Source: Hypomesus transpacificus (Eukaryota; Chordata; Actinopteri; Osmeriformes; Osmeridae). From it: a stretch of DNA of 64,000 bases. Numbering within the stretch: position 1 is the first letter of the stretch; every line of letters starts with the position of its first letter. Location of the stretch: contig NC_061077.1 in the NCBI RefSeq assembly GCF_021917145.1, forward strand, positions 14,527,420 through 14,591,419. Reading direction: 5' to 3'. Shown one piece after another: positions 1-64,000 of this stretch. The notes beneath the pieces were generated by a model, which was not told where the DNA came from, ran no database searches, and saw nothing but the letters and a program-made list of their open reading frames with translations. The position numbers and the translations under genes are program-made.

Positions 1-1330
1 TACAGATTGAACCATAAACTGAAATCGGCAGTCGTGTTTCATCAAAGCTGTAGTGCAGCTAGAATATTTCACGCATGCTATTTTTCCTTGTTGTAGATTA
101 AATACAATTTCCCCACCCGATCAACAGCCGGCAGTCCATGAGCACCAAAACGAATGGACTCTCACATGTCGCGAGACCGGTTCTAACTCTCGAAGGGTAA
201 TAAAATACAGTAGGCCCGTAGAAATTACCCCCGCAGCCCCCACACCGCGGGGGCTGCAGATGGTCAGACAGACCGCCGAGCCCGCAGGTAGCTAACTGTA
301 GCATAGCTCTGATCCTGCTACGCGGACTGGTGTTATTGATGGGCCGTCAATGTAATTTTCCAAGCTAAACCTGATCAAAACATCTCAGAAGCTCCATGTC
401 ACAACAGAAGCTGTCAGGTCTGGCCATCCTAAGCATAAAGAATACATGTACACGCGCTTACATGTAAAGAGCGTGGTTAAAGACTTTGCACAAAGATTTG
501 CTCATGAATGTCAGCAGCATTTTGAGAGTGGGGGGTCTGGGGATTTCTCCCCTATAATTTGTTTAAAGATGTAGATGCAATTTCCCGCATTCTGGTGCAT
601 TTACCACAACTATTTACCATAGTTGTTATAAATATACTGAGGACATAAAAATATTTTGAAAACTAAACTTCCCAATAAGCTATGCCATGGGACATCTTCA
701 ACTACCTGTCACCTTTCAGCACTCACCTCAGCAACAGACCTGTCTCCAATGCCCCTGCATGCTGCCCTTGCCTCTGACTCACTCTCAACAACCGAGGCTA
801 TATCAGGAGACATGGAGATGCATTGAGCATTCTTTCATATTGATCATTGAAATAAGCTTAATGTAGATTGTTCATATGAAGATTTCTGAGATGTAAATCA
901 TGTTATCAGCATATCAAATTCACAATTGGTATAGGTTTAGTGGCCTAACAATTATGTGGGCTACATCCAAAAATTAGCATCTCCCTAAAGCATGACTGGA
1001 CAGTTCAGAAATTGTCAAACGTGTGTTCAAACCTGTAGTCTTTTCCACAGATCACATCCTTAGGGTATAAGCTTTCAGAGGATATATGGTTTTAATGGTT
1101 GAATCAGTTTTGCCTTCATGTTACAGACTAACATGTAGCAATGAAATTCTGCTAATTGCCAAAATTACAAGTTGAGCAACCTTGTTTAATTTGGAAGACA
1201 ATTCTGAAATAAAGGTTACTTTTTCCTTCTTTTTTTCAGTCGTTAGAAAAACTAGCATGTTAGCTAAGGTTAACTCCAGATTAGGTCACGGTCGTTATGG
1301 CAATATAAAAAAACACCAGCAATTTATTTT

Positions 1331-1920
1331 ACATTTAGATTTTTACATTTATTCATTTAGCAGACACTTTTATCCAAAGCGACTTCCAAGAGACAGCTTT
1401 ACAAAGTGCATAGGTCACTGATAATAACAACAAGATGGCCCCAAAACATTGCAAGTGAGCCAAAACATGAAGCACATATTGTGAACAACCAAAATAAGTG
1501 CCAAAGGAACCAAGTTGTAATTAAACAACATGAACCGCTCGCTATAAGTGCAAGTGTACCTGTGGAAAAACAAGCAACCATAAAAACAATATAACACAGC
1601 GAGTAGAAACATTTTACTCAGTTACCACTAACCACAAGAGCAACAAGTCTTTAAGCAAGAGTCATTGTGATCCTTGAGGAAACTAACATCGGGTCAAGCA
1701 AACCATTCCTAAGTACCGTTGTACAAGTGCGTTTGAGCCTTTTCTTGAAGGTGGAGAGACAGTCAGTGTCTCTGATGGAGGTGGGGAGTTGATTCCACCA
1801 CTGGGGGGCCAGACAGAAGAAGAGCTTGTGTTGAGACCGGGCGATATTGAGGGGTGGAACCACCTGGCGGTTGTCTGAAGAAGACCGTAGGTGGTGGGTG
1901 GGGGTGTAATGCTGCAGGAG
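1331..1920 (-). repeat. Dispersed repeat with LINE-like C-terminal peptide
   Basis: On the minus strand, a 70-codon frame (1863 to 1651) encodes a peptide with the motif WWNQLP followed by a DTDCLSTFKKRLKR-type stretch. This resembles the extreme C-terminus of many non-LTR retrotransposon ORF2 proteins, where an 'LWNSLP...SLSSFKKRLK' pattern recurs. The stretch at 1331-1400 has the 'cattta..ttagcagac.cttttatccaaagcgactt' sequence seen in dispersed fish repeats, and a similar string recurs in the SINEs at about 10020 and 29300. Family assignment is uncertain. Confidence 0.45.
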
Positions 1921-2660
1921 AGACTTTTGTAGCTACTCGGAAAAAACTTCCTTGTCATCTCTTTCTGCCTGAAACAGACGCCTAGGTCTGAACACGGCCA
2001 AAAGCACAACATATTTCAGACCCAGATTAAGAAATCAACAAATACTGTTCCACTTGTAATGGGTAAATAAAGTAGTATAGGCCTACATGGTATTGCCTAG
2101 TGCTAGATGTAAGTAAAAAGCTTGCTCATCTAGCAAGCTATAATTATAATGTTTGCAGAAGGATCTTTGTGACTTAACTAATGCTATTATAGTCAGAGAA
2201 TGTCTCATAAGGGTGCTTTGGCCACTGAAGGGAAAACTTGGGCAACTCTGACTTACTTTCCTCTTCCTCGAAGAAAACCTCCTTATGTCCATCTCCTCTG
2301 TGGAACAGTCATGTCTGAAGTGCTAGCTGCAAGTGCAATGCGTCGATCAATGAGTATGGGAGTTGAATCTGGGTGCGTGATGCTGTTTGTCTAGAAAACG
2401 CAGAGTGGACTTCTATATCCATGGATATTCTCCCTACTGATAAAGTGGAACGGATTTGATTGTGAAGCAATGGAAAGATCGCTGGACAAGTAAACCAGTC
2501 ATGCACTAATATTTAATCGCAAATGTGGGGGGGTCCTAACAATTATTTTTTAGTGAGGGGGACCCCAAGTTACATTGCGGCGACGCCTATGGATTTGCTA
2601 AAAGACGCACAATTTAAGATTAAGCCTACTGTTCCTTGTTTATTCAGTTTATAGCAGTTT

Positions 2661-2890
2661 ATTCTTGCTCTGCTAATCAGCTCTGCCAACTGCGAAAGAG
2701 CCTTCAGTGCCCAAAAGAGAATACAATCAGATGTCCAAAGCAGTCTCATATCCTCACGCCCTCACGCCTTTCAGACCTGATCCTTATTTCAACAGAAGGC
2801 CCAGAGCTTCAGCAGTAGACCGATGAACCATTGTCAGCACTAGAGAGGTGGCTGAAGTCAAGTAGCAAGAGAAAGCCATTTGCAAAAAAT
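2661..2890 (+). pseudogene. hAT transposase C-terminal remnant
   Basis: Read in the frame starting at 2661, the sequence gives ILALLISSANCERAFSAQ and then KRIQSD. This matches the well-known hAT-family dimerisation motif (S-A-x-C-E-R-x-F-S). From about 2760 a second frame continues with LISTEGPELQQ, an in-frame TAG, then ALERWLKSSSKRKPF, which is typical of the tail of zinc-finger-862-like hAT transposases. The frame change and stop show that it is dead. It may belong to the same invasion as the hAT-like MITEs at 4140-4259 and 15718-15962, but no terminal repeats link them. Confidence 0.6.
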
Positions 2891-4139
2891 TGTAGATTAA
2901 ATCCATATGCAAAGAATAATTGACAGATAATGTACTTGCATTGTTCATGCATTTCATGTAAAAAGTCTGGCGAGTAAAATAAAAAAAAATACTTGCCAAT
3001 GGCGACTCAAGCTTCATTGTGTCCGTAGAGGGTTGCATATATATTTACTTTTATAATTTTCACACCCCTAAGGATCCCTCAATATTTGAACTACATAGAC
3101 ATCAAAATGTTCGTATTGGTCCCAGCAAAAAGTGCTTTGTGTCGCACAAGGGAATTCAGTGCTAGCCTAACGTTACAATGCCAGCACACGTTAGTAACGA
3201 CACATATAAAACGTTCTGGTAGGACTGAGTGATATCAGCAAGCCCTCAGCATTAGTACCGTAGCTAAAAGTCTAGGAAAGTTGAGGCTACTTTTCGCTAG
3301 GTAGGCTACCTATGAACATGTCTTAATCTGCTAGACAAGTGGGTTCCCCTTCGTTCTTTTGGTGAGCAATCTCACGAGCCCTACTTACCCGGCGTCATGG
3401 AGCCGACCAGCTAAATAGTTATTTAGCACTAGCTTTGCTACCATACTGTACCTACACAGCTGGCAGCTGTGCTCCGTTTTGCTCCTAGATTCAGACCTAA
3501 CCCCGCTAAATTGTATATTAAGCTATAACTACTAGACTGTGTGGGAATCGCAGGAGCTAACCAGTCGAAGGGCGTACAAAAATACAGGGTGTTGATATTT
3601 ACAGCCTGGAAACACCCATCTGCAACCGACGCAAGAACACCCCACAATTTCCCCAGAAATTTTTGGCTGTGTGAGAATATTTGTTTGAAAAAAGTCTGGA
3701 TGTTGCCCCAAACATTATTATTTAACAAAGTTAAATATGTTTCTTTAGATAGATTATCCATAGATAGGCTACTATCCTGCAAGTCATTACATGAGGAAGT
3801 TTTAAAATGATATATTTTTTAATTGTACCATATGTGAGTACAGTACCAGCTTTCATCTGTTCTGGTATTGCTCTCAAGCTAAAAACTTCGTCTAAATCTT
3901 TCAAAATTAATAATTGAAAATGTTTACATGGACTTTGTACTTGGGGTTTTGTCTTAGTAAGGAAAGTAATGTTTAGTTAGGAAGTCTGGTGCCTTTAGTC
4001 TCTTCCACATGGTGGAAGGAAGGTATAAGGTGGAAGGTATATAGTTTATTATTAATTCAACAACGGTATCGGTGCATCCCTAATACAAATATAAGTAAAA
4101 TATAATGTGCTACGCTACGAAGGGGAACCACGCACCCTG

Positions 4140-4259
4140 TCCAAAATTATCATAACATTTAAAAAAAATTATAATAAAAAAAAACTTTTCAGGGGTAGAG
4201 CCTCAGACTCCCCAGCAGATTTTGTCCCCCCCAATATTGACTCCATGGCTACGGCCTTG
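4140..4259. mobile_element. Right end of a hAT-like MITE
   Basis: The last roughly 90 bp (from about 4170) align closely with the end of the complete element at 15718-15962: 'cctcagactccccagcagat' then a C-run, then 'gactccatggctacggcctt'. The left part is diverged or lost. Another element (4260-5040) is inserted exactly at its terminus, and its last nine bases are duplicated on the far side at 5041-5049. Confidence 0.6.
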
Positions 4260-5040
4260 TAGCCTGACGTTGTCATACTCATAATTCTAGTCAGAATATG
4301 AGTCTGAGAACTCTCCGTTGGGCTTTGACTACAGGGCGTGTTTCAAACGAGCCTGGAAAACAAATGCCTCTTCGCTCAATTGGATAGATCTACAACCAAT
4401 CAGAGCAACAGAGTATGTGACGTATGTTAAGCACCGCATAGTTGTTGTCAACAGAACTAAACTACAAGCAGACTTGAAGTATGCTTGAAGAATGAATACA
4501 AACGATTTTTGCCGGTGTTGTAAAATTAATTAAAGGGTAGGGAGAGTACTTGTTCACACGGTCAACCTTTTTGAGCAAAACAATAAAGGGCAATGCATAT
4601 ACGAAGTTCTCCGTTTAGGATTACAACTCCATCGGGGCCAGCTGATAAATTAAACTTTTACCGAATCCCGTAGGAAGGACGGCAAAAACATATTTTCCAT
4701 CGACAAATGCCTTGATTTGGTCTCTCTGTTCCTTTTTCAAAATTAATGCGCTGTCGATGTCTTCTAAAACAGACTCGATGGCAGAATCACAACATCCCAG
4801 ATCTCCAGCGGTAGCCATGTTTGTTCAAAAGGAATTCAACTTAAGCGCTCTTTTGTGACGTGGGTGATTACGTTACTGTTGATCATCTGTCCATCATCGT
4901 ATAAAGCCCGCCCTGGCAATTTCATTGGTTCGCCCAGATTCTGGTTTTCTGTAGTTGGTCCCCAATATGAGACCCTACAGACCCAATTTCCCGAACAAAT
5001 TTCTTTTGGGCGGGGAGAAGTTGGGCTGGCAGCCAGGCTA
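4260..5040 (-). mobile_element. 781-bp transposon insertion carrying a RecQ-type helicase start
   Basis: The segment is bounded by a perfect 9-bp direct repeat, acggccttg at 4251-4259 and 5041-5049. It begins TAGCCTG and ends CAGGCTA, so it has short terminal inverted repeats. Both features are those of a cut-and-paste DNA transposon. Inside, on the minus strand, lies a 65-codon frame with a helicase Walker A box (see 4621-4818). The 9-bp duplication would fit Mutator-like or Merlin-like elements, but I cannot name the superfamily. It is probably non-autonomous because no transposase is visible. Confidence 0.6.
4621..4818 (-). pseudogene. RecQ-like helicase N-terminal fragment inside a transposon
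   Basis: A 65-aa frame starts at ATG 4818. It contains an acidic lead-in, then LKKEQRDQIKAFVDGKYVFA and VLPTGFGKSLIYQLAP. The last part matches helicase motif I (GxGKS with a following Q) of RecQ-type superfamily-2 helicases. RecQ motif 0 would be the upstream K-x-x-Q region. The frame stops four residues after QLAP, so the DEAH box and all later motifs are missing. RecQ-like first-exon fragments are often found in many copies in fish genomes, which fits capture by the surrounding 781-bp element. It could instead be exon 1 of a longer spliced gene, but no continuation is visible. Confidence 0.55.
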
Positions 5041-5049
5041 ACGGCCTTG

Positions 5050-6054
5050 TGCGAAAGTAGGAAATAAACTTTTTGACAAAGACGCAAATATCTTTATACG
5101 ATATTGAAATTCCACGTGAATTGATGCATAAGAAATCTTTGGTCAACAAAACATTAATTAAATATAGCTCCTGATAATACTATTAGTAAAATACACATAA
5201 GGCACTGTTCCATGGTTTTGTAAGAACACTTGAAATTAATTAAACAATCATTCAAGCATGACACTTTAACCAACACAACAGTATAAACGGCTGCAATCTA
5301 TAATCCATAAACAAACTTGTTTTATCTTTGAAAAATTTACAAGAATACAACAAACAATTATAATTCATGGATTGAACCACAGGCATAGTATAGAGTCCAC
5401 AGAAATGTAATAGCCTTTACACTACTGCTCTACACATCAACAAAGCATTTACAATTTATACTCCCTTATAGAAGTTCACCAGGCATTAAAGTGAAAGTGT
5501 AAAAATGAATTTTATTCATAAAAATATAAAATCTACTCATGGCAATAAGTTTTGGCAATGACAAATGTTGTGTTTTGCAAAGTTTGCTGGTTCAGTATTT
5601 GAGGAAAATGTTTTAATATGTTTCTATAGAATACTGGAATACAATAAGGCACATTTCATATTTTTTGTTTTTTGGGGGGTGAGAATTTTAATATATGCAA
5701 ATAGTCCCTTCTTTTACAGCAGTCAATCTGGTCTTAAAAGCCAATCAGAATGATAGAGTGATTTCACCTGGCTACAATTACCTCACACTTTCCCCTGTGC
5801 TGATGATATGACTTACTGAAATTATGTTAGCAGTCATTTTATGCCAAGGCCCAGCAAGCTTTGGAAACACAAAATGTATGTCGCTCCCAATACTTTTGGC
5901 CACGGCTGTACATCCCCATATATTGTGAAGAAACCTCATGGTGACATTTATAGTAAATGCATGTTGCGTCTTCCAGTATTGTTGGTCCATTCATACAATG
6001 CTACTTTGACATCCCATGTTGTTTGAGTACTACACAGGTAGCTCTGTCCCTGCT
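5050..6054. other. 3-prime flank and probable 3-prime UTR of elapor1
   Basis: This AT-rich sequence has no convincing coding frame. On the minus strand an AATAAA polyadenylation hexamer lies at 5516-5511, about 540 bases past the elapor1 stop codon. I therefore read about 5490-6054 as the likely elapor1 3-prime UTR. Confidence 0.5.
5511..5516 (-). promoter_or_regulatory. Candidate poly(A) signal for elapor1
   Basis: AATAAA on the minus strand, about 540 bases downstream of the elapor1 stop codon. It is the most plausible hexamer in this flank. Cleavage would be expected near 5490. Confidence 0.4.
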
Positions 6055-9000
6055 CTAATTCATCTCCATGTCCAGGCCTGAGGAGGACTTCAGAGGTACA
6101 GAATCAAATCCATCAGAGGTTCTCTGTTATGAAAGAAAAGATTGATTAAACTGTTACAAATAACCTAAACCATTGAAACCCAGGTAGAGCTTCTTTTTTT
6201 AAAACACATTTTCCAATATTACTTGACTTTTAAGACACACTGATGCTCACCTCTCTTGAGAAGGACTTGATCCTGGTGAAGAAGGATTTCTTGGTGAGGT
6301 AGATGAGGTCGTCCTCTGCGTCCTCTCCCTCCATGATGGCGCAGCTGTCTGCAGCAGGGAGCTCACACTCCTTCTCCCCAGAGCTCATGACCAGCTTGGA
6401 GTACTTATACTGCAGTCTGGACACACACACACACCAAGTAAAAATAAAAAAACATACGTACATCAATTTTGTATTTTTAAATAAATATTTAAAAAGACGG
6501 CATAGACTAATACTGTTGGAAACCGTTGAGAGAAGCAGACCAATAATTCCAATCTACCAGTGCTTGCACAAGGATGAACTTAAACCTGAAGACCACTACT
6601 AGTACAACTTCTTGTATACTTCCCATATGCAACTGTCTTTGTAATATGGCACTCATTTGTATTTACACTTTGTGTCTACATGATTTCACAATCCAGAGAA
6701 CCAACACTGCTGCCATGTACAGTATCCATAGCTAATAAAAAGTGTGTTGCTGTGAATCTAGCAACCCAAAATACTATGGAAACATTTTCCACAAAAGTAA
6801 CCAAGAAAAAATGAAAACCTGTCTGGAGCCAGACATGGAGTCTCACTTGCGTGTCTTCTTCCAGAAGTAGCAGCTGAGACTGATGAGTAAAAGGGCAGCG
6901 ATCGTTCCTGTGGTCACTCCGAATTTGAGCCAGATATCCAGGGTCACGCAGGCGCTCACCTTCTGGTCTGGTAGGTATACCCCGCCAGTGCACTGCAAGG
7001 GCTGCACCCACACATAGGTGGTTCTCTGAGAAAGTGACAGAGAGAGAGAGAGACACACGCCCACACGTTTAGGACTGCGGTGTATCAGTATGACAAATCT
7101 GTTAAATTAATGTGTATAAAGTCATTTCAACTTTCTAGGCTTGTTACCTGAATGCCCTGGATGCAGGCGCTCACTATCTCCCTGTAGTGACTCTCTGTAC
7201 AGAGGGGACATGCGTACTGAGACTGCCATAGGAAGTGGAAAGAGCAGCCATCACATGTGCCCTCAGAACAGTTGCTGTGAAGCAATGTAATACAGTTACA
7301 ACACTGAACTTCTAGTCCTGGATTACATGCTGCATTTACTGTATACAATATCTCAGATTTTTTTCTTTATCTTTATCTTCAGATTTCACGTGAAAGCTAC
7401 ACATTAGCTCAAGATGAATTCAATTGACTGCTTTTCATATATGCACTGTAACTCAATAAAATGATTGTAGTGGTTGCTTGTTCAGTTTGTATTTATTTTT
7501 AGTATGAAGTATTAGAGGGCATTTGTGGTAGAGAGGCTGCAGTTTCCAAACGTATCCACACGAGGGATAATGTTCACCAAGTATAGACTTGGCACAGTCA
7601 AGTCCATCTTCCAAGGTCAGCAGTTCACTCCAGTCAGTCATGGTGTGGTGTACCATACCTTGGCAGGGTAATCTGGTCTTTGGCTGTTAAAGTGGGATCA
7701 CATCTCAGTCGGATGGTTGTGGACCTGCCCTTTTTACACGCCTGTGTCGTTTCACTGGCCCTGAAGAGACAGATAAGAACATGAACCTTGTGTGTTCATA
7801 TAAAAAAAGCAAAAGTCGCACGCTTTTTGTGAATGTGAGATGGAAGAGGGCATGACCGCTACCTGTAGTAGAAGATGACATCAGGATGGTCTTGCTGGTT
7901 GGGGAAAGAGTGCTGCAGAGAGGAGATGCCACTCAGGCTTGTCTCTGTGGTCACACCTTCACAAACAAACAGAAAACATTCAAAGACAAACTGATTCTAT
8001 TAAACCATTCTGGCTCACTTCCTTTGATTATTAACATTGATATGACAGTAAACAGTATCACGAGTTGAGAAGGACATGTTCACACCTATTTGAAACACAA
8101 GATTACCTCAAGGAGGGAAGTACAGAAAGCACAGTACAAACAGTAAAAGTAAACAATGAGCGCCTTCGATGGTTATGATAAAAAATATATATATTGTAGG
8201 TTTAGTATAAAATGACCCTACACAAAGGAGCATTTAGTCATTGTTACAAAGGTTTAAAACGTTATATTCTCGAACCCTAGTCTAGACAACTCCATTACAC
8301 CAAAACATTATATGAATCAATTAGTCTGTCTACTGTTGTACCATGGATTCCATTTCAGAGCGATGTTAATGTTTGGATGTTTCTTACCGACAAGCTTGTC
8401 CCCAATACTGAAGGGCTGGGAAGACACCATGCTCTGGCCCCTGATGTCTGAGGGAACCACGGTGGACTGGCAGGCATAGCCTTCGATCTCCCTTCTGTTC
8501 TCTGTCACGTTGTCCACACACCTGGCCATCTTTCTACCCTGCGCACAGTAGTAAAAACCCCAAATACACCTGGTACTACGACCTGATTGAAAACATACAA
8601 CTTTAACAGAGACAAAAAGTGCAGGAACGTGTATTTGAACGTGAAATAAACGTGAAATAAACGAAATAAACCGTGATCTTGTGCTACGCAAGTAGACAAT
8701 TTTTCACCTCCGTTCCGCATAGGGCCATGTTGAAGTGATGGAAGTATCTGAGGCCTTTGCTAGTGAAGCGTGAGCCACTCTGGAAGCAGGTGACGTTGGC
8801 CATGGGAGAGAAGTCGTAGCGCAGCAACTCCCCTCTGCCGGAGCGCAGAGCCAGACTGCAGTCGCTGACACAGGCTGATCTGGCCTGGGGTGATAACAAA
8901 GTTATCCACTTGGAATACACTGAGGGAAAAGTCTTCCATGTAGATTTGTTGAACATTTACGTCAAAGATTCTTGAAAGTACTAGGACAGTAGCACTGGTC

Positions 9001-12000
9001 TGGTGCTAGGGCTCAAGATCAAGTAATGATAACATATTATAAGTGTGATGGTAAGTGGTTTGTTTACAACAACTACCTTGTTGGTGTGTGTGTTGGGTCC
9101 ACAGGGTATACAAGCATCCTGTCCTACTTGATGCTCAGCCAGGATGTAGGTGTTGGGCGGACAACTCCTGCACACCCCCGTTCCGTTGACCATGTAGCGT
9201 CCAGGGGGACATGGGACGCAGGCGGAGCCCGCGCCGGAGGAACCGAGGGCACAGTGGTGACACCGTGAAGCCACGCCCCCCACAACGTTGGTCACAAGGA
9301 CTGAGTACATTTTGGCAAAGTCCGCGCTGTACTGTCGTTCCTAGAATAGAGAACACACCCAAAGCCGTGTTATGCTACGTTTGACGGGAAATCCACCCTG
9401 AAAAGGACAGATTGGCTCTCCGTGGAAAGAGGCTCTGGCTGGTATGTGCATCTGTTGCATTCCCCTACACACACAGAAACACATACACACACAGACTTAA
9501 TGATTCTACAAACATTCTAACACGCTACCTTCGAAAAACATCCCACAAAAAAACTGCATGTGCACAATTTCCTCCACCACTCCCCCACCCCCACCTTCAC
9601 ACCCCAACAGCTCAACATAAACTCTGTGACAAAATGTTGAACATGGTGCTGTGTCTAAACAGGCGGAGGCGTGTGTCTCACTGAGCTATATGTCTCGGTG
9701 CGCTGAAAGGCCCAGGTGAAACTGGTGGTGCTGTTGCTCCTGACCAGGTAGGAGTATGACTGCTTCCTGCTGGAGCCGGCCCAGCGCTCCACCTCTTCAT
9801 TGTTCCTCTCATTGTGGCCCTGCGGGAAAGGCGGATTATGGTCATGGCAACGTCACTATTGGCGAGAAACGACTAACTCATGACTTCACAGGGAGAGATG
9901 ATTTGAATGTGTAAAATGGTGGCTGCATTTCAACGAGTTGGAAACCTGTGAATTTCTAATTTGGAATGATTGAGATGATGTGTTGCTGTGGTGATGATGT
10001 GTCTGGAAAAGAATACATTACATTTTGTCATTTAGCCGACGCCCCTTCCAGAGCGACTTACAGTAAGTACAGGGACATTCCCCCCGAGGCAAGTAGGGAG
10101 AAGTGCCTTGCCCAAGGACGCAACATCATTTGGCATGGCCGGGAATCAAACCGGCAACCTTCTGATTAATAGCCCAATTCCCAAACCGCTCAGCCATCTG
10201 ACAATCTGTTCCTTCTGGTTCATGATTATCTGCTGTATTTACTGTATGCACTGTTTGTATGTCACTTTGGATAGAACCATCTGCTTATTGAATAAATGTA
10301 AAAAATTATATGGTGTCATGTTTTTCCTCACCGCCAGGAAATGAAGCGTGCAGTCCGCTGTGCACGAGGTCTCAAAGACGAAGGTGATGTGGGAAAGCTC
10401 CCTCCTTTCATCGTCTTTGGCCACAGATTGAGGCAGACTGGGAAAGATAGGCCAAAGCTTTTGTAAAGCATTCCACATGAACACAGGCTATACATTCATC
10501 ACATAGCAAATGAGTCATTGTCAATTATTCACGAACACTTTTGGACTCGCATTAGCGGTTAGTGGTTATTTTATAGGGAGGAGAAGCCCAACGTGTTGTT
10601 TGGTTTGTTATGACGCACGGCCCACCTGTATCCGGGGATGGTTAGAGTGAGCATCATGTAGTCCGAGTCCAGGTCTCCTGGGGTGGTGTAGATGTACTCC
10701 CCCGCCACCTCCCATGCTGTCACAACAAACCGACCTATCAAGACCCATGCACTGACACACTTCCGCATGACAACCGATAGTCATAGCAAAGCTAAGCTAA
10801 TTCTAAACCTAAGCTATCACTCTACTGTATGTACTCTGCTACCACTATAACATGTACATTTATTTCAGACCTGCCAAATGTGTGGCCTGTGAACAGATTT
10901 TATGTGGCCCGTGAGAAGATTTCCTCATAAATGCAAATAGGATTTTAACAGAATGTGTTTTCACTGAATCTGCGGTCAGCGCACTTATGTGCTTCAACAA
11001 CGTGATACATGATAATATTAAGTCACATTGATCTGATCTAGTTCAAAGTCAGTCTCTTACCCGTGCTCCTGTGAGAGTCGCTGTACTCTCTGCTGAAGAC
11101 GGAGCTCCTCATGTTGCTGGGCATCTTGTTCCACCATTTGTACTCAAAGCCCACCTCAGGGGCTGTGCCGACAGGGCAGTCTGAACAGGCTGGCAGAAAG
11201 GTAGGGAAAGAGAGGGCATGTTGAAGCAGCAGGCTGAACAGGAGGGCATGGGCCAGAGATAATGCCTTACCTATGGACATGAAACAGAACATTCAGGAAA
11301 GTATGTTCATTGTACAACTCCTAAGTAAATGTCCTCATCACAATGGAAGGCATATTCCCACTGGGTTACAATCAGGGTTTCTAAGCATGTTGACTGTTCA
11401 CACAAAATTTAATTTAGCAATCACAATTTTCAGATCAACACTTGAAACCACTGTAATCCTGTCACAAGTGCTTGATTTTCTTCTGCAGTCAGTAGATACA
11501 CTTTTGTACTGTATGTCGCTAATTGGTTAAAAGCTTTGACTAATTTAATACAAAAAATCTAATACCCAGACCCCAGACTGTGCCAGATCTCAATTTAAGG
11601 AAATGTTCAGGCTTGTAAAACAACAGAATATATAACCAGCTCCTAGTCAGATGCTGTGAAGACCACACGGTTGGAAAAAGACAGGAGGAAGACGGAGGGA
11701 GAACAAGATGGAGAGCTGGCAGAGGAGCAGAGGTGGAGGCGAAGGTTACACACCTGTTCCATTGGAGTAGGAACTGGGGGGGCAAGGCATGCAGACGGAG
11801 GTGTTGGTGACGTAGAAGCCTGGGTTACAGGGGGGGCAGGTCTCCATCACACCCGAGCCTGGCAAAGACACCCCCCCCTTGGCTGTCTCACTGCAGATCT
11901 TGGGCTCAGTCCACTTATACATTAGCTGGGTCTTAGGAACACAGGGTTTGGGGTTAAACCAGGCAGCTGTAATTTGAATATGTTTGCTCCTGGTTCTCCT

Positions 12001-15000
12001 GAATAATTTGCTGATGGGCCAAAGCAAATGCATTCTGGCAACAGAAAACATTAGGGCCTTGGCAAGTAAACAAGACGAACGTGAAATCAATATCACAGCC
12101 AGATGGTGGGATACAGAGTGAAAAGTAAATGCATTTGCATTAATGAATTTCTGAAACTCAACTCCCCTGGTAATGGCTGAACTCCCAGGACGTGGTGATT
12201 GTTTCCCTTTCTTACCTGTCCTCTGGAGTCACAGGGAGTGTGTGTGTAGAAGTAGTCGTTGGTCGTGCATGCAGGTCTGGCCTTGCAGCTTGCTGAGCCT
12301 GGCTCTGGAGCAGGGGAGCAGGGGAAAATTAGGTGCGTAGGCGCGCTCATGCACTCATACTTGCAGTTGCCGGCACACACTAAGATCCAGTGATATGCCA
12401 CACATACACTGAGTAACTTTATCGCACACCTATGCATTGAACCCTTCAAATGTGTACATTTACATTCACATGTCGTACACAATACATTTAACTTAAATTG
12501 CTAACGTGCTGAAATATACACATCCTGAGCACTAGGCAGCCAGTGGAAGTGAACAGCACGGAACATCTGCTCATACAGTGAAGCGTTCGTGGGTCCATGG
12601 GGATGCAGAAAGCTACCTGCATATTTGTCTTTCTCACACTGTTGGCAAACTGTGGCACCCTTGTTGGAATAGGAATCAGCAGGACAGCTGGCACAGTGGG
12701 CCGATCCTGGCTTGGCACTGTAGGTTCCAGGCTTACAATGGAAACACTCAGAGGTGTACGCGACCCCTGGAGGACGAGAAACCACATTATCTTTGGGGAA
12801 TGATTAACAAGGAACAGAGGTCTAGGCAGACCTTTTTTTTTTTTTTATTGTTGATTTGATTGTTCACTGTCAAGTACTGAGTGAAGTTTTTTTTGCAACG
12901 TTGATATTGTGTATTTTACAGTAAAAAAGAACACAAAGCTTCTAAAGTTCAAAAGGTTGGGTCAGCAAAGGCCTTCTGAGAATCATCAGAGAATGCAGAC
13001 CTGAAATGGCGATGTTGCGCAATAGCACAGGTTTGACAGCGCTGCCCATCAGGGCGAACCCAGCGCTCCTCCAGTACAGCACATTGTTGCCACTGTTTAG
13101 CTGGACCTGCATGTGGACACATGGACACACGCTCACACACACATAAACATCCACAAGTGTGAGTGTTCATCCCTATCAACACTCACAACCTCAGGACGCA
13201 TCAGGCTTTAAACAACGTTTGAAACGTGTGAATTTTAGAGTTGTATAAGAGCTCAATTTTGAAACATTTACCCGACAATTTGTAATAGTATGATATTCCA
13301 ATACCAAGACATGATGAGATGATTTCCTGGAAAGGGTGTTAGTACAAAACATATTTTGTTGGATCATATTAATAATTTAGTGTGTCGAGTGAAAAGCAGA
13401 GCACACTCACGCTGTAGGGAGTCCAGTCATTCTCAGACATCTTCATCCAGTGGCCCTCAGAGTCTGTGGACTGACACTGGTCATTCTGAACCTAATCAGA
13501 TGTAAATACAAGACAGTTCTGTCAATATTCACGTGCTGTGACAACAGCCTGTGAGCGCAGTGTTCACACTGAGACGAGGGGGAAGGGGGGATACCCACGT
13601 AGAACTGAAAGAAGATGCTGCTGTCGGGGTAGAAATACTCAAAGGAGACAGCGCCTGGTTTCTTCAGGCTCACTGCATAGGACAAGGTGGTGGTGCACTC
13701 ATCTGTGTTGGAGGCAATATAGTCACCCTTCGGTGTCCAAGTGGAGCTGCACATGAACAACAACGGCCAAACACAACATATCCAGTTAAAGCAAGATACC
13801 CCGCAACAGATGCATGAGCTGCATGCAACCTTTTCAATCGCTTCACCAAATATAGCCGGACGTCAGCCACATTAGGAGCCGCGGTCATAGGCGTACTTGG
13901 AACAGTTGGCGTAGATGTCGGATGCGTGCATGTTCATGGCATGGGTGACAAAGCCTGCAGGCAGGTCGTCCCACTCATCGAAGGCCACCCCTGTCCCGAG
14001 GGAATAGGTCCCAGCTGCACACTTCTGACACTCCTGGCTGCTCATGTCCAGGAACTCTCCTTCGCTACAGAAGAATGCTGGGCGGTGACAGGAAGGGGAG
14101 AGGAGAACAGATGGATGAGGATGAGAGGTCCAAATCAGGGAAATGGTTTAGTGGTAGACATGTAATGGTAAATGTAAGAGTTTTGATGTCCTGCACTACA
14201 AGAAGGTAAGGAAATGAAGGAGGTAGGTGAGAAGGTAATGACGAGATTTTATAACAACAGTCACTGTACAAGAAGAATATGTTATTATAAATGCTCTGGG
14301 CTAGTATCAAGGACGTCCAGAGGTGGGAGAGATGGGGGGAGGGTAGTACTCACTGCACTGAGTGCCTTTGAGAGGGTCAGGGAGGCCGGTACATGTGTCA
14401 GGCTTATTGGGCACTGCTACTCTCCAGCGTGATCCCAGCACATCACATTCTGTGTACTCAAAGTGGTAATCTGACTGCAAGGTAAAACCACACACACACA
14501 GGTGAGTGGACGGGACCGTTAATGAGAATCAGGAAAATGACAAACAAGGTTTTTTTATGAAGCGAACACACAAGTTTGTGTATAAAATGCATGGGAGCAG
14601 CTGTAAAGGCTTTGTGATACCACACATGCCCAGACCATATGAGGCCCCTATCCTATGGATTTGACAGTTGGTGTTAAATATTCAGTATTTATGACCTCTC
14701 ATTTAGCTAACTTATGGAAGCTCTACTTAAAATGTAAATGTGAGGAAACACTGTTGGAACATAGTCAGTTGGCACAATGAATAGCATCTGCAAAAAATTC
14801 TCACTAAGCCAGACCAACCCCATATTCAAATAGAGCGATTTAAGGGAGTCAATATTGGTTCAGTGGGCTGTCTAAACTGCTGTCTTAACCAACCTCACCA
14901 CTCTCAGCCAACAGGTCACCCCATAAGGTTGTTTACTCATGAAGTCAGCAAGGGAAAAGCCCATTAATGGAAAATATGTAAACATTATACAAATCCCGTT

Positions 15001-17638
15001 ACAATTGTTGTTAGAAGTTGTTACAATTACAGAGGGATAGTAGGAGTTAGGATGTTAGGTAAGGCAAGGACGTCTAGAAGTTTATCTTACTCAATGTGAT
15101 TTGAGTTACAGATGTAAACCAACAACAGCTTTATTCCCAATACCCAAAACAACAAACAAATACTAAGTATGAGTAAGGCTCAAAATGTAGGCTGCGAGCA
15201 CTTAGCTGTGTACAATTGCCCACTGCATTGAGCCATGAGATTAACAGTTAACAAAATAATACCAGTAGCCCTGTTACTCCCTCAGCTTGTTTTCTATTAG
15301 TGCTGCTACATTAACTTTCATTGTGCAAGGGGACAAGGAGTGTGTATAAGTGTGTGTGTGTTCATGTAAAAACAACACATCAATTTAGAGATGGGCTCCT
15401 GCCTAATCCTACTTTTCTATAAACATTAAGGATACCAAGGCAACAGGACATGGTGACCCTCTTTCTGTATGGTCATAAAGGTGACCATGTCTGCCAACAA
15501 ATTCACCTGATGAATACAATCTGCCTCGCTGTCCCTTTCCTAAGTCTGTCTTTAAGCTCCCTCACCTTGATGCAAATGTACCGTTTAATGAACTTGGGAA
15601 GGCTGTCAACAACACTGTTGTGTAAAATGATCTACGTCTTCAACCAATCTTCAAAGTTCCAAAAATGGCCCTGGAACTCGGCAAAGTTTGATGCAAAGTG
15701 TTTATTGGTCTTCAAGGCAGGGCCGTAATCATAATATATATCCCCCCCCCCCCCAATATTCAAATCTGGTCAAAATGTCCCCCCCAATATATTGATGAAA
15801 TTGATGAAAATATGAATAAAATATAATTGTGCTGCACTACAACAGGCAACCCAATATTTTTTCTTTCTATTTTTTTTTTTTTTTAAAGTTCTCAGGGCGG
15901 GACCCTCAGACTCCCCAGCAGATTTAATCCCCCCCAATGTTGACTCCATGGCTACGGCCTTGCTTCAAGGTGACAAAAATCCCAACAAATGTGAGCTGAT
16001 CCCAGGACCACCTGGTCTTTTACTCTCCAGGCATGCACTTATATACTGTTGTATGTGCCCATCTATTTTCTTATGTTATTTTACTATTGGTAATTTCAGA
16101 TGCTCATTCTCAAATCTTACTCATACCACAATTGGTCACTTGTTCTGGGGGTTTCAGATTTCACATGCGCCTGAGCTTTGGCGCCTTTGACCTTACTTAC
16201 ATTCTGAGATGTACAGTTTACTGCTGGATGACACCAATTAGTGTTTCTCTTGAAACGGATTCTGTAACTCATCATTCTCATTTTGGTCTCACTGAGTTTA
16301 TAGGCAAGTTTGTGTCTTGTGGCAGCCATATATCCTGTATATACAGTATTGTTGACAGTTATCTGGGAATTTGTGTTAACTGCTATTGTTAAACAGAATA
16401 GTTTTTTTATTTATTAAGCTGGTAGTACTTACTAGTTCTCTGACCACTTACATTTTTTGCAAACAAAACATAATTAGGAACTGGCTACTCCATTGCAATG
16501 GGATTGAGATAGGCTGTTCAAGAATATCAAGGGTAAAGTTTTGGCCCAGTCATGTACCATGATACTGTATCAGTCCATCACAGCAGGTCATTCACACATG
16601 GGCTTATGTACACTCATAAAAAAAGGAAATGTTTCAACATTATCAAAGAGAACAGTTGTTATGCAAATATAAAGAAAATGAAGGAGACTGTAGGTAGTTG
16701 TTTAACTGTGCAACTCAGCACTTGCTTTTTCCGGCCTTACAAAATGACAGCTGTACAATTTAACTAATGCTAGACTAAAATATAATCCAGACCATGTGTG
16801 AAGTGTACTCAAGTCGTTTTCAACAACTCATGATAAGAAAAATCGAACAAGAGGGTTTATGTACTGAATTTTAACCCATTATTGACACTCTTTAAGTTTA
16901 CCCTGACATTACAGGTGCATTGTACCCCTTCCTCTTTGTTAGTGAGTTACCTTTCAAAATGCATTTATAAACGTACATTGTAAAATACACTGTCATTTCA
17001 TAATTTGATATTCCAGTTGCCTAATGTCATAAAGATATGTCAAATATTGGCTAGACTAAAATATAATCCAGACTAGTGACACCTGTTGGTTTCCCACAGG
17101 TCTTGAACCATGTGTGAGGTGTACTCAAGTCGTTTTCAACAACTCATGATAAGAAAAATTTAACAAGAGGGTGTATGTACTGAATTGTAACCCATTATTG
17201 ACACTCTTTAAGTTTACCCTGACATTACAGGTGTATTGTACCCCTTCCTCTTTGTTAATATGAGTTACCTTTCAAAATGCATTTATAAACGTACATTGTA
17301 AAATACACTTTCATTTCATAATTTGATATTCCCCTAATGTCATACAGATATGTTAAATATTGGCTGCTCAAATTACATGCTCTTCTTAGGATTCAGTGTG
17401 GACAAAATAGGGCAAATTACCAACCATGATAGGGGCAAACATTATCAGATCGTATTCAATACATTACTTTTCAATATAGGTAGGACTAGACTAAAATAAT
17501 GGAGTCGTTATCTGCAAATAATGTATTCGCGTTCCTTACCTCTTTACACATGGGCAGTTCCCGGGACGCATCTATTTCGACAAAAAAGAACATAAAAGTG
17601 CAAAGTGAAGCTCGGAGCATCTTTGCCTCCACATGCAT
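6055..17638 (-). CDS. elapor1: Endosome/lysosome-associated apoptosis and autophagy regulator 1
   Basis: 22 coding exons, read downward: 17638-17540, 14474-14354, 14077-13897, 13746-13599, 13491-13411, 13106-13001, 12766-12617, 12304-12216, 11931-11754, 11189-11061, 10716-10626, 10437-10332, 9819-9682, 9340-9077, 8884-8708, 8538-8388, 7956-7863, 7760-7659, 7274-7148, 7025-6847, 6416-6251, 6123-6055. They join in frame to 981 codons (human about 1013). The protein is a type I membrane protein of the trans-Golgi and endolysosomal system (KIAA1324/EIG121). A hydrophobic signal segment lies near residues 7-20, followed by a long cysteine-rich lumenal region with growth-factor-receptor-like repeats ([18 protein letters not shown]). 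One transmembrane helix sits near 879-898. The cytosolic tail contains YSKL, a YxxPhi sorting signal, and ends near [18 protein letters not shown]. Met1 is the first in-frame ATG; Met7 (17620) is an alternative start. Neighbourhood with cfap276 supports ELAPOR1 over its paralogue ELAPOR2. Confidence 0.96.
9990..10203 (-). repeat. tRNA-derived SINE in elapor1 intron 12
   Basis: On the minus strand the sequence starts with a tRNA-like head: TGGCTGAGCGGTT is the A box and GGTTTGATTCCC is the B box. It continues through 'gccttgggcaaggcacttct' to a 3-prime part with 'cattta.ccgacgc' character. Shorter relatives lie at about 29297-29400 and 60524-60590. The insertion sits within the intron between exons 12 and 13 and does not touch the splice sites. 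Confidence 0.65.
15718..15962. mobile_element. Complete 245-bp hAT-like MITE
   Basis: An 8-bp direct repeat, cttcaagg, flanks the element at 15710-15717 and 15963-15970. The ends are imperfect inverted repeats: CAGGGCCGTAATCAT on the left, and CAAGGCCGTAGCCAT reading inward from the right. An 8-bp duplication with ends starting CA(G/A)GG is characteristic of hAT transposons. The interior has two C-runs and a T-run and no coding capacity. The right half matches the fragment at about 4170-4259. Confidence 0.75.
16769..17366. repeat. Tandem duplication of about 281 bp in elapor1 intron 1
   Basis: Copy 1 is about 16769-17050 and copy 2 about 17051-17366. Both carry 'ctagactaaaatataatcca', 'gtgtactcaagtcgttttca' and 'cattataaacg'-type strings in the same order. 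Copy 2 has about 35 extra bases near its start. A third start of the unit ('actagactaaaat') appears at about 17486. The few mismatches suggest a moderately recent duplication. No coding content. Confidence 0.8.
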
Positions 17639-17994
17639 GTAGATCTAACCAAGTGGCGAGTTGGTGCGATGACTTTAGAGTTGAACCTGTGCCACGACTG
17701 ATCAGGTTTATCAGTCCTAGCCTACTGGTAGACGGATGTCTCCGCCTCTTTTAACCAAATAGATTGTCATGTGAATTACAAATAATGACGGTTGTATATT
17801 CTACGTTTATTGTTTGAGTCAATGTAGGCCTACATTTTAGTTTTTTTATTTGTAATAATATCCTTAATGGTCCCTGCTTTGCAAGCATGCTGTTGTGACA
17901 GGCAGCCCTTTTCTTGTGCATATTGAATCAAAATAAATGTAATTGTGCATTAAATATTGTTATAAAGAGCACACACGCACATGCATTTAATGGT

Positions 17995-18001
17995 GGTGTG
18001 T

Positions 18002-18032
<31 letters not shown>

Positions 18033-18036
18033 GGGG
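17995..18036. repeat. (GT)n microsatellite fused to a G21 run
   Basis: About ten GT units run directly into 21 consecutive G residues. The G run could form an intramolecular quadruplex and is expected to be length-unstable. It lies inside the bidirectional promoter, about 110 bp from the cfap276 start codon. Confidence 0.9.
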
Positions 18037-18044
18037 TCACACCG

Positions 18045-18058
18045 GATCTCCTAGCAAC
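18045..18058 (-). promoter_or_regulatory. Candidate RFX X-box
   Basis: On the minus strand the 14 bases read GTTGCTAGGAGATC. The X-box bound by RFX factors is an imperfect palindrome, RYYNYY-N(1-3)-RRNRAC. The first half matches fully and the second matches except for one base. RFX factors drive ciliary genes, and the neighbour cfap276 is a ciliary gene. This is a motif match only. Confidence 0.35.
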
Positions 18059-18147
18059 CATGAGTTGGTAAACATTCTCGACGGCACCGTTCATAGGAGT
18101 TTGGTGGCGAACGTTTTTCCATCGGTTTTATTCCGGCATTTTTGACA

Positions 18148-19161
18148 ATGCCAAGTCAAAGAAATCCTTTTCCATTTCCCAAACATGAGAACGACATTAC
18201 TTTCAGTGGGGCAGATGATGTTCAACTGGTAAGACCCACATCTGAAGAACTATTAGGTATAGCCTAGCTTTCCAGATAAATGTTACTAGCTGTAGCTCTA
18301 CGGACAAAATCAAATGAATTTTAACTGCAAACAAACTTACTCTAGTCTACTACTGGTACTAGTCTAGTTTACTTGTACTTGAAGTACAACTTCAAATTGT
18401 TTTGGCATATTTCTCTCCAACAACAGACTGCGACATTTGATAAACCAACACACCTTGCGCAAAATGACCAACCGTGGTGTCGTCTCAACGATACGTCTAC
18501 TTTGGCCAGCACCAGGCGGAGTGTCATGCATTACAACAAGCAGGTCGGCCCAGCTCACCATCAAGTAGGCTACCAAGCCCAAGATTATGGCAAATAATCA
18601 GTTTTATCCCTTTTACCAAGGCACCAAAAGACAGCCTAGACTTCCACCTAAAATCCATCTATGATCACCACCAGGAGTTCATGCTTAGTAAGAACCAGAC
18701 TTTATACCAGAAGGAGACTCTCTTACAGGACCATGACCATGGGTGAGTTTGATGGAGGGGTTTGGTGAATTTTAATTAAATAATTAAGAAACATAATTTT
18801 CTTAAGATGGTTTATATGAAACGTGTCCTTAGTGGTTCAACTCCTTAAACTAACCGTTCTACTTTGTAGTAGACCCCTAAAGAACCGTGTGACGTTTGAG
18901 GAGCCAACCAAACAGATGGATTTTAAAGTATGGATGAACTCTCAGAGGAATTCACTTTGCAGCATTCAAGGGGCGATAGGTGAGTTGTAAAAACAGTGCC
19001 AGGCTTTATTTTAACATGGGTTTACAAGTAACCCAGTTCAAGCTAGGGCGTGTATACCCCTTGATTAAAACAATGCCTTTGTCTGCCTAGAATCTCATCA
19101 CAACGCCTCAACAAACAGGGGCTACTCAAGAAAGCATGACGGTGGCTTCTACTCAATCTAA
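18148..19161 (+). CDS. cfap276: Cilia- and flagella-associated protein 276 (C1orf194)
   Basis: Five exons (18148-18228, 18427-18543, 18621-18742, 18873-18979, 19091-19161) join in frame to 165 aa; the human protein is about 169 aa. The start [11 protein letters not shown], the [21 protein letters not shown] segment, [17 protein letters not shown], and the tail [19 protein letters not shown] all match the family as I know it. The protein is a small microtubule-inner protein of ciliary doublets, and human variants are linked to Charcot-Marie-Tooth neuropathy. Exon 2 has two possible in-frame donors (18544 or 18565). I chose 18544 because it joins ...YNKQ directly to APKD, as in the human protein. 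It is divergently paired with elapor1, as in human 1p13.3. AATAAA lies at 19248. Confidence 0.92.
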
Positions 19162-19247
19162 TCACATTGAATATCTCACACTACATTCTATAACCCCAAA
19201 ACAATGCTGCGAAAACCATTTGATGTGTAATTAAATGTGTATAATGA

Positions 19248-19253
19248 AATAAA
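19248..19253 (+). promoter_or_regulatory. Poly(A) signal of cfap276
   Basis: AATAAA lies 87 bases after the cfap276 stop codon, giving a short 3-prime UTR that is usual for a small ciliary gene. Confidence 0.65.
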
Positions 19254-19259
19254 CGTTTT

Positions 19260-20900
19260 AGAGCACGTGTCTGACTCTTGCCCGATAGTCATTATTGTCG
19301 TCTTCTGCCAGCTAGCTACATCATGGTATAGCAAACATGAAAAGAACCACAATTTAGCTTACCAACAAGTCACACTAGCCGATAAATATTTTATTTAAAA
19401 CATTCTGTACAATATCACATGGCTAGTCATAAGATCCGTTGTTTGACCCTTAATTCAACAAACGTGTAATTAGCGTCCCCGTTGTTCTATCTACGGTACG
19501 GTAGCATTAGCTAGCTAGCTAGCGAGCTCATCTTCTTCGTCCAAATATCGTGGTCCACAAGTTTTGAATTTATGGTAAGATCAGAATCGCTTCTATACTC
19601 ATTGGCCGGGAACGGCACTAGTATATCTGATCAATTCATCATTTCTGACCACAATTTAGAAATTGTGGAGGCCCTGGAATCAGTGAAATGCCTCATGCAC
19701 ACCGCCATTACTGGCTCGCAAGTCGGATTCTATCATTTCTGAACCAGAGGAAGGCCCGGCTCCGTCCAGATCAAATAAGATCACTGTGTAGTTTTAAGAG
19801 AAACACAAAAGACGAACATTCACTCTCGCTCATACATATTCACGCTCACAAGCATTCGCACGATCACACGAACACAACCACACCAGCCATTCAACTCAGT
19901 CAGAACATGACCGGACGTGTACGCAAGCACAGGGAATTATGGGAAATAGGGTTGATTTAAAATGTTGAGTGCCCTCATGTGGACATAAATGGAAGCGGAG
20001 ACAAGAAGGATGAGAAAGCCTACAAAGCTGATGGCAAGTTTAGACAGATAGACTCTCCAGCACACAGTCAGTAGCTGACCATGTACAGATCATTAAGGAG
20101 TACATCGTTTTCTATTCTACATGGGATGCAAAACACTTTAAAACCAACATGCTGTATATACATTATAACACCAACACACAAATAAACAATTGCAGCAAAA
20201 GAGCTATTAGAGAAGAACCACTTGTTTGGCTAGGACTGCACCATTGCACCATTGTCAACCACTACTGAAACATATCTACAATAACCTGGCGACCACACTG
20301 GTAACATTATAATACACCCTATTGTGCAATCATGATGGCACCCTGATATAATTGGGTTTCACGTTTATCAGTGTTGGCTGTGAAGACATCGTTTTAGGGT
20401 TAGCATAAATAACAGGTACAGCTTAGTAGGGTTTTTAAGTGTGGCCAGTTTTAAAACAGCATTAAGTATAGATTATTTAGACTATAACAAATACTCAAAG
20501 AAAACATTTTGTGCTATTTATCACATGCATGTGGGGGATGTCTTTTTTACCAGGTAACATAATAGGTGTACAAAAGTAAAATAAAACCCAAAATGTAAGA
20601 ACAATTCTTAAAATGTATTTTGTGTGTCCAGTGTGGACAAAGTAATTGGAGGTTATGACAATCATATTAAATTAAAGATTAGAGATAATACTTGTGACAG
20701 GAGCCGGAGGGTTACATTTACATTATGATACTTTTGATAGTTATCCTGTACACTTTCTATATGCACTACATAAACATCACAGTTCATTTAAAACGCCAGC
20801 AAAACCACTATGGGTTAACTTATTCTTTTTTTAATAATCAACTCAGGAAGCTCTATGTTCACCGTCAGTGCAACCGTGGGGGCAATACTCGGTATGGGCT
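19260..20900. other. Intergenic, no gene seen
   Basis: Beyond cfap276 this is AT-rich sequence. A short 'gctagctagctagctagc' run lies near 19507. No splice-consistent exons were found. Confidence 0.55.
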
Positions 20901-20904
20901 GTGT

Positions 20905-22270
20905 GCCATCTGTACATTAACTCTCTGGTGGAGAGACAGACATGAGCAGATGACCAGTGTTAATCTTTTTGTTTGTGCATTTGCATTTGTGATTTATGTT
21001 TTTACATACCTGTTGGATGTCCAAGGCCAGCCTTGGGTTGGGTGGGGTGGGGATGTCCTTTCCTCTGATGTGTGCCATGATGTGTTTGTATTTCCAAAAG
21101 GCCAGGCCGGCTGTGGGTAGACCTGTCCTGACGGCAAAGCTTCTCCACTCCTTGTATACCTTCGGGGGGTCCCAGTAGTTGGTCACAGTGTGGTTGATAG
21201 CGGTGTTAGTGATACGGAGTGCTCTGTGTATGGGAGTGACAAAATACCTCTCGAAGGCTCCTGACTTCCTGTCCTGTTTTTTGATGTTGATGACCAGATT
21301 GGAGAGGCCCTGAAGGGCACACCCTGATGATGTTAAGGATGTTTAGGACCCCCCCTTCCCTCTGCGCTGTACATGATGGTCCTCTTCAAGCGCTCCATGG
21401 TGCTCCCCCAGATGAGGTGAACATCATATGCTCAATGGTTTTGCTCATCAACCAGTCCGGGGTAAACACCCTGCCGACATACAGGAGAATGAGGAGGATT
21501 ATTGCCTTTAGGATCAGGATCTTACCTGTCATTGTGAGAGATCTTTTGCTTCGCGTGGCTGAAGGTGTTGGCCCAGATGAGGGTCCCTTTCCCATTGTTC
21601 TGGTAGGTTACTCCGAGCAGCTTGATGTTGTCTATCTTTACAGCGAAAGAGGTGGTTACTCGATCTGTCTAGTATTACGATAGGCACAGTTCGCTCTCAC
21701 CTCGGTTTACCAGGGCGCCAGTAGCTGCACTGTAGTCTTCCACCACTTTTGTTGCCGAGGCGATTGATCGATTATCTACGATGGTGATGTCTGGGCCCCT
21801 GGGAGGTGGCAACGCTGGATGAAGTGGTGGATCTGATTTGACAGAGAAAAGGCTCCAGCTAGATCCTGGAGACCCTTGTCTGACCCCAGACCAGATGGGG
21901 TCAGTCAGGTGTTTGTTGACCAGGACTCTGCTAGTGATGTTGTCGTAACAGAGCCTGGTCCAATGGATGAGGTGTTGGGGGAAGTTCCTCCTGCCTAGCA
22001 CCTCCTGCATGAAGCAATGGCTCACCCAGTCGAAAGCTTTCTCTTGGTCGAGGTAGAGGAGCGCAAAGGGGGACCTCCGATCCTAGGTGTGGTAGATGAG
22101 GTCTCTCACCAGGAGCAGGTTGTCATTGATGGACCTGCCGGGGACGCCAACGGTCTGGGTTGATGACTCCGGGGAGATGGGTCTGGAAGCACCACATGAG
22201 GGTCTTGGTCAGGAGGAGGTTGATGGGGCGTGGACAGATGTTCCTTGGTCTCTGATAGCTCCCGGTTGAC
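20905..22270 (-). mobile_element. Degenerate Tx1-like LINE reverse-transcriptase remnant
   Basis: Several minus-strand frames in 3-prime to 5-prime order form one broken non-LTR retrotransposon ORF2. Around 22025-21850 lies SHCFMQEVLGRRNFPQHLIH with IWSGVRQG, which is reverse-transcriptase domain 4/5. Around 21780-21680 lies ASATKVVEDYSAATGALVNR. Around 21540-21450 lies LTMTGKILILKAIILLILLY. Around 21186-20990 lies a tail with VYKEWRSFAVRTGL. Frameshifts separate them, and the expected D-D catalytic pair is spoiled (ITIVDN). The style is that of fish L1/Tx1-clade LINEs ('149 kDa protein' family). No endonuclease domain is visible, so it is a 5-prime-truncated dead copy. Confidence 0.75.
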
Positions 22271-23799
22271 GTTGAGGAATCAGCTACATTTTCAATTAAA
22301 ATGTGAAAGTTTGTGATGAGTGATAGTAGCTAACTAACATAATTTCATCACAAAATTGGGTTAAATTTGAGCGGGGTTGGTTGGCACAGTGCTTTAGAAG
22401 ATATAGGAATTTAATCAAAAAGTGGTAAAACATGTATTATAGGTGTGATCGGGGAGAGGGGCTACTAGGAGGGCTACTGTTAGGCTACTGTTGGGGTTAT
22501 TGTCCCTTTCAAAATGTTGTCCAATAAGAACATTGTTGTCAACATTCCGGTCTTCAGTCTTTTTGCCTAATCCTGAGGATTAGGGATAGGGTTAATACCT
22601 ACATTCCTTCTAATGAATTGCATAAAACATGATATTGAATGATTAATTGGTTAAACTATTCTATTAAATGTTCAAATTGTTTCTATTGCTTGCTTCATTT
22701 TGTGTAATTATAGCATTTGAACATTGTGCCAACCAACCCCATATTGTGTGCCAACCAACCCTGTGATGGGGCTGGTTGGCACAAATGCACAACATGACTT
22801 TAATCACATATCACCACATTTTGAAAATATTTGTGTACTTTTAAACATATACAATTATAGCTTAGACCATAACGTTTCATTTGCTGCTGGTTAGAATATT
22901 CTAACATAAATGATGCCAGAGAAATATGGCAGACAGTGAAAAGTGTGCCAACCAACCCCGGTCTCCCCTAGGCTACTTATTATAATTTAAAACGTATAAT
23001 TACAGTCCACAAATGACCCATGATCAACCATCATTTTTATGATAGCTTAAGGCGACGGTTGTTGTGCTTTTCAGCAAAACGTTTCACAAACGATATGTGA
23101 GAGTAAGTGGATTTTATAGTACTGCTTAGCCAATCATATCAAAATTATCGATCTCCCAACTGGCACTGTATTGTGTGTTGTAACGTAGACTAATGTTGTC
23201 TAAACAGCGACCATCAGAAAACGTTAATGGATACAAACAATATATTTAATTATTTTATTAGGCTGTTCTTGTCTTTACTAATATCAAAACTAATCAAAGG
23301 GCAGAGTGCTCTTACAAATCACAAGGGAGCAATTTGACTTTTGGCTAACGTAATAGACTCACTGTTTTTGCTGATGCTGAATCGTCTTTAGCATACATTA
23401 AATTCATTACAAATGTAACTTTAACTTAAACATACGTGTTTAAATTTCACCTGGGGAAACCTTCAGAGGCTCGGGGGCAGCTCAGTCGCTCCAGTCTTTG
23501 CCGAGATGCAGGGCCACTGCACCGTAGCAGACTAGCTGTGTGCGAGCCAGACTGTGTGAACACCGCTCTGTACGTTGGATGTTGGGACGTAGTTAAGTAT
23601 TTGCAGGGGGCTAAGAATACATTAAAAAAATAAAAATGTTCCCTTTCGGTAAATGTATTGTTCAGTTCAATGTTTTGAGAAGCTTGTGGACAGAGTGGGG
23701 GGGGGGGGGGGGCAGCTGCCCCACCTTGCCCCCCTGTAGATCCGCCTATGGTGGGCCTGTAAGTTCTCAAATTGGCCTGAATGTGATTGTTCACAGCCT

Positions 23800-24210
23800 G
23801 TGCATCTACATGGGCACATAGTCAGTTCTGCAACTGAACCATGCTTTACTGTGAATAGGTGGTGGGCCAAAGCTCAAAATTGTGCATTTGAACGATCCCT
23901 GGCAATGGAGGAGCTGGATCGCTTTGAAACTTTTCTACAACCCTTACATTTTTCGGGGGCATTTCCATTTTTCAAGGAACAAACATATCGTTTTTTTATC
24001 GACACAGGCATGTTTTCCGGACAACTATGGTCCCCATCCAATAAGAGCTCAGGTGTACGATTGGCGGATTTTATGAAGGTGACACCTTTCCACCAATCGT
24101 ATACCCCGATATTCAAGGCGAGTAAAGTAGGAAGTAAACATTCACGTGTGCATTTTGGTGAGCCGGTATATTGTCAGTGGGTGACTGGGCACATTTTTGG
24201 AAAAAAGTAA
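23800..24210 (+). other. Unrecognised 136-codon open frame
   Basis: The frame runs from ATG 23800 to TAA 24210. It encodes a polar peptide with several aromatic patches (GAFPFFKEQTYRFFIDTG, YCQWVTGHIF). I recognise no family. The minus strand over the same interval is also open for 80 codons, so the openness may reflect composition. It sits among transposon debris and could be part of an uncharacterised mobile element. There is no clear promoter, splice or polyadenylation context. Confidence 0.2.
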
Positions 24211-25227
24211 AACAAATGGGATATTCTGGTATTCTCCAGAGAAACATTGCAACTTTCCACTTAAACAAGCATATTTGTTATATTATTGCGCTGCTATTAA
24301 TCATTAGAGAAAGTTAACAGTTAAGTGATAAGGAAATGTGCAGAACATTGTTTAAATAAATGTACAGTATTGTTTTAAGTGTGTGTCGCCTAAACATGTA
24401 ATAATGACATGAATCAATGACATACGTAATTAGCCAAGAGTAGGTATACCATATCAGTAACACTTATCAATACATATTGTCATCTCTGCACACTTTGCAA
24501 GTTGGAAAACAAACTTCATTAGCAGAATACACGCATGTGCACATTTATTTTTATTGCTAGCAGTGTATTCAAGGCCACAAGTAGTTGTAATCATGGAATG
24601 TTGTATGCATGTAGGTAGCAAACCAAAAGATTTAATCTACCCATTTACTGAAGCTAGTTGGTCCATGTTAGTTCAGACACCATTGCAATTGCAACATTTT
24701 GATAGCATTCTTGCAGAAAAATCAGTGGAAAGATTCAACTTAAATTCAGCCACCTCAGAACCCTATTTTAGGTAATGTTGGATTTCACAAGGGTAACTTT
24801 ACCAACACAACCAATATAGCTAAAGTACGTAAGATGAGTGAAAATGCAGCTCTGGAGAAGGTATGAATTTCTGTAATTTGTATGGCAAGATGTACAGTGG
24901 GGCCAGTGTATACAAATAACCTAATGCAAAATCAATTGTGCTGTTACAATCTAAGTGCACCACATTTTATTTGAAATGTAGTTGACATTCATTGCATGCT
25001 TATTAAAAGCACAGACAGGACGGGCAGGGAAGAGGACGGGCAGGACGTCTAAGAAGACCTATAATCTGATATGGAATACCATGCCCCTGTAGTCGTCCGA
25101 GTGTCTGCTCCCATGTTTTTTTTCATACGACAAAGGTAAACTATGCAAGATGCCTTTTTTCTTACTGGCTGGAGATGAACAGTCTATAGGACAAACATTT
25201 TGTATATACTTACAGGTACAATCTGGG

Positions 25228-25410
25228 GATTTTGTTGCTCAGAGAAAACAGGAGTATGGTTTTGCAAACACTGCCTGTGATCAAATCATAGAGCAAACAG
25301 CCAGCAGAGACTCCAAAACTAAAGTTGGACTGACTGGATTCTCCATAAACAAAGATGCAGTGCATAGATGCACCACATCACTCCAACACAGTGAACTGCA
25401 TGAACCATGA
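25228..25410 (+). pseudogene. Unassigned protein-like fragment
   Basis: The stretch reads KQEYGFANTACDQIIEQTAS then KTKVGLTGFSINKDAVHRCT, with a complexity that looks protein-derived. The upstream sequence 'tatacttacag' (25206-25216) could be a splice acceptor. The pattern faintly resembles uncharacterised multi-copy fish proteins with a helix-turn-helix 'G-F-x-x-N-x-x-A-V-x-R' segment. I cannot name it, and the frame ends soon after. It is probably a mobile-element or pseudogene remnant. Confidence 0.25.
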
Positions 25411-26343
25411 AAAGATAAAAAAGGATATTCAAAACATCATGTCAACAATCAAATGTATGATCACCCGTTTGACCAGACATTGGCGGGAGAAAGTAAGATA
25501 TCATGAAAACTGGCTTCAGACGCTGTTGTCAGTGACCTTTTTGAGGCTGAAGAGAGAGGAGACAATGCCTTTGTCGTTTGTACAATAAAGGCTATAGAGT
25601 GAAGAGATTGAAAAACAATCTTTAAAGACAGAGCAAGAAAGACAAAGGTTAAAGGTCGGGAAATAACTTTTAGAGCAGACCGAGACGTACTATCTCCAGT
25701 CAGCTCAGTCTACTATCTCCAGTCAGCTCAGGGTCCCTTCACCAGCCAGCTCAGTCTACAGTACATTCAACAAGAGGTAGACACAAGACAGATTACACCC
25801 TCCACCTGGAACACATTATAGCATCAGATGTTTAAAAACACAGTCCAACTTGGATGTTGTGTATTACTTTTTACAGGGTTTTTGGGGATCATTTGCAAGG
25901 GCTACCCCCAGGAGCCTGGCCACGTGGGCCGCCCCCCCTGGCCAGATAATGAACACCCCGCCTGCCCCCCCAACCTCACGGCAAAAAAACAACAACTCCT
26001 GAACAGAAACGGTATAAAACTTAAATAAATGCATTAGTATTTTTACTATCAAGTCGTCTTATATTGTAATTTGTCACTTTTGTCACGCTACAACATAGAC
26101 TTATATATTACTAGACACAGCTGCTTTTGTCTTCCAAGATGGCGTCCCCTTCATTTATATGAAAAGTGCTCAGTGGCAGCGCAGTAAGGCAAGCGAAAGT
26201 TGTAACAATATAACGACCATAACAATATTGTGATCAGACATGATAACCACATCTTCCTCATCTACCTCATCTTTGTCTTTTTAATATCGCCAGATATTAT
26301 AACAAATTATATTAGGCTATAATTACGTTTGTCATGCCATGAG

Positions 26344-27437
26344 TACGGCGGCCCTGAAGTGCAAATCACACCCCCTAATATGAGTACATCCCCCATATGA
26401 AAACACTCCCCCCCAATACGAGTCAACTCCCCCCAAATCGGATGACTTGTTCACCTCCCCCCAATACAAAAACACGCTCCCCAAAATGGAAAACGACATT
26501 ACATTAACTCAAAAACACATTAAATTAACTCTGAACGGAAAGGGTAGGTACTACACTTTAGCGCTGATTGGATGCAGTAGACTAACTAACAAGAAATAAG
26601 AAATTGATCGACAGAAGTACAAAATGCAAAAGCCTGACAGAGTTACATGCACCAGGACATTTATTTGGGTATCGAAGCATGTAGCATAGGCTACGTATGC
26701 AAAAGCATAAATTGCGTGTTAAACGTAAACATCGATAGCCAAACAACTAGTTCACGTAACTCTGTCATCATCATGAACTTGATTGTTTTGGTTGCAAGGA
26801 AAGAGGAAACATTAATGTTTACAATTCAGAGTCATGACACTACTCTTTATTTTAATCAGGACCATTCCTATTAAATAATCTCAGATATGCTGTTAACGTT
26901 TCACAATGTAAGTAGCCTATATGCGCATGCTAAAAACGCAGTTGAAGGAAGCAGGACTTCTCAGAAGAAAAAACTAATAGTCCACTACAGAAGAACGAAA
27001 TGCCACAATGACAGAGTAACGTGGACCAGGATAGTTGTTTGGCTATCGATTTTTACATTTAACACCAAATACTTTTGACAAAGTAACCATTTGCTACGTT
27101 CTTCGATAGCCAAACAAATGTTCTGGTGCACGTAGCTCTAACTCTGCCAGGCTACTGTATTTTGTACTTCTGTCGATCAATTTCATATTTCTTGTTAGTT
27201 AGCCTACTGCATCCAATCAGCGCTAAAGTGTACCTACCCTTTCCATTCAGAGTTAATGTAATGTGTTTTTGAGTTAACGTAATGTCGTTTTCCATTTGGG
27301 GGAGCGTGTTTTTGTATTGGGGGGAGGTGAACAAGTCATCCGATTTGGGGGGAGTTGACTCGTATTGGGGGGGAGTGTTTTCATATGGGGGATGTACTCA
27401 TATTAGGGGGTGTGATTTGCACTTCAGGGCCACCGTA
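26344..27437. mobile_element. 1.09-kb fold-back DNA element with long inverted arms
   Basis: A 6-bp direct repeat, catgag, lies at 26338-26343 and 27438-27443. Between them the two ends are near-identical inverted repeats of about 350 bp (26344-26695 and about 27085-27437). Both start TACGG(C/T)(G)GCCCTGAAGTGCAA and carry a ladder of C-runs (G-runs on the right) separated by AT-rich words. A further inverted pair lies nearer the centre (about 26725-26765 with 27013-27056). Only about 250 bp of spacer remains. There is no transposase, so it is a non-autonomous fold-back element. Confidence 0.8.
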
Positions 27438-27443
27438 CATGAG

Positions 27444-29894
<2,451 letters not shown>

Positions 29895-30046
29895 TCAGGA
29901 CACCGAAGACAGAGGGATGGGTAAAATAAGCAGAGCGTCAGCTGAAGAGGTTTGTTCCTTTTCAGTGTAGCGATTTGACAACTTCGCAACACCTTCGTTA
30001 TATTATTTTCAACCTAGTTTAGGAGCCTACTCAGTCGCGGGCTGTG

Positions 30047-31623
30047 ATGAACTACGTACACAAGATGAGGGCAGTATTCTTCAACTTTATCTTCATGAGT
30101 CTGTTTCTACCAACGGTATGACAAGCTGTTTGTGTTTTATAACTTGTTTAGTTAGTACATATGTGTAACTCCAGTTACAGTAGTACATTTGAGAGAGAGA
30201 ATGACATCCAGATACTTTTAGACACCCTCTTCTCATAACCAGCAGAAGCCAAGAATTCAGATTCAACACAAGCTTTAAGCTACTGATAAAAGTCAGAACC
30301 CTTAAATAGGAAGGCAATGCATGTATTTTAAGTTGGTTTTAACACAATGGCTTTTAGGATTCAATGATGTTTAACTTTGTATCTTGACAGTGGATTTGTT
30401 TGAATTCCCTTGTGTTTTCCTGCTGCAGGGGTGCACTAATTTTTAGAGACATGTACACAGAAAAATGATCAATATTATTTACCATCCAATTTTCTTCTTC
30501 AAGGTCACTTCCAAAGTTTTAGCCTTAGGGCGTGTGACAGTAGACTTGAAAGACAAGGGCATGTGTGTGTGTGTGCACTTACTTGTGTGCCCATGTGTGT
30601 GTGAGAGACAGAGTGAAACAGTGTTGTACTCTTGATGGAGCTTATTGATCACGTTTAACATTTCAATTAAAGCATACACCCATACATAAAAAAGTAATTA
30701 ATTTCATTGATTCATTGTCAACTGTTTTACCCAATCTCTGCAAGAAAGTAGCTTTAATCATCTTCCTTGCTGTGTTCCTGCAGATGCAGGAAGAGGAAGC
30801 AGCCAGCCCTTTGGACTACATAGGTCAGAGTTCACTGGAGCCTGGAACTTCACAGACAACTCCCTATGAGGCTGTGGAGGCAGGAAGAACTTTTGGATCT
30901 GCTTTGAAGGTCTCTCAACCAACCAAGGAGCTCCACATCATATCTACCGAGCCCAGGCCTCACAGCTCCATGTCTTGGTCCCAGAAGAACCTCTCCCCCT
31001 CCCTGGACCAGTCTCTTTATCGGCCCAGGACCAAACCTAACATCAAGACGCCAACCACCAAGAGCAGGAAGATGTTTAGCTGGGGGGACTTCTACCTCAG
31101 TGTTGGGACAGCCAAGTTTAGCCTGCTGCTGACAGGGAAGCTGGTGGACCACGTCAACGGAACTTTTAGCCTCTACTTCCGACACAACACCACTCGTCTG
31201 GGGAACCTGTCGGTCAGCATCGTTGCACCTTCCAGGCCTTTGGACTGGGAGATTTCCGAACCTAGAAGGAAGTCTCGGAACCCTCCGGAAGACTCTGAAT
31301 TCCGGTTCTGGAGCCCCCTCCAGTCCAGCAGCAGCTCTCGGACGGAGCAGCAGCAGCAGCAGCAAGAGAAGATGGTCACTAAGTCCCTGAACTGCTGGCT
31401 GGAGTACCAGAGGACCAGCCAGGCCAAGCGGACCCGGCCCTGCCTGTATGATCCGGCCCAGACCTGTTACTCTGAACACAACCAGTCCCACTCTGCCTGG
31501 GTCTGTGCCAAACCCTGCAAGGTCCTATGTATTCTTGTGTCTTTTGTCAGTTTGGACTACAAACTGGTGCAGAAGGTCTGCCCGGACTACAATTACCAAG
31601 ACCACCACCAATACTTTGGCTAA
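30047..31623 (+). CDS. nxph4: Neurexophilin 4
   Basis: Two exons, 30047-30115 (23 codons, hydrophobic signal peptide) and 30784-31623 (279 codons plus stop), split by a 668-bp phase-0 intron. The total is 302 aa (human about 308). Neurexophilins are secreted glycoproteins that bind the LNS2 domain of alpha-neurexins at synapses. The variable pro-region runs to about residue 120. The conserved domain starts at KMFSWGDFYLSVGTAKFSLL, includes VDHVNGTFSLYFRHNTT with two N-glycosylation sequons, and is interrupted by a long low-complexity linker with a Q6 tract. It resumes at the cysteine-rich end and finishes YKLVQKVCPDYNY...YFG. The YFG ending, the RPCLYDPAQTCYSEH segment, the long linker and the nearby ndufa4l2 all favour NXPH4 over NXPH1-3. 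The usual KPFKV is KPCKV here, adding a cysteine. AATAAA lies at 32005. Confidence 0.95.
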
Positions 31624-31680
31624 GGGATGAGAGACAGAAGGGAAATGCTAAGGGATGAATGGATAAAGTGCATGTGAGAA

Positions 31681-31782
31681 TGAGTGCATTGTATGTGGTG
31701 ATCTCAATAGCCTAGTCTGTAAAGATATGCATGAGTGCCTTGTATGCGGTAATCTCAATAGCCAAGTCTGTAAAGATATGCA
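31681..31782. repeat. 51-bp unit repeated twice in nxph4 3-prime UTR
   Basis: Units 31681-31731 and 31732-31782 differ at about five positions. Both contain 'atctcaatagcc' and 'gtctgtaaagatatgca'. It is a simple local duplication inside the presumed 3-prime UTR. Confidence 0.9.
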
Positions 31783-32004
31783 CACATCATTTATAGGGAG
31801 TTGATGCCTGTGTGCTCCCGTCCTTGCCTGCCACTTATTAACTTAATAATACAGTTGCATTGCAATCTTTTTTGTCTGTCTCACAAAGCAAAATTGTGTA
31901 GCCAATGTAACCAAAATGTTATTGTCTTGTTCCATCTATTGTGTCAAGTGTTGCTATTGGTAGAAGTAGCTGGCCTGTGTGATTTTCCTTACATTAGAGA
32001 CTAC

Positions 32005-32010
32005 AATAAA
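32005..32010 (+). promoter_or_regulatory. Candidate poly(A) signal of nxph4
   Basis: AATAAA lies 382 bases past the nxph4 stop, in an AT-rich context. Confidence 0.5.
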
Positions 32011-33962
32011 CATTCAAGGTTACATTGAAACTCATTTTCCTTTTAAATTATGTTCCTACAGATGGCTCCCACGTTTGATTATGAAGTGAAAATAGCAGAT
32101 GTAACTACCCCGTATTGCTGGTCTGGCCTTCGGTAAACAAAGTGGCCTTGATGACTGTGTATCTCTCCCTCAAGGGACAACATTCAGATTGGCCGGCATG
32201 ATACAGATCTATAATCCAAGGACAGAAATGACTCGTATTACATGTTGTCCTTCATACTGCTCTGTTCCGTGGGCGGTTGTCATCTATTAACTTTATTTGT
32301 TATATTTTTATTACTCATTAATTCATCACGAACGCACACATCACTCATCCTCTCTTCTCTCCATTTCTGGCTGTACCTGTGAGCCCCAAAGAGTGTGGGG
32401 CGAGAGGGGGAGGTCTGTGCAGCGAGTGTCCCAGGATGGGCCAGGGGAGCCAGGCCACAGGGGAGCCAGAGATCGGGGTCTGTCCTCCAGCAGGAGAAGG
32501 ACAAGCATCATCTCCATTCATAGCCTACCTGTATGTCTTGATGTAACAAACATAAATGCTGGTTGAGGGAGGAAGGGGTGCGGGGTGGTAGGAGGAGTGC
32601 TAACTAGAATTTCAGACTGTTCAGTTTCAGACTCACTGACATCCCATTGGTGTGTCTGAAGGGGTTGGCTCCACTGACAGTTCCAGGCTGACAACACTAG
32701 AGAGAGACAGAGAATAAAGTAAAATAGGCTGTCAGAAAGAAATGTAAGAGAGAGCAAGAGATTCTCTGAAAAGAGTAAATATGGTGAATAATTTCTTCAA
32801 CATAATCATGTCCATAGCATTGAGGATTGTGACCAAGATTGTGGATGGAGGGGTGAAGTCTAAGGAAGACTCTAAAATCAGCTGTGGATGGATGACAAGG
32901 ACACACAAAATACAAAAAAGAAAAACCACAAAAGGGTGTTTGTTGATCCATTGGTTGAGTCAATTGGAGGTTTTAAACTGTTGAGAGTGGGAGAGAAAAG
33001 GTTGTCTTGACATGTCCCTCAGAAAGAAATGCAGTCCTCTTGGTGGTTGGTTACTTGACTTGATTCTGGCCATTTGACCCTAAATGTGACATACTAAATG
33101 TCATGTGCTAGTTTCTCTCTGTATGTTTCTGTGTGTACTGCCAGAAGACGTTATTTTTCCATGTGACATGCTCTGGTCAAGGGGTCATTAAACTCTGCGA
33201 CAGATAAACAAACGAATGCTCATCCTGTTTACTCTCTCTCTCTCACTTTCTCTCTCACTCCCTCTTTCTCTCTCTGTCTTCTCCATCTCTTTGACTGGTT
33301 CTCACGACCTGCCAACTCCTTGACGCAGTTTTTTTATTTGCTGAGTGTGTGTTAGTGTGTGTCTGTGTATGCAAGTGTGTGCCTTGAGAAGGAATCTGGG
33401 TGTCAGTGTCTTGCTTGTTTTTGTGTGTTTTGGCCACTAGAGGTCCTCATGCCTGGCTTGCTCAGCTCTGATTTTGTTATTAGGTTCACCTGGGCCTCGT
33501 TCTGTTAGGGGTATTTAGGGGACTCTGTCTCATGCCTACCTTGCTTGATGTTTAAGTTTTGCTGATGCCGGTTGCCTATGCCGTTCTAAGTTTTTGCTAC
33601 TTTTTGTTCATCTTACTTTTGCCGAGCCGATTAAAAAACCTTCAGTCTCTCCAGTTCCAAGTGCGTCTCACTTTTGGGTTCACCCTCCACTCGTGGTTCC
33701 AGATCCAAGTTGAGTTCCGGCTCTGACACTGGGTTCATGTATTCAACAGTGCTTGGTCACCAGGTCTACTTGCTGTGTTCTCCTCATGTCTGCCAGTCTG
33801 ATCAAAGGGACATGTTAATGATCTGACTGTAACATATCAAATAAAACCCATCACACATGGGCCTGGGAATACATGTGGATGTGGGTCTTTGGAGATTAGC
33901 CTAAATGAACTGCTAAGCATCCAGAGAGATAGAGAGATCTCATAGGGATACAGAGGCATCAC

Positions 33963-34193
33963 TCAGAAGTGAAAGTCCTTTGAGGCTCTGGGTGTAAGGG
34001 GTCCGTACGTCTGCCTGCCCTTCAGGTTGTGACAGGTGACAGGTGTCTGTTGTTCCTGAGCCGGCTGCCTGCTCCTGGAGATGAAAGCACCACCAGTGCT
34101 ATCTGGGGCCTGGATCTGTGTGTAGAGGAGGCTCTGCACACTGCAGCTAATGAAGAGCTTCCTCCACAGGACCAACACTAACAAACCAGCCAC
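33963..34193 (-). other. Orphan candidate last exon (membrane-tail-like peptide)
   Basis: On the minus strand a clean frame follows 'tgggccag', a possible splice acceptor, and runs about 76 codons to TGA at 33963. It starts with a hydrophobic AGLLVLVLWRKLFIS segment, then a polar tail (IQAPDSTGG...SRQPAQEQQ...HNLKGRQTYGPLTPR). No ATG begins it, and no partner exons were found upstream. It has coding-like composition and could be the last exon of a single-pass membrane protein or a relic. I do not recognise it. Confidence 0.25.
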
Positions 34194-34304
34194 TGGCCCA
34201 TAGAAACAACAAAAGATGACTTATCTTATGTCACCTGTCTGTTTCACGTATGACATGCACAGAGGAGAGATGAGCCACATCCTTCAGAGTAGACAAGAAT
34301 AATT

Positions 34305-34310
34305 TTTATT
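34305..34310 (-). promoter_or_regulatory. Candidate poly(A) signal of ndufa4l2
   Basis: AATAAA on the minus strand, about 540 bases downstream of the ndufa4l2 stop codon. Confidence 0.45.
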
Positions 34311-34849
34311 TCACTTCATTTTGTCTGAATGGTATCCATTCAAACTATGTCAACTACATCAGAAAAGATCTCTAAACATGCACCGTGACAGGATCTCTCT
34401 GTGAATGCACCTCTGCAATCTGGCTTCCCTCACAACACAAACGGTTCTTGATAAGTGAATTAGCTAAACTCACAGCCCTGTCCATGGTGAGGGGAGAAAA
34501 GCAAACACAGAAAACACACTCTGTGTTTGGGTACACTGACCGGATACATACAGCACCATACAAAGTCACACTATAAAAACAGCAGATACACCAAGCTAAT
34601 TCAGAAGATTTTAAGACAATTTAGAAACACATTTCTGTCCACATGGAATGACGTGTGGCCAGTTTTACTAGGGCAACACTAGAAAACATTCTGTATGCAG
34701 TAAAGGACAGTATATATACAGACACAACACTCGGGGGGTAGTGGGTGCTGTGAGAGCTGTTTGTTCCTCAACCAATCACAACCTTGGTCATTAAGGGAGA
34801 GTGTGGAACTGGCCCTGGATCAGGGCCTGGCTGGTGGAGCATGTGACGT

Positions 34850-37307
34850 CTAGAACTCTGGCCCCTGCTTCTTCAGGTTGTTGTAGTCAGTGGTGATTGA
34901 CACCAACTGGAGGGAAGAGAGAAATAAAATAATTGTGCTTTCAGATTACAGGGCATTGACACTTTTCTTGACTATTGGTGTGTGTGTGTGTGTGCCGGTT
35001 TCTGGGTATTTGCACTACCTTGTACTGGTAGGTCGGGTCTAGCTGGTTCCAGGGCTCAGGGTTCTTAGTCTTGTTCCATCTATGTAAAAGACGAAGAAAG
35101 AAGAGGAGAGGGGCGGGGAGGGATGACGAGCGGGAGGAAGAGGAGAAGAGGAGCAGAGCATGACACCATAATCACAGCAGCTCTTTATGTCGTACTTGTT
35201 CAGCTTGTTCAGCATAGAAGCCATTGTGGTGGAAATCTGACAATCAATAAACATAAAGTAGTTAAATGTCTTTGTATAAGTATTTATTAAGTGAATCTTT
35301 CTGCAGAAAGAGATCAGAGGCCACAGAGTACACTACCAGCACTCTGTGGAGTTCAGATTAAGAACTCTCAATGACAGGCCCTTCATAGCAAGCTCTACAA
35401 CCACCCTGCACACAACAGGCTCTGTTAATATTATCCGCTCTCAAAGATGCAGCAGAGTACAGCACACAAGGTTACAGCTTTCTCAGCAGTTAACTAGACA
35501 CTCTTATAGTACAAAAGGTTCCAGTTGTTCCTGAAATGAACTTTATTGGTATTGCCTGAAATAAACTGTAACGGTATTATGAAAATAACCATATTACAAT
35601 TTCCACTACAGTTTCATAATCCATCTGTAGCCTGAACATGGAAAAAGGAAATGTTATGGTCTTACGTGACGTGGGGTCCCTTTGCCAGACGAACCAGATA
35701 CATCGAGGCTCCCCCCATTCCCAAACAGATGAAGAAGAACTGAGGGATGAGCTGATGAGCGAGACAGAGGGAGACAGAGGGAGAGACAGAAGGAGAGGGA
35801 GAGAAAGATTGGTTCCATAGCAAATGTAGTCAACATGTCAACATACAGTCAACATGTCAAGATACAGTATGATTGCATAACCTATAGGGATGTGTTTTTG
35901 CTGTGTCACTCCTGATGGCATGAGGCATGAGGATGACATTTGTGTCTGGTTGTCTCCTAGTGCTATGCTGACTGATATATTCAACAGAGTGCGTGCCACT
36001 TTCTATAGAGCAGAGATGGTGGAAAAAGGGCGCATTGACAGGTTGTGCATCAACTATTTGTATTTTCCATACTGTACACCTTTTCCTCTTTAAGATATTA
36101 AGTCCAGTGGTAAATCCGTTACATTTTGGCATGAAATCAAATGCTGCTTAGGTACTGTACGGAATTAAATGTTAGATAACTTAGATTACATGAAACAAAA
36201 TGAGATTCCCGATTAACAAACCTAATTTGTCGAGGCCTAAAAACGTTGGGATATATCTTCAGGAACATGATAAAATAAGAAATCATTGGAACTTACATTG
36301 AAAATAAAATACGTTAGAAACGTAAACAATAAACTTTGCATAAAATTGCATGATTAGAAGTTTCAAGCATCAGGGATCAATGGGCCAGGCAATAGCGCTG
36401 TTCATATTTCAGAGAGAAATGTCGGAGGCCCTCCTTTTTTCAGGGACCTGTCTGAACTCAATCAACTCCTATGCCTACGTGCGCCTCACTTAAATTCGTT
36501 ATGTGGGGAACGGTCTACGTGCAGAATGGGGGTTGAACCAAGACTCCTTTGTATTGGACTCTGAACGTTTTCTGTATTTTATCACGTGATGTTTTGATCA
36601 CCAAGACACCATTTCACGTTTTCGTTTCAAAGTTGTCATTTCTTGCAGGGTCGCGACCTCTGTTGTGAGGAATGGAGCGTGAAAAACTGACAATGAGAGC
36701 AGATTAAAACAGGCTACTAAACAAATATTACCATAAAAAGAAAAACATGTTTCATCATAATATTATATATTTCATTGCCATTCTAAATGTGTTTACTTTT
36801 TAAAAGTTTAAGTCGATTTACAGGTGTAAGCACTACTTTAGAAAAGCAAATATTTCGTTCATGAATTCTCTTTTTTAAATTTGTATAAAAGGTAGGGTAA
36901 TATACATGGCACAAATGCGGGATGTTCACTACATGTAGCCTAATCTGCAGACACCGTTGACCATCTTGAGGCGCTGTCCAAAGGCTGAATCTACTAAACG
37001 TGTATTCTGCATCTCGGCTTTTAATAATTTTTAATAATTAGAATTTGTTTTATCGTATTTTTGTTGTTGATGTTAACCCTGTAAGCTGAATATGGTAAAC
37101 CTCCTCAACAACCTTCTTGAGGTGATGTTGTTTTTGTTTGTTAAAGCTATAGAGAAAGACAATCAGGCATTCGCCTGGTTTTAATTAACTCTTGAGTTTT
37201 CCTTTTGACATGGAAGGATAAAGGATGGTAATGATGTCTGTGCTAAATGAAAAGGTACTTACGCCGGGGTGCCTTCTTGCGTGATCAATTGCTGTGCGAA
37301 TCATCAT
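34850..37307 (-). CDS. ndufa4l2: NDUFA4-like 2 mitochondrial subunit
   Basis: Four exons, read downward: 37307-37263, 35751-35666, 35079-35019, 34906-34850. They join in frame to 82 aa (human NDUFA4L2 87 aa). The protein has a short basic N-terminus ending RRHPG, one membrane helix (LIPQFFFICLGMGGASMYLV, about residues 16-35), the conserved WNKTKNPEPWNQL, YQYK, and the tail TTDYNNLKKQGPEF. NDUFA4-family proteins sit in the inner mitochondrial membrane. NDUFA4 is a complex IV subunit, and NDUFA4L2 is a hypoxia-induced paralogue that lowers respiration. The residues ICLGMG and the nxph4 neighbourhood favour NDUFA4L2 over NDUFA4. The start is the first of two adjacent ATGs. The exons are tiny and would be missed by length-based gene finding. 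Confidence 0.92.
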
Positions 37308-40300
37308 GGACCGTTTTGCTCTCCCAGTAAAACGTGTGTTTTCCAGATGCACTCTGAATCTTGTTTGGGAGTCTTATATTGGACCTGTTGTCCTCTCAGT
37401 GCGGGTGGGGCTTAGAGATGGGGGAAGGGAGGGGAGAGGAAGAGTGAAGGAGCCTTTGATCCTATCTGATGTTGGGACAACTTACTGTAGGGTTTCCAAA
37501 CACTGCTGCTGCACCAAAATCATGTGTACTTAATAAATGTTCACTGGAAGTTTGCAAGATATACATCCACAATTTGTCAGTTGTTCATGCACCCAAAAAC
37601 ATATTCCCCATATTCAAGCAGAAGCCCTCCAACCCCTCTCCCCTCGGGAGAATGAAGGAAATGGAGAGACTACAAAAACTAGAGAAACATACAAACTCGA
37701 GTCCCGGGAGGCCAGTGGATTGTCTCTTCACCACTGAGCTGGAAACCGCTTAGGCCTACATTAACATTAGGCTATGCGCACAAGTGGCTTTGAAAAATCC
37801 TGAATTGTTTTGTTTCAAATGGGACCTCATTGACTGTTAAAACACTACTCAGTAGTTGCATCGTTTGATGGGGTGAATGGGGTGAACAAAAAAGCCATGC
37901 AGTAGGCCTACTTCAATTGACATCTGATTTTCATTTTTTCAGTAGCCTATTTCACTGAATGTAAAGCTCCTAAACTCTTGGAGTAACGGGCTGATCGTTC
38001 ATATTCTACCCTGTTTTCGTTATCACTGTTGTTCCTCAAAGGAAAACTAAAAACGATGTATAGAAACTAGGCTACCTAAAAATTTGAACTTTTGACAACA
38101 TTGGATTGTGTTAAACAGAACCCCATGGGGAGAATTAGGAGGACAAAACTGGACAAACAACACGGGTCCAAAGAGGCCGTCCACAATCCTCTGGTAGCCT
38201 TTCTTATCCACTCTAATAGCTTCTACAACGGAGAAAATGTGGTCAAACTACTTAATGGCTTAGAGGAGACGTGCACGTATTGTGTGCCTATTGGCTAAAT
38301 GGGGTTATCAACTCATAAAACACATGATCGTGCGAGAATCTCAGATGTTGTAGAATTTATTTTTGAACTTTCATGCGGGGAGTCCGTCTCCTTTCCACTG
38401 GAATAATGGATGAAAGGCACCCCAGATTAGGGTAAAAAGATAAAGGGCTGAAATTAACATTAACGACCGAAGCGAATATTGATTTTCACTTGGAAGTCAC
38501 ACGTGGCCCCTTTTCACAATACGCCTATAACGCGCCCTGTTTTCTGTTAATGTCCTCACTGTCACTGTCTGTTTAGCGTTGATATCTAAACATTGGAGTC
38601 CGATGTAATCACGTTATTTCCTGACTCATTTCCTCATCGTTTTGCTAAAACCAGTGAGAACTTCTATTGGTCCTTTTAAGGTTACAGACTCCGTAAAACC
38701 CAGTTTTAAAGGTTGAGGCCATTGAGTGAAGAGCTCCTGCTGTTAGAGCTATTTACAAAGAAGGCTGAATACTCAATGTGTTTTTTGCATTTGACCCTCC
38801 CAAACAAACAACTTTTTTTTGATGCTATAAGCAACTAATTTTAAAACAGCCATCTTCATCTAAACCATTTTAGTGTCGCAGACTTTAAAATGAACTCAGA
38901 TTGCATCTTATACAGCTGCACATAGCAAAGAACCCGCACCTTTCAAAGTTACAAATCATTTGCTTGGCCTACAGGTTACTAAATTTTTCAAGAAATTTAG
39001 GGGACAAGAGATCTGTTTTATCATAGCCTAAGTTAAACCGCACCATGTGGTTCGCATCTATTTATCAATAGAATCTTCTCGTGGTCAAAATGTTTCCAAT
39101 CAGTTATAGCCCTATTCACGTTATACTTAAGACAATTATATTTAATGTCTATACATCTTCTGTTACCTATTTCATAAAACTTCCCCACCCACAATGAAAC
39201 CAATACCCCCCTGGATTTACTTATCCAGCAAACCGATTAGATTTAGACACAGTTTGAGGACAATTGGATATCACATTTCCTTCAATTTAACATAGGCTGA
39301 AATCAACTTAGGCTACCTAATTCCTCTAACCTTTGAATACTCCATAGACATTAGTCGAGTAAAACTAGTTTAAATGTAGGCATTCTTCACTTGTGGACAG
39401 AGAAAAAGTTGTAGGCTACAGTCACATTTTCATTATATTCTCCCCCCCACACATTTTTTAGTCAGGATTTGTCAAAGATATTGCTTCTATTCTAGCTCGT
39501 CTGGACTACTTTGAGGCATTTCTGTCTCAGTAAAAAATCCCTCTTCAGCCAAACCAAAACTAATAGACTTCAACACCACCGCAATTTTGTAATCTAATTT
39601 GGCTGTTAGTTCTATAATGGTTTTTAAGATTTTACTGGCTCTGGACACCTTTGAACGGGTATGCAGTTTAAAAAAGCATTTTTAGCGTTCGAAATGCAGA
39701 TTGAGAACAAAGGATGATTGGACTTTCGATAACAGGGCGCTTAAACTCTGACGAGTTGATTTGGATTGCAGCATAGTGTGTCTGTCTGTCGTCACTTGGC
39801 TGTGTATGTAATCTTAAAAAAAAAAAAAAAAAAAAAGTGATCACACTCCTTTTCATTAATCAAACTTTCCTGATTGTTTGATTATACTTGTAATTGTTCT
39901 ATGTTTGAATGTAAAGTACTTTGTAACTCAGCTTTAAAAACGTGTTGGAAAACATTTAATACCAGAATGATTTGGACAAAGTTCATGTGGTTCATGGGAG
40001 CCAGCAGGGTCAGCAGCATTTGAAGCTATTAATTACTCAAGGTGCCCTTATTCAAGCCCTTAAACAAAAAACTAATGAAACTGAGAAGGAGAAAGGTGCA
40101 GCAGTAGCATAACACTGGTCATCACCATACATCACTTCCTTTTACTAGTCACAAAGTGAAAATGAGAGTTGAGTTTCACAGCTTCCTTCTGAGTAGCTCA
40201 GAATATAAAGACCTTTCATACGACTGATGTAGTGTTCTATCTGAACAGGGCAGGATCTGGATTTCCCACATGAAGTACCTGCTCTGATAGCATCTACACC

Positions 40301-43055
40301 TCAAGGTGAAAGCCTAGGAACAGTTACTAGGAGGTGTTGGGACCTGACGTAGGTGCAGAAGGTGGTGTTGATGTTCTTTCTCCAGTTTGATTCTGGACCC
40401 ATGCAGCTGCACACAAACAAGGGCCGGGTTTCCCAGATTTGTTAAGAAGCTCTTAACGCTAAGAGCTTCTTAGGAACATTCTAGAACGCTCTTAGAACGT
40501 TCCTAAGAAGCTCTTAGCGTTAAGAACTTCTTAACAAATCTGGGAAACCCGGACAAGGTTGTTCTGCTCCAGGCGAAAGCACACACCTGCAGGATCCGCT
40601 GCATGATAAGGACATTGCCAATACCAGATAACCGCTGCACTCAGTCAGTAGGGAAGTCTATAGCACAACCATGACCAAGCATCGCTCTAAATAGCTGTTT
40701 TGATGCCCATCCTGGTTTTCCACAACAGTGACAAAGCCGTTATGCAGCGGCAGCATTACAGCTGCCGAGCTACTCCTGCTGGGTTTTGTCTCTGGAACGA
40801 TGACGGAGTTGTTGATTTTGGCATGCGCTCGGCAGCTGTACTAGCCTGGACACTGAGGGGTCTGTTTCTGACCTCTCACCCCTGGAAAGCCCTATGGAGA
40901 GACAGTGCTTGGCTGAACACAGGCTCTGGGGCTAAGGTCTATCATCCACAGAGGCTGCTAGTCTCCATCAAGCAGCCCTAACTTTTTTTACACTGTTGAC
41001 AAGAAGCAAAAGGCAATGCTACAGTGTCTACTACAGAGCCTAATAACTATCTGGCAGTTCTTTCTTCTGAATCATGTACACTGTAGCATTCAAAAATCCA
41101 TTTGTCATACTGTACTTAGTCTTGGATCTCTTGACATTATGCACAGTAGTACCCATACAGGTCTGTGTAAACTGTAAATGTATCAGTGTATATTGTTTTT
41201 AGGGTTTGGTTGGGGTGAATGTAAGAATGTAAATGTTAGTTGTGTTTGGGGTAGACAGGCCTGCAATTCCTTCAGTCAGGGCAGGCTCAGTCCTGTCCTC
41301 AGACAGGCTCGGTCACAATAGAGGATTTGACACTTGAAAGGAGAGGTGAGGGAGCAAGAAGGCACCACAATAGAGGCCAGAGCCACAGGGGGTGGGTGGA
41401 GATATGTGTGTGTAGGGGGGTTGGGGGAGGGGTGTATTGTTTAACTGCAATGGCAATCAAATAAACATGTTATTAAAATGTTTATTTAGATTGGGACATT
41501 TTGGGTTTAGTGTAAGACGGGGATTGTACTCTAGTGCCCAACAGGCAAGATGTTGAAGCACCTTGTCAAGCAGGCTTGACATAACCCAGCATCATTTTTA
41601 AACTTTAGTCCAAACCCCACTTGGGTAAGGTAGCCCCGCTCTCTACCTCTGACCTTCAGCACCCCCAACTCAAAATGCTTTCCCTGAGGAAAGGCTACCG
41701 ACACCCAGAGACATGGAGGACAAGTTGGAGTGACTTTATCAGTAGTCCTTTATATTTTATAGCACAGTTATCTCCCCTCACACTTTTGAGGGTATTGTCA
41801 GTGAAGTCAATGAGATGAAAGACAATGAGCTCATTCGCAGTTAGGTGACAGAGAAGGTATAAACCAGTGGACCCTGACATTGATCAGCATGCTGGTCTCC
41901 TCTTAATCACAATAAGTGCATGCGACTCCAGCCCTACAGGCAGACAGGGTGTCTGCCAGAGAGCATCACTTCTCAGCAGGGAACTCTGACCTACTGCCAC
42001 TGCTCAAGGGGATGAGGTCAATGCAGCTGCACCCCATCAACCCCTCCTCCTTCAAACTACCCCCCCACACACACCTTCATCCAACTCCACCCTTCCTCCA
42101 CCAAACTACCCCCCCAAACCTACAACAAACTACCTCACTTACATTTGGTTGGTTCTCAGACAACATACCAGGCCATGTGGGGATTAGGCACAACTGTTGA
42201 CCTGTTTATCCAAATCCCTCAGATTAGACTGGGTCCAACTTTGCCACTGCTGCTTTCTCAAAATACCTTGCCCAAAATACTTAAACTGTAAGGCCTACAG
42301 TGAGTAACAGCAATAGACAGGATGGTAAAGCACACCACCCATGTGGACAAATCTTATGTTACCTGCAGCCAAGCTAATGTATAGCTTGCCAACATATCAG
42401 AACTAGCTACCTAGTCTGCACCTTCCTGATCCATGCATCCATGATGAGCTGTTAGAATCATGCCACCTAGTGGTACAATTAGTTTTTTCATTGGAAATGA
42501 AATACATCATGTGGTCTATACATTCACATGTCATTTCAACATCTATGGTACATTGTTGAGAAGTTGGACAGGGTCACCCATCACACAATATTCTTTTATC
42601 CTCATGTTTCAGATGAAAAACCAGTTTGAGGAGTTCACATTCTGATGAAATCATCAGCTAAACTTCAACATATCATGAGCCTGTCGATGCTCTTCGATAC
42701 GAATCATCTCTACAAATAAAAACCCTTCAGTATTTACATGATCAAATATAAAATGTTTAACAGGCGATCAGCAACAACCAGTAGCACTGCCTATATCTTG
42801 CACCTTGGACCAATCATGACAGTAGTAACCATTCAATATGAGTGGTCCCTATTGATCCGTTAGCACTAGTGCTGCTCTGCATCCAAACAAGATATAAACA
42901 AACACAAACATGTGTTTGTGTACAGTGGGGATTAAACCTGTATGAACTAGACAGGTACTAATACCAGTGAATCCCCTCCATGTGTTGGGAACACTGTAGA
43001 GCAGGTCCATATACCATGGGGCTACGACACAAATAAACCCGCAGAAGAGAGCAGC
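37308..43055. other. 5.7-kb gene-free interval between ndufa4l2 and actr5
   Basis: AT-rich sequence with no exon I can support. Contents are HIF-type ACGTG cores (37332-37336; palindrome 38269-38278), a 23-base A run (39815-39837), a perfect palindromic MITE (40424-40552), a 13-bp inverted repeat (40758-40770 with 40827-40839) inside an open but unrecognised 93-codon frame (40700-40981), and C-rich low complexity at 42055-42130. This is the boundary between two conserved gene blocks. Confidence 0.55.
40424..40552. mobile_element. Palindromic MITE, copy 1 (129 bp)
   Basis: A near-perfect palindrome: 'ccgggtttcccagatttgtt', 'aagaagctcttaacgctaag' and 'agcttcttaggaac' on the left, with the reverse complement on the right. 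A 6-bp direct repeat, acaagg, flanks it (40417-40422 and 40553-40558). There is no coding capacity. Related copies are at 56851-56986 and, truncated, at 29731-29751. Confidence 0.8.
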
Positions 43056-46000
43056 TCAGTACTGAGCCGTGAGGGTGACAGATGCCTCTATGGAGGACGC
43101 CACAGCACTGGGTGAAGCCACTGCGGGCGTCGCCGTGGGAACGGGCGCCGACAGTGCTTCGGCAGGTCGAGGGGTGGGCTTGGCAATCGGCATTGGGATG
43201 AAGATGTTGGATGCGGAGTGTTCGCTCAGGTACTCCCCTCCCTTCTCCTCGTAGTCCTGTCTGGTGATCCAGCCCTCCCCCTCCCCTCCCACCCCTCCAG
43301 GGGGGTGCTGCAGGGCCCAGTCGCAGGCACCGTACCAGGCATCCAGGGCTGGCCGTGACGCCATGGTCACCTGTGGAGAGAGAGGCCGGGTGTGGTTCCA
43401 TATGAACTCATGTTGATATGGAACAGGTCCATGTCTACTTAATAGCGCAGCACAGTAAGTGTTGTGGCACCATCTTTAGGCCAGACTTTAAATTTCTGAG
43501 ACACAGGCTCTGGGTTACCAAAGTAACCTAGGCAGAAATAAGCTGTGAGTCTGTAAACAAGGTATTTCACCTAGGTAACACAGGCCTACAGCAGGTATGC
43601 AGCATCCTTAAACTGACCTGAAAGTGTGACTGAAAGGGCCTGAGGGCCAGAAGCTCTCTCTCCACCCTTTCCTTCATGCCTGGGTACAGCAGGTTCCCTC
43701 CTGTCAGGAACACATTGCTCACCAGTGCCTCCTGTTGCCCTGGAGTATACCTGCACACAGACAAGAGCACTAAAAAGACTACCATCCACACTTCAACTAA
43801 TCCCACAACATGATATTGATTATAATTACTGTATTTTTAAGTAAGACTGAGATTGAGGATGTGTGTTTCTGTGTCCCTCACCTGCTCAGCACATATTCCA
43901 GGGTCTCCATCAAGCCCATCTGCTCCTCTCCAGTGAGGGACGGCTGAAAGAGGATTTCAGGGACACGCAGTCGCTCCGTGCCCACAAACAGCTGGTGGTA
44001 CTCTGCCATGTTGAACACCGGCTGGACAGAGGAGAGGGGAGGGTGGGTGAAGCGACAAAGGAAGGAAGAAGAGAAGGGAGGGACGAAGAGAAGGGCCATG
44101 TTGTGATTCAGGTGTAGGCCTGCTGTGTCAGTGCCGTTCCCAGCACCATGCTGTGTGTGTGTTTCCGTACCTGTGCTAGGCTGACCGACTTCTCCGTCTC
44201 TGTGTTCTCCTCACTGAAGTCTGGCTCTGCCTCGCCCACAACCTCCCCTTCCTCCATTGGATGCTCCAGCTCTGACACCTGACAGAGTTAACAATTCTGC
44301 AAGTTGAGACCACTGTCTGCAGTCTGATCAGCTCATACTGCAAATCCTCTTTTCTGGGACACTAGACCAGTGTGGGTGGTGTGTCACTCACCTCAGTCTT
44401 GCCCTCGGCCCCCTCACTGTGCAGGAGCCTATGCCTGCCCTGCTCCACAGCCACGCCCAGCTTGGAGATGTACGACTGCAGTTCCTCTGCCGAGTCCATG
44501 TTTAGCTCCACCAGCCTCTTATGGAACTGATCCAGGAGACCATCCTCCAGTAACTCCTACACACACACACACACACACAGTTAGGAGTGCCAAGAGTCTG
44601 CAATGACGAGACATAGAGCCGAGATCTTCACCTGTATGGCCAGAAGTTTATCCAGGCGTTGTTGGTCTTGCTGGAGCTTCTCCTCTCGGCGGCGGGTGTT
44701 AATCTCCTGCAACCTCCTCAGCTGCTGGGCCCTCCTCTCCTGGCGCTCCTCCACACTCACAGCGCCCCCTAGCACCTTGGCTGAGAAGGGCAGCTGTATA
44801 CGGTGCACCTCCCGCTCATAGAACTCTGGGCTGCGCCACTTCTCCAACTCTTGAGAAGGAAACATTTAAATAAGTTGTGTGTGTGTGTGTTGCCCTGGTG
44901 GTAGCTGTGTGTGTGTGTGTATGTGTGTTACCCTGATGGTAGTCTGGGCGTGTGTGTGTTACCCTGGTGGGAGCTGTGTGTGTGTTACCCTGGTGGCAGC
45001 TGTGTGTGAGTGTGTGTGTGTAACCCTGGTTGTAGTCTGTGTGTGTGTTACCTTGGTGGTAACTGTATTTGAGTGTCTGTTAGCCTGTCGGTAGTTGTAT
45101 ATGTGTGTGTTACCCTGGTGATAGTCTTTGCGTGTGTGTGCACGTATGTATTGCCCTGGTCTGTGTGTGTGTGTGTCTTCATTTGGTGGTAGTGTGTGGG
45201 TTACCCTGGTGGTAGTCTTTGTGTGTGTGTGTTACCATGGTGGTAGTCTTTGTGTGTGTGTGTTACCATGGTGGTAGTCTTTGTGTGTGTGTGTCTTACT
45301 CTGGTGGTAGTGTGTGGGTTACTGTGGAGGTAGTCTGTATGTTTGTGTGTGTGTGTGTCTTACTCTGGTAGTAGTGTGTGGGTTACCCTGGTGGTAGTCT
45401 TTGTGTGTGTGTGTGTGTGTGTGTCTTACTCTGGTGGTAGTGTGGGTTACCCTGGTGGTAGTCTTTGTGTGTGTGTGTGTGTCTTACTCTGGTGGTAGTG
45501 TGTGGGTTACCCTGGTGGTAGTCTGTATGTGTGTGTTACCCTGGTGATAGTCTTTGTGTGTGTGTTATCCTGGTGGTAGCCTGTGTGTGTATGTGTGTGT
45601 TACCCTGGTGGTAGTCTGTGTGTGTGTGTTACCCTGGTGGTAGTCTGTGGCAGTGTAGCTGTGCTCATGCAGCAGCTCCTCCATGCGGCTGAGGGTGATG
45701 GCTGCTAGGTGGCCTGGGTACTTGAGCTGAAGGAGACGCTGCAGGTAGGACGAGGCATGAAACCCCCCCACGTTCACACGCTTGCAGTTCCCCGCATCCA
45801 GCCTGGGGAACCACCGTACGGACAACATTCATGGAGGGCAGAGTATGTCAAAGGGAAAATAACTGACAGTTGATGATTTTATATCAAACATCTAGGCCTC
45901 CTAGAGTGAGTTCCTCCTAAATTATTCACGTGTCGTTTACTTTGTCAGATCTCCAAAACTTCACCCAAATGAATAAAACTATTTGTGAGGAGGATAGACT

Positions 46001-46850
46001 CTACGGTAATCCTAAGGTTTTATTCTCTGCACTCCATAGCCACAGTGACAGACCAGGTTTACCTTCCGTTGATGACAGGCAGGACATGGGAGCAGTGGTA
46101 ACCTGAGGACAGGATGATGCCGGTATGTGGGGGAGGGAAGCTGTGCTGAGCGTTGTTGTAGGAGAAGCTGTACAAGCTGTCCACGCCGTAGGATACGCTT
46201 GGAACTCGGTAACACTCAAACAGCAGCTCCGACATCATCTGGCGACAGTGCAGCGGGTTGCACGGGGCTTCCGTCAACACAATGGGGTGCTCCACGCCGC
46301 CCTGGACACAACAGGGTAGAACACACCTGGTCAAAAGAATCAACACAACACATTCCGGAATTCCTTGTTTGTATGAGGTCTACATTTTACCATCAATAGC
46401 AATATTACCCGTTAAACCGTAGCCTATTTGTCATCCTACCTACTTTCGTAAACTTCGGTCACTCACCTCCGAGCCAATTCCAAGATGTGTGAATACGTAA
46501 TCAAACATGAGTTCTTGTATCTCGAAGTTGACTACAACGTTTCGGTCAAACTGGCTTTTCAGTAGCCACCGCAAAGGTTCCAGATTGGATATGTCATTGC
46601 CGATCTGAGTTTCACTGCGCGCGGCACCTCTGCTTCTCGCCGCCACGGATTTAAACAGCAGTCGCGGTGCACCCGGTTCTTCGCCTTTACACGCCCAACC
46701 AGCCCGCGTTTGGAAAGAGCCATTATCTATGACTATAGGGACAGGTGATGGGACTAAACATCCAGCTGCAATCTCGTAAATGGGGTCGGGAGATGACTTG
46801 TAGTCCTGAAAAGAAAATATTTGACATGCTGGTTCTGTTTCGGATGTCAT
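43056..46850 (-). CDS. actr5: Actin-related protein 5 (INO80 complex subunit)
   Basis: Nine exons, read downward: 46850-46467, 46301-46063, 45802-45633, 44849-44632, 44556-44392, 44278-44171, 44021-43882, 43750-43618, 43370-43056. They join in frame to 623 aa (human 607). ARP5 is a nuclear actin-fold subunit of the INO80 remodeller and works with IES6 on nucleosomes. Visible marks are [20 protein letters not shown] (actin phosphate-1 loop), [16 protein letters not shown], a long charged coiled-coil insert ([20 protein letters not shown]) within the actin fold, the [20 protein letters not shown] segment, [16 protein letters not shown] (phosphate-2/adenosine region), and the [11 protein letters not shown] end. 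The C-terminal exon adds a glycine-rich insert ([11 protein letters not shown]) and an Ala/Pro-rich tail. Intron 3 is built of tandem copies of its own splice donor (see the repeat at 44876). Confidence 0.96.
44876..45645. repeat. Minisatellite of tandem 5-prime splice sites in actr5 intron 3
   Basis: The 783-bp intron 3 (45632-44850) is almost wholly made of units of about 22-45 bp. In transcript (minus) orientation each unit reads CTACCACCAGG-GTAACAC followed by a variable (AC)n tract. The first unit is the authentic end of exon 3 plus its donor. I count about 25 units. About 20 keep a GT at the donor position, and several read CCAGA-GTAAG, a closer match to the U1 consensus than the authentic site. 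Confidence 0.9.
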
Positions 46851-48503
46851 TTTGAAAGTGTGTTGCTACAAAATATGGTCGATAAGAACCATGACACAAT
46901 AAATAGTTCCGGATACAGCGGAGAACTGAGGCTACGTCACATAAGCCATCAGTACTAATTAAATTGACAAAATGAACATGTATGTTAGATAAACCGTGAC
47001 ATGCATATGTGTAGGTCCACAAGACAAATATCAATGTATTCATCACAATGTTTTATAAGCTCTTTTGAAAGTGTAAAGAAACGACCGCCAGATGGCGCAA
47101 TTATTTATCTGTAATCTGTCTGCAACAACTGTGTTGTCTTGCCAGACATGAAAAAAGGAGAAATAATTTGTATCTGTTGGTTTTTCACAATTATCAAGGA
47201 AACCACCACAAGCAACTGTTTAACACATGAGTTCATATCCTGGACCCAAACAAATTCATGTCTTTCAGAGCTTATATTTTACAGTTTCTGTCTGACATGC
47301 CTTTGTCTTGCAAAACGTAATCCCGTCGTTCCTCATCACTTGAGTTGAGTGTATCTCAGGTAGTTTCTGTCCTCTAGTGTGTTTTTAAAGAGAGGAAGTA
47401 ACACTATCTAATTTTAAACACTGAATAGGGGAAGTTGGGCCTCAGGTGGTGGTTTGAAACATTTAGCTCAGTTCAACATTTACACAACCCTGAGAAACAA
47501 TACTGCCTTTCAAATGTCATACATCCAAGCTAGATACTGTATTGGAAGAAGGACACATATTAGGGCATAAAGAGGACTGTGCACCTTGATGTTGGGTTAT
47601 TGAATCAGAGCCACAGTTCAGTGCCCAGGGACAAAGCTCTAAGTGACTGCCCCCTCCTTCCCCCAGTGCCGAGGGTATACCAGATCTAGGTCACCTCACA
47701 CACTGGCTCCCAGAAGGCAAGACGTGACATTGTGCCGCTGTCCCCAACACAGGCAGCCCACGCTTGTTGTGCATGTCATGTCACACAGCCATGATCTGCA
47801 TAGGGACTAATAAGCTACAAGCTCTCTGGGACTACCCACCATGTCTGCCCCTTCCACCCTTGCTGCCAGCCTCCATTTTGTTAAGGCACCATCGTCATCA
47901 TAATAAGGATTTTTAAGTGACAGAAACGGAAGAATACTATGCATGTAAAAGTAACCAGCTTTAAATCAGTTATTATGAGTCATTATTAATGTTATCTTTA
48001 CAAGAGCTTCATGATACAAATACATTTTTACCATACTAAGATGAGGGGGCATGGGATTTGTAAATATGAAATAACCATAATTGTAATTGTAGTGTTATTT
48101 CATGTTTGTCTGTTGGTAGTGGGCTACATTTTATCCGATCCAGAGACTAAATGTCAGGGTTGTATTAGTGATTTGAAGTATTATACTATATAGGGTCATC
48201 ACCCACACCAGGGCTGTCCTTTGCAGCTTTCGATGGAAGGATAAAATGTTCGTGCTGACCTGTGTGAACGAGAGAGTGGGGAAAAGACAAAAAAGAGCGA
48301 CAGAATAAAAGCTCCTGTGACAGAGATGAGAGAGGGGAAGGGAACGTGTTTTACGTAACAGGCTGGCTGGGGCTCCTATAGGGAGATTCTGACTGACAGT
48401 CTCTGCAGTGTTATGGCGCAGAGGGAAAAAACTTGACTTCTACATCTATTTCTTCTTCCATCTCTATTTTTTTCACTTTGCCTCTCTATTTCTTTGTGTC
48501 TTT

Positions 48504-48655
48504 CTTTATATATATCTATAGATATATTTATATATATCTATATATATATATATCTGTCTCACACACACACACTCTCACCCTCTCTCACATTTTTCTTTCT
48601 TTCCCCCACTCTCCTACACACACCCCCACACACACACACACAAACACTCCCCATC
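48504..48655. repeat. TA/ATCTATAT and CA-rich microsatellite
   Basis: An alternating 'tatatatctatatatatata' tract is followed by CA-rich tracts. It is simple-sequence DNA with no other content. Confidence 0.9.
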
Positions 48656-49696
48656 AAACACAGAGACTGTCACAATGGCTCTCTTCACCCTCATCCCTGT
48701 GAGCAGCACAGATCTTTTGGGGCCATAGGGTGATTAATGTGTTTGTGCACCTGTCACTTTACATGTATTCCCCTCACATGTGTGGGGTGTCTACATCTGT
48801 ATATGTGTGTGTACATGTGTCTACGTACTTGTGCATCTGTATACGTGCAAGTGTGTTTGCATAGGTGCTTCTATGTGAGTCTCTCCAGTGTAAATTCCCT
48901 GTCCTTGAGCACCATTTAATAAAGCAAGCCAGCCTGTGCCCCCCTTCCACAGACCACACCCCCCACCCACACACACACACAGGCTGCCAGCTCTGCAGCT
49001 TCTTGCTTTTGATCCTCTGCATCATATCCTCAGCCCCCCTCCCATTGTCAGAACTCTGATTGGCTCAAGTGTTTTTCTCTCTTCCTGCAGCTAGTCTCTC
49101 AGACAGGAAGACGGCTCTACCTCCCAATCTCGCTGGCCAATTACAGTGGCCATGGCAACTATCTGAGATTATTGCTCCAGAGTGTGCAGCATGCCTGTTA
49201 GTGGGCCCCTAAAGCCCCTCGTATCTACCCCTCAATGCAGCCACACAGTTCCTCTCATCTCAGCTGAATTAATCCTGCCTTTGTTAACCCACAGCTAAAT
49301 TGGTCACCAGAGCAACCCGTTTAAAACCCTCTCTGAGGCAAACTATATAAGAAATATTTTCATTGCTAATGAATAATATTTTTAGACAAGGAAATCAAAT
49401 GTTTTTCTGTCATCTGCTGCATATAATACTACCAGCCTACGCGTATTCTATATCATTCTTCACTTCACCTCAAAACTAAATCAAAGGAGCAATTGCAGAC
49501 AAATGTGAATATACAGTGTGTGTTTGTGTATGTGTGTGACATTTACAGCCTATCCTCTGTCCCAGCATTAGCCCAGGGTTTGCACATGATGGGGGAGGGA
49601 AGCTTAGTCACTGAGATGCCCCAAGGACTCTCGCGGGAATATTCTTTCCTCACTGTCCACACACAAACACACCCACCCACACACAGACATACACAG

Positions 49697-49702
<6 letters not shown>

Positions 49703-49734
<32 letters not shown>
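49703..49734. repeat. (CA)n microsatellite
   Basis: About 14 uninterrupted CA units within a broader CA-rich block (49660-49830). Confidence 0.9.
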
Positions 49735-49736
<2 letters not shown>

Positions 49737-50879
49737 ATGTGCATCCACCCACATAAATGACACACAGACGCACACCACACACATAACTACCTACAAAAAC
49801 ACACAAAAACACAAGCGCACACACAGTGTGCATGCCTGAACACAAATGGCAGCTGGCAAAGCAGCCTAAGCCAAGCATGAAAATATGCGGAACTTTCTCT
49901 GTCCTGTGGGTTGATGCTAAATTTAGAGCTTGTGTCGTCTTCCCCTCTCTTTTTGTCTTCCAGTGCATAATTGCACAAGGGCTATACAGCTATGTGACTC
50001 CATATTCTACACCCAATTTTCACCATAAACAAGCTGAAATATTACCAATCAGGACTATATTTCTTTAACGTTGAAATTCAGCAGAATAAGTATTTAACTG
50101 CACCATACAGGAGGGGAAACGTTGCCAGAATATATTGCAAGCGGCTGAGCAGGACCTGATGACAGCCCTGGCTGATGTGTCGTGGCGTGTCAGAAGCGAT
50201 TAGAGGGGAGATGAACTGCCTCGACTTCTAAGAGATTACCTCGGAAGACTAAAAGTGGGCTTTTTCTTTTGAAGTTATTTCACTCCATCATTACGTTTAT
50301 ATTAATATTGAGGCATAAAAGCAGAGAAAACCACGGGCATGTGTTAAATTAGATTTGATGCAGTGCGCTCCTTCTGCGACGGATGATTTAGCTTAACATA
50401 CAATTGAGTGGACGTCCAGTTAACTAGAATTTAAGGTAGCCTATGCGAACTGAATGAATGAAAGTGCAGGTCATTTAAAAAGAACAGGAAACATCATAGT
50501 GTGCAGGCTACTGTACCCTCGACATGTGCCAATAAAAAGCGCTGTCCAAGGTCCTGCACTACGCGGGCCGACTACATTTAGACGAATTCATTCGGTTACG
50601 GATATTACATTAGAAAGATAAGCAATGTAGACGATGTTATTTAACATTTAAATAAACAGTAAATAAACGGCCACCTATAGCCTTCCTTAATTGATTACTA
50701 ATCTAGGGGTGAATCTAATCATCAAAAAAATAATAATCATCTTGTTAAAACAAACTACAGGCCTGATAGGGATTATTTTTTATAATTCAGAAACGTGGCA
50801 ATGTTTAGCCACACTGAATAAAACGGGCTTTGAAAACGAGAATGGATCAAAAAATAGGTTTTCTTTCACCGATTTCTTT

Positions 50880-50895
50880 GGGGGGGGGGGGGGGG
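50880..50895. repeat. G16 homopolymer
   Basis: Sixteen consecutive G residues, about 1.1 kb upstream of the slc32a1 start codon. Quadruplex-forming and length-unstable in principle. Confidence 0.9.
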
Positions 50896-52001
50896 TGAAT
50901 ATTAGAAGTCATTAATATGGCCAATAAAGTATTTTTACATGCTGACCAAAAATGACATTATATTTTAGTGGAACCTTTATTACTCTGGCAGGCCTTTATA
51001 ATGTTAAATGACGAACTTATTCCTCGAGCTATGCCAGCTCTGTTATAAACTCAAATAATAACCTCCAAAATAATAGCTTAAAGAAACATCAATAAAATTG
51101 ACGCCATAAACTGAAGAAGATTAAAAAAAAGTTAATGGAAAAGAAATGTCATGGAAATGATTTCATTAATTTAGTTTTTGTTAGAGATAAGTTATATCCA
51201 TTGGCGGCAACCAAATAAGAATGTATTCGATTTATTTAAACTCAATGTGTTGTGATTTAAATCTTTATCCTACTACATTATTAAGCTCATGGTTAAATTC
51301 GGGTCAAAAATCATTCGTATTAAAGATTGTGTCATTGATCCCAAACGAGGGAAATTGCGCCAATTGCGGTTCAGTCATGGGCATCCCCCAACACACTCAC
51401 ACACCCCATTCCTCTATGAGTCTGTCCATCCTAACTACCCTATACCCACCTCCTCTCTCTTCTCTTCCTCTATTTTTTACATTTCATGCCACCGTTTGAG
51501 TCAGGAGGGGTCTGTGCATGCTGAGCAAGTCATTACATTGGCAGTCTACGAAGGCACGTGCTTCGTACTCCTCTGACACACAGATTCCACCGCTCGCGCA
51601 TTGCACTTGTCACTGCTGTGGCACAGCTGAGCACGCGCCATCAGGACCAACAGGAACCGCTGCATTCGAGATCTGAAACGTGGAGATTTTTTCACATTTA
51701 AAATCTGATGAGGACTTTGGATAAATCTTATTCCAGGGAAATATTTTGCTTCATTTCTATTTGTTGTCAAGAGTGCAAGGACCGAATTGCGCGTGACATG
51801 GATCATCAACACTGGCGACTGATGCTTTAACGGTTGTGGAAAAAAACGGTTGGATAGCCGTTGGGGCAACTTCCAAAGGTCTTATCAACAGGCATGATTT
51901 TATAGCAGCAGTATACATCTCCTGCACGTAGGCTAATTTACCACTCTTCACTTTTTTCTTTTTTAAATTTGCATCTGAAACCATTAGTTCATATAAAAAA
52001 T

Positions 52002-54391
52002 ATGGCTCACTTAATCCGACACAAGATCACCAATAAACTGACCAATGCAGCCCACACGGTGTCCAACAAGTCCCAGGCCAAGGTCAGCGGTGTGTTTGCC
52101 AGGCTGGGATTCCAGGCCGCCACAGACGAGGAGGGTCTGGGCTTCGCAGGCTGCGACGACCTGGATTATGACTACAGGCAGGGGATGCAGATGGATGTGC
52201 TGCCCGGGGACGAGGAACGGGGAGAGATGGACGGAGACGGAATGATGGAGGGAGACAGCCACTACCAACGAGATGGCACCAGACCCCGCTCCTCCTCAGT
52301 CAAAAGCACAGGCCTTCCTAATGAGCTGCAGTCAGAGGACAAACCCAAAATCACTTCGTGGGAAGCAGGGTGGAATGTCACAAATGCTATTCAAGTAGGC
52401 TATCATTTAATTTTCGTTAACATTTTGCGACCTTTATTGCCAATTGGCGTTAGGCAATATGCCTGACGCATATGAGGGGGAATTGAACACTTTGGGCCTA
52501 AAGTCACCTTGAACAATAAGATGTAGGCTAAGCCTTTTAACCAAAACGATAAAGCATGGTCTGTATTTCGCCATCGAACGAATTCTGGACTGTATTTCGA
52601 TAGATTCTTAACTTCACATAACCTCAAACAAAGACGTATGTTAACCCTTTATAATATGTTTCGTCGGCTAATTTGGCCAATTAATGCACAACAGTCTCTG
52701 TTTTATTATTTATTTAAAGAATAAGGGAATTAATTTGGATTTGACGTGAAATATAATGGGATTATTCATCCTGAAATCTTTTATCGGTCAAAAAACAGCC
52801 TCCTCGTCAATTTGAGATCGCGACTGCACGCGCCTGATTAGCCTCGGGCACGATCATGACATCATTATTCTTACAGCCACATAATAAAACGGCATGATTT
52901 AAAAAAAGAGGCGATATTTGTTTTTTGCTATCTAGATTCAATGTTGCATGTCTTGAAAATGCCATAGGTAATACACAATGCAAAATAAAATATAACAAAA
53001 ATAATACTAAGCGCAAAGTCTTCTCTCGGTAGGCCTATTGCCCTCACAAATGTGTTTTTGCACGGCTAATGTGTTTAATTCGTTTATGATATAGTTATAT
53101 ACCAACAATACATGTGATTGATGCGCGGCCGGCTTGGCCGGAGAGGCTGTCACTCTGATGAGGTCTTGTCCATAAACACTCCACTGCGCTTCTGTGTCCG
53201 CAGGGCATGTTCGTCCTTGGCTTACCATATGCCATTCTGCATGGCGGATACCTCGGACTCTTCCTCATCATCTTCGCCGCCGTGGTGTGCTGCTACACCG
53301 GGAAGATTCTGATCGCCTGTCTTTACGAGGAGAACGAGGACGGACAGCTGGTGCGCGTGAGGGACACGTACGTGGACATCGCCAATGCATGCTGTGCGCC
53401 AAGGTTCCCATCCCTGGGCGGACACATCGTGAACGTGGCTCAGATAATTGAGCTGGTGATGACGTGCATCCTGTATGTGGTGGTCAGTGGCAACCTGATG
53501 TTAAACAGTTTCCCAAGCCTACCGGTGTCTCAGAAGGCTTGGTCCGTCATCGCTACCGTGGCCCTTCTTCCCTGCGCCTTCCTCAAGAACCTCAAGTCCG
53601 TCTCCAAGTTCAGCTTGCTTTGCACCGTCGCACACATTGTCATTAACGTCTTGGTGATCGCCTACTGCCTCTCCAGAGCACGTGACTGGGCCTGGGAGAA
53701 AGTCAAGTTCTATATCGACGTAAAGAAGTTTCCCATTTCCATCGGCATCATCGTGTTCAGCTACACATCACAGATTTTTCTTCCATCGTTGGAGGGCAAC
53801 ATGCAGAGGCCAAGCGAGTTCCACTGCATGATGGACTGGACCCACATATCCGCCTGCGTCCTCAAGGGGTTGTTTGCACTGGTGGCTTACTTGACTTGGG
53901 CTGACGCCACCAAGGAAGTAATCACCGACAACCTGCCATCCACCATTCGAGCGGTTGTCAACCTGTTCTTGGTTTCCAAGGCGCTGCTCTCCTACCCGCT
54001 GCCATTCTTTGCTGCCGTGGAAGTTATGGAAAAGTCCCTGTTCCAGGGCGGAGGCCGCTCCATGCTCCCTGACTGTTACGGGCCTAGCGGCCAATTGAAG
54101 TCCTGGGGGCTAGGCCTCCGGATCGGCTTGGTGGTTTTCACGTTGCTCATGGCTATCTTTGTGCCGCATTTCGCTCTCCTAATGGGCCTCACGGGGAGCC
54201 TCACAGGGGCAGGCCTATGCTTCTTGCTCCCCAGTCTGTTTCATCTAAAGCTCCTTTGGAGAAAACTCTTATGGCACCATGTGTTCTTTGACGTCGCTAT
54301 CTTCGTTATAGGTGGCATATGCAGCATATCTGGGTTTATTCACTCTGTTGAGGGGCTGATAGAGGCTTATAAATACAACCTTCATGACTGA
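52002..54391 (+). CDS. slc32a1: Vesicular GABA/glycine transporter (VGAT/VIAAT)
   Basis: Two exons, 52002-52394 (131 codons) and 53204-54391, with an 809-bp phase-0 intron. The total is 526 aa (human 525). The protein is the proton-coupled transporter that loads GABA and glycine into synaptic vesicles of inhibitory neurons (AAAP family). Exon 1 encodes the long acidic cytosolic N-terminus ([20 protein letters not shown]...[13 protein letters not shown]). Exon 2 encodes all membrane helices, starting [20 protein letters not shown] and including [37 protein letters not shown] and [16 protein letters not shown]. The core is nearly invariant across vertebrates and no residue looks damaged. The two-exon structure and the adjacent actr5 match human 20q11.23. 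The exon-2 acceptor is ccgcag at 53198-53203. AATAAA lies at 54525. Confidence 0.98.
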
Positions 54392-54524
54392 AAAAACAGT
54401 CATTAAAACATACTTAGCGTTATAAATGTAATTCTTAATGGCGCGTACGGCGCATACGACAGCTCGAGAGGAAACGTGTGTAATTGTGTTTATTTATTTT
54501 TTTGCCGTCGTGATTATGTGCAAT

Positions 54525-54530
54525 AATAAA
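54525..54530 (+). promoter_or_regulatory. Candidate poly(A) signal of slc32a1
   Basis: AATAAA lies 134 bases past the stop codon. A second hexamer at about 55104 would give a longer 3-prime UTR. Confidence 0.45.
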
Positions 54531-55687
54531 CTAACATATAGGGCCTATGTAATAGCTAGCTACTCATATGGTGACGTTTTCTTTCACTAGGGATGAAACA
54601 AAGCCGTTCCTCGAGAAAGCATTTTCTAGTGTTACCAGAATCAAGACAGATTATCACAGCTTCTGTAAAGTTGATGACCATCACCGATCCAACTCAGAGT
54701 GTATAGTGTTTATATGCGGAATGACATCTATGAATTGTGAAGAATGCAACGAACTTTAATCATTGATTTCGAGCTGCTATAAATAGTTTTACTGAGAAAA
54801 TTTCCTTACAGGCACTCGTCAAATGGTGCTATGGAAAACAAAAGAAAAGTCAATGTAGTTGTTTACTAATAATATGAACATTTCGATTCGTTTTGAATTG
54901 TGAGCCCAGTCTTCGTCAACGCATTAGGTTTTTGGTGTTTCAAGTGTCGTTTTGGATGAAGTGAATTAAGTGCAACTGGCTCCTAAATGTGTTATGAACC
55001 GTCAGTCCCATATTGTCTTCCTGTTGAACTTGTTCGTTGTGCTTTCATGGAATTAGGCTAATCATGATGTGTGAGAAACGAAAATTTGTTGAATTATCAG
55101 ATGAATAAATCGAATATTTTAGCCTCGTGATTTTGTAGCCTATGTGTTTTTGTAGGCTTAACGGGATTCAGGTTTTGAGGTAGAGAGGGGTGTCATTCGT
55201 CATTGTAGCCTCCACAGAATTACTGAGAAACATTACATGCACTGTAAAAAACGCGGTCGCACTTTCACTTCCTAATTTGTTTTTATCTTTAGGGTATAGC
55301 ACACAGTACGAAGTCTTTACTTATCAGAATCATGTCGACGTTCTGAGAACTTCACTGCATGGAGACAAATTGAGCCAATCCATAAGAGTCATACACCACA
55401 GTCTATTTTAGCTTTGATAACCTTGTTGTTTTGGGTCCACTGACGGAACCCTGTTCTGCAGGCTCTTCACACATCAGCTCACAGAGCCTCTCTATAAGAG
55501 GGAGATGGACTTTATAAAAATCACTCTATAAGGAAGTTGATTTGCCATACGGAGAACCTTGAACCAAACTGCAAACACCTACTGCTGGCTGTCTACTGGG
55601 TACATTACATCTTATTTAATGTTAATTTGGAGTTTAGATTATTTAGTTTTCCCCAGGAAAATTGTACAGAGGGGTCTCGTCTGTAAC
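54531..55687. other. Intergenic, slc32a1 to BPI/LBP
   Basis: AT-rich, with no gene. It probably holds a distal slc32a1 3-prime UTR and the promoter of the next gene. A 'tataaaaatcactctataag' stretch at about 55512-55531 is a possible TATA region about 160 bp before the next ATG. Confidence 0.45.
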
Positions 55688-58600
55688 ATGTTGCCCTACC
55701 TGGTGTTTCTGCTGCTGACTCTTTCCACACACACACATGGAGAGAAGCCTGCTATCAAGCTCATCCTCACAGACAAGGGACTTCAGTATGGTGAGACCCA
55801 CACTCAACATGACATGCAGGGCAACACTTGTATTTCAATTTATTGATTTGGATAATAACTGTTTGATTATACTGCTCTTTCCTTGAGGGTTTAGGTTGGT
55901 TGAGGGGCAGTTCTATGGGCGTATGTGAAGCCCTCTGTGACATGCTTGCGTGTAAAAAGGGCTGTACAAAGAAATTTGATTTGATTTGATTTCTGGGATC
56001 TACTGTAAATACATTTAATCAGGTAACGTAATGTCTGAGATACTCCATTGAGTGAATTGGAATTCCCCCAAGGTTCCCAGCTCATGTATCATATTGGGAT
56101 CATTACAGCAAATCTGATGGAAATAAATATATTTTTGTAATGTAACAAAATGTAATTATCCATAATGTTGACAATATGCTGCCTTTTTTTTTACTTTTTC
56201 TTCCTGTTGTCCACTTCTAGGGGAACACATGGCTTCTGTGGTGTTAACGGAGAAGATGAAAAACATGTCCTTTCCTGACATCAGTGGAGGAGTCAGCATT
56301 GGTTTGCTAGGAACTGTAGACTATGTCCTCAGTGGGTAAGTAATAGAGATCAGGGAAGAGATTAAGATGAGCTGGGCCCCAACACCAGACTGTCAGTCCT
56401 CTACACACCCATCTATGTCAAGGGTATTGTTACATTAACCATCATGGTAGTATTTAGCTGATCTCTGTTAATATTACAACATGGACCAAAATAAAACATC
56501 ACTAACAACAATACACTCTCTTTTCTCCTGTTCCTGCAGGATGTCTGTCTCCCAGTGTGATTTCCCAGAACCCTCAGTGGACTTTTATGAGGAAGTCGGA
56601 CTCAAGGCAGTTGTCTCCGACCTAAACATGAGAGTGAATGGGAGATGGAACACCAACTTTGGAATCATGTGAGTCAGTTAGATGTCTCATGTTCCATTGT
56701 CCCACCAGGGATTGAGAGTGGACAGGTGAAGGGTAAATTTAAAACCAATTGAATTTAAATATGCTATCTTTTCTGTTCTGTTTTTTCAACCATAAGCTGG
56801 TTAAGAGGAAATAAAATAGAGAAAACTATTTTTTGACCCTAGATCAACTGATATTGGCCGCGTTTCCCAGATTCGTTAAGAAGCTCTTAACGCTAGGAGC
56901 TTCTTAGGACATTCTAAGAGCGTTCTAGAGCGCTCTTACAATGCTCCTAAGAGCTTCTTAACGAATCTGGGAAATGCGGCCAATATGATTACATTGTGTT
57001 TCCTCCATAATTTTATCCTTGTTACGTGTGGTTTGCCATGGGTTGTTCTCTCATTGTTTGAATGTGTGTACGTGCATATGTGTGTTTGTGTATGCGTGTG
57101 CTTTTGCAGATATGACAGTGGTTCATTTGACCTGAAAGTTTCCAATGTAGGTGTGACCTCTGTGGTGAGGTTGGCTGACAACGAGGGACACCTGTCAATC
57201 TCCAGCGAGGCCTGCTCTGCTGAAATTGGTGATGTCAACATAAACTTCCATGGTGGTGCCAGGTGGGAAGTTAACTGATGGATTGATGGAGAGATTTGTG
57301 TGTGTGACAGTGATTGAGACATCAGTATAATTTCACATAATATTTCTTTGTTGACAGTTTCATCTTTCAGCCTTTTGTGGACGGTTTTAAGGGTCGTATC
57401 AAAGGTGAAATACTAGGGAAAGTAAGTCATGGTTCCCTGGTAACCTATAGATTCTCTCTGCTCATCATCATCATTTTAATTCTAAAATGGTAACAAGCCT
57501 AGTAGTGCTGTTGTAGACTTCAAACAGTAAACACACAATTTCCCATGGATAATCAACTCTCCTCCCAATAAACAAAGAAAACAGTACAATTGCACTGTAC
57601 TTTTCACGTACGATTTCTTCATCCTGATTACAGATGAAAAAAACTTTTTGTTACTATACCCAGATCTGCCCAGCAATCCAACAACAAACAGAAGAACTGG
57701 AGAGACAACTAGCGGCCATTGCAGGTACTGCATATTGAAGTAATTTGAAATATTAAAAACGGGGACAGAATGACTTATTAAAGCATGTCCAGCTAAGATC
57801 ATTAAGTTGACGGCTAGACTTAAGTGAACTCCAGTGAGCTCAAATGTTGGTGAAGTTCTCTGAGTTGATATCTGAGTGGCAATAAGACAACTCTCAATCT
57901 GTTAGTCAAGTTCACTGTGTCAGATGTTAATCTGTTAGTGATGTCTTCTGTGCTGCTTGTGGTCCACCAGTCTCCTTTCAGGTTGGTTCTGATCTGGTTT
58001 TGGACGTCCCTCTCTCCAGCTCCCCCCTTGTGGACTCTGCCAGCCTGGAGCTGGACTTCAAGGTAAAGCAACTTCCGCCTGTCTCACATGGATGTTGTGG
58101 ATACACCAAACACTGGTCCTTGAAACACAATGCACATCTGATCTGAGTACCCTCAGAATCTGATAATAAACCTCAAGGTAGGGGTTGGCTATCCAAGTCA
58201 GGATCCTTGCTAAGATTGCTGCAATTAACGATATCTTGGTCTCAGAAAGTCCCAACATGTTGTGGTTTGTGTCATACAGGGTGAGTTCTACAGTGCCAAG
58301 AGCCACACAGATCCTCCCTTCCAGGCAGATGACTTCTCTCTGACCCGCCAAGACTCTTACATGCTCTCACTGGGCATGTCTGAGTTCACCGCCAACTCCG
58401 TTTCTTACTCCTACTTCTCCACTGGGGTCCTTGTAGCCCACATAACTGACAAAATGGTAAGTTTTTCTGCTGTATGTCTGTGTCTGTTTTTCTGCTACTG
58501 AAAAACAACTGTCTTCATGTTCTGCGTCCAATGTGTTCTGTCAGATCCCAGCGTTCTCTCCTCTGCGTCTCAATACCAGCTCCTTTGGTAAACTCATCCC

Positions 58601-59907
58601 TCAGGTAAACATATTTAGTCTTGAACCTTTTTATTACACTACCATGATTATAGCAGACACACTGGTTGCTTCTCTTTACTATAGGCAGAGATCTACGCAA
58701 TGAGATTAACAAATATCAGCAGAATAAAGTCAACTTTGCTCACTTTATCTACTCCACTGTTCCTGTTCCATGTCCATCACTTCCTTTCCACCCCTACCTC
58801 TTCCTTCTCCTCCCACTGTTTCTCCTCCTCTTCTCCTTCCTCCTCATCCAGCTGCCAAAGCTCTTCCCTGACCTGCTGATGGAGCTCAGTGTGTCAGCCA
58901 GGAAGGTCCCCATGTTCTCCTTTCTACCTGGGGAGGTGCAGCTGGGTCTCCCAGGCATGGTCACCGCCTTCGCCGTTCAGAACAACGCAACCCTCACCCC
59001 ACTATTCAAGCTGCAAGCTGTGAGTACCACGGTGACTCTATGGGATGTCCTATATATTTCCCAAGTTTTCTATGTTGCAATGTAACTCTCTGTGTTGATT
59101 ATTCCATCCTGTTTGGTGAGTGTCTTTGCAGCTAGATGTGATCAGATGTTGTCTCTCTGCAGGACTCAGTCTTCAGTGGTCAGGTCTCCATCTCAGGGAA
59201 CAAGGTCCGAGGTTCCGCAGCGCTGAGCAAGTAAGACCCAGAAGTTGTCTGATGAAGATGCTGCTTGTGTTCTGACCATTATCACTCAGTAACACAACTC
59301 TCTTTCTGATAGTTTTACCCTCACACTGGTGTCCAGTGAAATTGGACCGTTTAAGGTAGGATGGTTAAACAGTCTCTGTGGTACATTCTAAAAGTCCACG
59401 TTAACAGCGACACTGCATAGTGATAAAGACAAGTTCAACATCTACATACCTTTGCAGACTGACCATCATTTTATGTTTTTCTAGGCTGCTTTCCTTGAGA
59501 ACCTAGTGATGTTGGGGATAAAAACGGTTTTATTGCCTAAACTGAATGGTAAGAACCTGAAAAATGTAATGCATCAAACATACATTTTGTCTCAGTTTTG
59601 AACGGAGACAATATACCAGTGCAATAAAGTGAAACTCATATTGACCCAGTGTGAAGCACTATTAGATGTGACTCTCCTTTGTTTCAGCCAAACTGGGAGA
59701 GGGGGTGGTTTTACCCAGCCTACATCACATCCAGCTGGTCAACCCAGTCCTGAAGGTGAAAAAGGTCAGTAACCATGCTATTAATTGTACGTCCATTATG
59801 TATGAAAGTTGACCTTTTATACGAAACAGATCATTTCAACATGGCTTACCGTGTCTTCTTATGCCTTTCAGGGTTTTGTTGCGTTTTCCTGCGACTTTGA
59901 TGTCTAG
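55688..59907 (+). CDS. bpi: BPI/LBP-family lipopolysaccharide-binding protein
   Basis: Fifteen exons: 55688-55790, 56221-56335, 56540-56668, 57110-57262, 57358-57421, 57664-57724, 57971-58062, 58280-58456, 58545-58604, 58852-59019, 59163-59230, 59313-59355, 59485-59548, 59688-59764, 59872-59907. They join in frame to 469 aa, the usual size of BPI and LBP. These are secreted boomerang-shaped lipid-binding proteins that bind bacterial lipopolysaccharide. The first 18 residues (MLPYLVFLLLTLSTHTHG) form a signal peptide, followed by KPAIKLILTDKGLQYG. The two cysteines that form the N-barrel disulfide are visible as SEACSAEIG and GKICPAI. The KGEFYSAK equivalent (FKGEFYS) starts the linker and C-barrel, and the protein ends FVAFSCDFDV. 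Fish genes of this type are equally related to BPI and LBP, so the symbol is nominal. Exon 6 could start earlier, at an AG at 57633, but the chosen acceptor at 57663 fits the family. Confidence 0.92.
55890..55992 (+). repeat. LINE 3-prime tail in BPI/LBP intron 1
   Basis: The text 'gtgaagccctctgtgacatg' followed by 'aaaagggctgtacaaagaaa' and a (TTTGA)n run is a common fish LINE 3-prime end. Only about 100 bp remains. Confidence 0.65.
56851..56986. mobile_element. Palindromic MITE, copy 2, in BPI/LBP intron 3
   Basis: Same family as 40424-40552: 'gcgtttcccagattcgttaa', 'gaagctcttaacgctaggag', and the reverse complement on the right ending 'cttaacgaatctgggaaa'. The palindrome also includes the flanks (atattggcc / ggccaatat), so no direct target duplication can be told apart. 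It leaves the neighbouring exons untouched. Confidence 0.8.
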
Positions 59908-60523
59908 TCTGTAGCCATGGGGCGCCACTGAGTCACATTGCCTTCCACAAGCCAAACTGAAGTTTGATAATCAAACTGACTTCTGACACTTTTATACATC
60001 ATGTAGGACAAGACAAATGTATGTTAATTGATTCACTCAATCAAATAAGTTGATGACAACTGATTCTGCAACTGCACTTTTCTCAGATACAATACAATGT
60101 TGTTTTCAACCATAGGAAGTTGTTGTGAAAGACTTTAATTTCTGTTTATTTTAGGACAGATGAGAGTTTTGTCGTAGATGTATTTCAGATAATCAATCAC
60201 TAAACTTGTTACATGTCCTTCAAACTTATATTTATGAAGCAGAACAACCATTATACCAACAAAACTATCGTTGACACACAAACATAAGACAACACAAAAC
60301 CATTGAGCCATGAATCAGATGGGATCTAGGGTAGATCAACACTCTGAAACTCCAACTTTTCGATTCCAGAAAAGCTGATTTTAATTAGTTAAATCAACTA
60401 GGAGTGCGTCCACTCTGATTTAAGGGTGGGCATGAGAACTAGCAAGGTTCTAACAGAAGGGTTAACCCTTGTGTTATCTTTGGGTCATTGTGACCCCCCC
60501 ACGTGTTGCGACAACTTTACCTG

Positions 60524-60590
60524 GGGTCAGATGGCTGAGCGGTTATGGAATTGGGCTATTAATCAGAAGGTTGCCAGTCCACTATAAGAT
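60524..60590 (+). repeat. SINE tRNA-like head, truncated
   Basis: 'gtcagatggctgagcggtta' followed by 'gggctattaatcagaaggtt' and 'gccag' corresponds to the head of the SINE at 9990-10203, in the opposite orientation. It breaks off within the B box. Confidence 0.65.
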
Positions 60591-60816
60591 AATGTATCAT
60601 GACAGTTTGTATGATTTGGTCATTTATCATCACACCAGCATTTAATTATCACGGCAAACAATTACACTGCACTAAACTGTAAGTGTAAATGTAAAGTGAA
60701 AATAACAAAACCAGTCACTATGATGAAGTGAATGACGTATCATTCATGTCTTACTAAAACAGCGGCCACGCGAAAGGGAATGAAGAAACTGTTTCCTCAA
60801 CTACAAAATAGCCTAC

Positions 60817-61110
60817 AATGCGGGTCACGTGAACAAAGGATAAATCTATAAATAAATCTATCTAGAACGACCGAGTTGGGAAATGAACGAATCGTTCCTC
60901 TAGCTACCAGCACAGACAAAGCCAATGCAGGTCACGTGAAAAATGATCCAAAGACTCGTAGAACGACCGAGTTGGGAAATGAACGAATCGTTCCACTAGC
61001 TTACAGTACAGAGCCTATGCAGGTCACGTGAAAAATGATCCAAAGACTCCTAGAAAGGCCGAGTCGGTAAATGAACAAATCATTTCTGTTTACCTGGACG
61101 AGCCTATGCA
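60817..61110. repeat. Tandem repeat, about 93-bp unit, three copies
   Basis: Units at 60817-60923, 60924-61016 and 61017-61105, with a fourth partial. Each contains an E-box core (GGTCACGTGAA), then 'gaacgaccgagttgggaaat' and GAACGAATCGTTC. Units 2 and 3 are closest at their 5-prime halves. Unit 1 has a different insert. Confidence 0.85.
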
Positions 61111-61420
61111 ACAGTCCCGAATGCCCGGCCATGAGAAATTGAACGAATGACTCTTTGAGAGGAGTCGTTACTCCCGAGTCCTGGTAAGGCTTCGTTCAAA
61201 ATGAACGAATAGTTCACGAACGACACATCACTACAAACTTGACGTTTTTCCACTGTCGCAACTTTTTTTGCCGACATCAATTTACCAAATAATCGGAGCA
61301 CTATCTGGTTTGTTTTGTAGATCTGAAACGTAAGGCAGACATAATCAAATGTTTTTTTGTTTTTCATAAGCCAGGCTACATCAAGTATGTTATAATAAGT
61401 GGTAGCCTATCACACACTGG

Positions 61421-62286
61421 CTGTGTCTACTACCGCGCACTTTACAAAGTACACTGCAATACAGTGCACTGCAAAACAGTGCACTTACATATTCAGTGCA
61501 CTCCGTCGCTGATAAGTGCTGTCTGAAATGGAACACTTGCGTTGAACACTTGACGGAAGTGACGGACGCAAATCTGCCCGCGAGACCCGCAAAACCTGCC
61601 AAAATGAACGCGCTTCTCCACCCCAAGTGGAAAAAGCTGCCGAAAGGGCTCCTCCTCTTCCGCTACGTAGCCAAGATGGCGTCTGTTTAGGAGTTGTGTC
61701 CATCGATGTACACTGTGGCTTTGTCTACTACCGCGCACTTGTGCACTTTGAGCACTGACTTTCAGTGCTCAGGGCGCTTCAATCACAAAACCAGAATAAT
61801 TCAGTGCACTGAAAGTACCCGGATGGCGCACTGCAAACGGTCCAAAAGAACAGTGTACAACGATGGACACTACTCGCCCTAAACGGGCGCCATCTTGGCT
61901 ACGTAGCAGAAAAGGAGGAGCCCTTTCGGCAGCTTTTTCCACTTGAGTGGAGAAGCGCGTTCATTTTGGCAGGTTTTGCGGGTGTGGCAAGCAGATTTGC
62001 GTCCGTCACTTCCACCAAGTGTTTAACATAGCAGTGTTCCATTTGAGACAGCACTTAACAGCGACAGAGTGCACTGAATATGTAAGTGCACTGTTTTGCA
62101 GGGCACTGTATTGCAGTGTACTTCATAAAGTGCGCGGTAGTAGACACAGCCTGTTTTTTTGGACCGTTTGCAGTGCGCCATCCGGGTACTTTCAGTGCAC
62201 TGAATTCTTCTGGTTTTGTGAGTGAAGCGCCCTAAGTACTGAAAGTCAGTGCTCGAAGTGCACAAGTGCGCGGTAATAGACACAGC
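61421..62286. mobile_element. Compound inverted-repeat (MITE-like) cluster
   Basis: The order is A (61421-61715), B (61716-61852), inverted A (61853-62152), inverted B (62153-62286). A and B each begin with (G/T)TGTCTACTACCGCGCAC, and the inverted copies end with its reverse complement, so four terminal-repeat copies are present. The interior has repeated 'cagtgcact' words and 'gctacgtagccaagatggcg'. There is no transposase. Likely two related non-autonomous elements, one nested in or recombined with another. Confidence 0.75.
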
Positions 62287-64000
62287 TTATGTGCGTGGGT
62301 TGGGACGACGAGTAGGATGACCGGGATTATTAGGATTCCTCCGTAAGGAGGAAACTGATATGGAAGAATTCGAGTGGCACTGTGTAGATCTGAATAGTCA
62401 AGGGATATGGTTTCAATACAATGTATTTAGACTATACAATTACATGTGATTAAACAAAGCTTTGCTGATCAGTCATTAACGAAGGAGGTGCCATCCACAC
62501 AGATCGTTCGTAAGAGTGATAGAGAACTATCACACATGCACTTCCTTATATAAACTTTAGATCAAATGGCATTCTATAAGGTCAATCAATCAATGTAGCA
62601 AACTCTGTGATTGGCTAACTCAACTTAGTGACAGTTTGAAACAATACATAATGTCCCAAAGTTATTTGATGTCACAGCTCTCTCCAGAGCAGTAGATAAT
62701 AAAGCCACAGTAGTTGATCAGTCAAATGGTCAACTGTCCTTTGTGTGACCATCTTCAAACAATACTTTTAATTAACACAAACAATGAACTCTAGCCAAAG
62801 TTCAGAGCAACTGCCTTATTGACCCCTTACACTAACCAGAGGACAGAAGGCCATATAAGATGCTTCACCCATCCCCCAGGGCAAGCTGCCCACAGAGCCA
62901 TCAGCACCTCACATTCCTTTGAACTCAACTTAATTATCTATCCTTCCTGTCTCTTACCAATGAACATAAAAGCTTATAGATTTCATACACATACATCTAT
63001 GCATATGAACAACATTTCTACAACAAAACCTATTGTTATTGTTAGTTTTATTCTTTTTTTAAATTTTTATTCTTGTACCACGGAAGTCAATGGCAGCCCC
63101 TAGAACCATATGGTAATTCTTTGTGAAATTTGGCACACTCATTAAGGACAGTCACTTCTACACTTACACCAAGTTTCATGTATCCCATTAGACCACTCTA
63201 GCGCCACCAACGGATCAAAGTTGGACTTGTGTTTACACACGTAACTTTTGAACCGTATGACTGATTTTCAAAAATGAGGTATACATTGGATTCCCTGGAT
63301 CAAGGAGTAGGGGGTACCTGCAGAGCCGGAGACCCCGGAGGCCCCGGAGAGCCGGAGAGCTGCAGTTTCAGGACCGCAGTTTCAGGACCGCAGTTCTAGG
63401 ACCCTCGTTTTATCTGACAGCGCCACGTAGTGAATAGAATAAACATGGACCGGAACAAGATAATATTTTCCTGCAGTAGTGAATATTGTAGGATTACGAC
63501 TCAGAACAAGATGGTCTAGAATCAGAGTGTAAGTAGCTAATGTGAATCGTGTATGGTTATGTATAAAATAATTCTGGTGTCTTGAATTGGACAACGTTAG
63601 CTAGCTAACTTCAACTTTGCTGTCAAAATCATTTCAAGACACTGGAGTGGTTTTCAACGTCAAACAAACTAGCTACTTGATTAGCTAGAGCTAACATTCA
63701 GTAGTTATAGCACTAGCTAGCTAGCTCTACACACATAGCTTTTAAAAACGAACTGTAAATTGTTACCCTGTTTATTTGTTTAATGAAACAGTAGCGCAAC
63801 GTAGCTTATGTAAATCAAGTATTGTTCAACATATTTAAGTTAGCTAAATGTTCAAAACAATTCTGGTACAATTATCTGTTTACTTATGATAATTTTATGA
63901 AATACAAACTTTTAGACTATGTTTTGTACTTTTTTGTAACTTTTAGACTACTTATGTTTTGTTTTATTGAAACCATAGTGCGATTTTTGCAAGCCCAGAC

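Follow-up and report, generated by a model that had tools for sequence, protein, structure and literature searches.

A minisatellite built from the exon 3-intron 3 junction of actr5 in Hypomesus transpacificus, and junction arrays at other exon ends of the same genome

Intron 3 of actr5 in Hypomesus transpacificus consists almost wholly of imperfect copies of its own exon-3/intron-3 junction. It lies in a window of 64,000 nucleotides, which is the whole stretch of DNA analyzed here and to which the actr5 coordinates given below refer. An intron of this kind raises the question of how a splice site can become the unit of a tandem repeat, what the copied donors might do to the splicing of the gene, and whether the arrangement is peculiar to actr5 or recurs at other exon ends. 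The anatomy of the array, a gradient of copy likeness on its exon side and the recurrence of the design elsewhere in the genome were all observed directly, and they are described before its possible origin is considered.

Anatomy of the array in actr5 intron 3

On the minus strand, exon 3 (170 bp; 45633-45802) and exon 4 (218 bp; 44632-44849, beginning with AGTTGG at 44849) flank an intron of 783 bp (45632-44850, minus strand), as read from the sequence. Translation of the joined exons 3, 4 and 5 gave a single open frame, and exons 3 and 4 matched Arp5 in the PDB with E values of 3.4e-25 and 2.7e-26, respectively, while exon 1 gave a Pfam actin match slightly under the cut-off. The terminal sequence of exon 3, GACTACCACCAGG / CCACAGACTACCACCAGG, has its last base at 45633, and the authentic donor, GTAACA (45627-45632, minus strand), is the only GT that leaves the frame across exons 3, 4 and 5 open. 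At its other end the intron closes with a short, unique segment containing the acceptor CTCAAG (44850-44877, minus strand).

A minisatellite made of the exon-3/intron-3 junction plus a CA tract extends over positions 44878-45646 (minus strand), as determined with Tandem Repeats Finder, a core scan and shuffled sequences. When up to six substitutions were allowed and the exon's own copy was counted, the core scan recovered 25 cores of CTACCACCAGGGTAAC, 20 of which keep the GT; these counts agree with the first-pass annotation, which had estimated that about 25 junction copies fill the intron and that about 20 units retain the GT. At no more than four substitutions, 22 copies of CTACCACCAGGGTAAC were found inside the intron, compared to a mean of 0.4 and a maximum of 4 in 300 dinucleotide shuffles. 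The copied exonic portion had earlier been put at 11 bases and is in fact longer: the last 17 bases of exon 3, CACAGACTACCACCAGG, make up the exon-derived half of the unit. Copy 2 repeats these 17 bases exactly, followed by the donor and a CA tract. The cores are spaced 21-43 bp apart with CA tracts between them, and two unit types, GGGTAACCC and GAGTAAGAC, alternate in part of the array. Likeness to the junction is higher for units nearer the exon (Spearman 0.53, p 0.008; 24 units), which is what seeding from the exon side predicts and accords with the earlier suggestion of a minisatellite seeded at an exon-intron boundary. Tandem arrays are often mis-assembled, and the locus could in principle be an assembly or collapse artefact. 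We regard this as highly improbable, given that the units differ among themselves by 0 to 6 mismatches in the 16-base core, that the flanks are unique coding exons within a 15-Mb contig, and that unrelated genes show the same design.

The array is of a kind already known, namely the mirage, or donor-anchored VNTR. Its tandem units combine exon with intron sequence from the same boundary and carry the AG/GT signal in many but not all copies (20/25), as mirages do, and the GT of its first unit is the exon's own donor (45632), as in a VNTR of the ABCA7 type. In lancelets, mirages are described as minisatellite-like tandem duplications of an exon-intron boundary in Adh3, in the globins BflGb6 and BflGb9, in TnC and in PGBD5, with regular splicing reported as undisturbed (PMC3087553, PMC3902484). 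According to these descriptions, the lancelet arrays resemble those of the fish in that many units keep splice signals and in that duplication may involve a 5' or a 3' splice site. Their globin units are 150-160 bp long and few in number (10-72 bp in Adh3), whereas the actr5 spacings are 21-43 bp; their mechanism is called unclear, and the descriptions hold no CA-microhomology rule, whereas CA seeding is proposed below for the fish; and length and somatic instability were observed in lancelets, whereas the actr5 array is known from one assembly.

The VNTR in intron 18 of human ABCA7 is described as having a 25-bp unit, about 24 reference copies and a first GT that is the exon-18 donor (PMC5954066). 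Use of the next unit's donor, resulting in a frame-shifting retention of one unit, was observed there, and it is exon 19 skipping, not retention, that rises with VNTR length (PMC5954066). The two arrays are alike in being anchored at a donor and in that the donor of the next unit shifts the frame, which for actr5 is a prediction. ABCA7 units are C-rich and by description begin with the donor itself; those of actr5 include 17 exon bases as well. Population and RNA data exist for ABCA7, whereas actr5 is known here from sequence alone. Genes in human segmental duplications also contain internal tandem repeats, described as minisatellites of ~30 bp that alter gene structure and sometimes lie at exon-intron boundaries; unlike the actr5 array, about half of these are in the coding sequence of recent paralogues, and novel introns have been proposed to derive from them (PMC2812944). 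Two other candidates were set aside on the basis of their descriptions: CeRep25B, a splicing-linked minisatellite of C. elegans, which has a different design (PMC4039745), and the intron alleles of sea bream MSTN-2, which are fish intron repeats for which no boundary-spanning unit is described (PMC3045353). Among open-licence papers, we recognized no report of boundary-spanning arrays in fish.

Donor strength and reading frame in actr5

Donors were scored with a vertebrate donor matrix (in bits) and by the duplex energy formed with the 5' end of U1 (in kcal/mol). With this matrix, the authentic donor of intron 3 ranks last among the eight scored in actr5 (0.95 vs. 3.6-7.1 bits). Downstream of it lie 22 GTs, 18 of which read GTAA. 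Seven of the 22 score above the authentic donor with the matrix and six more are identical to it in nine bases, while in 11 the U1 duplex energy is no worse than that of the authentic donor, so that the field of decoy donors described in the first-pass annotation is present at the level of motifs. The further claim that units reading CAGA-GTAAG are closer to the U1 consensus than the authentic donor held by one measure only: the four CAGA/GTAAGA sites (45482-45487, minus strand, and again at 45429, 45363 and 45299) score higher with the matrix (1.80 vs. 0.95 bits) but pair less well with U1 (-5.3 vs. -5.9 kcal/mol). The top decoy by both scores is CAAG/GTAACA at 45046-45051 (minus strand; 3.16 bits, -6.5 kcal/mol), and it is the single decoy that surpasses the authentic donor in both.

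CA or AC repeats are known as splicing elements within fish introns, and CA repeats as binding sites of hnRNP L. The array might accordingly be imagined as a selected splicing device, a series of donor-plus-enhancer cassettes whose CA tracts and repeated donors concentrate U1 and hnRNP L near a weak donor; the CA tracts between the cores and the low rank of the authentic donor would both suit it. The donor columns, however, are not specially conserved, with G and T each varying in 3/24 and the other core columns in 0 to 6, and any downstream donor that came into use would lead to a premature stop. Selection for such a device therefore appears quite unlikely to us.

The consequences of donor choice were examined by testing the reading frame from 23 GTs. 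Only the first gives an open frame, and a premature stop is predicted from each of the 22 that follow. The nearest decoy, GTAACA at +29 (45598-45603, minus strand), shifts the frame and leads to a stop 78 nt into exon 4, so that both the first spacing of 29 bp and its frame-shifting effect, noted earlier, are borne out by the sequence and the frame test. The first in-frame stop is a TAA in the third core (GGATAAC; 45565-45567, minus strand). Since in-frame read-through meets this TAA, use of decoys beyond 45567-45565, or retention of the intron, would be expected to give a truncated product. Judged by the reading frame, ARP5 would not be obtainable from any downstream GT, and because the first donor alone gives ARP5, we take it to be the one still used in actr5 splicing. 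The downstream donors would be tolerated passengers, whose use would generate premature-stop transcripts that are probably degraded.

Regulated unproductive splicing offers another explanation, in which the decoys would set the level of ARP5 via nonsense-mediated decay and the length of the array would act as a dial. The uniform outcome of the frame test (a premature stop from 22/22 downstream GTs) and the 11/22 that equal or exceed the authentic U1 energy are what such a mechanism could use, and the increase of exon 19 skipping with VNTR length in ABCA7 offers a parallel, although one-unit retention itself is described as independent of length there (PMC5954066). The donor columns of actr5 nevertheless give no sign of special conservation, and the first unit is divisible by three in 5/11 of the CA-type arrays described below. 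We consider regulation of this sort unlikely, and the actr5 array itself is most likely functionless. The effect expected of an array of passenger decoys is mis-splicing at a low rate, possibly dependent on array length by analogy with human ABCA7.

Junction arrays at other exon ends

A DNA search of the genome with the actr5 region listed 63 matches elsewhere, of which many are CA-rich arrays. The 63 were 65-78 percent identical, mainly through similarity of the CA tracts where inspected, and no second copy of the actr5 locus was present among the matches listed. Nineteen of the first 20 distinct match places were fetched (the place on contig C210 was left out), and the array spans the 3' end of an exon in at least 6/19, a figure that is a lower bound because 11 of the other 13 were judged by their repeat unit alone. 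No exon end was seen at L015 and L019, where the array flanks were viewed on one strand. Donor arrays were found in thyroglobulin (tg; L009), with about 81 copies and a PDB match reaching the junction, and, each with a protein match, in an ABCB1/4-type P-glycoprotein gene (L014), in wdr70 (L023) and in an Abl-interactor gene (L024); two others, L012 and L013, adjoin open frames without a database match.

Two more introns of the P-glycoprotein gene have donor arrays, one clear (30-bp unit, six copies, no CA) and one weaker. An exon of the same gene, which gave an ABC_membrane match, has at its start an acceptor array composed of (GT)n-TAG plus 17 exon bases in about 10 copies that run up to the edge of the locus. 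Within 8 kb (L014:1-8001), four splice boundaries of this P-glycoprotein-like gene are thus touched by arrays, namely one acceptor and three donors, of which one is weak; splicing at a downstream donor would leave the frame intact where the first unit measures 33 or 30 bp. At L013:3660-3920, a short exon has its acceptor present three times on one side (its own included, with a GATGAT tract) and its donor in about 34 copies with a CA tract on the other.

The whole genome was also searched for tandem CAG/GTAACACACA, i.e., CAGGTAACACACA repeated within 6-36 bases. This returned 320 matches versus 0 for the reversed pattern, and the one-base controls CAGGAAACACACA (GT to GA) and CAGCTAACACACA (GGT to GCT) returned 19 and 35, respectively. 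The excess is weakened by the fact that the word itself is commoner (744 single occurrences of CAGGTAACACACA vs. 267 of CAGGAAACACACA), and it is small when counted by clusters, with 6 among the listed CAGGTAACACACA rows (at least 8 when L013 and L014 are added) vs. 6 for CAGGAAACACACA and 4 for CAGCTAACACACA, the listed rows being about 100 of the 320 and about 220 remaining outside the cluster tally. It is by their location that the clusters are distinctive: all six among the listed rows lie at an exon end (three protein-supported, three with an open frame). Thyroglobulin and L012 were already known. The four new ones are adenylate cyclase and the plasma-membrane calcium pump (PMCA), each with a protein match, and L071 and L074, with open frames lacking a Pfam match; L074 presumably resembles RSBN1.

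Tandem donor words in general were considered as markers of mirages and dropped. Triple tandem CAGGTRAG gave 3431 matches genome-wide versus 390 for the reversed pattern, and the listed rows represent ~18 arrays. Flanks of 12 were fetched (the first six fetched were the first three, the fifth, the ninth and the thirteenth), leaving 6/18 outside the sample; nine were readable, two consisted entirely of array sequence and one was masked. By eye, 0/9 of the readable upstream flanks placed the array at an exon end, and one of the nine cases is a repeat within a probable coding exon. Donor words therefore expand away from splice sites too, and the positions of the CAGGTRAG arrays compared with those of CAGGTAACACACA indicate that what recurs is donors running directly into a CA tract, together with scattered others, rather than tandem donor words. 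Donor-like units were not enriched over shuffles in 104 arrays from 51 sources (317 kb), with 6 percent at p<=0.05. On the acceptor side, a search for GTGTGTGTGCAGG pairs gave 181 candidate matches versus 44 for the reversed pattern. L067:220-441 contains a tandem 18-bp repeat (EPDPGV), apparently within an open coding exon, whose units read in places CAGGTGAG.

Taken as a whole, 11 further exon ends with the junction-array design were found in the same Hypomesus transpacificus genome. Those in thyroglobulin, the P-glycoprotein gene (two introns), wdr70, the Abl-interactor gene, adenylate cyclase and the PMCA calcium pump are protein-supported, and four (L012, L013, L071 and L074) have an open frame only. 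Including actr5, this amounts to 12 clear donor junctions (8 protein-supported, 4 open frame), a small, non-random and partly biased sample from one genome in which exon ends were partly judged by eye. Among 30 myosin-head exon loci chosen without regard to arrays, one exon end was touched by an array, as judged by eye (L034, with copies lacking GT). First units are divisible by three in 5/11 CA-type arrays (P-glycoprotein 33, wdr70 33, L071 24, cyclase 48 and calcium pump 21 bp), so frame-shifting is not a property common to the arrays: every downstream GT of actr5 is predicted to be poison, whereas these first units would keep the frame.

Unit sequence varies by gene and corresponds in each case to the exon it adjoins, which makes every array a local product rather than a copy of a dispersed element. 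That a pre-existing, dispersed CA-rich minisatellite landed at the exon end, or supplied it, would be in keeping with the many other CA-rich arrays of the genome, yet the exon with the copied bases matches Arp5 as far as TDY just before the junction, the unit in every other gene contains that gene's own exon end, and the 63 listed matches share mainly their CA tracts with actr5 where inspected. An origin from a dispersed repeat is very hard to credit on these grounds.

Possible origin of junction arrays

For an array that is local, we propose slippage or unequal exchange involving two CA stretches, one at the exon's 3' end and the other immediately past the donor. The donor lying between them would be duplicated in this way, each resulting unit in actr5 would comprise terminal exon bases, GTAAC as the donor and a CA tract, and the array would subsequently grow by ordinary minisatellite turnover. 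An intron-side CA tract is present in 11/11 CA-type arrays, a set whose members were picked because they resemble either a CA-rich array or CAGGTAACACACA. A CA run of at least four bases at the start of the copied exon part was found in 6/11 (5/11 under strict matching), namely in actr5 (CACA), L012 (ACAC), L013 (CACAC), P-glycoprotein (CACACAC), Abl-interactor (CACACA) and L071 (CACAC). For L012 and Abl-interactor, one mismatch was allowed in delimiting the copied part; under strict matching L012 still has CACACA and Abl-interactor is without such a run. The exonic run is shorter than four in the calcium pump (3 bases) and in tg, wdr70, adenylate cyclase and L074 (0-2). With 5/11 lacking an exonic CA run of four, and one P-glycoprotein array lacking CA, CA slippage is not the sole route, and the CA seeding rule is a weak one. 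The acceptor of L013 has GAT in the exon and a GATGAT tract in the intron.

We consider it very probable that these elements belong together, i.e., that the actr5 array is a mirage formed by tandem duplication of the boundary, putatively born by CA slippage, and that the gene is spliced at the first donor with the decoys as passengers, most likely without function. The broader proposal is an even call: in this fish, junctions at which an intronic microsatellite meets a matching exonic string may repeatedly serve as birthplaces for minisatellites, on the donor side and probably on the acceptor side too, in which case there would be a class of genes that carry arrays of their own splice sites. 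The 12 arrays, several of which occur in conserved genes, suggest that repeats can be born where a microsatellite follows a splice donor.

Junction arrays appear to represent a recurrent route by which small repeats originate at splice sites, one known from lancelets and human ABCA7. Reports of boundary-spanning minisatellites have treated lancelet genes one at a time and, in human, ABCA7, whose array length is associated with risk of disease; the present analysis adds 12 clear donor junctions from a single fish genome, together with a weak seeding rule and clean predictions. These loci can be used to ask how the spliceosome selects one donor from some twenty similar ones, and they are places where incorrect gene models and overlooked splice polymorphism are likely. 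If the birthplace reading is true, choice among near-identical tandem donors would be a natural, length-graded experiment, and the microsatellite-rich introns of fish would be linked to variation in mis-splicing and to intron gain.

Microsatellites also adjoin other splice sites of actr5. At the acceptor of intron 4 (44557-44579, minus strand), a (GT)n tract ending in AG stands immediately before the exon, flush with the splice site, and is like a pre-mirage state. At another donor, CACAG/GTACGGAAACACACACACACAGC (44148-44175, minus strand), a CA tract begins ~9 bases past the junction, and no array is present. The neighboring gene in the window has a large coding exon for a transmembrane amino-acid transporter on the plus strand (53162-54391, with the transporter frame at 53162-54388; Pfam Aa_trans, E 1e-94), which we take to be slc32a1.
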